From: Crateriforma spongiae
GTDB lineage: Bacteria > Planctomycetota > Planctomycetia > Pirellulales > Pirellulaceae
NCBI RefSeq assembly: GCF_012290005.1
Contig: NZ_JAAXMS010000002.1
Location: 992,001-1,056,000 of the forward strand
Length of the DNA stretch: 64,000 nucleotides
Direction: 5' to 3'
Shown: piece after piece, positions 1-64,000 of the stretch
Layout: every line of letters begins with the position of its first letter
How positions within the stretch are numbered: the stretch's first letter is position 1
The notes under the pieces: model-generated
Databases searched by the model: none
What the model was told of the DNA's origin: nothing
What the model saw: only the letters and a program-made list of their open reading frames with translations
Position numbers and translations under genes: made by a program

Positions 1-2910
1 ATGGTTCTCCGGTGACGTGGATTCTGCTGTACCTGCATCCTGGGGTGCAGATGTTCCGTCGGTGCCGGCATCAGGTGCGTCGCCCGTCTCATCGCCGGAA
101 GTTTCACTGGCGGCGTCGCCGGTGGATTCGTCGCCGGCGGTTGGCCCCTGCGATCCCGATGGCGGATCATTTGGGGGTTTTCCCGAGTCGGCGGTTCCCG
201 TTTGTGGCGACTCTTGATCGGACGAGGACTCGGCGATCGATTCATCGCCCGGTTCGTTTGACGGTGAGACACCGGAGGATTCCTCGGTTGCGTCGCGAGT
301 GGTGGTCGATTCTTCGTTCTGCTGATTCGAACCACCCGCCCCCTGGTTCGGCGACGACGGATCGTTTTGGTCGGATTGCGATTGGTTGCCGGAACCACCC
401 GAGTCCTGGTTTTGCTTCAAGAATTCTTGAATCCGCTCGAACGCATCGCCGTCGTGACTGGGCGGCGTGTCCGGTGTTGCGTCCGGATCCGGTTGTCCGC
501 CGGAGCGTTGCCCTTCCGAATTCGCCAAACGACCGTCGCCACCCGAATCCTCCGGTGCATTCGATGGTTCGCCGGTGTCACCATCGCTGCCGGATGTCGC
601 CGCTTCATCGACACTGGACGAATCCCCCGGTGCTTCATCACGATCCGTCCCCTGCCCCGTTCCGGCCTGGGGATTTTGATCCGCGTTCTGGTCGCCGCCG
701 GATCCCCCTTGCTCTGCGCCGGCTTGACCGGACTCGGGATCCGCCGCACCACCGCCCTTTCCTGCGGTCGATTCGCCGGGGTCGGATTCGCCGGGGTCGG
801 ATTCGCTCGTCCCATCGCTGTCGTCGCCCGCGTTGTCGGAACGATTTCCGCCGGAACTGTCACCGCCGGAACGGGCATCGCCCGAATCGCCTTCGCCGGA
901 ATCTTGCGCTGACGAATCTTCGCCGCCGTCACTGGAGCCATCCTGGGGTTCTCCGTCGCCGTTTGGGTCGGATGGGGCATCTTCGCCCGCATCGGAATCG
1001 CCCCCACCATTGGCCCCGGTGGAACCTTGCCCCTCTTGGTCTCCAGCACCCTGTCCATCACCGCCTTCGTTTGCGCCATCACTGTCGCCATCGCCTTCGG
1101 TATCATCCGATGATTCGTCGCCGCCGGACGATGCGTCGCTTTGGGCCGATGATGACTGGTCACTTGATGGTTCCGGACGAGACATACCATCATCGCCCGC
1201 CGGTGTGTTGTCCGACCGCGGCTCCGGTTCAACCCAGCGCAACTCCACGGGATCAGTGACATTTTCGTTGGGGCGGATTTGATCGTCGGTAACGCTGTAC
1301 CGATTGTCGGTAGCGATCGCGCGAATCCGAACGACATCGCCAGCATTCAAACGCATCCGATCGGCGCGGACGGCGAATTCTGCGATTTGGTTGCCGGTCT
1401 TCCCCGCCATCGACGGATGCATCAAGTCGGACGTTGGTGGAGCTTGCCACAGCATGCGTGGTGGAACCGGCCGACCGTTGACGTCGATCAGCAACCGCAC
1501 TTGGTTCAATCCAAAGTCGGGATCACTTGCGTGGACTTCAATCACCTGCTGGGCATCCAGCGGGATTTCTTTGGGACTTTGCGTCGGCACGACGATGGTG
1601 ACATCCGGCTTCAAGTCCGCGACGCATTCGATCGGGTACACAATCGGATCGGGATTCGATTGATCGTCCTGATCCCAAATGCGGACACGGTAGGACGTGG
1701 GATTCGTGTCGGTATCGGATCGGCGAAGCACAAATTCGGTTTCCCAGGTCCCATCGTCTTCCGCCGAACCCGCGGGCTTCATCGCAAACGATCGACCGGT
1801 CGCAACCACGCGATCACCGACCGAGGCGGGGTTGGTTTGCACGACGGCTTTGCGCAGCGGTCGATTGCCCCGCACACGAATGCGAACCTTGGTCCCATCG
1901 ACGGCGCGAATCGGTCCCGATGACTGTCGCCAAGATTCAATCCCGGTGTATTCCGGAGGCGTCAGTTCAATCGATTCCAAGCTGACCACCGGCACATCGC
2001 GTGGCGTCAAACGGTAAGCACGCGTGGACGCGTCCCCGGCGTCGATGCGATAGTCGGCATGCTGGCTTCGTCCGGGCGGCAAAACGACGACGGTTTCGAA
2101 ACGCTGGCTTCCCGATTCGGCCGGTTCCTCCGACAGTCGCATGGGCAAGGATTGCCGCGAATCGCCCTGGTGGATGTGACACACAACCGTGTCGTCATCG
2201 CGAAGCCCGGATAGATCAACACGGATGGCGACCGGGCGTCCCACCATGACGGTCTCATCGGCGGGGAAAACTTGACCGATGCGAACACGTGTCGGACGTT
2301 GAATGTCGGACCACGGCAGCAACAGACGTTGGGTGGATTGCCAACTGCTTTTTGGACTGGCCGCCCAGTACACCAACACGGCAAGCACGGCAGCCAACGC
2401 GAGCAACCAAAAACGCAACAGCCCGGTCACTTCGCTGGGCAACGCATCGACTTTCTGCAGCACCGTTGCCGATCGGACGGCCAAACCGCGAATGACCGAT
2501 GCGCGGATTCCTTTGGCATCTCCCTCGCGACGCAAGGTGATGTAACTGGTCAGGGCTTGGCGTAGCTGGGGGTGATCTCGCTCGATCGCCGCGGCGGCAT
2601 AGGCCGGATCGATCTGTTGAGACCACAGCGGAAATCCGCGCCGGTACAACCAGAACGCCGTTCCGGCGATCCCGAGGATCCAGAAGAACAACCGCCCGGC
2701 CACCCCGGTATCGGCCACCCAATGGTCGACCACCAGCCAAGTCAGCCAGACCCCGACGCCCCACAGAACGACAGCCAGAACACAGCGGGTCGCGTCGGTC
2801 CGCCACAGCGCCGCGCGAACATCACCGATCCAGCGGTCGACAATCTCCGATGCAGGCATCCCGCCGGTGCCGGCGGACGAACCGAGTGCATTGGATGGGG
2901 TACGTGTCAT
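1..2910 (-). CDS. Large membrane-anchored protein with acidic low-complexity tail (3' end outside window)
   Basis: Open for 970 codons from the ATG at 2910 to the left edge, so the C-terminus is missing. The N-terminal ~100 residues hold two hydrophobic segments (around VLAVVLWGVGVWLTWLVV and LFFWILGIAGTAFWLY), and a third lies near residue 160 (LLRFWLLALAAVLAVLVYW). A beta-rich extracytoplasmic stretch follows (about residues 190-560). From roughly residue 570 the protein becomes almost only Ser, Gly, Asp, Glu, Gln, Asn and Pro. The architecture (N-terminal membrane segments, a domain with DPxYAAAAIERDHPQLRQAL, then a polar tail) resembles DUF4175-like membrane proteins that planctomycetes carry near MoxR/DUF58/VWA genes; this is from memory of the family and the neighbours lie outside the window. 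The start is chosen because the protein reads continuously from it. Function unknown. Confidence 0.8.
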   Translation of the reverse strand, partial: MTRTPSNALGSSAGTGGMPASEIVDRWIGDVRAALWRTDATRCVLAVVLWGVGVWLTWLVVDHWVADTGVAGRLFFWILGIAGTAFWLYRRGFPLWSQQIDPAYAAAAIERDHPQLRQALTSYITLRREGDAKGIRASVIRGLAVRSATVLQKVDALPSEVTGLLRFWLLALAAVLAVLVYWAASPKSSWQSTQRLLLPWSDIQRPTRVRIGQVFPADETVMVGRPVAIRVDLSGLRDDDTVVCHIHQGDSRQSLPMRLSEEPAESGSQRFETVVVLPPGRSQHADYRIDAGDASTRAYRLTPRDVPVVSLESIELTPPEYTGIESWRQSSGPIRAVDGTKVRIRVRGNRPLRKAVVQTNPASVGDRVVATGRSFAMKPAGSAEDDGTWETEFVLRRSDTDTNPTSYRVRIWDQDDQSNPDPIVYPIECVADLKPDVTIVVPTQSPKEIPLDAQQVIEVHASDPDFGLNQVRLLIDVNGRPVPPRMLWQAPPTSDLMHPSMAGKTGNQIAEFAVRADRMRLNAGDVVRIRAIATDNRYSVTDDQIRPNENVTDPVELRWVEPEPRSDNTPAGDDGMSRPEPSSDQSSSAQSDASSGGDESSDDTEGDGDSDGANEGGDGQGAGDQEGQGSTGANGGGDSDAGEDAPSDPNGDGEPQDGSSDGGEDSSAQDSGEGDSGDARSGGDSSGGNRSDNAGDDSDGTSESDPGESDPGESTAGKGGGAADPESGQAGAEQGGSGGDQNADQNPQAGTGQGTDRDEAPGDSSSVDEAATSGSDGDTGEPSNAPEDSGGDGRLANSEGQRSGGQPDPDATPDTPPSHDGDAFERIQEFLKQNQDSGGSGNQSQSDQNDPSSPNQGAGGSNQQNEESTTTRDATEESSGVSPSNEPGDESIAESSSDQESPQTGTADSGKPPNDPPSGSQGPTAGDESTGDAASETSGDETGDAPDAGTDGTSAPQDAGTAESTSPENH

Positions 2911-3243
2911 GCGTGACGGCAAGAAAAGGGAATGGCTGATATTCGGGTGTCGCGAAGGTGGCTGTGATCCAACAACACCGGTACCAAGCCCGACGGCTCG
3001 ACCACCGCGTTTCGCATCACCGCAGATCGTCCCCAAAGGTGGGGAACTTCTTGACTTTATTCTAGCTTGCCGTCATCACCCGCCCGGTACCCCCGTTTCG
3101 GTTAGAACTTGGAAACTCACAGCTGGGGGGACAGCAGAAACCGAATTCCCGGGTAAACTAGTGCCGTGATGGGAGGGCAAGAGCCACATGACTGGGTGCC
3201 CCCGATCCAAACCCGTCAACTTTTCTAGTCGATCGATCGCTTT
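2911..3243. other. Divergent intergenic region
   Basis: 333 bp between the divergent membrane protein and the HTH gene. Promoters for both genes are expected here. I see no convincing paired -35/-10 boxes, no hairpin followed by a T run and no credible coding frame. A TTGACT at about 3051 has no well-spaced -10 partner. Confidence 0.4.
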
Positions 3244-4389
3244 ATGAGATACGCATTCAGGCTGGCCGAACTGCTCGGACACACTCCGGACCGCCGTAAA
3301 CGCCCCGGAACGATCAAATCCATCGTTGAACACACCGGGCTGGACCGACACCAGGTCGCTTCGCTGTTGAAGAACGAAGCGAAATACATCCCGCTGGAAG
3401 CACTTTCGCGTCTGTGCGATTACCTGATCGATCACGGCTATGCCACCGCCGAACAACTGCCGGGCGCCCTTTTCGCCGTCAACGCGGAAAACTTTTGGGA
3501 ATTGCTGGCCCGTCGCGGCGAAATCGAAATCGTCGTCGGTGTGCGTCAGGCGGACGGCAACGATTCGCCCGAAGGTGCGATGGTCGTCGCCAGTGACAGC
3601 GTTCTGGTCGGCGAACTGCTCAACGGCGTCAGCACCCTGGGCGGCAGTGCCAAGCATCAAGCGGGGGCCGAAGGCAACGCCGAAACCGAAAAAGAAGTCT
3701 TGATGCCCGATCGCCTGCAACAAACGCTGGTTTGGAGCCCCGGTCAGGTGTCGCTGGAAGACGCCCGTGCCCGTGCGACCGAGGTCTTCGAAAGCTTCGT
3801 TAATGCCCAGGGCGACCGCGGATTGGTCTGTATCGGTAGCGTGAAATCCAATCCGGTCGTCGAATTGATGATGAGCGACCTGTTCGGGTGCACCCCGTTT
3901 GTTACCGAAGACGACATCGACGATGCGTCGGCACGAAGTTGCCCGTTTTACCTACGCTACCGCGACAGCGACCCCAAACCCGATGGGGCCAGTGCGGGAA
4001 CCCGGCTAAGCAAGAACGAAGACGCCCCGGAACCCGGGTTCTACTTCGAAAAAGACGACGGGTCCTGGGAATACGCCGGCGGCAAAGACCAAGATACGGC
4101 GCTGGTGTTTTACGTCTTTCGCGAAGCCTTGGGCCGACTGGACATGGTGCTGAGCGGGTTTTCCGGTCGGGCCACCCGCTTGCTGGCCAAAACGCTGGCG
4201 ATCCGCGGTGAAGAATTTTGGCCGCCCGTGTATCACCGCGGCGGGACTCAAATCGGCGCCTATTTGGTGACCTACGAAAACACTGACGGCAAACCCAGCC
4301 GCGACGATCTGCTGTACAACCCCGGCGGTGCGGCAACCATTCTGCCGCTGCCGACCGAAGCGATCGCTCGACGTCTGGCGCGACGCTAG
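3244..4389 (+). CDS. HTH (XRE/Cro-type) DNA-binding protein with large unknown C-terminal domain
   Basis: 381 residues. Residues ~20-65 form a Cro/CI-like helix-turn-helix (SIVEHTGLDRHQVASLLKN, then ALSRLCDYLIDHG), so the protein probably binds DNA. The remaining ~300 residues are a mixed alpha/beta domain with a stretch near residue 200 (GLVCIGSVKSNPVVELMMSD) that looks like a nucleotide-binding-type strand-loop-helix. I cannot assign that domain to a named family. No signal peptide or membrane segment, so cytoplasmic. The gene stands alone, divergent from the membrane protein to its left and convergent with the hydrolase to its right. The targets are unknown. Confidence 0.75.
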   Translation: MRYAFRLAELLGHTPDRRKRPGTIKSIVEHTGLDRHQVASLLKNEAKYIPLEALSRLCDYLIDHGYATAEQLPGALFAVNAENFWELLARRGEIEIVVGVRQADGNDSPEGAMVVASDSVLVGELLNGVSTLGGSAKHQAGAEGNAETEKEVLMPDRLQQTLVWSPGQVSLEDARARATEVFESFVNAQGDRGLVCIGSVKSNPVVELMMSDLFGCTPFVTEDDIDDASARSCPFYLRYRDSDPKPDGASAGTRLSKNEDAPEPGFYFEKDDGSWEYAGGKDQDTALVFYVFREALGRLDMVLSGFSGRATRLLAKTLAIRGEEFWPPVYHRGGTQIGAYLVTYENTDGKPSRDDLLYNPGGAATILPLPTEAIARRLARR

Positions 4390-4408
4390 ACGCGGTCAGT
4401 TTCAGGCC

Positions 4409-4432
4409 CCGTCGCGAACACCGACGCGACGG
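4409..4432. terminator. Hairpin between convergent genes
   Basis: Perfect 8-bp inverted repeat (CCGTCGCG / CGCGACGG, 8-nt loop) in the 50-bp gap where the HTH gene and the hydrolase converge. There is no T run on either side, so it may be a bidirectional or processed 3'-end structure, not a classic rho-independent terminator. Confidence 0.35.
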
Positions 4433-4439
4433 CCGACTT

Positions 4440-6590
4440 CTAAGGTGCCAATTGCCAGGATTCGTCGAAGAATCCTTCGGCGGCAATGGGTGCGGGCAAA
4501 ATGGAATCGTCAAACCCGGGTCGAATTTCGCCGATCGCCCAATCGGGCAACATCGCAATCTGCCGTGAATTGCTGTTGTTGGAAAACGTTCGGAACGTCA
4601 GCCCGCTGTTGACGACCACATAGCGATCCGGATTCAACGGGTTGGGATAGCAAAGAATCGCGACGTGATTCGACGCGTCGAACGTCCTATCGCCCACCGA
4701 AATTCGATCGCGGTTCCATCCGATCGGCAATCGTCCGCTGATTTTCCGCAGCACCGTGTTGCTGCCGTAATCACCGAAGCAGATCAGATTGCAATCGCGA
4801 ATCATGTCATCGGTGACGTCGGTGTCTTGCACCACCGGCATTTCGCCACGCATGATTTCCCGCCATCGGCGCTGCGCCGTCCGGATTTCACGATCGATCC
4901 ATCGCTGGACCGGCCCGTGTTTGGCCGGCCGACTGGGCAAAACCATCACGAATTTTTCAGTCAGCGCGTCGTCGATCGGCCCCTGCAGCCCCGGACTTTT
5001 GCGAAGCACACCAGGGTTCGGCTGCCCCTGTTTCCATTGGCCACCGGTACGCCACAGCGACGCTTGGAACCCCGGTTCGGACGACTCATCGACCAGGGGC
5101 ATAACGCGATCGTCGACTTCCGCGATCAACACCTGCATCGGTCGGCCGACGACGGAACGAATCTGCGCCCACGAATCGGCATCCCAGTCGATCTGCATCG
5201 CCGTCACGCCGTCCGTGTTGATGACCAACCGCGGAACGTCCACGTCTTCGGTTCGCCAGTCGGTACGAACCACCGATTTGTCCCAGTGTTTTTGCAAACC
5301 AGTCACTGTCAGGAATCCGGCTCGGTTGTACCGCAGGGTATAGGTCGTCCAATCCAGTTTGGCCGGCGGCAGCCCCGATTCGGTCTGCTTGGTCGGATCG
5401 GCCCATTTGGCCAACTGTGATTCGATCTGCTGCATCGATGCTGGATCGATTTTGTGCCCCATGCCGGCACCGATGACATAGGGCCACTGAAAGCCCATCG
5501 CTTTGCATGCCTGGGCGACGCGATCGGCCGCCTGTTTCTGCTTGTCCACTTCACCGCTGTACGCGATCACATGAGTGTTGCGAAGGTTGCCGGCCCAGGG
5601 CAGCACGTCGTACCAATTCAGCAACTGACGACGCGCCGGGGTCAATTCGAAAGGCGGCTGATCCCCCCAACCTTGATAGACCAGTGTGTCGACGAACCCG
5701 GCGCCGGGGCTGGCGGCAAACCACCGCGTCGAATCGTGAACGGCGAAGTGCCAGCAACCGGCACCGCCCATCGAGAATCCGCGAATTGCGATTCGATCCG
5801 TATCGATGTGGACCAAACGCTCGGCCGCCTCGATCGCTTCGTAAACGTCGGTTTCACCGGCAAACTTGAACGCATTGCAGTGGCGGCCAAAAGGATGCAA
5901 CACGAATGCATCACGCGGCAATGCCTGCCCCGGTTTGTCCATCCGTTCAATCAGAAACGGTATCTCCGTTTTTGTGTCGCCGCGTCCATGCAACCAAACG
6001 TCCATCCGATGCCCGTCTTGCTGCGAATCCGCTGCATCGAGAAAACCCGCCGGCACGACGATGCCAAAGGGTTGAACGGTTCCGTCGATCCGGCTGACAA
6101 ATCCACCGACCAGCGGCTGCGGCTGTTCGCTGCGGGACGGTTTCCAGCCCAACAAACGCAATCCGCGATCCCCGGATGCCGCCGCATCCAGCCGACGCTG
6201 TGCTTCGTTCAACAGACGATCCGCCGCGTCGACCTGATTGGGCTTGAAGAACAGATTTTGGGTCAACGCCAGATCCACCGCACGGATCAGCACCGACACG
6301 TGGGGCCGCCAATCCACATCGGATGATTCGGCGTCTGCCGCTCGGTCGCCGGCAGACTGTGTTTTGGACAGCCGTGACCGAAGACTCTGGGCGCGTGACG
6401 CCAATGAATCACGCCGCGCCGGATCGATCGCGATCCCGGCCGGCGGCAACGATTTGTAGGTCGGCTTTTTGGTGGTGGATGACGCTTTGTCTTGGGCGTT
6501 GCCAACAGTGGCGGCCAGCAGCATCACCACGCAGGACAAACACCAGGCCAAGGGTGGCATCTGTGGCCGAATCTGGCAGCACTTCATCAT
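4440..6590 (-). CDS. Secreted prolyl-oligopeptidase-like serine hydrolase
   Basis: 716 residues. An N-terminal signal peptide (hydrophobic core CLSCVVMLLAATVGNAQ) suggests export. The alpha/beta-hydrolase domain at about residues 160-400 carries the nucleophile elbow GFSMGG with Ser273, a likely acid Asp349 (SGEVDKQ) and His379 (GMGHKI), in the order and spacing expected for the S9/prolyl-oligopeptidase or esterase class. About 300 further residues after the catalytic domain repeat the mixed alpha/beta style and may be a second, non-catalytic hydrolase-like or substrate-binding domain. Its ATG overlaps the hisA stop codon as TGATG, so the two are probably translationally coupled although their functions look unrelated. 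Substrate (peptide or ester) cannot be told from sequence. Confidence 0.85.
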   Translation of the reverse strand: MMKCCQIRPQMPPLAWCLSCVVMLLAATVGNAQDKASSTTKKPTYKSLPPAGIAIDPARRDSLASRAQSLRSRLSKTQSAGDRAADAESSDVDWRPHVSVLIRAVDLALTQNLFFKPNQVDAADRLLNEAQRRLDAAASGDRGLRLLGWKPSRSEQPQPLVGGFVSRIDGTVQPFGIVVPAGFLDAADSQQDGHRMDVWLHGRGDTKTEIPFLIERMDKPGQALPRDAFVLHPFGRHCNAFKFAGETDVYEAIEAAERLVHIDTDRIAIRGFSMGGAGCWHFAVHDSTRWFAASPGAGFVDTLVYQGWGDQPPFELTPARRQLLNWYDVLPWAGNLRNTHVIAYSGEVDKQKQAADRVAQACKAMGFQWPYVIGAGMGHKIDPASMQQIESQLAKWADPTKQTESGLPPAKLDWTTYTLRYNRAGFLTVTGLQKHWDKSVVRTDWRTEDVDVPRLVINTDGVTAMQIDWDADSWAQIRSVVGRPMQVLIAEVDDRVMPLVDESSEPGFQASLWRTGGQWKQGQPNPGVLRKSPGLQGPIDDALTEKFVMVLPSRPAKHGPVQRWIDREIRTAQRRWREIMRGEMPVVQDTDVTDDMIRDCNLICFGDYGSNTVLRKISGRLPIGWNRDRISVGDRTFDASNHVAILCYPNPLNPDRYVVVNSGLTFRTFSNNSNSRQIAMLPDWAIGEIRPGFDDSILPAPIAAEGFFDESWQLAP

Positions 6591-7327
6591 CAGTCGTCTT
6601 TCGCCAATCGCAGGACATCGGGCAATTCGATCGCACCATCGTAAAGCGCCCGGCCGACGATCGCCGCCGGCATCCCCAATTCAGTCAGCCGTGACACGTC
6701 GTCCAGCGTGGTCACGCCGCCGCTGGCAACCAGCGGAATGTCGGTCGCCTCGGCCATGGCGACCAGTCCGTCAAAGTTGGGCCCCTGCATCATGCCGTCG
6801 CGGGCGATATCGGTGTAAATGATCGCCGCGATGTTGGCGGTGCGGCCACGCAGATCTTTGGCCAAGTCGATCGCCGGCGTGCTGCTGGTTTCCAACCAAC
6901 CGTCGGTTGCCACCATGCCGTCGCGGGCATCGATTCCGGCCGCCAAACGTCCCGGAAACCGGTCACACGCACCGGCAAACCAGTCGGGTTTCTTCAGCGC
7001 CGCCGATCCGACGACCAAACGGCTGACACCGATTGCCATCAAGGCATCGATCGCCTGGTCGTCTCGCACGCCACCACCCATCTGACACGGCAACCCGGTT
7101 TCGCGAATGATCCGAGAAACGGCGTCACGATTGGCGGTCGGGTCATCGCCGCGGGCGGCATCCAAGTCGACCAGGTGTAAGCGTCGTGCCCCCAGTTCTT
7201 TCCAGCGGAGTGCGAATTCGACGGGATCGTCGCCGAACACGGTTTGACGGTCATAGTCACCCTGGCGAAGCCGCACGGGCTTGCCATGACGCAAATCGAT
7301 GGCGGGCCAAATTTCCAAGGGATTCAC
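6590..7327 (-). CDS. hisA: Phosphoribosylformimino-5-aminoimidazole carboxamide ribotide isomerase
   Basis: 245 residues, the usual length for HisA, a cytoplasmic TIM barrel. It catalyses the fourth step of histidine synthesis, the Amadori-type isomerisation of ProFAR to PRFAR. The N-terminus EIWPAIDLRHGKPVRL is diagnostic; Asp11 and Asp133 (AGIDARDG) fit the two catalytic aspartates. The phosphate-binding glycines GGGVRD and ASGGV are present. The frame is open further upstream, but the family N-terminus points to GTG at 7327 as start. No other his gene is nearby. Its stop overlaps the start of the downstream secreted hydrolase. Confidence 0.95.
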   Translation of the reverse strand: MNPLEIWPAIDLRHGKPVRLRQGDYDRQTVFGDDPVEFALRWKELGARRLHLVDLDAARGDDPTANRDAVSRIIRETGLPCQMGGGVRDDQAIDALMAIGVSRLVVGSAALKKPDWFAGACDRFPGRLAAGIDARDGMVATDGWLETSSTPAIDLAKDLRGRTANIAAIIYTDIARDGMMQGPNFDGLVAMAEATDIPLVASGGVTTLDDVSRLTELGMPAAIVGRALYDGAIELPDVLRLAKDD

Positions 7328-7579
7328 TCGTTTGCTGTCGATATGGATCGCGTTGGGCCCGTCGGACCGACCTGACATCTGGCAACCGAAACGCGAGGCT
7401 GACAGCATAAATGGCTGCCCCGTGGAAACAACCAAGCCTCCGGTTCGTCGCGGCCAGTTGCCGGCGGTCGACACTAACCCACGGCATCACCACGGATCGA
7501 CGATCGCACGTCCGCCAACCGCGACCCTGCTGAGCACGATCGTCCCCGACATTTCAAAATACTGGTAAAGCAGCGCAGC

Positions 7580-9145
7580 GTGTCCGATATCCGCAATCTT
7601 GTGATCGTCCTTGGCGACCAACTGAACCACGACAGCGCCGCGTTGGACGATTTCGACAACCAGCGTGACCGCGTGTGGATGGCCGAAAACCAGGAAGAAG
7701 CGACCCACGTTTGGTGCCACAAATTCCGGCTGGTCGCTTTCTTTGCACCCATGCGCCACTTCCGTGATGAACTGGACGAAAAGGGGCGGCAAGTGCTCTA
7801 CCACGCACTGCCCACCGATGGTCGAAAAGCAAGAGCCAGCAGCTTCGCCAGTCTGCTGACCACGACGCTGAACGAACACGACGTCCAAAAGATGATCGTC
7901 GTTCATCCAGGCGATCACAGGGTGCTGGAATCACTGAAAACCGTCGCTGACGAACAAAACGTTACACTGGAGATTCGTGACGACCGGCATTTCTACTGCA
8001 CGATCGACCAGTTTCGTGACTGGGCCGATGGCCGAAACAGCCTGGTGCTGGAAACGTTCTATCGCCACATGCGGAAACAACACGACGTGTTGATGGACGG
8101 CGGTGATCCGGTTTCCGGTGTGTGGAACCACGACAAGGAAAACCGAGGAACGTTTGGCAAGTCCGGCCCCAGCGATGTTCCCCACACTCATCACTTTCGC
8201 CCCGATGACGTCACCCAAGACGTGATCGACATGGTGAACCAACGCTTTGACGATCATCCGGGAAAGGTCGATGCGTCGTCCTTTGATCTGCCCGTGACAC
8301 GATCCGAAGCGTTGACACTGCTGCGTGAGTTCATCAAACACCGTTTGATTCACTTTGGTGATTACCAGGACGCGATGTGGTCGGATCAAAAGTACTTGTA
8401 TCATTCGCGGTTGTCCCACGCGATCAACCTGCATTTGCTAAGCCCACGCGAAGTGGTCGACAAAGCCATCGCGGCATTCGACAGCGGTGAGGCACCGATC
8501 AACAGCGTGGAAGGCTTCGTGCGTCAAATCTTGGGCTGGCGTGAATTTGTTCGCGGCATCTACTGGACCCACATGCCGGACTATCAAGACCGCAATGCCC
8601 TGCAATGCGACGACGATCAGGACGTTCCGTCGTTCTTCTGGGATGGCAAAACTGACATGGCATGCGTGGCCGATGCGATGCGTTTGCTGATCGAAACGGG
8701 GTATGCCCACCACATCCAACGCTTGATGGTGCTGGGACTGTTCGCCCAGTTGTACGGGACGCATCCCGCAAAGTTTCACCAGTGGCACATGGCGATGTAC
8801 AACGACGCGGTCGACTGGGTCAGCTTGCCCAACGCGCTTGGCATGTCACAGTGGGGTGACGGTGGGTTGATGGCAACCAAGCCGTACTGCGCCAGCGGCA
8901 AATACATCAAACGCATGGGAAATTACTGCAAAGAATGCCGATTCAACCCCGACGAAGCGACCGGTGACGACGCTTGTCCGTTCACGACGCTGTACTGGGA
9001 CTTCTTGGACCGTCACCAACAACAGTTCAAGAACAACACACGGATGACGATGCAACTAAAGAATCTGCAGCGGAAAGACTCCTCGCAAATGAACGCGATC
9101 CGCGACCGGGCACAAAAAATTCGTCGCGACGAACTGGATCTGTAA
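7580..9145 (+). CDS. Cryptochrome/photolyase-related protein, FeS-BCP (PhrB) class
   Basis: 521 residues. Begins VIVLGDQLNHD, typical of the deoxyribodipyrimidine photolyase-related family. Predicted to repair UV photoproducts in DNA using FAD and light; the best studied member, Agrobacterium PhrB, repairs (6-4) photoproducts. The four iron-sulfur cysteines are Cys362, Cys450, Cys453 and Cys466, the same spacing (88, 3, 13) as I recall for PhrB. The FAD-binding region includes HSRLSHAINLHLLSP (275-289) and GWREFVRGIYW. Start is GTG at 7580 with no clear Shine-Dalgarno. Divergent from hisA and convergent with glutamate dehydrogenase. Regulation not evident. Confidence 0.92.
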   Translation: MSDIRNLVIVLGDQLNHDSAALDDFDNQRDRVWMAENQEEATHVWCHKFRLVAFFAPMRHFRDELDEKGRQVLYHALPTDGRKARASSFASLLTTTLNEHDVQKMIVVHPGDHRVLESLKTVADEQNVTLEIRDDRHFYCTIDQFRDWADGRNSLVLETFYRHMRKQHDVLMDGGDPVSGVWNHDKENRGTFGKSGPSDVPHTHHFRPDDVTQDVIDMVNQRFDDHPGKVDASSFDLPVTRSEALTLLREFIKHRLIHFGDYQDAMWSDQKYLYHSRLSHAINLHLLSPREVVDKAIAAFDSGEAPINSVEGFVRQILGWREFVRGIYWTHMPDYQDRNALQCDDDQDVPSFFWDGKTDMACVADAMRLLIETGYAHHIQRLMVLGLFAQLYGTHPAKFHQWHMAMYNDAVDWVSLPNALGMSQWGDGGLMATKPYCASGKYIKRMGNYCKECRFNPDEATGDDACPFTTLYWDFLDRHQQQFKNNTRMTMQLKNLQRKDSSQMNAIRDRAQKIRRDELDL

Positions 9146-9182
9146 CAAACCGCCGGTGCCTTGATTCACCCGACAGCTGCGA

Positions 9183-10424
9183 TCACCATCCGCCGCCCAG
9201 TTCGGTTGCCCGTTGGACGCGTTCGATGCCGATCATGAACGCAGCGGTCCGCAGCGGGATTTTCAGTTGCTGGGCCCGTTGCCAGACTTCTTCAAACGCC
9301 TCGCTCATCGTGTGATCCAGTTCCTGGCGAACGCGATCGAGGGACCATCGATAGTGTTGACGATTCTGAACCCATTCGAAATAGCTGACCGTCACGCCAC
9401 CGGCGTTGGCCAAAATGTCGGGCAACACGACCGTGCCCCGATCATGCAATTTCTTGTCGGCGACCGGATAGATCGGGCCGTTGGCCGCTTCGATGATGAC
9501 CGGTGCGGAAACCGAGTCCACGTTGTCGTCGGTGATCACGCCACCGAGTGCCGCTGGGATCAGCACCGTCGCATCACTCAGTGACAACAGCGAATCCATG
9601 GGCAGGTGTTTGGCGTGCTCGAATCCTTCCAACAATCCGTTGGGATGATGAAATTTATGGCGGATCAGCTCCGGCACGTTCAACCCATCTTCCTGATAAT
9701 AGGTGCCCGAAATATCACTGACCGCGATGATGGGAAACTGCGCGTCGTGCAAGAACTTCGCCGCGTGCGATCCCACATTGCCGAAACCTTGAATCGCAAC
9801 CTTGGTATCTTCCGGTTTGCGGCCGAGCCGTTTCATCAGTTTGACCGTCAAGATACCCACACCACGGCCGGTGGCTTCTTCGCGACCACGTGCGCCGTAT
9901 TCTTCCACCGGTTTGCCCGTGATCACCGCGGGATTGAAACCGTGGTACTTTTCCCACTGGTTTCGGAACCAAGACATCACTTGGTGATTGGTGCCCATGT
10001 CGGGCGCGGGGATATCCGTATCCGGACCGACGACATCGTGAATGCGGTCGACAAAGACGCGAGTCAGCTTTTCCAATTCACGCGACGTCAGCGTTGACGG
10101 ATCCACATCGATCCCACCTTTGGCACCGCCGTAGGGCAAATTGACGACGGCCGTCTTCCAAGTCATCAAACTGGCCAGCGCACGCGTTTCATCCAAGTCG
10201 ACTTCATGGTGATAACGCAGCCCGCCCTTCATCGGGCCACGGCTGTTGTCGTGTTGGACTCGAAAGCCGACGAAGTTTGCCAGGCACCCGTCTTCGCGTT
10301 CCAGCGTGACTTGGACCTGCAACTCACGACGTGGCAACAACAGCGTTTCGCGCAAACCACAAGGCAAATCCAAATGGTCGGCCGCCTGGTGGAAATACTT
10401 CTGGGTGGCTTCGGAGGCGTGCAT
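9183..10424 (-). CDS. gdhA: Glu/Leu/Phe/Val-type glutamate dehydrogenase
   Basis: 413 residues, the normal length of the hexameric class. It interconverts glutamate and 2-oxoglutarate plus ammonia with NAD(P). Substrate lysines are visible in PMKGGLRYH (Lys66), TWK (Lys90) and the catalytic GGAKGG (Lys102), with Asp142 in PDMGTN. The C-terminal Rossmann domain has GFGNVG (213-218). The frame is open upstream to 10604, but the family N-terminus starts at the ATG at 10424. Coenzyme preference (NAD or NADP) cannot be settled by eye. A 235-bp gap separates it from the gene upstream on the same strand, so it probably has its own promoter. Confidence 0.95.
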   Translation of the reverse strand: MHASEATQKYFHQAADHLDLPCGLRETLLLPRRELQVQVTLEREDGCLANFVGFRVQHDNSRGPMKGGLRYHHEVDLDETRALASLMTWKTAVVNLPYGGAKGGIDVDPSTLTSRELEKLTRVFVDRIHDVVGPDTDIPAPDMGTNHQVMSWFRNQWEKYHGFNPAVITGKPVEEYGARGREEATGRGVGILTVKLMKRLGRKPEDTKVAIQGFGNVGSHAAKFLHDAQFPIIAVSDISGTYYQEDGLNVPELIRHKFHHPNGLLEGFEHAKHLPMDSLLSLSDATVLIPAALGGVITDDNVDSVSAPVIIEAANGPIYPVADKKLHDRGTVVLPDILANAGGVTVSYFEWVQNRQHYRWSLDRVRQELDHTMSEAFEEVWQRAQQLKIPLRTAAFMIGIERVQRATELGGGW

Positions 10425-10659
10425 GTTGATTCCGGTTGTGACAGATGGCGGCGCGTGGGATGACGGGTCGGATTCGAAAAGCGTCCAGTCCTGCGATCCG
10501 ACGTTACCAGACCGCCGGCGACGGAGCGGTAAAAACGCATCGGGCCTCGGACGATCGATTTCGCCAAGTGATTCAATGGCTGTCCGGCCCTTTTCCCCAC
10601 CCAAACCCTACCTTGTAAACCGACGATGTGCCGAGCGGTTCACAACGCCGGTCGGGCGT

Positions 10660-12252
10660 TTATGCGGCGCGTCGACGCGGTTTCTGTGGAAGCTGTGTCC
10701 ACTGGGTCACCCGCTGAATCGACGGCGGTGAACCACCACGCAAGTAGCGTCGGCCGGCACTGGTGGCGGCAAAGGCTTCGATTTCCCGATGCAATTCGGA
10801 CGCGTCCGCACCGGCGATATCCCGCATCGTGACATAGCCTGCACCGACCAACAGCTGGATTTCACGAGCCAGCATCTTTGGCATCTCGCACATCAGCGAC
10901 GCCTGGTGTTGCCAGGTTCGGATCGTGTCGGCAGTCATCCACCGCGTTGCCAAGCGACCAGCCAGTTCCTCCGGTGACTTGGCAAGAAACTGGGCCACCG
11001 TTTGGACGCCGATTTCGGCGAAGCGATGAGCGGTTTTCGGACCGATCGACGGCGCATCGACCAGGTCGTCGCCGGCGTGCAAGCTGGGCGTGGAATTCTC
11101 CGAAGCTTCACGCGGTTGCCGACCGGCCTGTTCGGCGGCAACGGTTTGATCGGAATCGGCGGTGCGTGTGGTGTCGTTTGCTTCCGAACGATTGGCGGGG
11201 AACGGGATGGTCGACGGCGCGGCGGCGGATTGCCCGGCCGATGACTTGGCGGATTCGGTGGTGATCGTTTCGTCGATCGCGACAGCCGTCTGTTTCGATT
11301 CCGCCTGTGCGATTCGACGTTGTTTCCAGATCTGTTCGTCGCGGCGGATCCGCATCACCCGGTCGACGATATCGATTTCGGCGGGCAGGTTTTCCAGGAC
11401 TTGCCCGGTGCGTGTGAATTCACTGATCAGCGCCGACACCGCATCCTGTTCGTCGCGATCGGCGATGCGTTTGATCCACCACTTGGCGGGTGTTTGAATT
11501 GCCGCCATCACGGCCGAAAGCGACAGGTTGGCCTTCGGGATCGGTTGCCCCAGTGCCAATTCGGTTTCCAGCGCCATTCGCTCCAGGGCTCGGGCCCAAC
11601 CGGTGATGGCAATTCCGAACAAATCCGCCAGCACGTCCCGGGTCGGATCATCCAGACCGGCCGGCGGATCCTTGGCACCCAAATCCAGACGATAAGAATC
11701 AACCAGCGTGTTGTAGCGACGATGTGCAAACTTGGCCGCGTGCAAGATCGCTTCGCCCAGCCACTGGGGGCCTTCGGAAAGCTGAAAAACGACGCGTGAT
11801 TCGTCACGCAGCCAGCGTCGATAGATGTCTTCGTAGGAAAGCGTGATCGACCATTCGATCGGACGATGCAGCACTTTTTCACGTGCGGTTTGCGCGGTGT
11901 GCAACGGCTGGATCGGGTCGGTGAAGTAGTGGCTGATCACCCCGGCGGCATGGGCCGCGTCGGAATAACGCCCATCCCTGACATATCGGAACATGCGGTC
12001 GTACCACTGGTGTGCCACACGCGGTGCGCCGCCCCAATAACCGTCTTCGACGTGAACCACATGGTTTTGAAAGTCGCGAAACCGTGTGTCGGGATCTTTC
12101 GCGCCGGTCAAATAGCGACCGTGATGCTTCAGCAACCAACCGGCCAACCGCTTGCCAGCAGCCGTCTGTACCAGCGGCAGCGCATCCAGGGCGAAGAAGT
12201 GGTGCGTGCTGCGGCAATGGGCGGCGCGCAAAATCGTCAACAGAAGGCTCAT
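10660..12252 (-). CDS. Zinc-dependent phospholipase C-like domain fused to DUF4332 helix-hairpin-helix domain
   Basis: 530 residues. The N-terminal ~280 residues resemble the zinc-dependent phospholipase C / S1-P1 nuclease fold: conserved His/Asp ligands appear in RDFQNHVVHVEDGYWG and in AAGVISHYFTDPIQPLHT (about 100-122). No signal peptide is evident, unlike secreted phospholipases C. A linker rich in Ser, Thr and Ala (about 330-400) leads to a C-terminal DUF4332-type domain with helix-hairpin-helix character (SIGPKTAHRFAEIGVQTVAQ), which in other proteins contacts nucleic acids or partners. The 103-residue gene lies 46 bp upstream on the same strand. Real substrate unknown; a nuclease role is as plausible as a lipase role. 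Confidence 0.75.
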   Translation of the reverse strand: MSLLLTILRAAHCRSTHHFFALDALPLVQTAAGKRLAGWLLKHHGRYLTGAKDPDTRFRDFQNHVVHVEDGYWGGAPRVAHQWYDRMFRYVRDGRYSDAAHAAGVISHYFTDPIQPLHTAQTAREKVLHRPIEWSITLSYEDIYRRWLRDESRVVFQLSEGPQWLGEAILHAAKFAHRRYNTLVDSYRLDLGAKDPPAGLDDPTRDVLADLFGIAITGWARALERMALETELALGQPIPKANLSLSAVMAAIQTPAKWWIKRIADRDEQDAVSALISEFTRTGQVLENLPAEIDIVDRVMRIRRDEQIWKQRRIAQAESKQTAVAIDETITTESAKSSAGQSAAAPSTIPFPANRSEANDTTRTADSDQTVAAEQAGRQPREASENSTPSLHAGDDLVDAPSIGPKTAHRFAEIGVQTVAQFLAKSPEELAGRLATRWMTADTIRTWQHQASLMCEMPKMLAREIQLLVGAGYVTMRDIAGADASELHREIEAFAATSAGRRYLRGGSPPSIQRVTQWTQLPQKPRRRAA

Positions 12253-12298
12253 CGAAAGACCCGACTTTTCAAACCCGGCCTTTGCCGGCGGCGTGAAA

Positions 12299-12610
12299 CT
12301 ATGCAGCGGTACGCTTGCGGGCGATCACCGCGTTGACGTCGATCCCATAGACCGCCGCACGACGCGACAAACCGCGGACGAACGCGTCACGGCCGCCGGG
12401 AACCGAATCCGCCGAATCCCAACGCCGGGTGAACGCATCGACCGACAGCAATCGCAGCGGCCAGTGCCCTCGCGGCGGTTTTTCATCACCGAACATCGCG
12501 ATCAAACGATGCCCGTGATCGGCTCGCGCGATCGCGGCGTACACGGAGTACAAATCACCACAGTTCAATCCGTTCAGGTTTTGTAGTGGACCGATCGCCA
12601 TAACAGGCAT
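12299..12610 (-). CDS. Small conserved-looking hypothetical protein
   Basis: 103 residues starting at ATG 12610. The composition is that of a real globular protein (alternating hydrophobic residues, motifs such as NCGDLYSVYAAIARADHGHRL and MFGDEKPPRGHWPLRLLSVD), unlike the Arg-rich antisense frames around it. It ends 46 bp before the phospholipase-like gene on the same strand and may share its transcript. No family recognised, no signal peptide or membrane segment. Confidence 0.5.
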   Translation of the reverse strand: MPVMAIGPLQNLNGLNCGDLYSVYAAIARADHGHRLIAMFGDEKPPRGHWPLRLLSVDAFTRRWDSADSVPGGRDAFVRGLSRRAAVYGIDVNAVIARKRTAA

Positions 12611-12870
12611 CCTTTTGTGTCAAGCGAAGGCAGTTCGGTGGGACAACAGCGGTAAAGCGGTTGTGCCATTTGCCGCACGGCAAAGGCAAGACGGATTTCC
12701 GCCCGGCGGATCCGAATTTTCTCGTGGGGATCCGCCCGACCAGACCGGCGGCCGTGGACAGCGCCGGCCATTGCCCGAAGTCGACGAAAACGGATGAAAT
12801 ATCGTCACCACCGCGTCGGCGATCACCTCGCTGGTGGGTCTGCAATTTGCAAGGGGCTATGCTGTCAGTA

Positions 12871-12874
12871 GGAG
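12871..12874 (+). promoter_or_regulatory. Shine-Dalgarno deciding the sigma factor start
   Basis: GGAG 8 nt before ATG 12883. The reading frame is open much further upstream (to 12661), but this site and the start of similarity to sigma factors place the start at 12883, not at ATG 12859 or earlier. Confidence 0.7.
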
Positions 12875-12882
12875 AACCTTTG

Positions 12883-13548
12883 ATGGCAAAATCGATTTGG
12901 CCCAGCGATGACAAAACCGACGTGCTGTTGGACGCAGCACGCGAGGGCGATTCGCGCGCGGTCAATCAGCTGCTTGACCGCCACCGCAAGCCGATTCGGC
13001 GGCTGATCGAACTGCGGCTGGACCGCAAAGTCCAGCGACGTGTCGACGTCAGCGACGTGGTCCAAGAAGTCTTGGTGGAGGCGTCTGGACGGCTGGAAAA
13101 CTATTTGACCGACCCGTCGATGGCGTTCCATTTGTGGTTACGCCAGATCGCCTGGGATCACATTATCGACACCTATCGGCGGCACCGCGTCAGCGCCAAA
13201 CGCAACATGGACCGCGAACAGCCGTTGGCCGTCGGTCCGACCGGCGGCGACGAATCGTCGATGGACCTGGCGGTCCAGCTTTGCGACCCCAAGATGACAC
13301 CGGCGGCGATCGCGACGCAGCGTGAGATCGCCGAATTGGTGGAAAAAGCGATCCACCGGCTGGATGAAAACGACCGCGAAGTGATCCTGATGCGTCACTA
13401 CGAACACTTGTCGAATCTGGAAATCGCCGAAGTCTTGAAATTGAACCCGCCGGCGGCCAGCATGCGCTACCTGCGGGCGGTCCGGCGTCTGCGACAGTTG
13501 TTGCAAGACGACCAGGCGACCGAAGACCTGAACCAGGCTGACACGTGA
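12883..13548 (+). CDS. ECF-like RNA polymerase sigma factor (planctomycete type)
   Basis: 221 residues. Region 2 appears as a helical block DVSDVVQEVLVEASGRLENY...HLWLRQIAWDHIIDTYRRH (about 50-105, -10 recognition). Region 4 is the C-terminal HTH LDENDREVILMRHYEHLSNLEIAEVL (about 160-195, -35 recognition). It should direct RNA polymerase to a specific regulon. Its stop overlaps the start of the protein kinase gene by four bases (GTGA), a strong sign of co-translation, so the kinase is the likely partner or regulator in place of a classical anti-sigma factor. No zinc-binding anti-sigma gene is present. Confidence 0.9.
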   Translation: MAKSIWPSDDKTDVLLDAAREGDSRAVNQLLDRHRKPIRRLIELRLDRKVQRRVDVSDVVQEVLVEASGRLENYLTDPSMAFHLWLRQIAWDHIIDTYRRHRVSAKRNMDREQPLAVGPTGGDESSMDLAVQLCDPKMTPAAIATQREIAELVEKAIHRLDENDREVILMRHYEHLSNLEIAEVLKLNPPAASMRYLRAVRRLRQLLQDDQATEDLNQADT

Positions 13549-15311
13549 ATCGCCAAGCCGACCGGGACGCCGCCCAGGATCGGCCCGACAACGCTGGCAC
13601 CGCGTCATCGTCCGGTCAGCATCCATCGCCCGTCGCCCCGGTTGCGACCGAAGACCTGAACCGACCGCGCAGCGAAACCCAGGAACAACGTTTGGCCGAT
13701 GTCCTGGGCCGGCTGACCGATCAGGTGTGCCGCGGGGAAATCGTTGATTTCGACCAAGCCTGTCGCGAAAACTCCGACATCGCCGACGAACTGCGGCATC
13801 TATGGGGCGCGGTGCTGATCACCGACACCGCCGGTGCGGCGCATGATCAAAACCCGGCCGCGGTGGATGGGTCCGACAGCGATGCGGGCGGCGGCGTTTC
13901 GCGATGGCGATCGTTACAGTTGCCCACCACCGTCGGCGATTACGAGCTAATCGAAGAAATCGGCCGTGGCGGCATGGGCGTCGTCTTTCGCGCGCGACAA
14001 ATCAGCCTGGAACGCGAAGTCGCCGTGAAGATGATCCTGCGTGGCCGGCTGGCCAGCGATGCGGATCTTCAACGTTTCTTGGCCGAAGCCTCTGCGACGG
14101 CGCGTTTGGACCACCCGGGCATCGTTCCGGTCTATGAAGTCGGCGACATCGAGGGTCGCCCGTTTTTCAGTATGAAGTTCGTCGCCGGCAAAACACTGGC
14201 CCAGCGAATCAAATCGGGTCCGATGCCGCAACGTGAAGCGGCGCGAATCGTCGCTGATGTGGCTCGCGCGGTCGCCTATGCTCACCGCCAAGGCGTGCTG
14301 CATCGCGACGTGAAACCCAGCAACGTTTTGCTGGGAAACGACGGCAACGCCATGATCACCGACTTTGGTCTGGCCAAACAGACCGGCGCAAAGGTCGACC
14401 TGACACGCAGCGGCATGCTGCTGGGAACCCCCGCCTACATGTCACCCGAACAGGCGGGCGGGCGGACATCCAGCGTCGGCCCTGCCAGCGACATCTACAG
14501 CCTGGGTTGCGTGTTGTATTACGCGCTGACCGGTCGCGCCCCGTTCGTCGCCGATTCGCCGATGGACCTGGTCATGCAAGTCATCGAACAAGACCCGCTG
14601 CCGCCCCGGGCGCTAAGACCGCGGGTCAATCGCGATCTGGAAATGATCGTCATCCGTTGTCTGCAAAAGCCGATGGATTTGCGATACGAATCCGCCGACG
14701 CATTGGCCGACGACTTGGAAGCCTTCTTGGCCGACGAACATGTCAACGCCAGCAGCGGTCGCTTTTCACAAGTGCTGGCCCGACTGTTCCGCGAAACCCA
14801 CCACGCCGCCGTTTTGGAAAACTGGGGCCTGTTGTGGATGTGGCACTCACTGGTGCTGATGGTCGCCTGCACGCTGACCTGGTGGATGGAATACGTCGGG
14901 GTTGCCGATCGTTTCTCCTACGTCGGGGTTTGGGTCGTCGGCTTGGGTGCCTGGGCCGCGGTGTTCTGGAAAATGCGGCAACGCATGGGACCGGTGACGT
15001 TCATCGAACGCCAGATCGCCCATGTCTGGGGATCCAGCATGATCGCGATCGGATTGTTGTTTCCTCTGGAATGGTGGCTGAAGCTACCCGTGTTGACCCT
15101 GTCGCCGATGTTGGGCGTGATCAGCGCAATGGTCTTCATCATCAAAGCGGGCATGCTGACCGGCGCGTTCTATTGCCAAGCGGTCGCGTTGTTGATCGCT
15201 TCGGTGGCAATGGCGGCATGGCCGAATTGGTCACATCTGATCTTCGGCGTCGTTTCGGCCGGATGCTTTTTCTTTCCCGGGCTGAAATACTGGCGTCGTC
15301 GCAAACACTGA
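13545..15311 (+). CDS. Membrane-anchored Hanks-type Ser/Thr protein kinase
   Basis: 588 residues. A ~130-residue N-terminal segment (with DELRHLWGAV) precedes a complete kinase domain: glycine loop IGRGGMGVV (139-147), Lys162 in AVKM, catalytic HRDVKPSN (253-260), DFGLA (273-277) and SPEQ. The last ~160 residues form about five or six hydrophobic segments ending in RRRKH, so the kinase domain should face the cytoplasm from an inner-membrane anchor. It carries no PASTA or other recognised extracellular sensor, so the membrane part itself may sense. Start is GTG 13545, overlapping the sigma factor stop. An 18-bp tandem duplication sits at its stop codon. Confidence 0.93.
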   Translation: MNRQADRDAAQDRPDNAGTASSSGQHPSPVAPVATEDLNRPRSETQEQRLADVLGRLTDQVCRGEIVDFDQACRENSDIADELRHLWGAVLITDTAGAAHDQNPAAVDGSDSDAGGGVSRWRSLQLPTTVGDYELIEEIGRGGMGVVFRARQISLEREVAVKMILRGRLASDADLQRFLAEASATARLDHPGIVPVYEVGDIEGRPFFSMKFVAGKTLAQRIKSGPMPQREAARIVADVARAVAYAHRQGVLHRDVKPSNVLLGNDGNAMITDFGLAKQTGAKVDLTRSGMLLGTPAYMSPEQAGGRTSSVGPASDIYSLGCVLYYALTGRAPFVADSPMDLVMQVIEQDPLPPRALRPRVNRDLEMIVIRCLQKPMDLRYESADALADDLEAFLADEHVNASSGRFSQVLARLFRETHHAAVLENWGLLWMWHSLVLMVACTLTWWMEYVGVADRFSYVGVWVVGLGAWAAVFWKMRQRMGPVTFIERQIAHVWGSSMIAIGLLFPLEWWLKLPVLTLSPMLGVISAMVFIIKAGMLTGAFYCQAVALLIASVAMAAWPNWSHLIFGVVSAGCFFFPGLKYWRRRKH

Positions 15312-15328
15312 TGTCGTCGCAAACACTG
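15295..15328. repeat. Direct repeat spanning the kinase stop codon
   Basis: GTCGTCGCAAACACTG occurs at 15295-15310 and again at 15313-15328 (period 18). The kinase TGA stop lies at the junction of the two copies. Confidence 0.8.
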
Positions 15329-15336
15329 TGTCGCGG

Positions 15337-16548
15337 TCATGGTCCGTCCGACTTCAACACCAACAGTGACAACTCGGGGCGGCAGTTCACGCGCAACAGA
15401 TGCACGCCGCCCAGCCCACGGGACACATGCATCGTGGTCGGCGGCTTCCAGAAATCGCCCGATGCGAATCGGCTGCCGTGAAAACTGGGACTCAGCAGTG
15501 GCCCGACCAGGGGCAACCTGCCCTGCCCGCCGTGCGTGTGACCGGCCAGCACCAGTTCAATACCGTGACGCTGGGCCCAAAAGACCTGGTCCGGGCTGTG
15601 GCTGATCGCCAGCCGAAACGGACGTTCCGATGCGTGCGTTTGTTGGGCATCGTCTGGACGTTTTCTTGGGGGCGGAGGGATCACCGGCCGGGCAAACCAG
15701 GGATGCTCGTTGCCGATCAACTCGATCGATACACCGCGTACTTCCGTCGGCAAGACACGGCTGCCCAAATCCGTCCATCCGGCGCGGTCCATCGCTTCGC
15801 GAGTCTGCCACGAATCGACCACCCGTGTGTCGTGATTGCCCAACACGAAATAGCATCCGTCACTGGCCCTTGCACCGGAGAAGATATCAAACAGCCAATC
15901 GATGCACGGTTGCTTGTCGATGATGTCGCCGGACAGAGCCATCATGTCGGGCATCCACTGGCTGGCCCGATCAACCGCGTACCGGACGTAATCTGGCGCG
16001 ACGTCGCCGGTCAAATGGATGTCGCTGAGATGGGCGATTCGATAGCCGTCCAATTCCTTCGGCAACCCAGGAACGGGCAGCAAGACTTCTTCCACCGCCA
16101 GATCGAAAATCTGATTCATCGGCAACCGAGATTGCCAGCGACATTTCAACGAACGCGGCAAGGGTCGGCCCAACGTTTTGGCCACATCGACGACTTCCAC
16201 CCGCCGTGGCGCATCGGCCCATTCCCATCGGAAGATCGGTCGCCACAACAGCCAAGGCAACCCGAACACCAACCAAGCCGCCAAGCACACACCGCCGTAA
16301 ACCGCCAACGGCCACGACAGATCTGACCAGACCATCGTTCCGGCAAACATTCGGCGGACGACATCGGGAAAGAAAACCAGTACGGCCAACAGCGTCAGCC
16401 ACATTTCGACGAACAACACCTTTTCGGTGCGTTTGATCCGGCGGCGTGGCCAACCCAACGAATTCAAGCGGTTGTAGAGCGCCAAGTGCAACCCGAAGTG
16501 CCCCAGCAACGCCGCGGCAGACAACACCCAACAAGCCATCGGATTCAT
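15337..16548 (-). CDS. Membrane-associated metallophosphoesterase (YkuE-like)
   Basis: 403 residues. The N-terminal ~130 residues contain three to four hydrophobic segments (including LLAVLVFFPDVV and LAAWLVFGLPWLLW), then a calcineurin-like phosphoesterase domain with all metal-ligand motifs: SDIHL, SGDIID, LGNHD and AGHTHGGQ. Members cleave phosphomonoesters or phosphodiesters with two metal ions; some act on lipids or UDP-sugars. Seven bases separate it from the sixA stop upstream, so the two form an operon. Substrate cannot be inferred from sequence. Confidence 0.9.
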   Translation of the reverse strand: MNPMACWVLSAAALLGHFGLHLALYNRLNSLGWPRRRIKRTEKVLFVEMWLTLLAVLVFFPDVVRRMFAGTMVWSDLSWPLAVYGGVCLAAWLVFGLPWLLWRPIFRWEWADAPRRVEVVDVAKTLGRPLPRSLKCRWQSRLPMNQIFDLAVEEVLLPVPGLPKELDGYRIAHLSDIHLTGDVAPDYVRYAVDRASQWMPDMMALSGDIIDKQPCIDWLFDIFSGARASDGCYFVLGNHDTRVVDSWQTREAMDRAGWTDLGSRVLPTEVRGVSIELIGNEHPWFARPVIPPPPRKRPDDAQQTHASERPFRLAISHSPDQVFWAQRHGIELVLAGHTHGGQGRLPLVGPLLSPSFHGSRFASGDFWKPPTTMHVSRGLGGVHLLRVNCRPELSLLVLKSDGP

Positions 16549-16555
16549 CGAAATT

Positions 16556-17068
16556 TCACAACGCTTTCGGCTTCATCCAGCCAATGCACCGAACGTCACC
16601 GCCGTCGCGGATCTGGTCCCACGTCGACGCGGATCGGGAATAGACCGCGATCGCGGCGGTCGGCATCTCCAGCGGTCGTCCCGCCAGCAGGGACGCCAAC
16701 GTTGCCATGCCGGGGTTGTGCCCCACCACCATCAGCGTTTCCGCGTCGCCGGCCGAATCGGCGATGACGCCCAAAATGCCCGCCGGTGACGCCAAATACA
16801 GTTCATCCGTGTGGATCACGTCGACCGACGGGTCCCACCGGTCGACCAAGGCGTCGACGGTTTGCCGAGCCCGAGTCGCGGTGCTGCACAGAATCCGGTC
16901 CGGCAAATCGCCCAACTGTCCGACCCAATCTGCCATCCGAGGTGCATCATGGCGGCCTCGACGATTCAACGGCCTTTTATGATCGTCCAGCCCCGCATCG
17001 GACCAGTCGCTCTTGGCATGACGCATCAACAACAGTCGCGGAATGTCCATTTCGGATCCGTTCTTCAC
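16556..17068 (-). CDS. sixA: Phosphohistidine phosphatase, SixA family
   Basis: 170 residues, a cytoplasmic histidine-phosphatase-superfamily protein with the RHG-type motif LMRHAKSDW (catalytic His17), RPLNRRG, a conserved Arg in STATRARQT and the second histidine in VVGHNPGM. SixA removes phosphate from histidine in phosphorelay or PTS proteins; which protein it serves here is unknown. ATG at 17068 gives a few extra residues compared with ATG at 17050 (MDIPRLLLM), and either could be the start. It leads a two-gene operon with the metallophosphoesterase. Confidence 0.9.
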   Translation of the reverse strand: MKNGSEMDIPRLLLMRHAKSDWSDAGLDDHKRPLNRRGRHDAPRMADWVGQLGDLPDRILCSTATRARQTVDALVDRWDPSVDVIHTDELYLASPAGILGVIADSAGDAETLMVVGHNPGMATLASLLAGRPLEMPTAAIAVYSRSASTWDQIRDGGDVRCIGWMKPKAL

Positions 17069-17206
17069 GCGACCGACCGGTCGGTTCCGGCATCGGACAT
17101 CCCTATACTGCCCGGGCGACCGTAGCAGACCGCGCTGGCATCCTTTCGCAGCGGTTTCGTTCCGGTTTGGCCACTGTCCATTCCTTTTCCGTCCTTCCAG
17201 TCAAAC

Positions 17207-18604
17207 ATGAAATCCGTAATTCCTATCGCCAATCGATCCCATCTGTTGTCGCCCGCGGTCCGTATTGCCGGATTGCCGCTGGGCCTTTTTCTGATGATCG
17301 CCGCTGTGACCACCGAGGCCCGAGCCGACGATTGGCCCGGTTGGATGGGTGCCGGCCGTGACGGTGTTTATAGCGAATCAGGGATCATCGACGCGATCCC
17401 GCCCGGCGGCCTGAAAGCCAAGTGGCGTCATCCGATCGCCGGCGGCTATGCCGGACCTGCCGTGGCCGACGGGCGTGTGTTCGTCTTCGATTACCAGCGA
17501 TCTGCCGGCGAAGCGGTCAACAGCCCCAACAGCCGCGCCAATTTGCAGGGTGTCGAACGCTTGATCGCCTTGGACGCCGAAACCGGCGAAGAATTGTGGA
17601 AACACCAATACGACTGCCCCTACAGCATCAGCTATCCCGCCGGCCCACGATGCACGCCGACCGTGGACGGTGACCACGTCTATATCTTGGGCAGCGAAGG
17701 CGACCTGCATTGCCTGAACGTCGCCAACGGCGACTTGGTTTGGGCACGCAGTTTCAAGAAAGATTTCGGTGCCGAAGTCCCGATCTGGGGCTTCGCATCG
17801 CACCCGCTGATCATCGGCGACCTGCTGTACACGATGGTCGGCGGCGACGGCCAAGGCATCGTTGCGTTTGACAAAAACACGGGCGACGTTCGCTGGAAGG
17901 CCTTGGACACCAACGCGGGTTACTGTCCGCCCACCTTGATCGAGGCCGGCGGAACGCGTCAGTTGATTGCGTTTCATCCCAACGGGATCACATCTCTGAA
18001 CCCCACCAACGGCGAAGTGTTTTGGACCGTCGACTTGGCCCCCATGTACGAAATGTCGATCGCACGTCCGATGGTCGACGGCGATCTGATGTACGCCAGC
18101 GGGATCGGCAGCGAATCCGTCATGCTGCGTTTAAGCAGTGACCAACCGGCGGCCGAAGAACTGTGGCGAGGCGAACGAGACGAAGCGTTGTATTCCAGCA
18201 ACGCGACGCCCATGTTCGTCGACGGAATCCTGTACGGCAGCGATTGCCATCAAGGATCACTGATCGCCGTCGATGCCAAAGACGGCAGTCGTATCTGGCA
18301 ATCGTTCCGGCCCACCGCGCCGGACGCCACCGAACGGCAAAAGAAAGTGGGCGTCAAACACGGCACCGCGTTCGTCACTCGATTGGGCCAGTCCGATCGG
18401 TACCTCGTGTTCGGCCAGACCGGCGACCTGATGATCGCCACACTGGATGAAACCGGCTTCCACGAACACGGCCGCTTTCATGCGGTCGATGCCACCGGCG
18501 AAGCGTTCGGCAACGATGTCGTCTGGACGCATCCGGCCTATGCCAACCGAACGGCCTACATCCGCAACGACAAAGAAATCGCCGCGTTTGATTTGTCGAA
18601 ATAG
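17207..18604 (+). CDS. Exported PQQ-like beta-propeller protein
   Basis: 465 residues. A signal peptide (GLPLGLFLMIAAVTTEARA) is followed by DDWPGWMGAGRDGVY, the common opening of planctomycete PQQ-propeller proteins. Repeated blades have the form LIALDAETGEELWKH, VAFDKNTGDVRWK and IAVDAKDGSRIWQ. Related to BamB/PQQ repeats, but a lone propeller without a dehydrogenase heme domain, so more likely a binding or scaffold protein in the periplasm than a quinoprotein enzyme. Convergent with argH; no operon partner. Confidence 0.88.
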   Translation: MKSVIPIANRSHLLSPAVRIAGLPLGLFLMIAAVTTEARADDWPGWMGAGRDGVYSESGIIDAIPPGGLKAKWRHPIAGGYAGPAVADGRVFVFDYQRSAGEAVNSPNSRANLQGVERLIALDAETGEELWKHQYDCPYSISYPAGPRCTPTVDGDHVYILGSEGDLHCLNVANGDLVWARSFKKDFGAEVPIWGFASHPLIIGDLLYTMVGGDGQGIVAFDKNTGDVRWKALDTNAGYCPPTLIEAGGTRQLIAFHPNGITSLNPTNGEVFWTVDLAPMYEMSIARPMVDGDLMYASGIGSESVMLRLSSDQPAAEELWRGERDEALYSSNATPMFVDGILYGSDCHQGSLIAVDAKDGSRIWQSFRPTAPDATERQKKVGVKHGTAFVTRLGQSDRYLVFGQTGDLMIATLDETGFHEHGRFHAVDATGEAFGNDVVWTHPAYANRTAYIRNDKEIAAFDLSK

Positions 18605-18658
18605 GACCTTGCGAAGTCACCACCGTGGCGATCGCAAGAGCCGCGCGGGACGAACCGC

Positions 18659-20050
18659 TCAGGCTTCGTCCGCCGTTGCGATCGCCGTTTGCCAACGCTC
18701 GACCTGGGCCCGCACCTGGTCGGGCGCCGTGCTGCCATAACTGCAAAACGCGTCGACCGCATTGCGGCTGCCCAGGACGTCATAGACGCTGTCATCAATC
18801 TCCGGTGCATGCGACTGGAATACTTCGATCGGCAGGTCGGCCAACGGAACGTCGCGCGACATCGCTTCGCCGACGATGGCACCGACCAAATGATGGGCGG
18901 TCCGTTGTGGCATGCCACGACGGATCATCCATTCCATCAACGTCGTCGCGTCCAGATACCCCTTTTCCAATCGGTCGGCGATCTTTTCCCGATTCAGTTC
19001 GCTTTCGCGGACCATCGGCGCGGCCAATTCCAACATCGCTTCGACCGTGTCAAATGAATCGAACAACGGTGGCTTGTCTTCCTGCAAATCGCGGTTGTAC
19101 GCCAACGGCAGATTTTTGACCAACAGCATCAACGTTTGCAGATTGCCCATCACCCGGGCGGACTTGCCACGGGTCAATTCCAGGGTGTCGGGATTGATCT
19201 TTTGCGGCATGATGCTGCTGCCGGTGCAGAACGCTTGGGGCAAACGGATGAAATCAAATTCAACGGTGCTCCACAAAATCCATTCCTCCGCCCATCCGCT
19301 CAGGTGCAACGCGATGGTTGACAGCACGAACGCGGATTCGATCAAGAAATCACGATCACTGCTGGTGTCCAAACTGTTGGCCGTCGGCGAATCAAACCCC
19401 AATGCCGCGGCGGTTTGATCACGATCGATCGGTAACGTGGTGCCGGCCACCGCGGCGACGCCCAGGCTGCACTGGTTCACCCGTCGACGACAATCGGCGA
19501 CACGCTCGCGATCACGCGCAAACTTTTCGACATAAGCCAACCAATAATGCGGCGCCAAAACCGGTTGGGCACGCTGCAGGTGGGTGTAGGCGGGCAAGAT
19601 ACAGTCGAAATCGGCTTCGCACCGCGACAGAAACGCACGCTGTAAATCGGCCAGCAAGGCGTCCACGCGATCCAGTGCGTCGCGAACCCACAGACGGGTG
19701 TCGGTGCTGACCTGGTCATTGCGACTGCGGGCGGTGTGCAGCTTGCGTCCGACATCGCCCAGACGCTCGATCAACGCCTGTTCGATGTGCATGTGGATGT
19801 CTTCCAGTTCGAAACGAAACGGCATCTTGCCGGCTTCGATCTCCGCACCAATCTCCGTCAACGCATCCCGGATTTGCTGAAATTCCTGGGAGCTGATCAG
19901 CCCGACGGTCGACAGCATTTCGGCATGCGCGATGCTGCCGCGGATGTCGTGACGGTAAAGACGCGAATCGAAACTGATGCTTTCCGCATAAGCTTCGAGA
20001 CGTTGATCGGTGTCGGCGGCGAACACGCCGCTGCGCGATGGACTTGCCAC
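18659..20050 (-). CDS. argH: Argininosuccinate lyase
   Basis: 463 residues, the standard ArgH length. Cleaves argininosuccinate to arginine and fumarate in the last step of arginine synthesis. The fumarase/lyase-superfamily signature GSSIMPQKINPD is intact, as are HTARSRNDQVSTDTRLW and the substrate-binding TSSDRDF. The frame runs open far upstream, but the protein similarity starts at VASPSRSGVFAADTDQRL, so GTG at 20050 is the likely start. Divergent from the exported unknown, which begins 93 bp away. No other arg gene in the window. Confidence 0.95.
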   Translation of the reverse strand: MASPSRSGVFAADTDQRLEAYAESISFDSRLYRHDIRGSIAHAEMLSTVGLISSQEFQQIRDALTEIGAEIEAGKMPFRFELEDIHMHIEQALIERLGDVGRKLHTARSRNDQVSTDTRLWVRDALDRVDALLADLQRAFLSRCEADFDCILPAYTHLQRAQPVLAPHYWLAYVEKFARDRERVADCRRRVNQCSLGVAAVAGTTLPIDRDQTAAALGFDSPTANSLDTSSDRDFLIESAFVLSTIALHLSGWAEEWILWSTVEFDFIRLPQAFCTGSSIMPQKINPDTLELTRGKSARVMGNLQTLMLLVKNLPLAYNRDLQEDKPPLFDSFDTVEAMLELAAPMVRESELNREKIADRLEKGYLDATTLMEWMIRRGMPQRTAHHLVGAIVGEAMSRDVPLADLPIEVFQSHAPEIDDSVYDVLGSRNAVDAFCSYGSTAPDQVRAQVERWQTAIATADEA

Positions 20051-20143
20051 TGGATTGACTGTTCCCAAGGTTCGGCCGGATGAATAATGTGGACTGCGAC
20101 CAAGCAGTATGACCGCGACGCCCCCACACCCAAAGACCACGCG

Positions 20144-22843
20144 ATGCGTTTGCCATCGATTCTGTTTTCTGTGACCTGCACGGCTTGGATGCTGGTGGCA
20201 TCCGCCCCGACCGCCGTCGCGGTCGATATCCTGGCCACGGCCATCCCAGGGTCCCCGTTCGGCGTGGCCACCGTCGAAATCCCGTTGCCGGTCCCGGTCG
20301 TCGGCGAACCGTTGCCGCCGCTGAGCGTCGACGAAGCATCCGGTCGGGTGTTCTACCCGATCGCCGAAGACACCCGAGTCGACACCGCCGTGCGGCCGTC
20401 CGATCGCCCCCTGCCGCCACAGGGGCGCGGCCGCTTGTTGGGACGGCTGGGAAACCTGATTCGTGAAATCGCCAGCGATGAAGAACCGCTGCAACAAACC
20501 GTCGCCCGCCGCGTGACGTTCTTGTTCAAAGGCGATGGCCCTCTGGTGATCACGCTGGCCGATTCGCGTGGCTCGATCGGAACCTATGACATCGTGCCGA
20601 CCCCGGACCCGGCGACGCACGCGGCGATGCTGAACCAATGGTGGTCGGTCTACACCGACGCGGCCAAGCGACAAATTGAATCGGCCGACTATCCGACTTA
20701 CGTGGAAGACTATCTGGTGGCCATGCTGGCCGGCCGATTGAATCTGCCGCTTCCCGATTGGTACTTGGCCGAAGACGATTCCGAAGCAGCGTTGACCGAT
20801 ACGTTGAAATTGATCGGCGGTGCCACCGATGTGGCGCAGCGGATATATCGCGAAGCCGCCGCAGGAATACGGGACACCACCGGCGGTATGGACCAGACCC
20901 TGCCCGCGCCGCCGGCATGGTTGCCACCCGACGTGCCACCGGGCACCGACGATGTGCCCACCGAACCGATCGCGGATCGTGTCCCGCCGGAATGTTTCTA
21001 CATTCGCTATGGATCTTTCGCGAACTATCTGTGGTTCCGCGATCTGTCGGAAGAATACGGCGGCGACCTATCCCGCATGATCACGCTGTCGGGGATCCAG
21101 CAACTGGGATCGCTGCAACTGGAAAAGCAGCTGCACCTGCAGACGAACGAACTGTCACGGATGTTGGGGCCGACGGTCATCAAGGACCAAGCCCTGGTCG
21201 GCCGCGATCTGTTCCTGGGTGACGGCGCGACGATGGGTGTGCTGTTCGAACCGATCAACACGTTTTTGCTGCGAACATCCATCAACCAAGACCGCACATC
21301 ACTGGCCGCTTCGGACGACGCGGTCACGCTGACCGACGTCGACATCGCCGGTCAGAAAGCGACCCTGCTGCGCAGCGCGGACAATCAAATCCGGTCCTTC
21401 ATGGTCGAATACGACGGGTACATCTTCGTCACCAACAGCGAAACGTTGGCCCGGCGGTTTGTCGAAGTCGGCAAGTCGGGTGATTCCTTGGCACAGACAC
21501 CGTCTTTCCGCTTCGCCCGCCAATTGATGCCACTGACACGTAACGACACGATCTTTGCCTATTTCTCCCCAGCGATGCTGCAGGGCCTGGTCGCGCCGGA
21601 CAACATGATCGAACTGCGACGCCGCATGCATGCCGAATCGGACATCGCATTGGTGCACGTCGCTCGCCTTGCCGCGGCCGCCGAAGGCAGCCCCGCGCGA
21701 TCGATTGCCCAGTTGACCGACGCCGGGTACTTGCCGGCGGGTTTTTCCAAGCGGGCCGACGGCAGCAGCGTCTTTGAAATCGGCGACGACATCATGGACA
21801 CCAAACGAGGCGCCCGTGGTTACTTTCTGCCGATCGCGGACGCATCGGTCGACAAGGTCACCGGGGAAGAAGCCCGCTGGTATGAACGGATCGCCGATGA
21901 CTATTCGACACGCTTCCGACAACTTGATCCGATCATGGCCGGCATCCAGCGGACCCAACTGGAGGACGGATCGGGTAACGAACGCTTGACCGCGCACGTC
22001 GAAATCGCACCTTGGAGCCCTGAGAAATACGGCACCATCGCCCAACAGCTCGGGCCGCCCACCAACGTCGCGATGGATTTCGCTCCCGATGACATCGTCG
22101 CCGTGCAAGCTCACGTGGCCAGCGAATTGCTGGGGCCGCCCACGCATCTGTTCGTCGGCATCAAGGATTCGATCCCGCCGCAACCCGACGATTTTGATGG
22201 GCTGATCGCAACGTACCGGGCTTTGAAATCGCTGCCGGCTTACCTGGGTGCGTGGCCGCAACCGGGCGCGCTCGATCGCCTGCCCTTGGGTCTGGGACGC
22301 GGCGTCCCGGTCAGCCCCGGAATGAGTCGATTGATCGGCGGCGTGTATCGCTACACCGGCGGTGGATTCAGCGTCCTCAGCTTCTATCCCGATTTGTTAC
22401 AAGCCAGTTTGCCACACATGGGAGCGATCGAAGTGGACGATCGCGCCCAAGTCCGCGCCCACATCGGCGATCTTAGCGAAAGCTTGTTGAAACACTGGGT
22501 CAACGACCAGCTTTATCAACGGGCCGCAGTCGGCAGCCAAAGCGGCGCCAATTTCCTGAACCTCCTCTCACGACAACTACGCGTTGCACCGGAGCAAGCG
22601 TCACCGTCCGCCGAATTGATCTTGGGTGGTCCACTACAGTGCCCGCTGGGCGGCCGGTATGAACATTCCCCCACGCATCACCAGTGGGTCAGCACTCGTT
22701 GGGGCAACCGAACAGCCGCCGACACGATGCCCGACGACTACGTCGCCCCCATCATGCAGTGGTTCCGTGGCGCCGACGCGAAGTTGACTCAGTACGACGA
22801 TCGCGTGGTCGTCGACGCGGTCGTGGATGTGGCCCGACAATAA
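20144..22843 (+). CDS. Large exported protein of unknown function
   Basis: About 899 residues from ATG 20144, chosen because a clean signal peptide follows (MRLPSILFSVTCTAWMLVAS, cleavage after APTAVA); an in-frame ATG at 20087 would bury it. No family recognised. Visible features are a Pro/Arg-rich region (about 90-115), a helical repeat-free body with many short motifs typical of a soluble periplasmic protein, GPTVIKDQALVGRDLFLGDG near residue 340, and a C-terminal part with HWVNDQLYQRA. No transmembrane segment after the signal. I recall such long exported proteins as common in Pirellulaceae, without known role. Confidence 0.8.
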   Translation: MRLPSILFSVTCTAWMLVASAPTAVAVDILATAIPGSPFGVATVEIPLPVPVVGEPLPPLSVDEASGRVFYPIAEDTRVDTAVRPSDRPLPPQGRGRLLGRLGNLIREIASDEEPLQQTVARRVTFLFKGDGPLVITLADSRGSIGTYDIVPTPDPATHAAMLNQWWSVYTDAAKRQIESADYPTYVEDYLVAMLAGRLNLPLPDWYLAEDDSEAALTDTLKLIGGATDVAQRIYREAAAGIRDTTGGMDQTLPAPPAWLPPDVPPGTDDVPTEPIADRVPPECFYIRYGSFANYLWFRDLSEEYGGDLSRMITLSGIQQLGSLQLEKQLHLQTNELSRMLGPTVIKDQALVGRDLFLGDGATMGVLFEPINTFLLRTSINQDRTSLAASDDAVTLTDVDIAGQKATLLRSADNQIRSFMVEYDGYIFVTNSETLARRFVEVGKSGDSLAQTPSFRFARQLMPLTRNDTIFAYFSPAMLQGLVAPDNMIELRRRMHAESDIALVHVARLAAAAEGSPARSIAQLTDAGYLPAGFSKRADGSSVFEIGDDIMDTKRGARGYFLPIADASVDKVTGEEARWYERIADDYSTRFRQLDPIMAGIQRTQLEDGSGNERLTAHVEIAPWSPEKYGTIAQQLGPPTNVAMDFAPDDIVAVQAHVASELLGPPTHLFVGIKDSIPPQPDDFDGLIATYRALKSLPAYLGAWPQPGALDRLPLGLGRGVPVSPGMSRLIGGVYRYTGGGFSVLSFYPDLLQASLPHMGAIEVDDRAQVRAHIGDLSESLLKHWVNDQLYQRAAVGSQSGANFLNLLSRQLRVAPEQASPSAELILGGPLQCPLGGRYEHSPTHHQWVSTRWGNRTAADTMPDDYVAPIMQWFRGADAKLTQYDDRVVVDAVVDVARQ

Positions 22844-22928
22844 CCGGCGACAACCACCACCGGCGAATCAGCCAACGGTCGCCCAACGGCCGGTTGATCC
22901 CCTCAATCAATGATCGAAATCGACAGGT

Positions 22929-23786
22929 TCACGACGCCGCAACGCGCCGACCCAAGCCCGCGCGATCCGCCAGCGCATCGGCCACCGCTTGGACGGGTCC
23001 CAGATAGTCGCCCACGACGAACGTCACGTCGCGATGACGTACGTTTGCCTGATCGACTTGGTCTTGGATGGCTTCGTACAACCGCCCCATGAACAACAGG
23101 TGTGGCTGGACAATGATCCGACGGGGACGCCGCATCGAAACGACGCGATCAATCACCTCGGGCAGTCGTGGCTGTGCCATCGCGTAGAAAGCGGTATCAA
23201 AGGTCACGTCCGGAAAGCGTCGTGCGACGACCTCGGTCAACACCCGCATGTCCGCTTGGGCACAAGGGTCATGGCTGCCACGCCCGACCATGATCACCGC
23301 AGTTTCCGAAATCGGCGTGTCTTCCATGCCAATGGCATTGGTACCGGAAACCGTTCGGTCCCGGCCGATCCGGGCTGCGGGAATACCACACTGTGCGATG
23401 CGGTGCGCGACCCAGCGGATCAGGTCCGCCTGACGACTGATCGGTCCGCACTGGTCCCAGATGACACCTGGGGTCTGCAACGCGGCCGCCGCAACCGCTT
23501 CGGGAATGTCTTGCTTGGCGTGCCCGGCGGCGAACAACAACAGCGGTGCGACGCGCACGTGCCCGACACCTTGATCGACCAGGCACTGCCATGCATCTGA
23601 AATGGTCGGCGTCTGAAATTCCAGCAAAGCCTCGGCCACCGGCCGGGGTGCCATCCGTTGACGCACCAATTCGGCTAGCCGAAAAAATTCCTCGGTGCCC
23701 CGCCGGTCGCGGGTGCCGTGGCCGATCAGCAACAGACCGGCCGATTCATCGGCGTCGGAAAGCTTATCCAAAGGTTTCAGCAGCAA
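22929..23786 (-). CDS. cbiX: CbiX-type sirohydrochlorin chelatase, two-domain form
   Basis: About 285 residues. The protein inserts cobalt, iron or nickel into sirohydrochlorin in cobalamin, siroheme or F430-type synthesis. Two related halves are visible: the first has LLLIGHGTRDRRG and FAAGHAKQDIP with both catalytic-type histidines, the second has VGRGSHDP and LLFMGRLYEAIQDQV in which the histidine pattern is reduced. This is the long CbiX arrangement. Start taken as TTG 23786, because similarity begins within 20 residues and there is no ATG or GTG; it lies 5 bp after the HMA gene's stop, so the two are coupled. The metal cannot be assigned from sequence. Confidence 0.85.
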   Translation of the reverse strand: MLLKPLDKLSDADESAGLLLIGHGTRDRRGTEEFFRLAELVRQRMAPRPVAEALLEFQTPTISDAWQCLVDQGVGHVRVAPLLLFAAGHAKQDIPEAVAAAALQTPGVIWDQCGPISRQADLIRWVAHRIAQCGIPAARIGRDRTVSGTNAIGMEDTPISETAVIMVGRGSHDPCAQADMRVLTEVVARRFPDVTFDTAFYAMAQPRLPEVIDRVVSMRRPRRIIVQPHLLFMGRLYEAIQDQVDQANVRHRDVTFVVGDYLGPVQAVADALADRAGLGRRVAAS

Positions 23787-23790
23787 GACG

Positions 23791-24159
23791 TTACTGGACC
23801 ACCGACGAATCCTTGTAACCGGATTCGTCCAATCGGCTGATCGCCGCGGTGACATCGAAACCGGGTTCATAGCTGACGACGACCTGACGGTTGTCCAAGA
23901 TGCCTTCTTCCTTCTGTGCATCCAGTTCGACCGTCTTCACACCGTCGACGGACTCCAAAGCCTTTTTGACTTTGGGATAGCAATTGAATTCACAGTGCAT
24001 GCCGGGGACGGCCACGGTCAGGGTGCCCGAATCGGTCATCACGGCCGGCTTGGCTTCCATGGCCGACTCGGTGGCCTCTTGCTGCGGCGGCATGTTGGCG
24101 ACCGCGATCATGATGCCCAGGGCGGCGACGGCGGCGACAGCGTACAGAACAGGACGCAT
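23791..24159 (-). CDS. Membrane-anchored heavy-metal-associated (HMA) domain protein with CxxxC site
   Basis: 122 residues from ATG 24159, which has a GGAG 6 nt upstream. An N-terminal hydrophobic segment (VLYAVAAVAALGIMIAVA) serves as anchor or signal. The following domain has the HMA fold pattern (VAVPGMHCEFNCYPKVKKALESV, about 50-72, shown in pieces in the frame) ending with the typical ISRLDESGY. The metal site reads MHCEFNC, so three residues separate the cysteines where copper-binding HMA domains have two. Probably binds a soft metal outside the cytoplasm. Operon with the chelatase downstream. Confidence 0.8.
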   Translation of the reverse strand: MRPVLYAVAAVAALGIMIAVANMPPQQEATESAMEAKPAVMTDSGTLTVAVPGMHCEFNCYPKVKKALESVDGVKTVELDAQKEEGILDNRQVVVSYEPGFDVTAAISRLDESGYKDSSVVQ

Positions 24160-24432
24160 AAAAAACTCCGGATAAGCTGGGGAAGATAACAAGGATCGTT
24201 AAACAGCAAGGTCATGCAAAAAATCGTGGGCTTCAAAACACCACCGCGATCCTTCTTCCACGATGACCATTTTTCCCCTGCAAGGCAAGGTTTTGGGTGT
24301 CGAAATCGCATCACTCTTGACCTGAACGGCCCGAATCGGCGATTCCTCGGCAGAACCGAGATTGAACTTGAGCGGAAACACGCGTTTGCCGCAATTTTTC
24401 CGAATTTGCCCCTTTGCCGAGCCCGCAATCCG

Positions 24433-25755
24433 ATGCGAAGCCCCGCCGCCGCATGTCTGATTTGGTGCTGCCTGACTTCGATTCTGGTGGCCCAGAACGG
24501 GTACGGCCCGGTCGCGCCGGCGTATTCGCCGAGTGCTTTTACGACGACGGCCCAGCTGGACCCCTATGCGATGGTCGTCCCGACCGACTACATCGCCTCA
24601 CCGATGGGCGCCTTTCCCGACGGGATCACCGACGGAATGTTGGTCCCCATGGCCAACGACCTGACCGGGCGTTTTTCCGATCGGCTGTGGTTCAGCGCGG
24701 AATACCTGTATTGGCGTCCCGAAGGCATGCACACCCCCGCCCTGGCGACCACCAGCAGCACCGGGACGCCGCAAAACGAAGCCGGCATTCTGGGCTTTCC
24801 CAACACGACCGTTCTGTTCGGCGGACGCAAGATCAACGACGACACCCAAGGCGGCTTTCGTTTGCGTGGCGGCATGTGGTGGACGCCCGCGGCCAACCTG
24901 GGAATCCAGTGGGAATACTTTGACTTGGCCGAACAAGGCGACGGATTCGCGCGGTCCGCCAGCGGAACGACCATCCTGGCCCGCCCGTTCTTTGACACCA
25001 CCAATGACCGCGAAACCGCCCAACTGATCGCCTTTCCCAATCTGGTCGAAGGGCAACTGCGAATCGCCACCCACAGCAAGCTGCGTTCGTTTTCGCTCAG
25101 CGCCCGTGGCGGAATCTGTCCCCGGTGCGACGGTTTGTGCGCTTGCGGCCCCAGCGATCGAATGGACTGGATCGTCGGTTATCGATGCTTGAAGCTGAAT
25201 GATGCGATTCGCTTTGAAGAAAATCTGAATTCCCTGGTCACCGCAACGCCGGGAACCATCGCGCTGAACGAATCGTTCGAATCCAGCAACAAGTTTGATG
25301 GGATCCAATTGGGATTCGTCCGGCGTGTCCATTACCGCAACGTTTGGGGTGAAACACTGATGCGTGTCTCGGTGGGCCGCAACGAACAAACGGTGCAAAT
25401 TTCGGGAACCAGTGATTTGACGGAATTCGGGGTCACCGAAAGCTTCACCGGCGGCTTGCTGGCCCAGCGCAGCAACATCGGCACGCACAGCCGCGATGAA
25501 TTCGTCATGATCCCCGAACTGGGATTCACGCTGGGGTTCCGAGTGACCGATTGGTTGGATGCCACCCTGGGATACACCGTGTTGTATTTCCCGAATGTCG
25601 TTCGCGCCGGTGACCACATCGATACCGACGTGAATCCGAACTTGATCCCCGAAGAAACCGTACCACTGACAGGTTCGCTGCGGCCCCAGTTCTACTTCAA
25701 CGAGACGGACTATTTCGCACACGGGCTAAGCATCGGTGGCGAAATTCGGTTCTAA
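24433..25755 (+). CDS. BBP7-family outer-membrane beta-barrel protein
   Basis: 440 residues from ATG 24433, picked because a signal peptide follows (MRSPAAACLIWCCLTSIL, VAQ). Opens with LWFSAEYLYWRPEGM, the hallmark of the planctomycete BBP7 family, and shows alternating amphipathic strands through the length (for example MWWTPAANLGIQWEYFDL, GFTLGFRVTDWLDATLGYTVLYF) ending in an aromatic terminal strand GGEIRF, as for outer-membrane barrels. A Cys pair cluster CPRCDGLCACG sits mid-protein. Function unknown; divergent from the HMA/chelatase pair with 273 bp between. Confidence 0.88.
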   Translation: MRSPAAACLIWCCLTSILVAQNGYGPVAPAYSPSAFTTTAQLDPYAMVVPTDYIASPMGAFPDGITDGMLVPMANDLTGRFSDRLWFSAEYLYWRPEGMHTPALATTSSTGTPQNEAGILGFPNTTVLFGGRKINDDTQGGFRLRGGMWWTPAANLGIQWEYFDLAEQGDGFARSASGTTILARPFFDTTNDRETAQLIAFPNLVEGQLRIATHSKLRSFSLSARGGICPRCDGLCACGPSDRMDWIVGYRCLKLNDAIRFEENLNSLVTATPGTIALNESFESSNKFDGIQLGFVRRVHYRNVWGETLMRVSVGRNEQTVQISGTSDLTEFGVTESFTGGLLAQRSNIGTHSRDEFVMIPELGFTLGFRVTDWLDATLGYTVLYFPNVVRAGDHIDTDVNPNLIPEETVPLTGSLRPQFYFNETDYFAHGLSIGGEIRF

Positions 25756-25839
25756 TTTCGACAACGGCGGAACCAGGCGTGGCGGGACGATCCGTGCGAC
25801 TCGATTCGTCGCGATTCTTCTGCTTTGATGGTGACTGCC

Positions 25840-26286
25840 ATGTCTGAATCCTTCTCACCGATCCGTGAAATTCTGGTCCCCATGGACTTCAGCGAATGCT
25901 CGGTGTCCGCGCTGAATTTTGCCAAGCGGTTGGCGTCCGCCTGCGATGCACGGTTGCACCTGCTGTATGTCGACGATGACCCGATCTTGATCCAAGAATG
26001 CACGGGCCAAAAGTTTCGGGACGAGCACGAAGACAAGATGGCGATGCGGTTCATCGAGCACCTGACCGCACAGGAACGCGAAACGTTTGACGTCCAACTT
26101 TCGGTACGTCTGGGCACGGCCAGCCACGAAATCGTCAAGTACGCCGAAGAACGCGACATCGACATGATCGTGATCGGTAACGTCGGACGGTCGATGGTTT
26201 CCACCGTCTTGTTGGGTAGCGTGACCAGCCACGTCATCGCCGGCGCCAAATGCCCGGTCACGTCGGTCAAAGTCGGCCAAGCCTGA
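25840..26286 (+). CDS. Universal stress protein (UspA family), ATP-binding type
   Basis: 148 residues from ATG 25840 (an ATG at 25828 is equally open; MSESFSPIREILVPMDFS fits the family N-terminus). One Usp domain with the ATP-binding pattern GNVGRS...LLGSVT, that is G-2X-G-9X-G-S, so it probably binds ATP. Single domain, cytoplasmic. Ends in a run of three 24-bp imperfect repeats that each carry an in-frame TGA. Confidence 0.93.
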   Translation: MSESFSPIREILVPMDFSECSVSALNFAKRLASACDARLHLLYVDDDPILIQECTGQKFRDEHEDKMAMRFIEHLTAQERETFDVQLSVRLGTASHEIVKYAEERDIDMIVIGNVGRSMVSTVLLGSVTSHVIAGAKCPVTSVKVGQA

Positions 26287-26348
26287 TCGGGCGGCAGGGC
26301 CCAAGCCTGATCGCGTTGCAGGGCCCAGGGCTGATCCGACGGGCAACA
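26275..26348. repeat. Three imperfect 24-bp repeats across the usp stop codon
   Basis: CCAAGCCTGATCG at 26277 recurs at 26301 and, with changes, at 26325 (CCAGGGCTGATCC). The period is exactly 24, a multiple of three, so each copy presents TGA in frame after the true stop. Confidence 0.75.
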
Positions 26349-26888
26349 CAATTGCGGATCGACCACCACCGATCTTCACAAAGGGTGGCGGTTTTCGCGG
26401 ACCGGTCGGCTGGATTCTTTTGCCGCGTCTGAGGCAGTTCGCCGCTTCCGATCGCCCAGACACTTCGATTGCCCCGAACTGGGCGGGGAATTGTCGAGAA
26501 TTGGTGGGTGCCGATCGTAGACAATCTGGATTCCGCACATCGCGCGATTTCGGTGCCGCTTTGGGCAAGCCGATCTTGGCGGGGCGATGCTGCGGTCCGC
26601 GAAGATGCTGCGAAAGCCCCCCGGCGACGCGACGTTCCCATGGCAAAGCCGGCGGAAGCTGCGATTTGCCTCCTCCGAGCCTCAACTTTTCAGTGCCATG
26701 TGGTGCCCCCACGTCATACCTGCCGGCCGACGAATCCGTCATAATGGCCGCGTGTTTGGCCGACACACCGCTCGCCACTGCCCCACCGGCTCCCGCCACG
26801 CCCCACCGGCCCTCATGGTGACGTGCTGCAACGCCCCTGCTTCCGCACCGCATCTTCACCCTGCGACTCTTCGTCCCCCGTCAAACGC

Positions 26889-26917
26889 TTGACGACGCGC
26901 GAGGGACCCTTCATATT
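26889..26917 (+). promoter_or_regulatory. Putative sigma-70 promoter of the GntR-led operon
   Basis: TTGACG (26889-26894) and CATATT (26912-26917) with 17-bp spacing, five and four of six consensus bases. Predicted start site near 26924, about 47 nt before the GntR ATG. Confidence 0.5.
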
Positions 26918-26932
26918 GTTAACTGTTGACAA
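26916..26932. promoter_or_regulatory. Palindromic operator candidate (TTGTTAACTGTTGACAA)
   Basis: 17-bp imperfect palindrome, 14 of 17 positions symmetric about T26924. It overlaps the -10 box and predicted start site, the place expected for autorepression by the adjacent FCD-type GntR protein. FadR-subfamily operators are often short palindromes of this kind. Confidence 0.5.
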
Positions 26933-26970
26933 CCTGGCCGTTGTCGCCACTCATTGCTGAGGCTTTCATC

Positions 26971-27573
26971 ATGGGCTCGCTTCCACGCACCATCCGCGAA
27001 CAAGTCACCAACGAAATTCGCGATCAATTGGTCACGGGCCAGTTCCCCGCCGGCACCACGCTTCGTGAAACCGATCTGGCCGAACGCTTCGGCGTCAGCC
27101 GCGGTCCGATTCGCGATGCCTTTCTGCAATTGTCCAACGAAGGTTTTTTGACTTACCAGGCCAACCGCGGCGTCACCGTTCGGCACCCGCCGGATCCCGA
27201 GGACCGCGAATTGATCACGTCGCTTCGCAAGCAATTGGAAACGCATGTGATTCAAAAGGGCCTGGGCGACTTAACCGACGCCCAGATCGCAAAGATCAAA
27301 GACGCTTTGGATCACTTGCAGTCGGCCTGTGAACAGGGTGACGTTGCCCGCATCGCGCGTCGCGATATCCAGTTCCATGAAGCCTTTTTGACCGCCTGCG
27401 GTGGCGAAGACCTTTTGCCCGCTTGGCGTCACCTGTGCTCGCGCATGTTGCTGACCTACACGCGTCTGACGGACTACATGAAAGTCTTTCACGAACACGT
27501 CGTGATTTTCGATGCACTTCAGGATCGCAAGAAAGCGGCGGCAATCACGGCCATCAAAGCCAACATCCGTTGA
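26971..27573 (+). CDS. GntR-family transcription regulator, FadR/FCD subfamily
   Basis: 200 residues from ATG 26971, preceded by GAGG at 8-9 nt. The N-terminal winged HTH has TLRETDLAERFGVSRGPIRD (about 28-47). The C-terminal FCD ligand domain is helical, with histidine-containing metal-site candidates at FHEAFLTACGG and FHEHVVIFDAL. FCD regulators often respond to sugar acids or organic acids, fitting its position at the head of a sugar-acid catabolic run. Predicted to repress itself and the genes downstream, and to release DNA when bound by a pathway intermediate such as an aldonate or 2-keto-3-deoxy acid. Confidence 0.9.
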   Translation: MGSLPRTIREQVTNEIRDQLVTGQFPAGTTLRETDLAERFGVSRGPIRDAFLQLSNEGFLTYQANRGVTVRHPPDPEDRELITSLRKQLETHVIQKGLGDLTDAQIAKIKDALDHLQSACEQGDVARIARRDIQFHEAFLTACGGEDLLPAWRHLCSRMLLTYTRLTDYMKVFHEHVVIFDALQDRKKAAAITAIKANIR

Positions 27574-27643
27574 TACCTTTGGCGGCACATTCCCCCCCAT
27601 GGCCGCCGAAGCCCCACCTCCCCACGATTGACAGGCTTCTCCC

Positions 27644-28747
27644 ATGGTCGAAGGAATCATTTGGGCTCTCTTTGCAGGCTTGATGCTGGGCCTGTATGCC
27701 CTGCCCGCCAAGTTCACCAAAGGCTTCAAGGAGGAAAACACTTGGGGCCTGTTCTTCATGCTGACGATGTTCGTCGTCCCCATCCTAGCGACCTTTCTGA
27801 TCATGAAAGGTGTCGGAAACATCTATGGTGCCGAAGACGTCCAAGCCATTTTGCCCAAAATGGTTGTCACCAGCGTGCTGTGGGGTATCGGCGTGATGAT
27901 GTGGGGCAAAGCGATTCACCACATCGGTGTCTCGCTCGGGTTTTCCATCTTCATCGGCACCGTGATCTTGGTCGGATCACTGATGCCTTTCTTGGTCGAA
28001 GGTTTGCCGGAATCCAAAGTGTTCCTGACCATCATGGTCGGGTTGTTGTTCGTTCTGGCCGGCATCTTTGCCAACGGCAAAGCGGGCATGACACGCGAAG
28101 CCGACGAAGTGGCCGCAGAATCACAATCATCCGAAGACGGCGACGGTGAATCGACTGACAAAAAATCGATGGCCGCCGGCATCCTGATCGCCGTCATCGG
28201 CGGACTGTTGGCCACCGGTTTCAGTTTCGCCAATGCGGTCGGACGACCGCCGCTGCACGCCGCCAGCCAGGCGCAGGGCAACCCGGAATGGGTCACCGCG
28301 CTGGCGGTAATGTTTCCGATCTTTTTAAGCGGCGGGGTGATCATGGCGGGCTACTTCGCTTGGCAATTGACCCAAAAGAAAGCTTGGGGTGATTTTGCCA
28401 CGCCGTCGCTGGCCAAGAACTTTGTGCTGATCTTTGTCATGGCCGTTTTCCATTACGCGGCATCTGCCGTGTTCGCTTATGCGGCTTTCAAGTTAGGCGC
28501 CGTCGGTAATACGGTCGGCTATGCCATCTTCAATACCGCCTGTGTCGTGACGGCCATCGTCAGCGGGATCGTGACAGGCGAATGGAAATTGGCATCACCG
28601 AAAGCCAAGAATTTGCTGTACGCCGGATTGACCTGCATGGTTATCGGCATCCTGATCATTTCGCTCGGCAACAAGTTCGCGACCGAACAACCGGTCGCCG
28701 ACGAAATCGTTGCCATTGAAACGCTCTCGGTCGAAACAACCTCCTGA
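27644..28747 (+). CDS. RhaT-type sugar:proton symporter
   Basis: 367 residues with about ten hydrophobic segments and no signal peptide, matching the L-rhamnose-proton symporter (RhaT) family of the drug/metabolite superfamily. Typical elements: GLMLGLYALPAKFTKGF near the N-terminus, EENTWGLFFM, and ATGFSFANAVG mid-protein. A hydrophilic, acidic loop (about 150-180) separates two halves. It should import a deoxy- or anhydro-hexose across the inner membrane. Because the flanking enzymes suit 3,6-anhydro-L-galactose or L-fucose better than rhamnose (no RhaA/B/D here), the substrate is probably not rhamnose. Confidence 0.88.
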   Translation: MVEGIIWALFAGLMLGLYALPAKFTKGFKEENTWGLFFMLTMFVVPILATFLIMKGVGNIYGAEDVQAILPKMVVTSVLWGIGVMMWGKAIHHIGVSLGFSIFIGTVILVGSLMPFLVEGLPESKVFLTIMVGLLFVLAGIFANGKAGMTREADEVAAESQSSEDGDGESTDKKSMAAGILIAVIGGLLATGFSFANAVGRPPLHAASQAQGNPEWVTALAVMFPIFLSGGVIMAGYFAWQLTQKKAWGDFATPSLAKNFVLIFVMAVFHYAASAVFAYAAFKLGAVGNTVGYAIFNTACVVTAIVSGIVTGEWKLASPKAKNLLYAGLTCMVIGILIISLGNKFATEQPVADEIVAIETLSVETTS

Positions 28748-28953
28748 TTCGACGATTCGTTGCCCACATCCATTGGTCCGTCAGGGGTCATTCGGTGACC
28801 CAGCGGATGCGGCGGCAACCTCCCAGTTTTCATACGACTCGATCGAACCCTCCGCGTTTGAACTGTCGACATTCAACAAAATCGTTTTCTCGTTCCCCTG
28901 TCTCGTCGCCTTCACTTTCTCCCCTCCCCCATTCCCCGCACGGCGGTCCAACG

Positions 28954-30015
28954 ATGCAACTAAGCAAGTCGCCCTTCGGTACTTTCGAAAACCAACCCGT
29001 CGAACTTTGGACACTGGTCAATGATCATGGTGTGACGGTCAAGTTGATGACTTATGGCGGAACCGTCACTTCCATTCGTGTACCCGACGGATCGGGCAAC
29101 ATCGACGATATCGTCTGTGGCTTTGACACGTTGGACGGTTACTTCAGCGAAGAATACAAAACCAATTCGCCCTATTTTGGTTGTCTGGTCGGACGCTATG
29201 CCGCCCGCATCAAAGACGGACGCTTTGAATTGGATGGCAAGACCTATCAATTGGCGACCAACGACGGCCCCAATCATTTGCACGGTGGCGTTCGCGGTTT
29301 CGATAAACGCTTTTGGGACGTCATCGATACAACCGAAAGCACTGATGAAGTTTCTGTCACGTTACAGTTGATCAGTCCCGATGGCGAAGAAAGCTATCCG
29401 GGCCGCTTGGATACCAAAGTTCAGTATCTGCTGAACAACGACAATGAACTTCGGATTCACTATCTAGCCGAAACCGATCAAGCGACTCCGGTTTCATTAA
29501 CCAATCACACCTATTTCAACCTGAACGGATTCCGCGCGAACGTCTTGGATCATGTCGTCCAGTTGGACAGCCCACGTTACATGGTTCCCGACGATTCGAA
29601 CGTTCCGGTCGGTGAAGAAGCCGACGTGGCGGGAACCGCCGCCGACTTCAACCAACCCAAACGCATCGGCGACGCGTTCGATGAATTGCCGATGGGTTTT
29701 GAACATTTCTATGTGATCCCGTCCCACGACGGATCGCTGCGTACGATCGCAACAGTGAACGAACCTTCGACCGGTCGACGCTTGGAAGTCCAATCCACCG
29801 AACCGGGCACACTGTTTTACACGGGCCGCTACACCTCCGACGCACTGGGGCGTGAAAGCGGTGCCGCGTTCGGCCAGTTTCGTGCCTTCTGCTTGGAAAC
29901 ATCCAAGCTACCCAACGGCCCAAATTTGCCGTCGGCTCCAAAATGCGTTCTGCAGCCGGGCGAAACCTACGATGAAACGACCGTTTACAAATTCGGCTGG
30001 TCATCCAACGCCTAA
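28954..30015 (+). CDS. galM: Aldose 1-epimerase (first copy)
   Basis: 353 residues from ATG 28954. A GalM-type mutarotase that interconverts alpha and beta anomers of galactose or a related aldose. Motifs GGTVTSIRVPD, GRYAARI, NHLHGGVRGFDKRFW and NHTYFNL include the two histidines; a C-terminal Glu in FCLETSKLPN fits the catalytic base. No signal peptide, so cytoplasmic. A second paralogue lies at 34698. The first stretch of the open frame (from 28795) is Pro/Ser-rich and is taken as untranslated. Confidence 0.92.
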   Translation: MQLSKSPFGTFENQPVELWTLVNDHGVTVKLMTYGGTVTSIRVPDGSGNIDDIVCGFDTLDGYFSEEYKTNSPYFGCLVGRYAARIKDGRFELDGKTYQLATNDGPNHLHGGVRGFDKRFWDVIDTTESTDEVSVTLQLISPDGEESYPGRLDTKVQYLLNNDNELRIHYLAETDQATPVSLTNHTYFNLNGFRANVLDHVVQLDSPRYMVPDDSNVPVGEEADVAGTAADFNQPKRIGDAFDELPMGFEHFYVIPSHDGSLRTIATVNEPSTGRRLEVQSTEPGTLFYTGRYTSDALGRESGAAFGQFRAFCLETSKLPNGPNLPSAPKCVLQPGETYDETTVYKFGWSSNA

Positions 30016-30107
30016 CTTTCCCACGTCAATGCGTCCCTGTTCGAAACCGTCGGCTGCGTTGACGTCCCCTCATTTTCCCAATCAAAACCTTACTTGGATC
30101 ACTTGTG

Positions 30108-31124
30108 ATGAAGTCCGCCCAGTATGTCGGCAATCGCAGCATCGACATCGGTGACAGTCAAAGCATTGCCCCCGGCCCCGGCGAAGCCCGCCTGGAAGTC
30201 GCCTATTGTGGAATTTGTGGCACCGACATTCACATCTTTCACGGGGCGATGGACCAGCGTGTGCAAATGCCTCAGATCATCGGCCACGAGGTGTCCGCGA
30301 CGGTCGCCGAAGTCGGCCCCGACGTGTCCGATGTCCAGGTCGGCCAACGTGTCGCCGTTCGGCCGCTGAAATTTGGTCAACCGGCATCCTTCGACAAAGG
30401 ACATGCTCACGTCGGCAAAAACTTGAAATTCATCGGCATCGACATGCCCGGCGGAATGCAGTCGTCGTGGACCGTCCCCGCTTACACTCTGCATGCCCTG
30501 CCCGATTCGCTGTCGATGCAGCACGGCGCCATGATCGAACCGGCCGCGGTGGCCTGTCACGACGTACGACTGGGCGAAGTGAAAGCCGGCGAAACGTGCG
30601 TCGTCATCGGCGGGGGCCCGATCGGTCTGTTGATCGCTTTGGTCGCCATGGACAAAGGCGCCAAAGTCATCTTGTCCGAAGTCAACGAATCACGTTTGGC
30701 CCTGGCCAAGTCACTGGGCATGGAAGCGGTCAACCCGATGCAACAAGACCTGGTCGCCGAAGTCAGCAAGCTGACCGATGGCGGCATGGCCGATTGTGTC
30801 TTTGAAGTTTCCGGTTCGGCCCCCGGCGTGGAAGTCATGACGGAACTTCCGAACGTCCGCGGACGCATCGTCATGGTTGCGATTCACCCGCAACCCAAGC
30901 CGGTCAACCTGTTCAAATTCTTCTGGTCCGAAATCCGCATGATCGGAGCCCGACTGTATGAAGAACAAGACTTCGACGAAGCGATCCGCTTGGCCGACGC
31001 GGGCAAACTGCACCTGGACAAACTGATCACCGAAGTCGTGCCGATCGAAAAGACCCAGCAGACCTTCGAAGCCATCGATGCCAACCCCGACGGCATCAAG
31101 TACCTCATTCAATGCAACGCCTAA
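30108..31124 (+). CDS. Zinc-type alcohol dehydrogenase (MDR) without structural-zinc cysteines
   Basis: 338 residues from ATG 30108. A medium-chain dehydrogenase with the catalytic-zinc site Cys37 (CGICGTD) and His60-Glu61 (IIGHEV), and the NAD(P) loop GGGPIGLL. The usual four-cysteine structural zinc lobe is replaced by PLKFGQPASFDKGHAHVG, which has no cysteine. The overall type is sorbitol/L-threonine/L-idonate dehydrogenase. In this operon it is the best candidate for 2-keto-3-deoxy-L-galactonate 5-dehydrogenase (EC 1.1.1.389 class), because it sits directly before a KduD-like gene; this is inference from context. 12 bp separate it from the next gene. Confidence 0.88.
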   Translation: MKSAQYVGNRSIDIGDSQSIAPGPGEARLEVAYCGICGTDIHIFHGAMDQRVQMPQIIGHEVSATVAEVGPDVSDVQVGQRVAVRPLKFGQPASFDKGHAHVGKNLKFIGIDMPGGMQSSWTVPAYTLHALPDSLSMQHGAMIEPAAVACHDVRLGEVKAGETCVVIGGGPIGLLIALVAMDKGAKVILSEVNESRLALAKSLGMEAVNPMQQDLVAEVSKLTDGGMADCVFEVSGSAPGVEVMTELPNVRGRIVMVAIHPQPKPVNLFKFFWSEIRMIGARLYEEQDFDEAIRLADAGKLHLDKLITEVVPIEKTQQTFEAIDANPDGIKYLIQCNA

Positions 31125-31136
31125 GAAGAATCAAAC

Positions 31137-31907
31137 ATGGCAATCTTAGATACTTTTGACCTGTCCGGAAAAACCGCGTTGGTGACCGGATGCAAACGCG
31201 GCATCGGCAAAGCAATCGCCGTCGGTTTGGCCGAAGCGGGCGCTGATGTGATCGGCGTCTCCGCGTCATTGGAGGCATCCGGCAGTGATGTCGAAAAAGA
31301 GGTCCAGGCGGTGGGACGTCAGTTCACGGCCTATCAATGTGATTTTGCTAATCGCAAAGCCGTCTATGCGTTCATCGAGAAAGCAAAATCGGATCACCCC
31401 AAGATCGACATCCTGATCAACAACGCGGGAACGATCTTGCGCAAACCTGCCGCCGAACATCCCGATGAGTACTGGGACAAGGTGATCGAAGTCAACTTGA
31501 ACGCGCAATTCGTTTTGTCGCGCGAATTCGGACGCGAAATGGTCGAACGTGGCGAAGGCAAAATCATCTTCACCGCCTCGCTGTTGACCTTCCAAGGCGG
31601 CATCACGGTCCCGGGCTACGCGGCCAGCAAAGGCGCTATCGGACAACTGACCATGGCCCTGGCCAACGAATGGGCCGGCAAGGGTGTCAACGTCAACGCG
31701 ATCGCACCGGGCTACATCGCCACCGACAATACACAGGCCCTTCGCGACGATGCGGTCCGCAGCGAACAAATCTTGACGCGAATCCCCGCCGGACGTTGGG
31801 GCGAACCCGACGACTTCAAAGGCCCGGCTGTCTTCCTGGCTTCCGACGCCGCACGCTATGTCCACGGCGCGGTGCTGTTGGTCGACGGCGGCTGGATGGG
31901 TCGCTAA
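31137..31907 (+). CDS. kduD: KduD-like SDR (2-keto-3-deoxy-D-gluconate 5-dehydrogenase type)
   Basis: 256 residues, a classical short-chain dehydrogenase: TGCKRGIG cofactor loop (17-24), NNAG (95-98), Ser148, Tyr161 and Lys165. The block FQGGITVPGYAASKGAIGQL, ANEWAGKGVNVNAIAPGY and TDNTQALRDD is characteristic of KduD, which reduces 2,5-diketo-3-deoxygluconate to 2-keto-3-deoxygluconate (EC 1.1.1.127). That same step closes the known 3,6-anhydro-L-galactose pathway. A 2-keto-3-deoxy-L-fuconate dehydrogenase role is the alternative. Cytoplasmic. Confidence 0.92.
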   Translation: MAILDTFDLSGKTALVTGCKRGIGKAIAVGLAEAGADVIGVSASLEASGSDVEKEVQAVGRQFTAYQCDFANRKAVYAFIEKAKSDHPKIDILINNAGTILRKPAAEHPDEYWDKVIEVNLNAQFVLSREFGREMVERGEGKIIFTASLLTFQGGITVPGYAASKGAIGQLTMALANEWAGKGVNVNAIAPGYIATDNTQALRDDAVRSEQILTRIPAGRWGEPDDFKGPAVFLASDAARYVHGAVLLVDGGWMGR

Positions 31908-32033
31908 AGATTTTGGGTTTCTGGTTTCGCTTTCCTCGCACCGACCTGCGGGGAGAGCACACATTTGGACGGTTAACAGAACCGATTCCGCCTCCGATCC
32001 ACGCCTGTTCCATCTCCGATTCAAAAAGTTGTT

Positions 32034-33512
32034 ATGTCCCAAACGATGCACGAAACTCGTGATGGCGTTGACCACTATCGCATGCTGATCAACGGTGAAT
32101 TCGTTGATTCGACCAGCGGTGACGTCATCCAAGTGGAAAACCCGACCAACGAAGATGCCACCTACAGCGTTCCCAACGGAAACGCCGAAGACGCAACCTC
32201 GGCCCTGCAAGCCGCGCAAGCCGCTTTCCCCGCATGGGCCGCCATGCCCGCCGTCCAGCGTGGTGAAATCCTGGCCCGATTCGCTTCGCTGATCCGTGAC
32301 AATCGCGAACGGTTGGCCAAAATCTTGGTCACCGAAATGGGCAAGACATATGAATTGGCCTTGGGGGAAGTCGACGTGTCCGCCGACTTTATAAACTTCC
32401 CCGCTCAAGCCGCCCGGCGAATCGAAGGCGACATCTTGCCCTCGGACTTGCCCAACGAACACATCATGATCCATAAGGTTCCTTATGGTGTGACCGTCGG
32501 TATCGCGGCATGGAATTTCCCCCTCGCACTCGCGTGCCGAAAAATCGGCCCCGCCCTGACCACCGGCAACGTGATGGTTGTCAAACCACCGTCGGTCACC
32601 CCCGTGGCCGTGTTGGCCTTGGGCGAACTGGCCATTCAAGCCGGTGTCCCCAAGGGCGTTTTGAACCTGGTCACCGGCGGCGGATCGACCATGGGCGAAG
32701 AACTGGTCACCAACAAGATCACGCGTTTGGTCACCATGACGGGGTCCACCGCAACGGGCCAACAGATCTTCCGCAAAGCGTCCGATCGCCTGACCGCCGT
32801 CCGCTTGGAACTCGGCGGCAAAGCGCCGTTCATCTTGCTGGCCGATGGCGATGTCGATCAGGCCGTCGAAGCCGCCGTGGTCTCACGTCACCTGAACAGC
32901 GGCCAAGTCTGTACCTGTCCGGAACGCTTCTATATCCACGAAGCGGTGTATGACGAATTCTTGGACAAGTATGTCGCGGCCGTCGAAAAATTGACCATCG
33001 GCGATCCGATGAAAGACGACACCGATATCGGCCCCAAGGTCAACGCCTATGAGACGGACCAATTGGAAAAAGTGGTCCAACAAGCAGTCGCCGATGGCGC
33101 AAAAATTGCCACCGGTGGCAAGCGTCCCGACGGCGAGTTCTTTCAGAAAGGCCACTGGTATGAACCGACGGTACTAACCGAATGTGACAATGCCATGTCC
33201 GTGATGCGCGACGAAGTGTTTGGTGTCGTCAGCCCGATCATGAAGATCCAAAGCTACGAACAAGCCTTGGAATTAGCCAACGATAGCGACTATGGGCTGG
33301 CCGCCTTCTTATTCACACATGACATGCGTCTGATCCAGCGTGCCGTGTTGGAATTGGAATTCGGCGAAATCTATGTCAATCGTCCGATGGGCGAACAACG
33401 TCAAGGCTTCCACAACGGTCACAAACTCAGCGGAACCGGTGGCGAAGACGGCAAATACGGGATGGAAAACTATCTCGAAAAGAAAACCATGTATGTCAAT
33501 TTTTCCAACTAG
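32034..33512 (+). CDS. AldA-type aldehyde dehydrogenase
   Basis: 492 residues. All ALDH landmarks are present: Asn161 in AAWNFP, Lys184 in VKPPS, Glu259 in ELGGKAP and the nucleophile Cys293 in SGQVCTCPERF. The C-terminus FGEIYVNRPMGEQRQGFHNG closely follows E. coli AldA (lactaldehyde dehydrogenase). Enzymes of this group also act on other aldoses; the 3,6-anhydro-L-galactose dehydrogenases (EC 1.2.1.92) known from agarolytic bacteria are AldA-like. The next gene is an enolase-superfamily enzyme of the type that takes the resulting acid, which favours the sugar-oxidising role. Lactaldehyde from a fucose/rhamnose route is the alternative. 126 bp follow the SDR gene. Confidence 0.92.
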   Translation: MSQTMHETRDGVDHYRMLINGEFVDSTSGDVIQVENPTNEDATYSVPNGNAEDATSALQAAQAAFPAWAAMPAVQRGEILARFASLIRDNRERLAKILVTEMGKTYELALGEVDVSADFINFPAQAARRIEGDILPSDLPNEHIMIHKVPYGVTVGIAAWNFPLALACRKIGPALTTGNVMVVKPPSVTPVAVLALGELAIQAGVPKGVLNLVTGGGSTMGEELVTNKITRLVTMTGSTATGQQIFRKASDRLTAVRLELGGKAPFILLADGDVDQAVEAAVVSRHLNSGQVCTCPERFYIHEAVYDEFLDKYVAAVEKLTIGDPMKDDTDIGPKVNAYETDQLEKVVQQAVADGAKIATGGKRPDGEFFQKGHWYEPTVLTECDNAMSVMRDEVFGVVSPIMKIQSYEQALELANDSDYGLAAFLFTHDMRLIQRAVLELEFGEIYVNRPMGEQRQGFHNGHKLSGTGGEDGKYGMENYLEKKTMYVNFSN

Positions 33513-33531
33513 CCGATCGGCAACCTGACCC

Positions 33532-34641
33532 GTGAAAATTCAAAAAGTCGAAACCGAACTCTATCACGTCCCGCTTTCACGCGCGATGGTCGATGCCATC
33601 CACGGCGTCCAGAAAGAATTCTCGCTAATCGTTGTCAAAATCACGACCGACGATGGCGCGACCGGCATGGGATACACCTACAGCGTCGGCCAAGTCGGCG
33701 GTACATCCATCGCCACCCTGATCCACGACAACCTGGTTCCACTGTTGATCGGCGAAGACCCGCGTCGAATCGAACACCTGTGGGAAAAGATGTGGTGGGC
33801 ACTTCACTACGTCGGACGCAGCGGAATCGCCGTCTTTGCACTTTCCGCGGTCGACACGGCACTTTGGGATCTGAAAGCCCGCCTGGCCGACGAACCTTTG
33901 TGGCGTTTCCTAGGTGGCCATGACAATAAGGCCGAAGCTTACGGCGGTGGTATCGATTTTGAACTGTCGATCGACGAGTTGCTGAAACAGACACAAGGCT
34001 TCTTGGATGCCGGCCTGAACGCGATCAAAATCAAGATCGGCCGCGATTCCATCGCACAGGAATGTGAACGCATCAGTGCAATGCGTGACTTCCTTGGCCC
34101 CGACCGAAAGCTGATGGTCGATGTGAATATGAAGTGGAGCGTTGAAAAGGCGATCCGCGCCGCTCGTGCTTTTGAACCCTACGACCTTTATTGGATCGAA
34201 GAACCGACCATCCCCGACGACGTCGAAGGAAATCGACGCATCCAGGTCGAAGGCGGTATTCCCGTCGCCACCGGCGAAAACTTACATTCCATCTATGAGT
34301 TTCGCCAAATGATCGCCGACGGCGGCGTGTCGTTCCCCGATGCCGACATTTCCAACCTGGGTGGGATCACCGCATTGATGAAGGTCGCCCACATCGCCGA
34401 AGCGCATAACCGCAACTTGACCACCCACGGCATTCAAGAAATGCACGTCAGCTGTTTGGCTGCGATTCCCAACGCATCTCTGTTGGAAATCCATGCCTTC
34501 CGCGTCGATGATTTCTTGGTTCACCCGCTGGAAATCAAAGACGGTTACGCCTACGCATCGGATCGTCCCGGGCACGGCGTGGTGATCGATTGGGACAAGA
34601 TCGCCAAACACAAGATCGCGTTTAAATCAGCACAAGGCTGA
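33532..34641 (+). CDS. Enolase-superfamily sugar-acid enzyme, probable 3,6-anhydro-L-galactonate cycloisomerase
   Basis: 369 residues, GTG start 19 bp after the aldehyde dehydrogenase. Mandelate-racemase-like, with Lys166/Lys168 (KIKIG), metal ligands Asp197 (VDVN), Glu223 (WIEEPT) and Glu249 (GENLHS), and His299 in TTHGIQEMHVS. It belongs to the ~360-residue group that begins with a capping domain including GYTYSVG and HYVGRSGIAVFALSAVD. The group resemblance, from memory, is closest to 3,6-anhydro-L-galactonate cycloisomerase (EC 5.5.1.25), which opens the anhydro ring to give 2-keto-3-deoxy-L-galactonate. L-fuconate dehydratases are usually ~440 residues with other motifs. No alignment has been run. 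Confidence 0.82.
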   Translation: MKIQKVETELYHVPLSRAMVDAIHGVQKEFSLIVVKITTDDGATGMGYTYSVGQVGGTSIATLIHDNLVPLLIGEDPRRIEHLWEKMWWALHYVGRSGIAVFALSAVDTALWDLKARLADEPLWRFLGGHDNKAEAYGGGIDFELSIDELLKQTQGFLDAGLNAIKIKIGRDSIAQECERISAMRDFLGPDRKLMVDVNMKWSVEKAIRAARAFEPYDLYWIEEPTIPDDVEGNRRIQVEGGIPVATGENLHSIYEFRQMIADGGVSFPDADISNLGGITALMKVAHIAEAHNRNLTTHGIQEMHVSCLAAIPNASLLEIHAFRVDDFLVHPLEIKDGYAYASDRPGHGVVIDWDKIAKHKIAFKSAQG

Positions 34642-34697
34642 TCCTCTGGCGATTTGATCCCGGCATCCATTTTGATCTCCCACCCCCTGATCTTTCC

Positions 34698-35708
34698 ATG
34701 AAATACACGATCGGCAAAGGTTCATCGATCGAAGTGGATGTCGTTCCCTTGGGCGCTATCATCACCGCGATTCGCGTTCCCGATGCATCGGGAGCGATGG
34801 CGGACGTCGTGCTCGGATTCAATGACGTGTCGAATTACACCGACGCGGTGGATCATCCCTATTTCGGCGCGGTCGTTGGACGCTACGGAAATCGTATCGC
34901 CAAAGGCGAATTCCAATTGAACGGTCAGACCTACCGTTTGGCTTGCAATAATGGCTCCAACCATCTGCACGGTGGTGACGTCGGATTCGACCGAAAAGAA
35001 TGGACCGTCGTTTCATCGGACGACAATCAAATGGTCTTGCAACTGGAATCACCCGATGGCGACGAAGGCTATCCAGGCAATCTGATCGTGACCGTCACGT
35101 ACAAGGTGTCCGCACCGGGCGATTTGGAAGTCCTGTACGAAGCCACCACCGATCAAGCCACCCCGGTCAACCTGACGCAGCACACGTACTTCAATCTTGG
35201 TGGTGAAGGTAGCGGCGACATTCTGGATCATGAACTGAAGCTGAATGCGTCACAGTTCGTGCCCGTCGATCCGACGCTGATCCCGACCGGTCAACTTGCC
35301 GACGTCGCCGACACGCCGTTCGACTTTCGGCAAGCCAAACCCATTGGCCGCGACATTCTGTCGTCGCATCCGCAGTTGGAAATTGGGCAAGGCTTTGATC
35401 ACAACTTCATCATCTCGAAAGATTCGTCGGATCAGCAATCGATTTCCATGGCGGCAACAGTCAAACACCCCACCAGCGGTCGCACTTTGGAGGTCTGGAC
35501 CGACCAACCGGGCGTCCAGTTTTATTCAGGCAACTTCTTGGATGGACGGTTAACCGGCAAATCGGGATCGGCATACACGAGGAACTCAGGGTTCTGTTTG
35601 GAAACCCAGCACTTCCCCGATTCGCCCAACCAAATTGGCTTTCCGTCAACGATTCTTTACCCGGATAGCCAATATAAAACCAAAACAATCTTTCGTTTCG
35701 GTTTTTAG
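34698..35708 (+). CDS. galM: Aldose 1-epimerase (second copy)
   Basis: 336 residues, paralogue of the gene at 28954. NHLHGGDVGFDRKEW, QHTYFNLGG, VVGRYGNRI and the C-terminal FCLETQHFPDSP carry the same active-site His/Glu pattern. Mutarotases handle D-galactose, but some accept L-sugars or fucose. Two copies in a run, plus a FucU-like gene, suggest two or more monosaccharides are processed (for example D-galactose and an L-sugar). Cytoplasmic, no signal peptide. Confidence 0.92.
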   Translation: MKYTIGKGSSIEVDVVPLGAIITAIRVPDASGAMADVVLGFNDVSNYTDAVDHPYFGAVVGRYGNRIAKGEFQLNGQTYRLACNNGSNHLHGGDVGFDRKEWTVVSSDDNQMVLQLESPDGDEGYPGNLIVTVTYKVSAPGDLEVLYEATTDQATPVNLTQHTYFNLGGEGSGDILDHELKLNASQFVPVDPTLIPTGQLADVADTPFDFRQAKPIGRDILSSHPQLEIGQGFDHNFIISKDSSDQQSISMAATVKHPTSGRTLEVWTDQPGVQFYSGNFLDGRLTGKSGSAYTRNSGFCLETQHFPDSPNQIGFPSTILYPDSQYKTKTIFRFGF

Positions 35709-35830
35709 GTCTTTCAAGGAACTGAAAGTCTAGTAGGCGATTCATCGGATCGAATAAGATCGAACGTGACCCAACGATTGTTGGGATTGCCGGTCAATCG
35801 ATCAGCTTCCAATCAAATCTGGAGCACCCG

Positions 35831-36319
35831 ATGGACACATCAACCTGCTGGAAGTCCGTCCTTTCCGAACGACTTCCGCTTCTGGGGCACCGTAACTGGA
35901 TCGTCGTTGCCGACGCAGCTTATCCGTCGCAGACTTCACCGGGCATCCAAACGGTGGCAACGGGTGAAACCCACGAAGACGTTTTAAGCCACGTCTTGCA
36001 GCAAATCGACCAGTCGCCGCACGTGCGACCGATTGTCCATCTGGATAAGGAAGTCGATCTGTTGGACGAAAACGCCGCGCCCGGCATCGATACGCTGCGT
36101 CGTTTCTTAGACACCTCGCTGAACGCCTTTCCGGTATCCAAGCGGCTTCACGAGGACATCATCGCTGACCTGGACGCGGCCGGCGAAACCTTCGACATCC
36201 TGTTGTTAAAAACCAACATGGTTTTGCCTTACACCACGGTCTTCCTGCAGTTGGATTGTGGTTATTGGGACGAAGAATCCGAACGCTCGCTACGTTCAAC
36301 AATGGCTGCGGCGTCCTGA
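35831..36319 (+). CDS. RbsD/FucU-family sugar mutarotase
   Basis: 162 residues. The opening LPLLGHRNWIVVADAAYP matches the RbsD/FucU family, whose catalytic residues correspond here to His20 and Asp28 (the same numbers as in E. coli RbsD). FucU flips L-fucose anomers and RbsD ribose forms. The C-terminal tail TVFLQLDCGYWDEESERS is longer than the usual family end and has no clear counterpart. It may feed an L-fucose or L-galactose dehydrogenase downstream. Function call is moderate because the rest of the sequence is diverged. Confidence 0.72.
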   Translation: MDTSTCWKSVLSERLPLLGHRNWIVVADAAYPSQTSPGIQTVATGETHEDVLSHVLQQIDQSPHVRPIVHLDKEVDLLDENAAPGIDTLRRFLDTSLNAFPVSKRLHEDIIADLDAAGETFDILLLKTNMVLPYTTVFLQLDCGYWDEESERSLRSTMAAAS

Positions 36320-36427
36320 TCGATTGCACGCGCTAAAACGTTGCCAGTTCACACGCGGTACGCCGACACGCACCGCATCACCCCACCCGCTTCACCTCCG
36401 CCTGTTTTGCGATAAAGGGCTGCACTC

Positions 36428-37474
36428 ATGACATCTTCCGACCTTTCAACCTTTGCCGTTGCCGACGACGCGGTCGACCCCGCTCTGGTGCCTTCACACA
36501 CTTTGGCAAGCGGTGATCGTATTCCCGCCATCGGCCTGGGAACCTTCGGCTCGGATCACGCCGCCCATGAAGCGGTCGCCGAATCGGTGGTGACGGCGAT
36601 CTCCGTGGGTTATCGACACATCGACTGTGCCGCCGTCTATGGAAACGAGGATTACATCGGAAACGCGCTGCAAACCGTTCTTCGTAGCGGTATCAAACGC
36701 GAAGACCTTTGGATCAATTCCAAGCTATGGAACGACATGCACGACGAGAAAAATGTCATTCCCGCCTGCGAAAAAACACTCAAGGATTTGCAACTGGACT
36801 ACTTGGACCTGTACTTCGTCCACTGGCCGTTTCCGAACTACCACGCCCCCGGGTGTGATGTCAGTTCACGTAGCGCCGACGCAAAACCTTATATCCACGA
36901 GAATTTCATGAAGACCTGGCGTCAAATGGAACGCTTGGTCGAAATGGGGTTGGTCCGAAACATCGGCACATCGAATGTGACGATCCCCAAACTGAAACGC
37001 ATTCTGGAAGATGCGGAAATCAAACCCGCCGTGAACGAGATGGAGCTTCACCCTCATTTCCAACAACCAGAATTGTTTGATTTTGTCCGCAGCCACGACA
37101 TCGTTCCGATCGGCTTCAGCCCGATCGGTTCACCGGCGCGACCAGAACGAGACCGCACATCCGATGACACGGTCGACATCGAAGATCCCGTCATCGTCAA
37201 AGTTGCCGAAAACCATCAAGTGCACCCCGCGGTCGTCTGCTTGAAGTGGGCGGTCCAGCGGGGACAGATTCCGATCCCGATGTCCACCAAGCGACGAAAC
37301 ATTCTATCCAACCTCAAGTGCGTGACCGAAGATCCGCTATCCGATGCGGAAATGAAAGCGATTGCGGAAATCGATAAGAATTGTCGACTGATCAAAGGGC
37401 AAGTCTTTCTGTGGAAAGACGATCAGGACTGGCAAGACCTGTGGGATATCAACGGTGAAATCACACCCGCCTGA
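36428..37474 (+). CDS. Aldo/keto reductase
   Basis: 348 residues. A (beta/alpha)8 oxidoreductase with the catalytic tetrad Asp66, Tyr71, Lys99 and His132 ([25 protein letters not shown]) and the NADPH-binding [11 protein letters not shown] near the C-terminus. These enzymes interconvert aldoses and alditols or lactones. In this run it could be an L-galactose or L-fucose dehydrogenase producing a lactone, or a detoxifying aldose reductase. It is the longer AKR type (~320-350) that begins [16 protein letters not shown]. Position between a mutarotase and a dehydrogenase supports a sugar substrate. Confidence 0.9.
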
Positions 37475-37530
37475 TCACCCAAGTCCCATCGCAATCCCGA
37501 TTCCCTTCCTCACAACCCAGCCTGCATCCC

Positions 37531-38610
37531 ATGTCCGCAGTTCCATCGAAAATGACCGGCGTCGTCTTGCCGGGAAACAGCACCGTCGAATTTCGTGAAT
37601 ACGATGTCCCAACACCCGGCCACGGCCAGGTATTGCTGAAAACCAAAGCGTCGTCGATTTGCGGCAGCGACATCCGCGCGATCTATCGGGAACACCTCGG
37701 TAAAGGTCCCGAAGCCTATCAAGGCGTGATTGCCGGTCACGAACCTTGCGGTCAAGTCGTCCAGGTCGGCCCGGGATGTCGGGAACGACAAGTCGGCGAC
37801 CGTGTGGTGCTGTATCACATTTCCGGTTGCGGCGTTTGTGAAGACTGCATGCATGGATACCAAATCAGTTGTACCAGCACCGACTATCGCAAGGCCTATG
37901 GATGGCAGCGTGACGGCGGACACGCCGAATACATGTTGGCGGACGAAGCCGACTGCATTCCTTTGCCCGAACCGTTGACCTATGTCGACGGCGCCTTCAT
38001 GGCGTGCGGCTTCGGAACCGCCTGGGAATGCCTGGACCGAATGAAGGTCAACGGGAAAGACCGCTTGCTGATCACCGGTTTGGGACCGGTTGGGTTGGCC
38101 GCCGCACAACTCGGACGCGCTCTCGGGGCATATGAGATCATTGGCGTCGACCTGTCGGATGGCCGAATGGATCTGGCAAAGGAATTGGAATTTGCGCCCG
38201 GCATTCCGCTGGTCGATCACGTCTTTCGATCCGACGATGCCGCCCTGGATGCCATCAAAGATGTCACCGGCGGGAAAGGTGCGGAAGTCAGCATCGACTG
38301 CTCCGGTGCCGCTCCCGCCCGTCTTCTGGCGCTGCAGGGAACACGGCAATGGGGACGCTGTGGATTCGTTGGCGAAGGCGGAACGGTGGAATTCGATGTT
38401 TCACCCTACCTGATTCACGAACAGATCACCCTGTTCGGATCCTGGGTCACGTCACGCAAACACCTGGCAGACTTGGCAAATCTGCTGGCCGCCCGCGACG
38501 TGCACCCCGAATCCACCGCAGGACGCAAACTGCCCCTCTCGGAAGCCTCTCTTGCCTATGACCTGTCCGACAAGGGCCAAGAAGGAAAGGTCTGCATCGT
38601 CTTTGATTGA
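37531..38610 (+). CDS. Zinc alcohol dehydrogenase (MDR) with complete zinc sites
   Basis: 359 residues. Catalytic zinc: Cys44 (SICGSD), His70-Glu71 (AGHEP). Structural zinc: Cys100, Cys103, Cys106 and Cys114 ([16 protein letters not shown]), so it is complete, unlike the paralogue at 30108. Cofactor loop GLGPVGLA. It resembles threonine/sorbitol/galactitol-type dehydrogenases, and may oxidise an L-sugar or polyol. Last gene before the terminator at 38676, so it probably ends the operon that starts with GntR. Substrate not assignable. Confidence 0.9.
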
Positions 38611-38675
38611 TTTCGATCGGCGAACGAATACGAGATTCGATTCACAGAACCCAATCGTTTACAATTGACAATGAT

Positions 38676-38711
38676 CGGCCGGAAGCAGCCCCTGCCTCCG
38701 GCCGTTTTTTT
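38676..38711 (+). terminator. Rho-independent terminator of the GntR-led operon
   Basis: Stem CGGCCGGAAGCAG / CTGCCTCCGGCCG with a 3-nt loop and one mismatch, followed by seven T (38705-38711). It separates the catabolic run from the GH117 gene, which starts 34 bp later. Confidence 0.85.
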
Positions 38712-38744
38712 GTCCCCTCCCCTTCCGCACTTCGCCATACCGAC

Positions 38745-40010
38745 ATGCTCCATTTCTCACGTCGCCGCGCTCCGGCCGCCACCTGGATCTCAAACGCTCG
38801 CCGTTTCGTTGCACTTCCCATGGTGATTTTGATGTCGGCAGGCAACTTCATTGGTCCTTCGATGGGTCACACACAAGAACCAGCCGACAGCGAAGTCGAC
38901 GTCGCCCCAACCCCCGAGCAAATCGACTACTTCGGGATCACCAATCCTGACAAACTGAGTGCGGCAACCAAACGTGCGCTTCAGTGGAAGAATCTGGAAA
39001 ACGATTGGTACGTCCAATTCACCGTCAAGGATCTGAAGGGCGACCTGGCCTACGAAGAAGGTATCGTGCGGCGTGATCCCAGTGCTGTCATCAAAGAAAA
39101 CGGCCAGTATTACGTTTGGTATTCACGCAGCACCGGCCCCAGCCAAGGCTTCGCCGGCGACATCGACAAGGACAAAGTCTTTCCCTGGGACCGATGTGAC
39201 GTTTGGTACGCGACGTCCAAAGACGGTTGGACGTGGAAGGAACAAGGCCCGGCGGTCAAACGTGGAAAGCCCGGCAGCTACGACGACCGTTCGGTGTTCA
39301 CTTGCGAAATCATGAAACATGATGGCAAGTTCTATCTGTGCTACCAAACGGTCAAATCACCGTACAACATTCGCGTGAAGAACCAAGTCGGTTTGGCCTG
39401 GGCCGATTCGCCGGACGGACCTTGGACGAAAAGCGAAGAACCAATCCTTAGCCCAGCGAACAATGGAATCTGGAAAGGGGAAGAACAGAACCGCTTTTTG
39501 GTTGAGAAGAAAGGCGATTTCGACAGCCACAAAGTTCATGACCCTTGCATCATTCCCTTCAATGGCAAATTCTATCTGTACTACAAAGGCGAACAGATGG
39601 GCGAAGAAATCAATTTCGGCGGACGTATGATTCGCCACGGGGTCGCCATCGCCGATAACCCCAAAGGCCCGTACGTAAAATCCCCCTATAACCCGATCAG
39701 CAATAGCGGACACGAGGTCTGTGTGTGGAAATACAACGGCGGGATCGCGTCAATGATCACCACCGATGGCCCGGAACGAAACACGATTCAGTGGTCGCCC
39801 GACGGCATCAACTTTGAAATCATGTCACACATCAAAGATGCCCCTCACGCGATCGGTTTGAATCGGTCACTGGACAACGAATCAGCCCCGACAGCGATCT
39901 TACAATGGGGACTGACCCACCAATATCGAACCGGCGACTATCAGTACATTCGCCGTTTCAGCGGAGTCAACCTCAGGCATCACACGGCCAAAGGCGAAGA
40001 CGCCAAGTAA
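38745..40010 (+). CDS. GH117-like exported glycosidase (alpha-1,3-(3,6-anhydro)-L-galactosidase type)
   Basis: 421 residues from ATG 38745. A signal-peptide-like segment follows ([20 protein letters not shown]). The rest is a five-bladed beta-propeller sequence with repeated WY/FY motifs: [39 protein letters not shown] and FYLYYKG. This is the GH117 pattern from memory (GH43-like propeller). GH117 enzymes cleave terminal 3,6-anhydro-L-galactose from neoagaro-oligosaccharides, producing D-galactose and the anhydro sugar; the operon upstream looks built for that sugar. Catalytic residues were not mapped. GH43/GH32-clan relatives are possible alternatives. Confidence 0.82.
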
Positions 40011-40220
40011 CACCAATGGACGGCAGTCCCAACCGCCCAATCCACCGATGTCTGAGCGTCATGAAGGACGCATCGAGCATTGATTGAACTGATTTTTCGC
40101 AGGAAAACTCCGTTTCCCTGCTTGGGAATCATCCTCATGCACTACGGCACGCCGCCTTCTGCGCCGAGCCTGCCGCAGTATTTCCGGACACACACTCTCA
40201 GCGTCCGGTGCCGTGATCTT

Positions 40221-42677
40221 TCAGAACCGGTCTTTCAGGTCATAGCTGGCATCGACCTCGGTCTGCAGATCGATGGTCTTGTTCCCGTAGCGGACTTGGC
40301 ACGGTCGACCGATGCGGGAATGTAGCTTCGCAGCCACCAGCTTTCCATCCTTCCAAGTAATATCGACCTCAAAACCGCCACGGGCACGAAGTCCCTTCAC
40401 CGCCCCATCGCTCCAAACCCTGGGCAATGCGGGAAGCAAAGCGATGACGGGCAATCCATCATTTGCCTGCTCATGGGACTGCAACAACATTTCGGCGATC
40501 CCGGCGGTCGCCCCTAAGTTGCCATCGATTTGGAACGGCGGGTGGGTATCAAAAAAGTTTGGAAGCGTCGACTTGATCAACAGGGCCTGAAGATTCTCAT
40601 CGCATTTTTCGCCATCCAACAACCGAGCGTAAAAGTTGATGATCCACGCTCGGCTCCAACCAGTATGTCCGCCACCATGGGCCAATCGGTGGTCGATCGT
40701 CTTCCGCGCTGCCGCGGCCCACTGCGGCGTCGTCCCAGGCGAAATCTGCCACGAGGGGTGCAACGCATATAGATGCGATACATGACGATGCCCCTTCGCC
40801 ACCTCTTCCAAGCCTTCCTGCCACTCAAGCACTCGCCCATCCGCTCCGACCTTAACCGGATCCGCCAATCGGGCGCGAAGATCAATCAGCTGTTCCCGAA
40901 ATTTGCGATCCTTATCCAAAACCTCTGACGCCAAAATACAATGCGTGAACAGCTCATAAATGATCTGTTGATCCATTGCAGGCCCCATCGAAAGCGCACC
41001 GTGACTGCCGTCGGGGGCTTGAATGTTGTTCTCTGGTGATGTCGTCGGCCCCGACACCAATTTTCCGGTCGACGGATCTTCCACCAAAAAATCGACGAAG
41101 AATTCTGCCGATTCTTTCATCATCGGATACGCACGTTCTTCCAAAAACTCGCGATCACCAGAAAACAACCACCGCTCCCAAAACTGACGCAAACACCACG
41201 CCGGCCCGGTCACCCACATTCCGTAACGTGGTTTGCCAAAAATCGAGCTATTGGCCCACAAATCGGACGTGTGGCCTGCGACAAAGCCATTACAACCAAA
41301 CATCGTTTTGGCCGTTTTCCGCCCGCCAGGCACCAACGATTCGACAAAATCAAAGAACGGTTCGTGACATTCAGCTAGGCCGCAAGACTGAGCCATCCAG
41401 TAGTTCATCTGGATGTTGATGTTAATGTGATAATCAGCATTCCAAGGCGGGCTAAATCCGTCGGCCCAAAGACCCTGCAGATTCGCCGCCGCACAACCCG
41501 GCCGAGAACTGGAGATCAAAAGATAGCGACCGAACTGAAAATAGAGGGCAAGCAGCTGCGGATCTCTCTTCCCTGAATCCAACGCAGCCATCCGCACATC
41601 GGTGGGCTGATTCGCGGCGTTTGCATCGCCCAATTCCAATTTCACGCGCCGAAACAAACGGCGGTGTTCTTCCAAATGATCGTTAAGAAGAACTTGGAAG
41701 TCTTTGGCAGCAGCCTTGTCCAATTGATTTTGGCTAACCACATGGGGATCACCTCCGCGAAAACTGGTCGCGGCGGTCAGTAGAATCATGGCCGAATCAG
41801 CACCGGAGACTTCCAGTTTCCCATCGGCCGCTTTCACAACTCCACCCTCAGGAACGATCTTCATTCTTGCAACGAAATGCACCCCCTCGGCATGGGAAGG
41901 AAAATCATTTGTATCCTGAGGACGGGTGTTGGTGCTGCGGGCATGTCCAGACATCACCAATTCGTCGCTTCCCCTGGCTTCAACGTCGGCATGAAATCGT
42001 CGCTGCAAGGTCGCACCAAAACCAACCTTTCCCGGGTGGTCGCTGCTGATCCGTACCACAATGGCTTGATCGACCGGGCTGGCGAATATCTCTCGCAGAT
42101 ACCGAACGCCGTCCACCTCATATCGAACACGTGTAACCGCTTGGTCTAAATCCAAGTCTCGTCGATAATCTTTCACCTCATCGGCGGAAGGAAACGTCAA
42201 CTCCAAATCACCGAGCGTCTGATAAGTGTGTGTCCCCGATGGCAAACGGACACTCAAAAACTTCTGTGCGACTAATTGTTCAGCGTCGCCGTACCGCCCC
42301 GCGAACATCAATTCACGAGCCTGTTTCAGGACCTCGGGGCCATTAGGCATGTAGTGATCGATATTGGCACCCGACCAAAGCGAATCTTCATTCAACTGAA
42401 TCCACTCGCGGTTGACGCCGCCGTACACCATTCCGCCCAATCGGCCGTTTCCGATCGGAAGTGCTTCATTCCAATTTCGTGCGGGCTGACGGTACCACAA
42501 TGCACTTGGCGACTCAGGCGCCTCGGATCGCCCCGTCAACTCGCTAGCAGATTCCTTTAACAGTTTCGCACGATGATCGTTCAATTTGGCCCCGGACGGG
42601 ACCACCGCCAAGGCCTGACTGACCAACCCACCGGCGACCAACACCGCCACCAAGCATCTTCCTATCACTATACTCAT
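40221..42677 (-). CDS. GH95 alpha-L-fucosidase/alpha-L-galactosidase
   Basis: 818 residues with a signal peptide ([20 protein letters not shown]) and an AGGAA about 7 nt before ATG. The N-terminal GH95 domain opens [23 protein letters not shown]. The catalytic (alpha/alpha)6 domain has [16 protein letters not shown] with Asn419/Asn421, Glu549 in SPENN and Asp718 in QIDGNLGA. These match the catalytic N/N, E and D in the family's known inverting mechanism. Members release L-fucose or L-galactose from alpha-1,2-linked sugars. It faces the GH117 gene convergently. L-galactose would suit the downstream mutarotase and reductase in the operon. Confidence 0.93.
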
Positions 42678-42863
42678 TGACTTGTTCCTTGATCTTCCAC
42701 TCTGACTTCAAATGGCAGTCTTGTCCACATTGGACCGCGTGCTATCCAATCAATTGCCAACGAGGAATGATCGACAAGATCGATGGACCTACACTGGGTC
42801 TTTCTGAAACAAAACACCGCTATTCTCGGACTCACTGTCGAACCCCGTTGGGATCACCCACAT

Positions 42864-44687
42864 CTATTCCACGTGGGTGACCACCACATAGTAGGCCCCC
42901 AATTCTCCTTCCTTTACTTCAAACACGGGGGAGAGTCGGTGTGATCCTCTAGTCAACTGTGTCTCGAAAATCACTTCCTGGTCATCAGCTTCAACCATCT
43001 TGCGCTCCAAATTTTGATCATCGATACGCAACACGGCCGCAGACGCACCAATGGAATTGCCCGGCGTGGTCCGGAATGCCTCAGTCGCACCAGGGACATT
43101 TCCTCCAGCCGGTATCGCGGCATTGATCGCAATTCCAGATTCAACAGGCCATCGGCGAAGCGAAATTTGATACGTTCCGCCTCGCACAACTTTCACAGCC
43201 CAATGACCGGAGTGTTGAAGCTTTTCGTTCTTCGGATGTTGACGATCGGCTTCACGAATCGCCCCCTGATGCCACGGCGGATACGCCTTTTGAATCCAAT
43301 CGTGCGCGGTCAGACTTACGACCGGATGTTCGGGATGCCCCAGGTAGATCTCGGTTGTCTGTGAAAACGTCGGTTTCAGTTCCGCCCACCACTGTTCGTA
43401 AAACTCTCGCATTTCACGAACCACCTCCGGGTGATCTGTTGCAATGTTTTTCCTTTGGCCCGGATCGACGGAAACATCGTAAAGCTCTTTACGATTGACC
43501 AGCCGATACTTTCGCGACATCACCGATGAACTTCGCCACTTGATCGGATCGCGGACACGCTGCGAATCGGTCACAACAAACCGCTTAGGCCAGTCGACGT
43601 CCTGCTTGGGGTCCAGCAAACCGGCGATCGAAACACCATCGAACACCACATCGTCCGGCTTCTGGATTCCCGTCATGTCCAACAGTGTCGGGACCACATC
43701 GACCGCATGCGTCAATTCATCGACATCGTGCTGCTGTGTCAAACCACCGGCAGGCCAATGCACAAAGAAGGGGACTCGGTGCCCGCCTTCATACGGACTG
43801 CCTTTTCCGCCACGCATTCCGGCGTTATAGATTTTCGCCCCGCTGGCCGTACCGTTGTCTGTCGTGAAGATGAAGATCGTATCCTCAGCGATCCCCAAAT
43901 CTTGAAGCAACCGGCGTGTCCGCCCGACATTATCATCGATATTGGTGATCATGCCGTAAAAAGCAGCGATACCATCCGACTGACCCTCATACATCTTCAT
44001 GTACTTTGGTGGACAATGAAGCGGCTTATGGGGTGCGTTGGTGGAAATGTAAGCGAAAAACGGCTTTTCCTGCTTCGCACAATCAGAGATAAACGCATTT
44101 GCCTTGTCGAAAAACACATCCGTGCAGAATCCTTTGGCTGCGACGATCCTACCGTTATGAAAATAGGAACCATCAAAATAGGCGTTATTCCAAACGTCCG
44201 GCGTTTGACCGATACCGCCACCACCATGCCGATAAACTTCCGTAAAACCACGGTCCTCGGGACGATACGGGAAATTGTCGCCCAAATGCCATTTTCCAAA
44301 CATTCCTGTTTCATAGCCGGCATCGGAAAACATCCGGCCCACCGTCACCTCGTTCTCTCGCAACATCGACCGCCCCATGATCGTGTGCCATACACCCGTT
44401 CGGTTCGTCCAGTGCCCCGTCAAGAACGCACAACGTGTCGGTGAACAGGTCGGCGCGACGTGGTAGTCGCTCAAACCTGAACTCTCTGACGCCAATTGAT
44501 CAATATTGGGTGTCTTGACGATGGGGTTTCCAGTGCAACCCAAATCGCCGTAACCTTGGTCATCAGAGATGACGATCACAACATTCGGTGACTTGGCGGA
44601 TACCGTGCATGTTAAAACGATGCCCAGCAAAGCCAGGACCGTGGTCCGGACGGCGTCGGACAGCGGGGTTCGTCGTAGATTCATCAT
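42864..44687 (-). CDS. Family S1 sulfatase with C-terminal beta-sandwich domain
   Basis: About 607 residues from ATG 44687, preceded by no strong Shine-Dalgarno. The signal peptide (TVLALLGIVLTCTVSA) directs export. The active-site motif is CSPTR with Cys81 as the formylglycine site; NVVIVISDDQGYGDLG and MFGKWHLGD are further S1 landmarks. After the sulfatase core (to about residue 470) comes a ~130-residue beta-rich extension (GHWAVKVVRGGTYQISLRRW) of unknown role. It should desulfate an extracellular algal polysaccharide. 186 bp upstream of the GH95 gene on the same strand, so the two may share a transcript. The anaerobic or aerobic maturase is not in the window. Confidence 0.93.
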   Translation of the reverse strand: MMNLRRTPLSDAVRTTVLALLGIVLTCTVSAKSPNVVIVISDDQGYGDLGCTGNPIVKTPNIDQLASESSGLSDYHVAPTCSPTRCAFLTGHWTNRTGVWHTIMGRSMLRENEVTVGRMFSDAGYETGMFGKWHLGDNFPYRPEDRGFTEVYRHGGGGIGQTPDVWNNAYFDGSYFHNGRIVAAKGFCTDVFFDKANAFISDCAKQEKPFFAYISTNAPHKPLHCPPKYMKMYEGQSDGIAAFYGMITNIDDNVGRTRRLLQDLGIAEDTIFIFTTDNGTASGAKIYNAGMRGGKGSPYEGGHRVPFFVHWPAGGLTQQHDVDELTHAVDVVPTLLDMTGIQKPDDVVFDGVSIAGLLDPKQDVDWPKRFVVTDSQRVRDPIKWRSSSVMSRKYRLVNRKELYDVSVDPGQRKNIATDHPEVVREMREFYEQWWAELKPTFSQTTEIYLGHPEHPVVSLTAHDWIQKAYPPWHQGAIREADRQHPKNEKLQHSGHWAVKVVRGGTYQISLRRWPVESGIAINAAIPAGGNVPGATEAFRTTPGNSIGASAAVLRIDDQNLERKMVEADDQEVIFETQLTRGSHRLSPVFEVKEGELGAYYVVVTHVE

Positions 44688-45222
44688 TGAATGACGGTGG
44701 TTCACAGGTACCGAAGGTGCAGAAGACGCGAAAGGCGAAAGACTCAGAAGTTTGGTGACGGATCCAATCGCAGCTATCATCGAAAATCCCAAGATTCGCC
44801 GGCGATGTTGGCAAAACCGAACCCGATAAGCTGGCCGTACTCATCACGCGGTGCGTCGGGCAAATCGGTCGATTCGGCCGGGCCGTTGCCGACCCTACAG
44901 GAACGTCACTTTGGCGTTGCTGCGGAGCGAACAGTTACCCTGTTTTGCTTGGAACGTTTCTGGATTGCGACGGATGCCCGTGCGTTTCAGCGTAGCCGGC
45001 AACAATTGTCGTTGAAGGAGGAATCACGCCAACATGCTAATGATTTGCGGCGTCGTGATCGCGGAACCTGCAGCATCCGCCGACCGCTACGGACAGAACG
45101 CCGCAGCCAATGTTCAAACCAATCCGGTGTTCAGATTGCTCCGCGATCGATGCAACAAGTCCAGATCGATTCTTTTGTACGATGGTGACCAACCGGCATA
45201 CTCAGTTGCGTTTTTCCATGCG
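44688..45222. other. Divergent intergenic region, sulfatase to esterase
   Basis: 535 bp. Promoters of the divergent sulfatase and GQSNM-esterase genes must lie here or within. No convincing promoter pair, palindrome or hairpin seen; the open frame across it is Arg/Ser-rich and lacks family features. Similarity to the esterase begins only after 45,223. Confidence 0.4.
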
Positions 45223-46083
45223 ATGGGACTTCATTTCATGTTTCGGACCGTTTGCTTTGTCGCCTTTCTTGTAACCGTCGTGGTTGTCACGGTGAATCTT
45301 GGAACGCCCTGCGAGGCGGCTGACTATGACGTTTACCTGTTGGCCGGCCAATCAAACATGGACGGTCGGGGGCGGGTCAGCGAACTGCCCGCCGAAGACC
45401 AGCGGTCACCGATGGATCGCGTCATCATCTTCTATCGAAACGTTTCCGGATCCAGTGACGGCTGGCAATCCCTGATGCCCGGGTTCAGCATTCCGCCGAA
45501 GTACAAGGGCGAACTTCCGTCGCCAACATTCGGGCCGGAGATTGGATTTGCCCACAGCATGATGCAACGTCACCCTGATCGTCAGTTTGCACTGATCAAA
45601 GGATCCAAGGGCGGCACCAGTCTGCGTGCGGATTGGAAACCGGGAATCGCATCCGACCCGGAAAGCCAGGGACCTCGCTATCGTGACTTCATCGAAACGA
45701 TCCGGATGGCAACGCAACAATTGATCGACCGCGGTGACCAGTTTCAGTTTCGCGCGCTGCTATGGCATCAGGGTGAGTCCGACGCAAAGTCGAAAACAGA
45801 GACCTACCAACAACAACTGACGCACCTGATCCAACGCATACGTGAAGACGTGGGCGTCGCCGATTTGCCGGTGGTCGTCGGCGAGGTTTTCGACAATGGC
45901 CAGCGAGACAACGTTCGTGCCGCAACACAAGCCGTTGCCGCCGATCACCCCGGTGTGGCTCTGGTTTCATCCGAAGGCACCACCACGTCCGATCCCGGCA
46001 CCCACTTTGATGCCCCCAGCCAATTGCTGTTGGGAAAACGCTATGCCGAAGCAATGAACGTGCTGCTGGCTGACCAGCCCTGA
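45223..46083 (+). CDS. Exported SASA/CE6-like carbohydrate esterase (GQSNM family)
   Basis: 286 residues from ATG 45223 (ATG 45238 is also possible). A signal anchor (MFRTVCFVAFLVTVVVVTV) precedes VYLLAGQSNMDGRG, the GxSNM block with the catalytic serine. WHQGESDA and HFDAPSQLLLGKRYAEAM complete the sialate-O-acetylesterase / CE6 pattern with the C-terminal catalytic His. Members remove acetyl groups from glycans. Together with the sulfatase it could remove decorations before the glycosidases act. Two partial copies of its last bases follow the stop codon. Confidence 0.88.
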   Translation: MGLHFMFRTVCFVAFLVTVVVVTVNLGTPCEAADYDVYLLAGQSNMDGRGRVSELPAEDQRSPMDRVIIFYRNVSGSSDGWQSLMPGFSIPPKYKGELPSPTFGPEIGFAHSMMQRHPDRQFALIKGSKGGTSLRADWKPGIASDPESQGPRYRDFIETIRMATQQLIDRGDQFQFRALLWHQGESDAKSKTETYQQQLTHLIQRIREDVGVADLPVVVGEVFDNGQRDNVRAATQAVAADHPGVALVSSEGTTTSDPGTHFDAPSQLLLGKRYAEAMNVLLADQP

Positions 46084-46104
46084 ACTGACTGACCAGCCCT
46101 GAAC
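46070..46104. repeat. Direct repeat across the esterase stop codon
   Basis: CTGACCAGCCCTGAAC at 46070-46085 and again at 46089-46104 (period 19). The first copy contains the gene's TGA stop. Confidence 0.8.
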
Positions 46105-46123
46105 CGGCCAACGACCGATGCAG

Positions 46124-46196
46124 CACCCACGGCAGGATTCGAACCTGCGACCTTAGCTTTAGGAAAGCTCTGCTCTATCCCCTGAGCTACGCGGGC
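46124..46196 (-). tRNA. tRNA-Arg (anticodon CCT)
   Basis: 73 nt without encoded CCA. Clover-leaf by eye: acceptor GCCCGCG / CGTGGGT (two G-U pairs), D-arm GCTC-AGGGGATA-GAGC, anticodon stem GAGCT / AGCTA (outer G-A mismatch) with loop TTCCTAA, so anticodon CCT for AGG codons, variable AGGTC, T-arm GCAGG-TTCGAAT-CCTGC. It lies between the esterase gene and the haloperoxidase. No integrase or attachment repeat is visible beside it. Confidence 0.92.
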
Positions 46197-46466
46197 GTCG
46201 GCGGGAGCTTGCGAGTACCGCGATCCCACCGATCGGGCGATAGTCTAACGAACATCCAACCCGCCCAGTAGACACACCTATTCGCCGCAGTCTTGACGCC
46301 CACAATGCCGCGAAACGCATGAACACGGGCCACATCGGCCCTCCACATCACATCGCCATTGGGCAGCAAAGTTCTGCTTCAAAAACCAGCAACCCAGCGG
46401 GGAACCGATTAAGATCTAGGGGATATCACACCACCCACCAAAACACACGCAGCAACTGGTGTTCAG

Positions 46467-47837
46467 ATGTTCCGACACCCCGCTTTGGCCGGCGTCATGA
46501 TGGCGGTGCTGGCAAGCAACAGCACGATCGCCGATGTCGTTTTAGACTGGAACGCCACCGCGAGCGATGTGTTGGTCGCTGACCAGACCTATCAAAATCC
46601 TGGGATGGCATCGCGAACCATGGCGATGGTCAACATTGCCATCCATGATGCCCTGGCGGCAAGCGGTGTGGGCAGCGGAACGTTCTACTCCTACCACAGC
46701 CTGCCGTCGACGCAGTCGTCGTTGGCCAACGCGACGGCCGCAACCGCCGCCCACACGGTTCTGTCATCGATCTACTCCGGCCAACAGGGATCGCTGGACG
46801 CCGCACTAGATCAGGCCTTGGCCGGACACAGCATGGCCGACCGATCCACCGCAATGGCTGCCGGACAAGCCATCGGACAAACGGTCATAGCCAACCGTGC
46901 CAACGACGGCTTCAACACCAACGTGCAATATCAGCCGACAGGCGCCGTTGGCCATTGGCAGCCCGACCCGATCAACAGTTCACAACAGGCATGGGGACCC
47001 AACTGGGGTGACGTCCAAACTTTTTGCCTGCCATCGGTCGAACCATTCCTCCCGGCGGCGCCCCCGGCAATCACCAGCCAGCAATACGCCAACGCTTTCA
47101 ATGAAGTCAAATCACTGGGATCGGTAAACAGCAGCGAACGAACGCAAGAGCAAACAGATATCGGCAAGTTCTGGGCCTATGACCGACTGGGGATGGGAAC
47201 GCCGATGCGACTATACAACCAAGCCCTTCGAAACATCGCCGAGTCACAGATCAACGCCGAGGCACGAATCAATAACGTATCGGAAAACGCCGACCTGTTT
47301 GCCAAAGCAACCGTCGCGATGGCGGACGCGGGAATCGTTGCATGGAACGCCAAATTCGAACACGACCTATGGCGTCCCGTCACCGGCATTCGCGAAGCGG
47401 ACAACGATGAAAATCCGGACACCGCGGCAGATCCAAACTGGACACCACTGGGTGCACCGGAGATCAACGGGCCCAACTTCACGCCGCCATTCCCGACTTA
47501 CATATCAGGCCACGCGACGTTCGGCGGCGCACTGTTCACGACGATTGCCGAATTCTACGACACCGACGAAGTCACATTCTCATTGGAAAGCGACGAACTT
47601 CCCGGCATGATTCGGACGTTTGATCGACTGTCCGATGCGATGGCCGAAAACGGACGCAGCCGAGTCTATCTGGGAATTCACTGGAACTACGACGACACCG
47701 TTGGCCAAACCACGGGAGCCAACATCGCCCAGTTTATCAACAGCCAGCCGTTTACCGCCGCCGCTGTACCCGAACCGAGCGGCTTTGCCGTCTTGCTGGT
47801 CATCGCAATTCATGCGGCCAGACGTCGACGACGCTAG
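46467..47837 (+). CDS. Vanadium-dependent haloperoxidase with PEP-CTERM sorting signal
   Basis: 456 residues. All vanadate-binding elements are present: Lys296-x6-Arg303-Pro (KFEHDLWRP), SGH at 347-349 in TYISGHATF and Arg399-x5-His405 (SRVYLGIHW). The N-terminus has a short hydrophobic signal (ALAGVMMAVLASNSTIA). The C-terminus VPEPSGFAVLLVIAIHAARRRRR is a PEP-CTERM signal (VPEP, hydrophobic helix, Arg cluster) for exosortase processing. The protein should oxidise halide with hydrogen peroxide at the cell surface or outside. A PAP2-type phosphatase reading is the alternative, because the same fold and motifs occur there, but the length and motif spacing favour the haloperoxidase. Confidence 0.88.
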   Translation: MFRHPALAGVMMAVLASNSTIADVVLDWNATASDVLVADQTYQNPGMASRTMAMVNIAIHDALAASGVGSGTFYSYHSLPSTQSSLANATAATAAHTVLSSIYSGQQGSLDAALDQALAGHSMADRSTAMAAGQAIGQTVIANRANDGFNTNVQYQPTGAVGHWQPDPINSSQQAWGPNWGDVQTFCLPSVEPFLPAAPPAITSQQYANAFNEVKSLGSVNSSERTQEQTDIGKFWAYDRLGMGTPMRLYNQALRNIAESQINAEARINNVSENADLFAKATVAMADAGIVAWNAKFEHDLWRPVTGIREADNDENPDTAADPNWTPLGAPEINGPNFTPPFPTYISGHATFGGALFTTIAEFYDTDEVTFSLESDELPGMIRTFDRLSDAMAENGRSRVYLGIHWNYDDTVGQTTGANIAQFINSQPFTAAAVPEPSGFAVLLVIAIHAARRRRR

Positions 47838-47998
47838 ATTCGCGTCGCAATCCCAGCGTTTGGCCCCTCTCCGGGTGCGTTGTTCGTGCTCGGACCTTCC
47901 AAACAAGAAGTCCGGCAAACGGGATACGTCCAACGATACGTCCACCCTTTTGCTATGGTGATGGGGCATCGAAACATTTCACGCACGGAAGATTTGAA

Positions 47999-50371
47999 AT
48001 GCCCAAGCATCAAACACTTCTCAATCGATTGATGAGCCAGTTTCCTGGTGGACTGGATGACGCACCGCCGCAGCTTCGCAAAGTGATTCAAACCGCTGTG
48101 CAGCAATCGGAGCAAGGCGATGACGAAATGCTGCGTGAACTGATCGAAGTGTTCGACGGAATCGACACCGGTGCGTTGGTTGACTCCAGTGAGCCGGAAA
48201 TGCCGCTCAGCGATCCGCAAGTCGCCGAAGCGATGCTTCAAGCTCGTGACGAGATCGAGGACGCAGACCAGCTGTACGCCTTCTTGACCGATCAAATCAA
48301 GGCTTCGCCGAACAGCGTCGAATTGCATTACATCGCCGGCATGTACTGCGATGAAATCAAACAAGCATGTCGGCACTTTCGCGATGCCTGTGATGCCACC
48401 CGGCATCATGACACAGAAACCGTCGCCACCGTGATGCCGGGCTATCGTGTCGAGATGGCACAGCGATTGTCCGACGCCATGAAATTGGACGACGTCTGCG
48501 AAGTGCTGCTTCCGGTGGTCAACGAAGACTATGAGTCCGCACCCACCGCGATCGTCATGCTGATCGAGGCCCTGTTGCGGCTGGATCGTGATCAAGAACT
48601 CTCCGGAGTCTTGCAGGACATTGATCCGGATCCGTTCCCCATGGTCATGTACGCTCAAGCACTGCTGGAGTATCGCCGTGCCGGCGACACGCGCCGCGGT
48701 CGTGCGTTGCTGAAGGCCGCGAATGCTTTGTTGCCCGATGTCGCGATTCAGTGGATCGATCCTTCGTCCGTTGAATCCGAGGATGAAGTGACGAATCTGA
48801 CGGCAGAATGTTTGCAGTACGCGATGAACATAACCCAAGGCGCAGTTGACTGGGTCCATCAAACATTGGCCGACGTCTTTCCAGATTTTGCTGGACCGTC
48901 GAATCCCGACGATTCGTCCGATGCATTGACATCAGACACGCCATTATCCAAACGCATGCTGGCGGAACTGACCGACGAAGCCAAACGCGCCGCCGCATCA
49001 AAGCAATCGTGGCGTCTGCTGCACGGCCCGGTCAAAGACAAACGCTGTAACGATGCGGGCATTCACTACGTGGCCGTTTTGATGAATGACAGTCCGGACG
49101 ACGAAGGTTCGCTAAGGTCCTGCCAGGTCTTTCAAAACAAACCGAAACCGGCGTTGCTGCGTGAAGTCCTTCTGCGTGGCATTGTCGATCCGGTTTTGGG
49201 GCAGTCGGGACGGCCCGCTGAATTGATCTTCAGCACGAAAACTGATTGCAATAATCTAAAAGCCATTTCCGGAAAACTGGACATCGCTTGTGTCCACGAA
49301 CCTCACAACGTCATCGCGAAATACAGCATCAAAGGCATGTTGCAACAGGTCGCAACGATGATGCTGGACGATTTCAATCAGCATGGCGATGCACTGCCGG
49401 GCGACGCGACTGACGACGATGCCAACCTTTCCAATTTATCGCTGGACGATCTGCGGCGGCAATCCAGTGATTTGCCTCTACGTGGCGAAGACCAACAGTG
49501 GCTGGTCGGTATCTTTTCACCGCCTCTGTTCATCCAACATGGATCGGGTTCCGAGCGTGGTCGAACGGGTATCGTCATCAACAATGACGACGGAACCATC
49601 GTCGGCTTTGATTTGTCCATGACGGAGGCCAGTGACCACGAAGCGTTCGGCTTGCTTTTGCAAACCATGCGTCAACCCAAAGTGGGCTCTCCTGGTCGAC
49701 CGGCCTCCATCGTGTTTGCGCCTTCGTGTGCACCGCCCTGTATTGGCGAGAACGATGATTGGATGATGGTCGGTGACGATCGTCTGGAACAGCTGTTTAC
49801 CGAGATGGTCGGGGACATGCTGCTGGCCCAAAGCCCCGTGTCTCGGCCCTTGGTCAAGATCGATGGAATCACGCATGACCAGCTTGCCGATCTTTATGAT
49901 GCCGCGGCCGATTTTTATCTCGCCAAGCCATGGCATTCGGTCCCCGGCGACACGCTGATCACGGTCTATGATGACAGCACCCCTGGCGCGAGCAATCGAG
50001 TCGCCAGTGTGATGGGACAAATGGGCCAAGAATTTGGAATCAATATCTTTGACGACGAGTCCGCCGCACGGGCATTGTTTGAAAGCTTGGATCCCACCAC
50101 GATTCGCGGTTTGGCGGTGAATTACGGTGAAGCCCGAGACTGCATTCCTGTTGATGCTTGGAACCTGGAACGATATGGATGGTCGTTAGCCGCACCCCAG
50201 GCATACCCACTGATCACACAAATCGCGGCCGATTCCCAAGGCCCCCGTTATCAGTGCCCCGATTCGGCGGACGAACTCCTCTACCTGACCCGAGTCCTCC
50301 GCACGTTGCCGGCATACCTGGCCGATCAGACCCCGGATCCCTCAGTCGGGCTTCACTACGGCCGGCTTTAG
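47999..50371 (+). CDS. Unrecognised 790-residue protein with internal duplication
   Basis: 790 residues, no signal peptide or membrane segment, so cytoplasmic. The N-terminal half (about 1-320) is helical with TPR-like spacing (ELHYIAGMYCDEIKQACRHFRDAC, then AQALLEYRRAGDTRRGRALLKAAN). The second half contains two related segments, about 335-455 and 500-615, each with a GRPAxIVF/IFS strand (SGRPAELIFSTKTDC and PGRPASIVFAPSCAPP) followed by a helix. A last segment has DTLITVYDDSTPGAS and FGINIFDDESAARAL. I recall DUF6930/DUF7309-like proteins with similar parts but am not sure. Start ATG at 47999. Alone on its strand between haloperoxidase and the minus-strand group. Confidence 0.82.
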   Translation: MPKHQTLLNRLMSQFPGGLDDAPPQLRKVIQTAVQQSEQGDDEMLRELIEVFDGIDTGALVDSSEPEMPLSDPQVAEAMLQARDEIEDADQLYAFLTDQIKASPNSVELHYIAGMYCDEIKQACRHFRDACDATRHHDTETVATVMPGYRVEMAQRLSDAMKLDDVCEVLLPVVNEDYESAPTAIVMLIEALLRLDRDQELSGVLQDIDPDPFPMVMYAQALLEYRRAGDTRRGRALLKAANALLPDVAIQWIDPSSVESEDEVTNLTAECLQYAMNITQGAVDWVHQTLADVFPDFAGPSNPDDSSDALTSDTPLSKRMLAELTDEAKRAAASKQSWRLLHGPVKDKRCNDAGIHYVAVLMNDSPDDEGSLRSCQVFQNKPKPALLREVLLRGIVDPVLGQSGRPAELIFSTKTDCNNLKAISGKLDIACVHEPHNVIAKYSIKGMLQQVATMMLDDFNQHGDALPGDATDDDANLSNLSLDDLRRQSSDLPLRGEDQQWLVGIFSPPLFIQHGSGSERGRTGIVINNDDGTIVGFDLSMTEASDHEAFGLLLQTMRQPKVGSPGRPASIVFAPSCAPPCIGENDDWMMVGDDRLEQLFTEMVGDMLLAQSPVSRPLVKIDGITHDQLADLYDAAADFYLAKPWHSVPGDTLITVYDDSTPGASNRVASVMGQMGQEFGINIFDDESAARALFESLDPTTIRGLAVNYGEARDCIPVDAWNLERYGWSLAAPQAYPLITQIAADSQGPRYQCPDSADELLYLTRVLRTLPAYLADQTPDPSVGLHYGRL

Positions 50372-50773
50372 CCGCTCGATTGCCATCCTAAGCCGTGACG
50401 CGTCAGGGACGGGGCAGTCGCCACCATCCAGAGCCCCTTCCCGAGACCTCTCGGATAGCGATTCCCCCGAGGCGGCCAGCATTTTTCCAGATTGAAAAAT
50501 GGATTTCTTGACTGACCTGCTCACCTGGAAAGTTTGTCATAATCGGCCACGAATTTCTGGGCTGGGAGGTATGGCAATCAAATCAACACCAACGCTAGAA
50601 CTGGCTTTCAAATTCGCACAACCATCCGGACGATCGCTCTGAGATGGAGCAGTGCCGCCGGACAGATTGACTATTCAACTCCATCGTAATCCTGGAATCG
50701 AGACCTGCATGGCATTTGAAAACTCTTGACGAGCGCAACATCACTACCGTTTCGAAATCGATCTTCTCGACTG
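50372..50773. other. Convergent intergenic region
   Basis: 402 bp between the convergent 790-residue gene and the TPR-sulfotransferase. It is less GC-rich than its surroundings. I see no credible coding frame, RNA gene or hairpin with a T run. Both genes must terminate here. Confidence 0.4.
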
Positions 50774-52279
50774 CTAACCAAGATCTCTTCCTCGCGTGAT
50801 CCTCTTATTGGCGTGACGGCCATGGCGTTTCGATCTCGCAGAGTCAATCGGATGCGGTTCATCCGTTCGAGAATACGAATCCCAATGCACCCCCAATCGA
50901 TCTAAGGCATCGACCAAAGGATCCAGAAATTTTTCGTAGTTCTTCCAGCGATCAATTGAATGATGGTAGAGCGGTTGGCGTACTTGCCAACAACTGGCCG
51001 TTGCAACCGTACGTCGCGTTTGATGAAACGAAAGACACCCCGCATGCCACGGCAGTCCCAAATCCTGCAACAAATCCGAGGTCACTGCTTCCTGGTCCAC
51101 TACAAGTTTCTCATATTGAACGGCATAAATTTTTGCTGCAGAGACGGACTCCCAATGCCGTGTCAAACGCTGATACCCTGCGTAATAGTTTGCAAGATCC
51201 GATAAATCATAGCTGTACTCTTGCCCGCTTCGAAAGTACGTAAAATAGCAAGAAAGAATTGTATCCAAAGCATTTCGACGACAATGCACCAAACTGGCAT
51301 TCTGAAAAATCGCGTTTATCAGACCGACGTAAAAAAAATTACTTGGCGTCTTGTCACAAACCTTGCACTCTAGACTCATATCATTCGAAAACACTTGCTT
51401 GCAATACCATTCAGCAAGTTCAGAGACCTGCATGCCGGTCAACCGGTTCATACACTGCGGAAACCGCTCCTTCGAACTCAGTTCTTTAACCATCCGTGCC
51501 GCCACCTGGCTTAAAGTGGACTTTTCGCCGACACCGTCTACACATGGATGACTGGATAAGATCTGATCAATCAAGGTTGTTCCCGATCGCGGAGAACCAA
51601 ACACGAAAATGATCCCAGGAGTGGATGCCGCTTTCGCTTGGAGATCTTCCATCTTAAACGCATCAAAAAATGCAATGGACTCGTGAACAACCTTCTCCCA
51701 CCATTCTACTGAGAAGCGACCGATGACACTCTCATTGGCAATGCGAAATCGGGACCACGCATTATCGTACGAACCAAGATCGTCCAGGACTTTTCCAGCC
51801 GCAAAGTGCAATCCGGTTATTTGCTTTCTCGCTAAACCTGTAGCCCGTAGTGATCTGTCGATCCTCTCCAACAACCCATCATGTTCACTGAATCGCCGTG
51901 ATTTCGAATAGTCCAGAATCACCGCAGGGTCATAGGGGGAGATCCTTAAGGCCTGACCGAAATGCCAAGACGAACGTTCGTGATCACCGCAAATTCCATA
52001 GGCAACCGCAAGCGAATGATGAACATCCAGGCAGTCCCGCAACCGCTTTGCAGCCTTTTCTATAGGGCCAATTGCACCGTCAGCATCCAATTGGTCCAAG
52101 CGAGCCTGGCCAAGCCCAAGCAAAGCATAAGGATTGTCCGCATCACTCTGCAAAACCGCCTGAAAAGCATGTTCTGCGTCGCGCGAACGCCCCCTACCCC
52201 GCAACATTCGACCCAAGCGAATTCGTTCGCCATCCGCCAAACGATGAATCGGTAACTCCGACGGCATCGCCAAATCCAC
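50774..52279 (-). CDS. TPR-sulfotransferase fusion
   Basis: 501 residues. An N-terminal TPR-like region (about 20-130, for example AFQAVLQSDADNPYALLGLGQARL and WHFGQALRISPYDPAVILDY) precedes a sulfotransferase domain with the PAPS 5'-phosphosulfate loop FGSPRSGTTLID (227-238) and the 3'-phosphate-type strand HCRRNALDTILSCYF. It should transfer sulfate from PAPS to an unknown acceptor (protein tyrosine, glycan or small molecule). No signal peptide. 21 bp follow the metallopeptidase upstream on the same strand, so it is in an operon with surface-protein genes. Codon use appears less GC-biased than in the housekeeping genes. Confidence 0.88.
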   Translation of the reverse strand: MDLAMPSELPIHRLADGERIRLGRMLRGRGRSRDAEHAFQAVLQSDADNPYALLGLGQARLDQLDADGAIGPIEKAAKRLRDCLDVHHSLAVAYGICGDHERSSWHFGQALRISPYDPAVILDYSKSRRFSEHDGLLERIDRSLRATGLARKQITGLHFAAGKVLDDLGSYDNAWSRFRIANESVIGRFSVEWWEKVVHESIAFFDAFKMEDLQAKAASTPGIIFVFGSPRSGTTLIDQILSSHPCVDGVGEKSTLSQVAARMVKELSSKERFPQCMNRLTGMQVSELAEWYCKQVFSNDMSLECKVCDKTPSNFFYVGLINAIFQNASLVHCRRNALDTILSCYFTYFRSGQEYSYDLSDLANYYAGYQRLTRHWESVSAAKIYAVQYEKLVVDQEAVTSDLLQDLGLPWHAGCLSFHQTRRTVATASCWQVRQPLYHHSIDRWKNYEKFLDPLVDALDRLGVHWDSYSRTDEPHPIDSARSKRHGRHANKRITRGRDLG

Positions 52280-52300
52280 CCCGATAGAACTTCACCGACC

Positions 52301-53287
52301 TTATGAACTACTGAAAATCGTACTGGGTCGGCGCCACCACCACAAGCGAATCAGCAGCATCTGAATCACATAAACAATCAGCCAGCATCTGGACTCGGGG
52401 ACAGCCACTACAGGATACAGGAATTGGCGCATTGCATAGTCGTCGTTTCGCAATGGAAACCGTTCACTAATTGGATTGGTCGGCCCAATCCCCAACCCAT
52501 TGGACTCCATCAAGATATCAACACCATAGGTTTGCAAATCGGTAGACGGTACATCGAAGACGCCGAGGCCGATTGATCCCACGGGATCAAAGGGGTCGAC
52601 AAGAAGTGCCCATGAGTTTGTGAGCGTTTGCAAAGGATCATCGGGGTCGTAATTGTCGTCGATAAACGCGCCACCAAAATCCACGTCCCCCAGACCGATG
52701 GCATGACCAATCTCGTGGGTCAATAACCTTCGGAAGATGTCGATTGTGTAGGGCGTACTGGGGTGGTTGTTCAGATGCAAATCGACTCCACCGATGGCAG
52801 CGGACGGTTGGTAATCTTCGACACCAGAAGTCAACGCGACTGGCATTCCTATTCGCGAAACAGCCGTCAGTGCCCGGTAACCAGCCTGCCCCGAATTGCT
52901 GGCGATAAGATCAATCTCGGCCCCCCTGGGATCTAACCGTCCGAAGCCGCCAAGCGTGGCGACCGGAGTTTCAAAATCAGCAAGAAACGAGATGTCGGTA
53001 TGCAGCCCACTTACCGGGTCGACAGCCGTCCAAGCGGAGAACGAGTCATTAATGGCGTTCTGAAATGTGATGACGTCAGGGACAACAGCCCAAGTGAACG
53101 AATCACGAAAAGCTTCATACGATCCGCCGCTAACACTGTACCGAATACCTCCGTCCAGCGATCGTTCATCACCGTCGATGATTCGAGGTGCTGCATCCCA
53201 ACGCGCCTGCAAAAAATCCACCACGCCCCCCGACGCACTTGCGAGAGGAATGAAAAACAGAGTGACAAGTAGGTTAACCCTGATCAT
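52301..53287 (-). CDS. M10-like metallopeptidase with degenerate PEP-CTERM tail
   Basis: 328 residues from ATG 53287, preceded by GGGGAGGT (53291-53298). Signal peptide: IRVNLLVTLFFIPLASAS. The zinc site HEIGHAIGLGD (HExxHxxxGxxD) is that of matrixin-like (M10/metzincin) peptidases; ILMES may be the Met-turn. The C-terminus reads VPESRCWLIVYVIQMLLIRLWWWRRPST: a VPE motif, hydrophobic stretch and Arg-rich end, but with VPES in place of VPEP. It was probably exported and anchored by the PEP-CTERM route, or has lost that signal. Cleaves an unknown protein. Confidence 0.82.
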   Translation of the reverse strand: MIRVNLLVTLFFIPLASASGGVVDFLQARWDAAPRIIDGDERSLDGGIRYSVSGGSYEAFRDSFTWAVVPDVITFQNAINDSFSAWTAVDPVSGLHTDISFLADFETPVATLGGFGRLDPRGAEIDLIASNSGQAGYRALTAVSRIGMPVALTSGVEDYQPSAAIGGVDLHLNNHPSTPYTIDIFRRLLTHEIGHAIGLGDVDFGGAFIDDNYDPDDPLQTLTNSWALLVDPFDPVGSIGLGVFDVPSTDLQTYGVDILMESNGLGIGPTNPISERFPLRNDDYAMRQFLYPVVAVPESRCWLIVYVIQMLLIRLWWWRRPSTIFSSS

Positions 53288-53306
53288 TCGACCTCCCCAA
53301 TCATTG

Positions 53307-53340
53307 AGAAAAGCTGAAGGGCCTCGTGGCCCCTCAGCTT
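53307..53340 (-). terminator. Terminator after the small PEP-CTERM gene
   Basis: Stem AAGCTGAAGGGCC / GGCCCCTCAGCTT (13 bp, one mismatch, 4-nt loop) on the minus strand, followed by TTTTCTC. It lies 20-75 bp upstream of the metallopeptidase start, so transcription from the PEP-CTERM gene probably stops partly here. Confidence 0.65.
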
Positions 53341-53370
53341 TGTCGTGCATTCAGTAAATTCGCCGTAACG

Positions 53371-53979
53371 CTACTGACGAAGTTTCCGGCGTCGATAGGA
53401 ACGAACACCGGCGCCAGCACTCAATAATCCGAGGACGGCAAATGTGGTCGGCTCGGGTACCGCCGTCACTGTTGCCGACGTGATACTACCCGCAGCTTCA
53501 AACCCGATATCAGCCCCGGTAACGTCAGTAAGGATAAAGTCGGTGAGCCGAATCGTTGTATCACCGGGCCCGTCAAAAGTGAAATCGAACGAGAACACTT
53601 CGACAGGGTTGGCAAGATCGACTGCTGCTCCAGAGGTACCAAACGAAGCACCATCAATCAGTCCTGGGTTATCAAATCCTAATGGTGGTCCGTCAATCGT
53701 GAGACCCGATCCAAGCGCGGCATTGTAAGTCACGTTGGAATAGTCATCCGCATCGGTGGTCGTCGCCAGAATAGATGCGCTGGTCGACGCCAGGCCTGTG
53801 AAACTACCAGATGTATCTTCAGCCACCAAGCTGACGGTTACAACGTCGCCCAGGGCGAAAACGCTGGTTTCGCCTCCACCAGAGTTGTACGTTTTGAGCG
53901 CCACCGTGTACGCCGCAAAACATGGAGATGCCATCACCATTGCCACGATGGGGGCAATAAACCGAAGCTGTCGAATCAT
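53371..53979 (-). CDS. PEP-CTERM surface protein
   Basis: 202 residues from ATG 53979, preceded by AAGGAA. A signal peptide (LRFIAPIVAMVMASPCFAA) and a canonical C-terminal VPEPTTFAVLGLLSAGAGVRSYRRRKLRQ (VPEP, hydrophobic helix, Arg tail) define it as an exosortase substrate. The body is Ser/Thr/Asp/Gly-rich and beta-type (VSLVAEDTSGSFTGLASTSAS), resembling the cohesin-like or cadherin-like sections common in such proteins. Exact fold unassigned. The exosortase itself is outside the window. Confidence 0.88.
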   Translation of the reverse strand: MIRQLRFIAPIVAMVMASPCFAAYTVALKTYNSGGGETSVFALGDVVTVSLVAEDTSGSFTGLASTSASILATTTDADDYSNVTYNAALGSGLTIDGPPLGFDNPGLIDGASFGTSGAAVDLANPVEVFSFDFTFDGPGDTTIRLTDFILTDVTGADIGFEAAGSITSATVTAVPEPTTFAVLGLLSAGAGVRSYRRRKLRQ

Positions 53980-54051
53980 AAGAAATTCCTTCCGAAAATG
54001 GTAAACCGTGCGTTTTGGGGGAGAGGCGGGAAGTCCATCGAGTGGGATCAA

Positions 54052-54082
54052 CACCCCCACAGACTACATCGTCTTGGGGGTG
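54052..54082 (-). terminator. Hairpin after the giant Calx-beta gene
   Basis: Inverted repeat CACCCCCACAGAC / GTCTTGGGGGTG (12 pairs with one bulge, 6-nt loop) 26 bp past the giant gene's stop. The T-run on the minus strand is weak (GTTGATC), so it is a probable but imperfect terminator. Confidence 0.6.
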
Positions 54083-54107
54083 CGTCAATTCATTGAGTCA
54101 ACGATTT

Positions 54108-57100
54108 CTAAAACAATCCTTCCATCAGATCGTCAGAAGCCGTGTCATCTTCGTCCATGTCTGCCATGGCTTGGTCAACGGAGCTTGCTGAACTGCTGGA
54201 AGCCAGCAATGGGCTGACCGACGAACCGCTCAGCGAACCCGGGAACGCCGCAGGTACGGCATCGAACAGGCGAGGAGTGGTTTCCAGGACGTCGTCAATT
54301 GCGATCGTGCCAGACCCGTTAATATCGGCAAAAGCGAAGTAATCGGAATCCGAAGTGTCGCGGAACAGTCGCGCTGTTTCTGCCAGGACATCGTCCACCG
54401 CAACGGTCCCCGATTGGTTGACATCCCCTGGATTGACGCGGAACGAGAACACCAAGTCGCCGCCGGGAGTTCCGTTACCGGAATTGTCCAACCCGCTTCC
54501 AGTCGCATATTCGCCGTCAAGCAGGACATCTCCGGTGCTCTTGATGCCATCACCCAGCACCAACTGGAATGCGTCACGATCAAGTGGCTCAGTAAACTGG
54601 ATCCTCAATCGGTTTCCACTGACCGACGTTGTGAACGTCGGTACGGTCAGCACGGAATTGAAGCTGACTTGTCCGGGCACCGAAAGCGGATCAATGTTGT
54701 CACTGAACTCCACCGTCATCTCGGTGATATTCACCCATGGCAGCGGAGCGTTTTGTCCGCCATCGTCGGGCAGGACATATCCAGTGGTGCCCGTTGTCGC
54801 TCCGGTGGGATCATTGGCCTCATCGCGGAATCCCTGACTCCAAATCGGGTTATTGACTTCGATGCTTGTGACCGAAAGCGGGGCATCGTCGTCCGCGATG
54901 GTGACAACATCCTGATCCATCCCGGCAACGATCGTCGCATCCGTCGTCGCTGGATTGATGCGATAGATCACCAGTTCATCGGGTTCGGGTGTCGGATCAT
55001 TATCGTCGTTGTTGACATCAACGGTAATCACCGAAGACCCTTCACCTGGGTTGATTGTGACCGACGTTGGCAACGCGTCATAGTCAAGGGATGGTGTAGC
55101 AATCGGCGTTGCATCGTTCGGATCGGGATCAACCAGAATCGTATCCAGCAAGATCTCAATGGCCGCCCCCGTGGTGTTAGTGATCGGCATCATATTGCCA
55201 TCCACCAACTGGACGGTGAATTCACCAGCATCGTCAGGTTCGCTCGCATCCGGATCGGTTGCCTTCAGAGTGACGAAGATTCCATCGCCATCGTCCTGAA
55301 TTTCTGCATCCGCGGACGGCATCGCTGGATCCACATCGATGTCGGCGTTGCTAATCACATCAGTGATCGTCAACGTCAAGGTCTCGGTGGACTCAACTGC
55401 GGTATCGTTCACTGCCACTAGTGTCAATTCGCCGGTCGATGTATTTGCATCGATGCGGACGACTCCCGTGCCAAGTGCCGGGTTGAACGACACCAGATCC
55501 GCACCGGTGAAGTTGTAATCCATCGTGGGAGAGGCAATTCCCGGACCCGAGGTTGGGACCGAGAATTCGATCAACGTATCGCTATCGCTGGCCGCCGGAC
55601 CAGTGTCATCATTTAGGAAGAACACAAACTTCGCGTTCGTCCCTGACTCCGTCGCAACCGGATTGCCACCATCGGCGGCATCACTGCTGACCTTGACGGT
55701 CGCTGCGTCGCCGTCGTTGATGCGAACCGTGTCTTCAACGTCGGTGCCAACGGTGACCTGCGGATCAGCCGAGATCAGCGTCGTATCCAGGGTCATCGTG
55801 ACGAATTCATCGTCTTCCAGCAGGTTAACAACGACACTGTTCTCATTCAGAACGGTGTTGTTGAGTGCTTCCACGGTGATCAGAACCGAGGTGTTTGACG
55901 AGCTGGTACTGCCGGGAATCTCCACGCTGTACATTCCGCCACCCAGAGGGGTCAGATTGTTGGCCGGAGGTGCCGAAATCTGGTAGTCGTCATTCAACAC
56001 CGCGTCGCCGGTCAAGGTGAACTTGACCACTGATTTCGACTGACTGGGATTGCTTTGCGTGATGGTAAACGAAGCGTCCTCAAAGTCGGGCGTGTCACCG
56101 TCCTCGGATGCTTCTTCATCACTGGCGTCCACCGAAATGACAGCTTCGTCGTCGTCCGTGATCGTTGCGGTTGAATCGTCGGTAGCGTCGGAACTGCGGG
56201 ATCCCAGATCACCCGCATCCGGCGTCAACGATGCGACAAACGTCTCGGAACCAAACGCCGGCAAGACCGTGGTGGTACCACCTTCAACGATCAAATCTTG
56301 AATGACAGCGACGTCGATTTCCTTACGATCACCGGCACCAAACTGTCCTGATGTGAAGGTGATCGTTTTAGATCCGTTGTCATAATCCGTGCCGAAGGAC
56401 GCCGATCCGCTACTGATACTGGTTCCAGAACCGTTGGAGCTAAAGTTAGCTCCAGTTGCCGTTCCACCACCGAAGCTAACTTCCACATCGACATCAGTAT
56501 CAATGGGGTTGGACAGTTCCACCTCGAATTCGACCGGTGTCGTTGGGGATCCGTTGTTATACGGATTCGGCGAATCGGTACCTTCTGTCACAGTTGGATC
56601 CGCGTCGTCACTCGGATTGCTGCCCTTGGCAAAGATCGTGAACGTTGCAGTGTCGTTGTCCTTGATTGTCCCAACGCCGTTGTCGATGAAGATCGGCAAT
56701 CCGGCAGTTGGATTTGCCAATGAACCACCATCGACGACCAGCTGAGCGGTGAACGTTTCGTCTCGTTCAACCCAGTTATCGTCGTTGATCGGGACACTGA
56801 TCGTTCGAACCAGATCGGATCCACTACCATTGGCCGGGAAATTGACCAGTCCGGTATTGGTATTGACGTAGTCCTGATCCGAAACCGTGTTATCCAGCGG
56901 TGCCGAAGCCCCCGTTGCCGTGTCGGATCCGCTGCCCGGGAAAGTCAGGAACACGTCGACGTCCTGATCGATCGGCTGGTCCAGTTTGATGGTGAACGTG
57001 ATCGTTCCGTCATCTTCATCAGCCATGGCATCCATGACGGTGAAAGTGGGCAGATCATTGTCCTTGATCGTAATCGTCGCCGTATCCATCGTCACATCCG

Positions 57101-60100
57101 GTGTGATATTGGGGTTGCTGGTGGAGGTCACTTCAACCGTCACATCTTCATCGGACTCCAGCACGTTGTCGTCGAGCACCGACAAGTCAATGATGCCAGA
57201 GATATCGCCGGCACCAATCGTTATCGTCCCCGTGAACGACCCCGGTTGAATCGGTGCAGTGGCCGGGCCACCGGACAATAGGTAATCGTCAAAGTAGAAC
57301 GCGTCAAACACTCCGGTGTTCACGGTGTAAGTAACCACCGTGGGTGTCGCACTCGGGGCACTCAAGAACACTTCGAACTTGCCGTCGTTTTGACCTTCAG
57401 GGTCAGTTTCGGATGCATCATCGTCTGCACCGGCGGTGTCACTCTTGATCGACACCAACGCGGTGTCGTTGTCGATGATGCTGACCGTACCACTGGTCAC
57501 TGTCGTGCTTGGGCTGATATCAGCATCGCCGACAGCGGTGCCCAGAACAGCATTCACCGTTTCGGTCGGCTCCAACTCAGGGTCATCCAGGACGTGAACG
57601 CCAATGATGGCTTCGCCGTCTCCGCTACCCAACGTGAAGTCAGGAACTGGCTGACCGGACGTCGGCACGAACGCCGGAATGGTCACCATTTCGCTTAGCG
57701 TTACGTAATCCGCTGCGGCCGTGGCGGTACTCGTTCCAAGCACATCGTATGTGACATCCGTCGCGGTGTCGCTGGCCAATCGTTGGCTCGGGTTGTTCGC
57801 GTCCACCAGGTAGACACGGAACGCCGCGTCGGGATTCAATCCGCCCGGCTCGTTGCCCGTCGGATCCAATGCCACGAATTCAACCATGCCGACGTCGGTG
57901 TCTTCGATGGTGACAGCACTTGATGTCACGTTGGAGGCTGAGATTCCAGGTTCGCCCGACGTGATATCGATCGGTGTCAGTGTCACCGTTTCGTCGTCTT
58001 CCAAGACATAGTCGTTCAACGTGACGACGTTGATCTTGACCGTGGATTCCCCGGCGGGAATCGTCACCAACCCCTTGTTGGTGGCTGGGTTGTAGGTCAA
58101 CGCGTAGCCTGCACCGCTGGTCGTCGGATCCAGAGCAAGCGTAAAGTCGGCACCGGCGGGATCATAGTCTCCCGCACCCAAAGCTCCGTCGGCGGCATCG
58201 CCACCGATCATGAATTCAACGGTGGTATTGCTGATGCTGGTGATCGGTGAACCGCCATTTTCTAGCGTCACCATGAACTGACCGTTGTCGCCGGGACTGT
58301 TCGGCTCGTTGGCATCCGCATCGCTGACCGAAGCGTTCGCGACCGCACCGTCGTTATCGAAGATATTGACTGTGTCGCTTAGGACGTTGCCCAGCATTCG
58401 AACACCGACGCTGGAGACATTTTCGACATTGCCCGAACCGGTGGTCGATTCGTCATCCAACCCGGTCAACGTCACCACAACAGTTTCCGGATCTAGCTCG
58501 ATCAGCAGGTCGTCGATCACCGTCACGTCCAACAGCACCGAACTGGCGCCGGCGGGAATGACCGCCTGACCATCAATGCTGACGCTGACGAAGTCGGGGT
58601 TGGAAGGATCGTAGCCGTCCAGATCGGCGTAGTCGGCCGGGTTCAAGGCACCCGAGGCATCACTCGCTGTCGTGGCGGTTCCGGTAACGGTGTAGTTGAC
58701 GATCGTGTCGCCGAACTGCCACGGGTTTGAGATGCTGATGGTGAATTGACCGTTGTCGCCCGGAACCAGTGGCAAAGTGCCTGGTTCGCTGGCGTTCTGG
58801 TCATTGGCGTTGATGTTGATCTTGAACTCTTCGTCGATGATCGTCACCGTCGCCATGTTCATGCCCATGCCGTCAACAATGATGTCGGGGCAACCGCTGG
58901 CAGGGTCGAAGGTATAGACGAGTTCGCCGCCACCGCCAGTCATACCGCCGCCGCTACCAACGGTGATCGCATTCACCAAGTCATTCGGATTGGTGACTTG
59001 AATCGCCCCCGAGTCGATCAATTGCAAACTGCTTAGACTGGACCCCGAGCCCACGCCGAAGGCACGAATGTTGTCCGCCAATCCCTGAAGCGTGGCCACC
59101 TCATCAGTGAAACCAGAACCACCAAAACCGTCCGAAACAAAAACAACGTTACCGTTTGCCGACGTTGTCCCCGGAAGATGATTCTGGAAGATATCAACTA
59201 CTTCCTGTAGGGCGCTTTCGAAACTGGTACTACCACCAGCTGATAATGCATTGATTACCTGCTCAACGTCATTGGTGCCGTTCATATCACTATCGGTCGT
59301 CGGCGACGTAAAATACTGGAATCCTGGAGTACCGGGTTCCATGTCTATCGCACTCGCACTGGATGTGAAGGGCACAACCGACACTCGGGCGTTGGCCCCA
59401 AATCCGTCAGTGATTAACTGATTGTTCAAGGCGATCAAAGCCGCCTTCTCCGCGGCCAGGATGCCGCCAGACGTGCTTCCTGACACATCCACAGCGAACA
59501 CAAAGTCAGGATCGTTTCCAACGATCACCCCGCCACCGGGCATCGCATCGAGCAGAATCTGATTATCGCCGACGACACCGTCATCGGGACGAGTATCAGT
59601 GGCAACGCCGTAGGTCGGATCAAGGGTCAACTTGACGAACTCGTCACCCATGTCCAGTGGCGGAGTTTCTTCGATCAGTTCGACATCCAGGAACAACATT
59701 GTGTCTCCCGGATCAAACGTCAAATCGATGTACCGGGGCCCAGATGTCGGTGTGACAAAGTTGTCGATCGTATAGTCGCCATCGTTGGTTCCTGTTGTGA
59801 CACTGAACGTAGCAGCGTCTGGAATTGATTCGTCCAACAAAACGCGAACGGTGGTCGGTGTTTCGCTCTCGACAAAATCACCCGTGATCGGATCGACGAT
59901 CGAGATCTTGAACCGCCCGTCGATGCCTGGTGATGTGCCAGGCTGGGTCGATTCAACCGCATTGCCGACGTTCTCGATGATCACCTTGCCGATGTCATCG
60001 TCATAGATCGTAACCGTCTCACGCTCGGAAGGATCGAATCCGATCGTGGCGTTACTTGCCGACAAGACGTTGGTGACTTTGATCGTCACGTCTTCGTCCA

Positions 60101-63100
60101 ATTCGATCAACTCATCTTCAACCACGTCCAACATGACCGTGGCGGAGAATTGGTTGGCGGGAATCGTGATGGCCCAGATGCCTCCACCCAGGTCGGTCAG
60201 ATTATTGGCCGGGTTGGCGGAGAAACTGTAGTCAGTCGCTTCCGCATCGGACATCGATGCGTCGACCATGAAGGCCACTGTGGTATCGGTGCTGCTGGTC
60301 TTGTCCAGGTTGAACGTGAAAGCCCCGGGATTCAAAGGCTCGTCGTCACTACCGTCTCGTTCTTTGGCCAAGTCGTCGCTGGCGGTGAACGAAACGGATG
60401 CCGTTTCGTTGTCCTTGATCAGCACGACGCCCATATCTTCCATGTCGGCGTTGGACGCGACGATGCTGATGTCATCATCGCCAGCGGCGACATCGTCCAA
60501 TCCGATTTCTGCGGTTTCGTCACCCTCAAGAAATGCGTCGTTGAAAACGAATACGGACGGCAACGAATTCACTGCCGGATCAGAATCAAGCATGTCGTCC
60601 AAAGTGTTCTCAAGAGTTTGAGAACTCTGGCCCGCTGGAATCAAAACGTCACCATCCAGTGTCGCAAAGTCCGAACCGTTGGTCGCCGTGCTGGAGGCTT
60701 TATAGGTGTAGTCAACCAAGGTCGGGGTCTGGCTGGTCACCGGGACCCCATTGGCATCTCGCAAGCTGACGACGATGTCTTTGTGCTTGGTCGTCGGGTT
60801 TCCCTCGTGGGCTGGATCCACTGATGCTTCGGCCAATGTGTTGTCGCTGCTGACATACACCTCGGCTTCGTCATGGTCACAGATCACCGCCGTGGCTTCG
60901 GTCATCATCGGCGCGACAATCACCATGCCTTCCGAACTCTCAAATCGCTCGGTTACGGCAATGAACTCGACCACGCCCTGAACACCGCTACCAGTATTTA
61001 CCAGCGTCAGGCTGTACAGGTTGTCAAACGTGTCGATGAACTTGAAGACTCCGTTGCCTTCATAGGCGAATCCTTCGGGCGCCGCACCAGTTGGAATTGG
61101 CAAAATGGGTGAACTGCTTCCGACCAAAGGAATATTCACCTGGGCCAAGGAGAACGGATCGATGGTCTCTAAGAAAGTGAAGCCCGTTGGATTGTCGCTG
61201 CCCCAAAGGTGATAAAGCAAACCGTCATCATCATTGTACGCGAGCCCCGTCGACAGCGTGGACGGGCTAATTGTGGTTGCGACAAAGTTCGACGCGTCCA
61301 AAGGATTGATGAAGAACAGAGCATTGTTGCCGCTGGCCAAATCATCGCCGACACCGTACAGCGAGCCAAATCCAGCATCGAAATCGATTGCATCGATCAG
61401 ATCCCCGAGAACACCCACCAGAGTCGCTTGCCCGGTGTTGCTATCGATGATGTAAAGCGCGTCACCGCCGATTGCATCCTCGGAAAGCGAGGCATAAAAG
61501 TCGCCGGTCAGCGGGTCTTGGGCCAGCGCGTTTCCGGAAAGAATCAACTGACCGACGCCGGGATCGATGGGAACACTGTGGATGGTTTCACCCGTTGCAG
61601 TGCTGATGAGCACCAACTCCTGGCCATCAAACGGCAGCGTCCAGGCGGATCCGCCCAGATAGATATCCGCATCGCCACCGGTAACGTCGTTCAATCCCAG
61701 GGTGACTGTTTCATCGCCTTCGACCTGGGTGTCATTGAAGACATCCACGTTGATCATGATCGACGATTCGTCGGCGGGAATGGTTGCTTCCCACATGCCG
61801 CCGCCCAGCGACGTCAAACCGACAGCATTGTCAGCGGTCAGTTCGTAGTCGGCGATCAAATGGTTTTCAACGGCGACATCCAGCGTGTAATTTTGACCGT
61901 TGTTCGCACTGACGCTGACGGTGTAGACCCCGGCGTCCAAACTGCCCGTGATGAACGGTCCCGAAGAAAGCACGGTCGAACTGGAATCCAGCAGTGTCAT
62001 GGTGCTACCGCCGCCAGAGACACTCAGTTCGATCGAATCACCATCGTTTAGGACAGTGAACGTGTACAAATCATCGGTCGCATCGCCGGTCCCCAAGACT
62101 TTCGTGTGGGGAACACCGGAACCATTGAACTTCCAATGATCGGCTCCTCCGGTCAGCGTGTTGAACGTATCAATGTCCTGTCCGGATGCACTGGATGAAT
62201 TTTCAAGCTGATCGCCCAAGAACGGCGTCGCAGTATCATCGACGGTGAACTTGAACGTGGTGTCGGTACTGGAGGTGGTGACTTGATTGGTCTCCGCCGT
62301 ACTCAGTGTGATCGTAAAGCCTGTGTCCACCGTATCAGCGTCGTTCAGGCGATCATGCCCTTTGTCCTTCGCCGCAACTTTCAGAATTCCTGCGTCATCG
62401 TCCTTAATTAGCACCGCGGCGGTGCTGTTGACAAAGGCGATGTCTTCGATCAGGTCACTGCCGAGACCCGAGTAGGCCGCGAACTGGTTGACATTGACAT
62501 CATTGGCCGCAGTTCCTGTGTTGAACTCCACCCGAGCCAAGCCGGTCGCTTCGTCAGCCACCAAGAATCCATTGCCAGCGAAATTACCTTCCTCGATACC
62601 TTCCATGCCGGTCGCTTCGTCCAAGCTGTCCGGACCCAGAACGGTAATCGCACCACCGGCAAACGCGTCAAACAAGCCAGATCCGGGAGGAAGATCACCA
62701 CCGACTCGGTGAACGATATCGGAACCATTGACCGCGACACCGTAGCTGCCCAGCGATGATGTGGTGCCGGTCGCAGCCGAAGTCGCTGCGGTTGACTTGT
62801 TGATCGTGTAAACCTTGCCGTTGTCTTGAATGCCATACAACTTGCCGGTGCTGTCGAACGTGATACTGACAATGTCGCGGTTCAGCGAACCCACACGTTC
62901 AGCCCAACCGGTCGCAACATCCAGTGTCACCAGAACAGGATCGGATTCCCCGTTGACCGCGACCACTGCGTAGACCTGTTGATCGGTCGGATCGACATCG
63001 ATCCCCAATCCCGCGTCGATCGTCGAACCATCATTCAATGTGATTGGGGCGACCAAACCGACGGTTCCATCTGGAACGGCATCGCCGACATCCACGTTGA

Positions 63101-64000
63101 TGGTTGACAAGTCGGACGAGCTCGATTCAACCGCATAAAGATCACGACGAACGGTGATATCGCCGTCATTCGGGTCGGCAGCGGTTACCGAGGTCAGCGT
63201 CACGGTCACCGATTCCGTTTCTTCGATGATCAGGTCGTTGATGATACTGACATCGATGTAGGCGAACCCGTCAGCGGCCGGAACGACCACACTTCCCGAC
63301 AACGCCGTGTAATCGTCACCGCCAACTGCCGTGCCTCGCACCAAGTAGTCGACCGTCAGATCGCCATCGGCCTTGTTGTAGTTACCCGCAATCGGGCCGC
63401 CCGAGTTCTGCACCAGGGGAAGCTCGACGATGAATTGTGCATCATCCGCTTCCTCGGTACCCATCATGTCGCTGGCACGAACGCTGACCGTCGGATCGGG
63501 TTTGATAATGACGGTGGCACTACCACCGCTACTGACACCGGGATTCGACGAAACGATCGAATCAACGCCCAATTCCACCTGCTCGATGAACTCTTCCAAC
63601 TCGGCGTCATTGGTCACGTTCAAATCGACCGGCCCCGACATCAATTCGAAGGGAGCAAACGTGACGGTCGAACTGGAAAGCGTGTAATCGGAGGTACTGG
63701 CATCCACATAGGGACCGTTACCGGTAATCTGGGCCAGATCGACAACGATCGGTGCATCGCTGTAAGTGCTCAGTTCAAGCTTGTACTGACCATCGTCGTT
63801 GCCCTCTCTCGCCATGTTGTCAGTGGCCACAATCGTGACTTCGACGACATCGTCATCGGTGATCGCCACCGTGGCGGTATTCATCGAGGTCATCGTGACC
63901 GGAGTCACCTGGCTGCTATCAGTACCCGTCAATCCGATCACGACATATTCGGTCGATTCGTTAACGATGTCTTCGAACACGACGACGTCTTCAAACGCCA
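54108..64000 (-). CDS. Giant Calx-beta repeat surface protein with VWA, propeller-like insertions and dockerin-like C-terminus (5' end outside window)
   Basis: Open from the right edge (codons continue past 63980) to the stop at 54108, at least 3,290 residues. About sixteen Calx-beta-type repeats, each ending in a linker such as VSIIDNDTALVSI, ITIKDNDLPTFTV or AVTIEDTDVGMVEF. Embedded are a von Willebrand A domain with intact MIDAS DVSGSTS, GSTSFESALQ and SDGFGG (about 58,955-59,525), two blade-repeat (propeller-like) sections (about 62,420-63,100 and 60,900-61,680), and a PPC-like segment (about 61,870-62,230). The C-terminus has two dockerin/EF-hand-like repeats DVNQSGTVAVDDVL and DINGSGTIAIDDVL (about 54,270-54,430), then a Ser/Asp/Met-rich tail. 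Very acidic, few Cys. Likely a calcium-dependent adhesin or biofilm protein. Confidence 0.92.
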   Translation of the reverse strand, partial: AFEDVVVFEDIVNESTEYVVIGLTGTDSSQVTPVTMTSMNTATVAITDDDVVEVTIVATDNMAREGNDDGQYKLELSTYSDAPIVVDLAQITGNGPYVDASTSDYTLSSSTVTFAPFELMSGPVDLNVTNDAELEEFIEQVELGVDSIVSSNPGVSSGGSATVIIKPDPTVSVRASDMMGTEEADDAQFIVELPLVQNSGGPIAGNYNKADGDLTVDYLVRGTAVGGDDYTALSGSVVVPAADGFAYIDVSIINDLIIEETESVTVTLTSVTAADPNDGDITVRRDLYAVESSSSDLSTINVDVGDAVPDGTVGLVAPITLNDGSTIDAGLGIDVDPTDQQVYAVVAVNGESDPVLVTLDVATGWAERVGSLNRDIVSITFDSTGKLYGIQDNGKVYTINKSTAATSAATGTTSSLGSYGVAVNGSDIVHRVGGDLPPGSGLFDAFAGGAITVLGPDSLDEATGMEGIEEGNFAGNGFLVADEATGLARVEFNTGTAANDVNVNQFAAYSGLGSDLIEDIAFVNSTAAVLIKDDDAGILKVAAKDKGHDRLNDADTVDTGFTITLSTAETNQVTTSSTDTTFKFTVDDTATPFLGDQLENSSSASGQDIDTFNTLTGGADHWKFNGSGVPHTKVLGTGDATDDLYTFTVLNDGDSIELSVSGGGSTMTLLDSSSTVLSSGPFITGSLDAGVYTVSVSANNGQNYTLDVAVENHLIADYELTADNAVGLTSLGGGMWEATIPADESSIMINVDVFNDTQVEGDETVTLGLNDVTGGDADIYLGGSAWTLPFDGQELVLISTATGETIHSVPIDPGVGQLILSGNALAQDPLTGDFYASLSEDAIGGDALYIIDSNTGQATLVGVLGDLIDAIDFDAGFGSLYGVGDDLASGNNALFFINPLDASNFVATTISPSTLSTGLAYNDDDGLLYHLWGSDNPTGFTFLETIDPFSLAQVNIPLVGSSSPILPIPTGAAPEGFAYEGNGVFKFIDTFDNLYSLTLVNTGSGVQGVVEFIAVTERFESSEGMVIVAPMMTEATAVICDHDEAEVYVSSDNTLAEASVDPAHEGNPTTKHKDIVVSLRDANGVPVTSQTPTLVDYTYKASSTATNGSDFATLDGDVLIPAGQSSQTLENTLDDMLDSDPAVNSLPSVFVFNDAFLEGDETAEIGLDDVAAGDDDISIVASNADMEDMGVVLIKDNETASVSFTASDDLAKERDGSDDEPLNPGAFTFNLDKTSSTDTTVAFMVDASMSDAEATDYSFSANPANNLTDLGGGIWAITIPANQFSATVMLDVVEDELIELDEDVTIKVTNVLSASNATIGFDPSERETVTIYDDDIGKVIIENVGNAVESTQPGTSPGIDGRFKISIVDPITGDFVESETPTTVRVLLDESIPDAATFSVTTGTNDGDYTIDNFVTPTSGPRYIDLTFDPGDTMLFLDVELIEETPPLDMGDEFVKLTLDPTYGVATDTRPDDGVVGDNQILLDAMPGGGVIVGNDPDFVFAVDVSGSTSGGILAAEKAALIALNNQLITDGFGANARVSVVPFTSSASAIDMEPGTPGFQYFTSPTTDSDMNGTNDVEQVINALSAGGSTSFESALQEVVDIFQNHLPGTTSANGNVVFVSDGFGGSGFTDEVATLQGLADNIRAFGVGSGSSLSSLQLIDSGAIQVTNPNDLVNAITVGSGGGMTGGGGELVYTFDPASGCPDIIVDGMGMNMATVTIIDEEFKININANDQNASEPGTLPLVPGDNGQFTISISNPWQFGDTIVNYTVTGTATTASDASGALNPADYADLDGYDPSNPDFVSVSIDGQAVIPAGASSVLLDVTVIDDLLIELDPETVVVTLTGLDDESTTGSGNVENVSSVGVRMLGNVLSDTVNIFDNDGAVANASVSDADANEPNSPGDNGQFMVTLENGGSPITSISNTTVEFMIGGDAADGALGAGDYDPAGADFTLALDPTTSGAGYALTYNPATNKGLVTIPAGESTVKINVVTLNDYVLEDDETVTLTPIDITSGEPGISASNVTSSAVTIEDTDVGMVEFVALDPTGNEPGGLNPDAAFRVYLVDANNPSQRLASDTATDVTYDVLGTSTATAAADYVTLSEMVTIPAFVPTSGQPVPDFTLGSGDGEAIIGVHVLDDPELEPTETVNAVLGTAVGDADISPSTTVTSGTVSIIDNDTALVSIKSDTAGADDDASETDPEGQNDGKFEVFLSAPSATPTVVTYTVNTGVFDAFYFDDYLLSGGPATAPIQPGSFTGTITIGAGDISGIIDLSVLDDNVLESDEDVTVEVTSTSNPNITPDVTMDTATITIKDNDLPTFTVMDAMADEDDGTITFTIKLDQPIDQDVDVFLTFPGSGSDTATGASAPLDNTVSDQDYVNTNTGLVNFPANGSGSDLVRTISVPINDDNWVERDETFTAQLVVDGGSLANPTAGLPIFIDNGVGTIKDNDTATFTIFAKGSNPSDDADPTVTEGTDSPNPYNNGSPTTPVEFEVELSNPIDTDVDVEVSFGGGTATGANFSSNGSGTSISSGSASFGTDYDNGSKTITFTSGQFGAGDRKEIDVAVIQDLIVEGGTTTVLPAFGSETFVASLTPDAGDLGSRSSDATDDSTATITDDDEAVISVDASDEEASEDGDTPDFEDASFTITQSNPSQSKSVVKFTLTGDAVLNDDYQISAPPANNLTPLGGGMYSVEIPGSTSSSNTSVLITVEALNNTVLNENSVVVNLLEDDEFVTMTLDTTLISADPQVTVGTDVEDTVRINDGDAATVKVSSDAADGGNPVATESGTNAKFVFFLNDDTGPAASDSDTLIEFSVPTSGPGIASPTMDYNFTGADLVSFNPALGTGVVRIDANTSTGELTLVAVNDTAVESTETLTLTITDVISNADIDVDPAMPSADAEIQDDGDGIFVTLKATDPDASEPDDAGEFTVQLVDGNMMPITNTTGAAIEILLDTILVDPDPNDATPIATPSLDYDALPTSVTINPGEGSSVITVDVNNDDNDPTPEPDELVIYRINPATTDATIVAGMDQDVVTIADDDAPLSVTSIEVNNPIWSQGFRDEANDPTGATTGTTGYVLPDDGGQNAPLPWVNITEMTVEFSDNIDPLSVPGQVSFNSVLTVPTFTTSVSGNRLRIQFTEPLDRDAFQLVLGDGIKSTGDVLLDGEYATGSGLDNSGNGTPGGDLVFSFRVNPGDVNQSGTVAVDDVLAETARLFRDTSDSDYFAFADINGSGTIAIDDVLETTPRLFDAVPAAFPGSLSGSSVSPLLASSSSASSVDQAMADMDEDDTASDDLMEGLF

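Follow-up and report, generated by a model that had tools for sequence, protein, structure and literature searches.

A giant Calx-beta protein interrupted by other domains

The open reading frame at one edge of the window (the whole stretch of 64,000 nucleotides analyzed here, G000:C2:992001-1056000) raises the question of whether the VWA, propeller-like and PPC-like modules that it encodes are inserted into Calx-beta repeats or connect complete repeats as tandem linkers. The frame occupies positions 54108-63998 of the reverse strand, is open at the window edge, and encodes 3,296 residues at the C-terminal end of a protein of 5,181 amino acids. The missing N-terminus, which the initial annotation expected on the next contig, is encoded on the same contig, C2: the whole frame spans G000:C2:1046108-1061653, with the remainder at G000:C2:1056000-1061653 and the N-terminal side ending at C2:1061653. 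The frame opens with TTG, and its true start is uncertain. All features of the protein given below with window coordinates lie on the reverse strand, and residue numbers refer to the full protein.

The designation as a giant Calx-beta protein was borne out by PF03160, which matched with 73.7 bits (cutoff 27) and in four stretches. By reading, the full protein contains about 21 Calx-beta repeats, five of which are interrupted by seven nested modules; three of the split hosts and four of the modules fall within the window. The N-terminus is basic and carries, again by reading, the LEPR-XLL-like motif ALESRQLLA, with PF07595 (Planc_extracel) reaching 15.1 bits (cutoff 25.5). The protein also has three Ig-like domains, for which the profiles Big_13 and Big_6 exceed their cutoffs. 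Nine uninterrupted tandem Calx-beta repeats, delimited by reading and used as alignment rows, occupy 54879..58826 (residues 3610-4925), and the protein ends in a Big_5-like domain, a dockerin-like doubled motif and a tail (54108..54878, residues 4926-5181; PF13205 23.5 bits, cutoff 23.6; PF00404 21.3 bits, cutoff 22.9). No RTX repeat was detected at the C-terminus, where a Pfam search of the last 282 amino acids gave only Big_5 and dockerin. Likewise, sequence profiles of Pfam and NCBIfam recognized no periplasmic retention module in the first 1,000 residues, and the giant protein matched no secretion signal above cutoff in Pfam and none in NCBIfam.

Directly downstream of the giant gene lies a gene (53371-54060) whose small secreted product ends in a PEP-CTERM tail (TIGR02595 16.6 bits, cutoff 16), and a piece resembling the C-terminal part of this product is found just downstream of the giant gene in the related genome G172, described below. 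Also beside the giant gene, 52301-53350 encodes a putative secreted zinc metalloprotease with the motif HEIGHAIGLGDVD and no NCBIfam match. The upstream neighbor, L002:16820-19552, resembles by reading a polytopic membrane protein of the O-antigen ligase type with C-terminal TPR repeats; its NCBIfam matches are weak.

Split hosts and their modules

The window hosts span residues 2055-2420, 2421-2928 and 3221-3609. Strands A to F of the first host (63174..63491, residues 2055-2160), recognized by a PF03160 match and by alignment, are followed in the F-G loop by a beta-propeller of the DUF4394 type (propeller 1; 62439..63161, residues 2165-2405; PF14339 35.9 bits, cutoff 29.6), found at the same site in both orthologs. 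The closing G strand, STAAVLIKDDD (62394..62426, residues 2410-2420), stands after this insert, and all ten repeats used for comparison align their G strand to it.

The second host is interrupted twice. Its strands A to C (62229..62393, residues 2421-2475) and its middle part with strands D to F (61662..61856, residues 2600-2664), both defined by alignment and model, are separated by a PPC module between strand C and the 'DY' segment (61857..62228, residues 2476-2599), identified by its modeled fold (Z 10.4-10.6) and a sub-threshold PF04151 match, and present in the orthologs too. The F-G loop of the same host holds propeller 2 (60918..61661, residues 2665-2912), which resembles propeller 1 (blastp, 3.7e-9) and scores 14 bits, under cutoff, against the DUF4394 profile PF14339. 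The G strand TEATAVICDHD (60870..60902, residues 2918-2928) closes the host according to alignment, model and structure match. A recent origin of propeller 2 as a copy of propeller 1 was rejected, propeller 1 resembling its ortholog (42%, host included) more closely than propeller 2 (29%).

In the third host, strands A to F (59538..59993, residues 3221-3372) and a return segment with the closing G strand, ending in MATVTIIDEE (58827..58883, residues 3591-3609), flank a VWA domain in the F-G loop (58884..59537, residues 3373-3590; PF13519 33.2 bits, cutoff 27; PF00092 26.5 bits, cutoff 23.8; alignment). Both host parts were assigned by alignment, model and structure match. The VWA domain retains its MIDAS residues, with DVSGS at 3389, T at 3476 and D at 3508, and these (DxSxS, T, D) are invariant across its alignment with relatives. 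It begins directly after 'DNQILLDAMPGGGVIVGND', and the linker strand 'ATVTIIDEE' (residues 3601-3609) comes only past it. The initial annotation thus rightly saw a repeat interrupted here, with the correction that 'GGGVIVGND' forms the edge of the VWA module itself, because relatives in unrelated hosts start with 'GGLIQGNxPD'. Direct repeats at the VWA junctions, a signature of mobility, were not found beyond chance.

Two further split hosts lie outside the window. Residues 738-1219 contain two jelly-roll-like modules (755-974 and about 1018-1143), which had no Pfam match and owe their label to reading alone, and residues 1220-1522 contain a PPC-like module at 1289-1449. The profile PF04151 gave 20.6 and 17.3 bits on the PPC modules (cutoff 25.9). 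The VWA domain and the propellers occupy F-G loops, the second PPC module stands between strand C and 'DY', and the remaining modules are placed in the A-B and D-E regions. The claim that propeller and PPC blocks likewise lie between the strands of a repeat therefore stands, with the qualification that the propellers are inserted between F and G and the PPC module earlier.

Alignment and structure models of the split repeats

Ten uninterrupted repeats were aligned by MAFFT to each of the five split hosts, the insert not being indicated. The last strand was placed after the insert in 50/50 cases, including 10/10 repeats for the VWA host, in line with the initial reading that VWA interrupts a Calx-beta repeat. 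Twelve artificial tandem controls, each consisting of a complete repeat, a module and the start of the next repeat, gave this placement in 0/108 alignments; the method therefore separates nested from tandem arrangements. A Calx-beta HMM derived from the repeats of the protein itself was also used to score hosts with the insert excised; this test was discarded even though scores rose upon removal of the insert, because a last strand of 11 residues contributes too little signal: last strands of other repeats scored equally well or better. Mixed alignments of VWA relatives and Calx-beta repeats were also set aside, as MAFFT misaligned them, and for this reason the structure models were built on repeats only.

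AlphaFold2 models were computed for residues 3216-3622 and 2420-2932 from alignments of 11 rows each, including ten paralogous repeats. Their mean pLDDT was low (52.3 and 56.6, respectively), with Calx-beta strands mostly at about 65-94 and the cores of VWA and propeller poorly modeled. In both of these low-confidence models, a seven-strand sandwich resembling CBD1 of NCX1 and Calx is complete across the inserts. With VIA-align, the VWA-host model matched Calx CBD1 (3e9t_A) with Z 8.0 and an rmsd of 3.1 A over 111/112 residues (range 5-393), and the model of the PPC- and propeller-bearing host matched NCX1 CBD1 (3gin_A) with Z 10.2 and an rmsd of 3.0 over 113/116 residues (range 1-510). A Z of 8 is middling by VIA-align's own note; the top sixteen rows for the VWA-host model were all Calx-beta domains, and its best Foldseek match was the Calx-beta domain of integrin beta4. 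Residues 80-177 of the second model form a separate sandwich like PPC and collagen-binding domains (5sv5, Z 10.4; 1nqj, Z 10.6, rmsd 2.0). Where the PPC domain matched C-terminal domains of clostridial proteins, this was taken as a shared sandwich fold, and no function was read from it. The segment-wise prediction proposed in the initial annotation thus returned complete sandwiches across the inserts, and the opposite picture, modules as tandem linkers with complete Calx-beta folds on both sides, was looked for in the predicted structures and not found. Since the long-gap alignment may itself have steered AlphaFold2 in placing the last strand, we regard the models as supporting rather than independent evidence.

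Empty and swapped sites in orthologs

When the C-terminal 1,401 residues were searched against 241 genomes of the family, two full-length relatives emerged, both in one other genus: G172, with a frame of 5,002 amino acids, and G229, with 5,039 amino acids. Aligned to the window protein across about 4,500 residues, they are 44% and 47% identical to it, respectively, and collinear with it. Sampling 397 genomes of the order yielded no further full-length relatives. G001, a one-contig genome of the genus to which the window itself belongs and the only other genome of that genus searched, has no ortholog of the giant gene, so that its distribution is patchy, missing from G001 yet present in another genus of the family.

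Both orthologs possess the VWA host without VWA. After strand F, G172 reads 'GDLQIELDVAPSSSVSSFTTDGGGSGDDDGLIHFQFDEDNPWEDIYVEGMGMNVARVEINDE', and the window protein has the same ends with the VWA domain between them; in the VWA-less proteins, a short loop thus connects strand F with the same GMGMN-x-x-x-I-x-DE strand. The second jelly-roll-like module is missing from both G172 and G229 as well. At the site of propeller 2, where the window protein has a DUF4394-like propeller, the orthologs carry Ldl_recept_b (YWTD) repeats (E 2.1e-15 and 1.6e-8). Propeller 1, the second PPC module and the first jelly-roll-like module are common to all three proteins at the same sites, and the first PPC-like module is also found in G172. 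This comparison, the strongest evidence for nesting, reveals a stalk of unchanging order in whose fixed loops modules are present in one protein, missing from another, or exchanged.

Among the seven inserts, third-position GC content (GC3) is lowest in the VWA domain (58884-59537) and in the second jelly-roll-like module (L002:12226-12603), the two that are missing in the orthologs. Their values are 0.583 and 0.595, compared with a mean of 0.664 (sd 0.042) for windows of the protein, which may weakly hint that these two modules arrived later.

The VWA subfamily in other stalk proteins

A single-sequence scan of genome contigs for relatives of the VWA domain returned no loci, and an alignment query identified 28 loci with the same VWA subfamily in Planctomycetota, Cyanobacteria, Verrucomicrobia and one contig titled Chlamydiae. 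The subfamily is delimited by the edges 'GGLIQGNxPDVVFVIDVSGST' and 'FTSTDELLxxFSG'. By reading, 19 of the 28 loci have the VWA within an SdrD_B repeat, flanked by 'DLNGNGVRD' and 'EPGLxGVxVYLD'. At two tested loci, removing the VWA and joining the flanks gave an SdrD_B match that spans the junction (37.0 and 51.7 bits, cutoff 29.7). The VWA of L025 lies in the A-B loop of a Calx-beta domain; this host scores 68.6 bits for Calx-beta, the joined-flank match lying beyond the junction. In L039 and L041, weakly recognized PPC-like domains host the VWA, and the joined-flank PPC match spans the junction. Hosts of PKD-, DUF11-, cadherin- and RTX-like type were assigned by eye alone, and joined flanks of the PKD- and DUF11-like ones gave no matching hit. 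The VWA of L014 is not nested; a complete domain lies on one side of it and a dockerin-like end on the other.

Two further arrangements were observed. In the cyanobacterial locus L040, a second VWA of this kind opens inside the next SdrD_B-like repeat from about position 4031 ('WNDANGNGVRDPGLIVGVGNLIDVVLAVDVSES'). In L071 (G004:C236:16000-35999), a frame of 9,522 codons encodes a DUF4394-like propeller (C236:27344-27955) between 'TVGGRVGQGPIS' and a PPC match starting at 'TDPADVYALNL', possibly another nested case with a host of the PPC type.

With its short glycine-rich edges, this VWA subfamily may be nomadic, settling in frame within the loops of beta-sandwich stalk folds that are unrelated to one another (SdrD_B, two loops of Calx-beta, PPC-like, and probably PKD-, cadherin-, DUF11- and RTX-like) in Planctomycetota, Cyanobacteria and Verrucomicrobiota, while hot loops of Calx-beta would swap whole domains between orthologs, as with the DUF4394 and YWTD propellers. 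We lean toward this view with some reserve. If it is true, binding specificity could be changed without touching the fiber.

Discussion

Alignment with controls, structure models, the empty and swapped sites of orthologs, and the presence of the VWA subfamily in other folds together support the nesting of whole domains in Calx-beta repeats. We consider it very probable that the protein is a giant planctomycete surface stalk in which about 21 Calx-beta sandwiches follow one another in series, five of them as split domains that display the nested modules. The chain would leave a sandwich at a loop, fold another domain in full (VWA, beta-propeller, PPC or jelly-roll-like), and return to close the sandwich. 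The Calx-beta units would thereby keep the stalk mechanically continuous, and the nested modules might point sideways as interchangeable ligand-binding heads, VWA binding through its MIDAS metal site and the propellers and PPC modules binding glycans or proteins. By analogy with RTX adhesins, RrgA/GBS104 and BapP, we infer a calcium-dependent surface stalk with interchangeable binding heads, in which calcium may rigidify the stalk; surface location, adhesive function and ligand binding are suggested by the same comparison.

Alternatively, the modules could be tandem linkers between complete Calx-beta domains, with 'QILLDAMPGG' or 'GGVIVGND' as the true last strand and ATVTIIDEE as the start of the next repeat. 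A loose likeness of 'GVIVGND' to the closing motif speaks for this, as does the little profile signal of so short a last strand. We nevertheless hold it to be highly improbable, given that 0/10 repeats place the last strand before VWA and the tandem controls behave in the opposite way, that the models contain complete Calx-beta folds across the inserts, that the VWA-less orthologs proceed from strand F by a short loop to the same closing strand, and that GGVIVGN is part of the VWA module in unrelated hosts. An artefact of assembly or annotation, such as a chimeric contig merging pieces of different genes, might be suspected in a draft assembly of 48 contigs, yet the chance of this appears negligible for a single unbroken frame of 5,181 codons whose whole length is collinear with frames in two other genomes; these sister genomes have propeller 1, the second PPC module and the first jelly-roll-like module in identical positions, and G172 the first PPC-like module in addition.

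Accepting the nesting leaves room for other views of function and history. Dockerin-like and LEPR-XLL-like motifs are frequent in planctomycete secreted proteins, and the doubled dockerin-like motif at the C-terminus, together with the ligand binding of the modules being predicted only, would suit a structural protein of the envelope or matrix, or an enzyme scaffold assembled through that C-terminus, with the modules serving a structural role. We judge such a non-adhesive protein unlikely, considering that VWA keeps its MIDAS residues, that modules vary between orthologs on a conserved stalk, as expected for variable binding heads, and that VWA is a recognized adhesive domain of fibrillar adhesins, planctomycetes included (PMC8286594). 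It is also conceivable that both modules missing from the orthologs, VWA and the second jelly-roll-like one, were already present in the ancestor and disappeared from the sister genus, in which case the empty sites reflect loss and not insertion. With just three orthologs, two of them in one genus, this history has a real though lesser chance of being correct; the occurrence of the VWA subfamily in many unrelated hosts and, as a weak hint, the low GC3 of both missing modules argue against it. Which lineage gained or lost a module is, with two genera compared, a tentative inference.

Display of modules on split domains is documented for Gram-negative RTX adhesins, whose 'split' Ig-like domains project ligand-binding modules off the fiber axis (PMC12077191, PMC10865825). 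AhLap of Aeromonas hydrophila, with 5,047 residues, thus displays a CBM, an RTX roll and a vWFA domain (PMC12077191). The protein described here shares with AhLap and with FrhA of Vibrio cholerae (PMC10865825) a tandem beta-sandwich stalk of about 5,000 residues from which binding modules bud out of sandwiches that close after them, and modules of a ligand-binding type are likewise nested in split stalk sandwiches. In contrast to these adhesins, its split domain is Calx-beta, its seven nested modules occupy three or four loop positions and include propellers, module exchange between orthologs is shown, and neither an RTX C-terminus nor a known retention domain was recognized. Because no RTX roll preceding a type I secretion signal was recognized at its C-terminus, we did not file the protein as an RTX adhesin, although it would operate in the manner of a split-domain adhesin.

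In the pilus tip adhesins RrgA and GBS104, a MIDAS-bearing VWA is set into the D1-D2 stalk, between its two halves (PMC7893114). Their VWA within a beta-sandwich stalk of two sequence halves corresponds to the arrangement found here; however, these proteins are Gram-positive and sortase-linked, with one VWA and other stalk folds. BapP of Pseudoalteromonas tunicata, a marine Calx-beta adhesin required for biofilm (PMC12153261), similarly combines Calx-beta repeats with a beta-propeller, but its propeller is N-terminal, separate and not nested, and the protein has 1,600 residues. The integrin alpha I domain (PMC12422189) is comparable in that a VWA in frame in an existing extracellular domain extended ligand binding, although its host is a beta-propeller, in chordates, and the insertion was a single event. 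The initial description of the architecture as an unusual way to build a surface fiber is therefore too broad, nested modules being known from RTX adhesins and nested VWA from RrgA/GBS104. What is new is Calx-beta as the split domain, seven modules per chain, whole propellers as inserts, and module turnover between orthologs. A literature search of partial coverage returned no paper that joins Calx-beta, VWA insertion and planctomycetes.

As a practical rule, repeats that seem to miss a strand should be inspected for unknown binding modules in giant proteins. Hosts with and without a module are both natural here, and the steps of domain insertion thereby become testable. Split-domain display in a planctomycete Calx-beta giant, together with the empty and swapped sites in its orthologs, suggests that this is a general and evolvable design.
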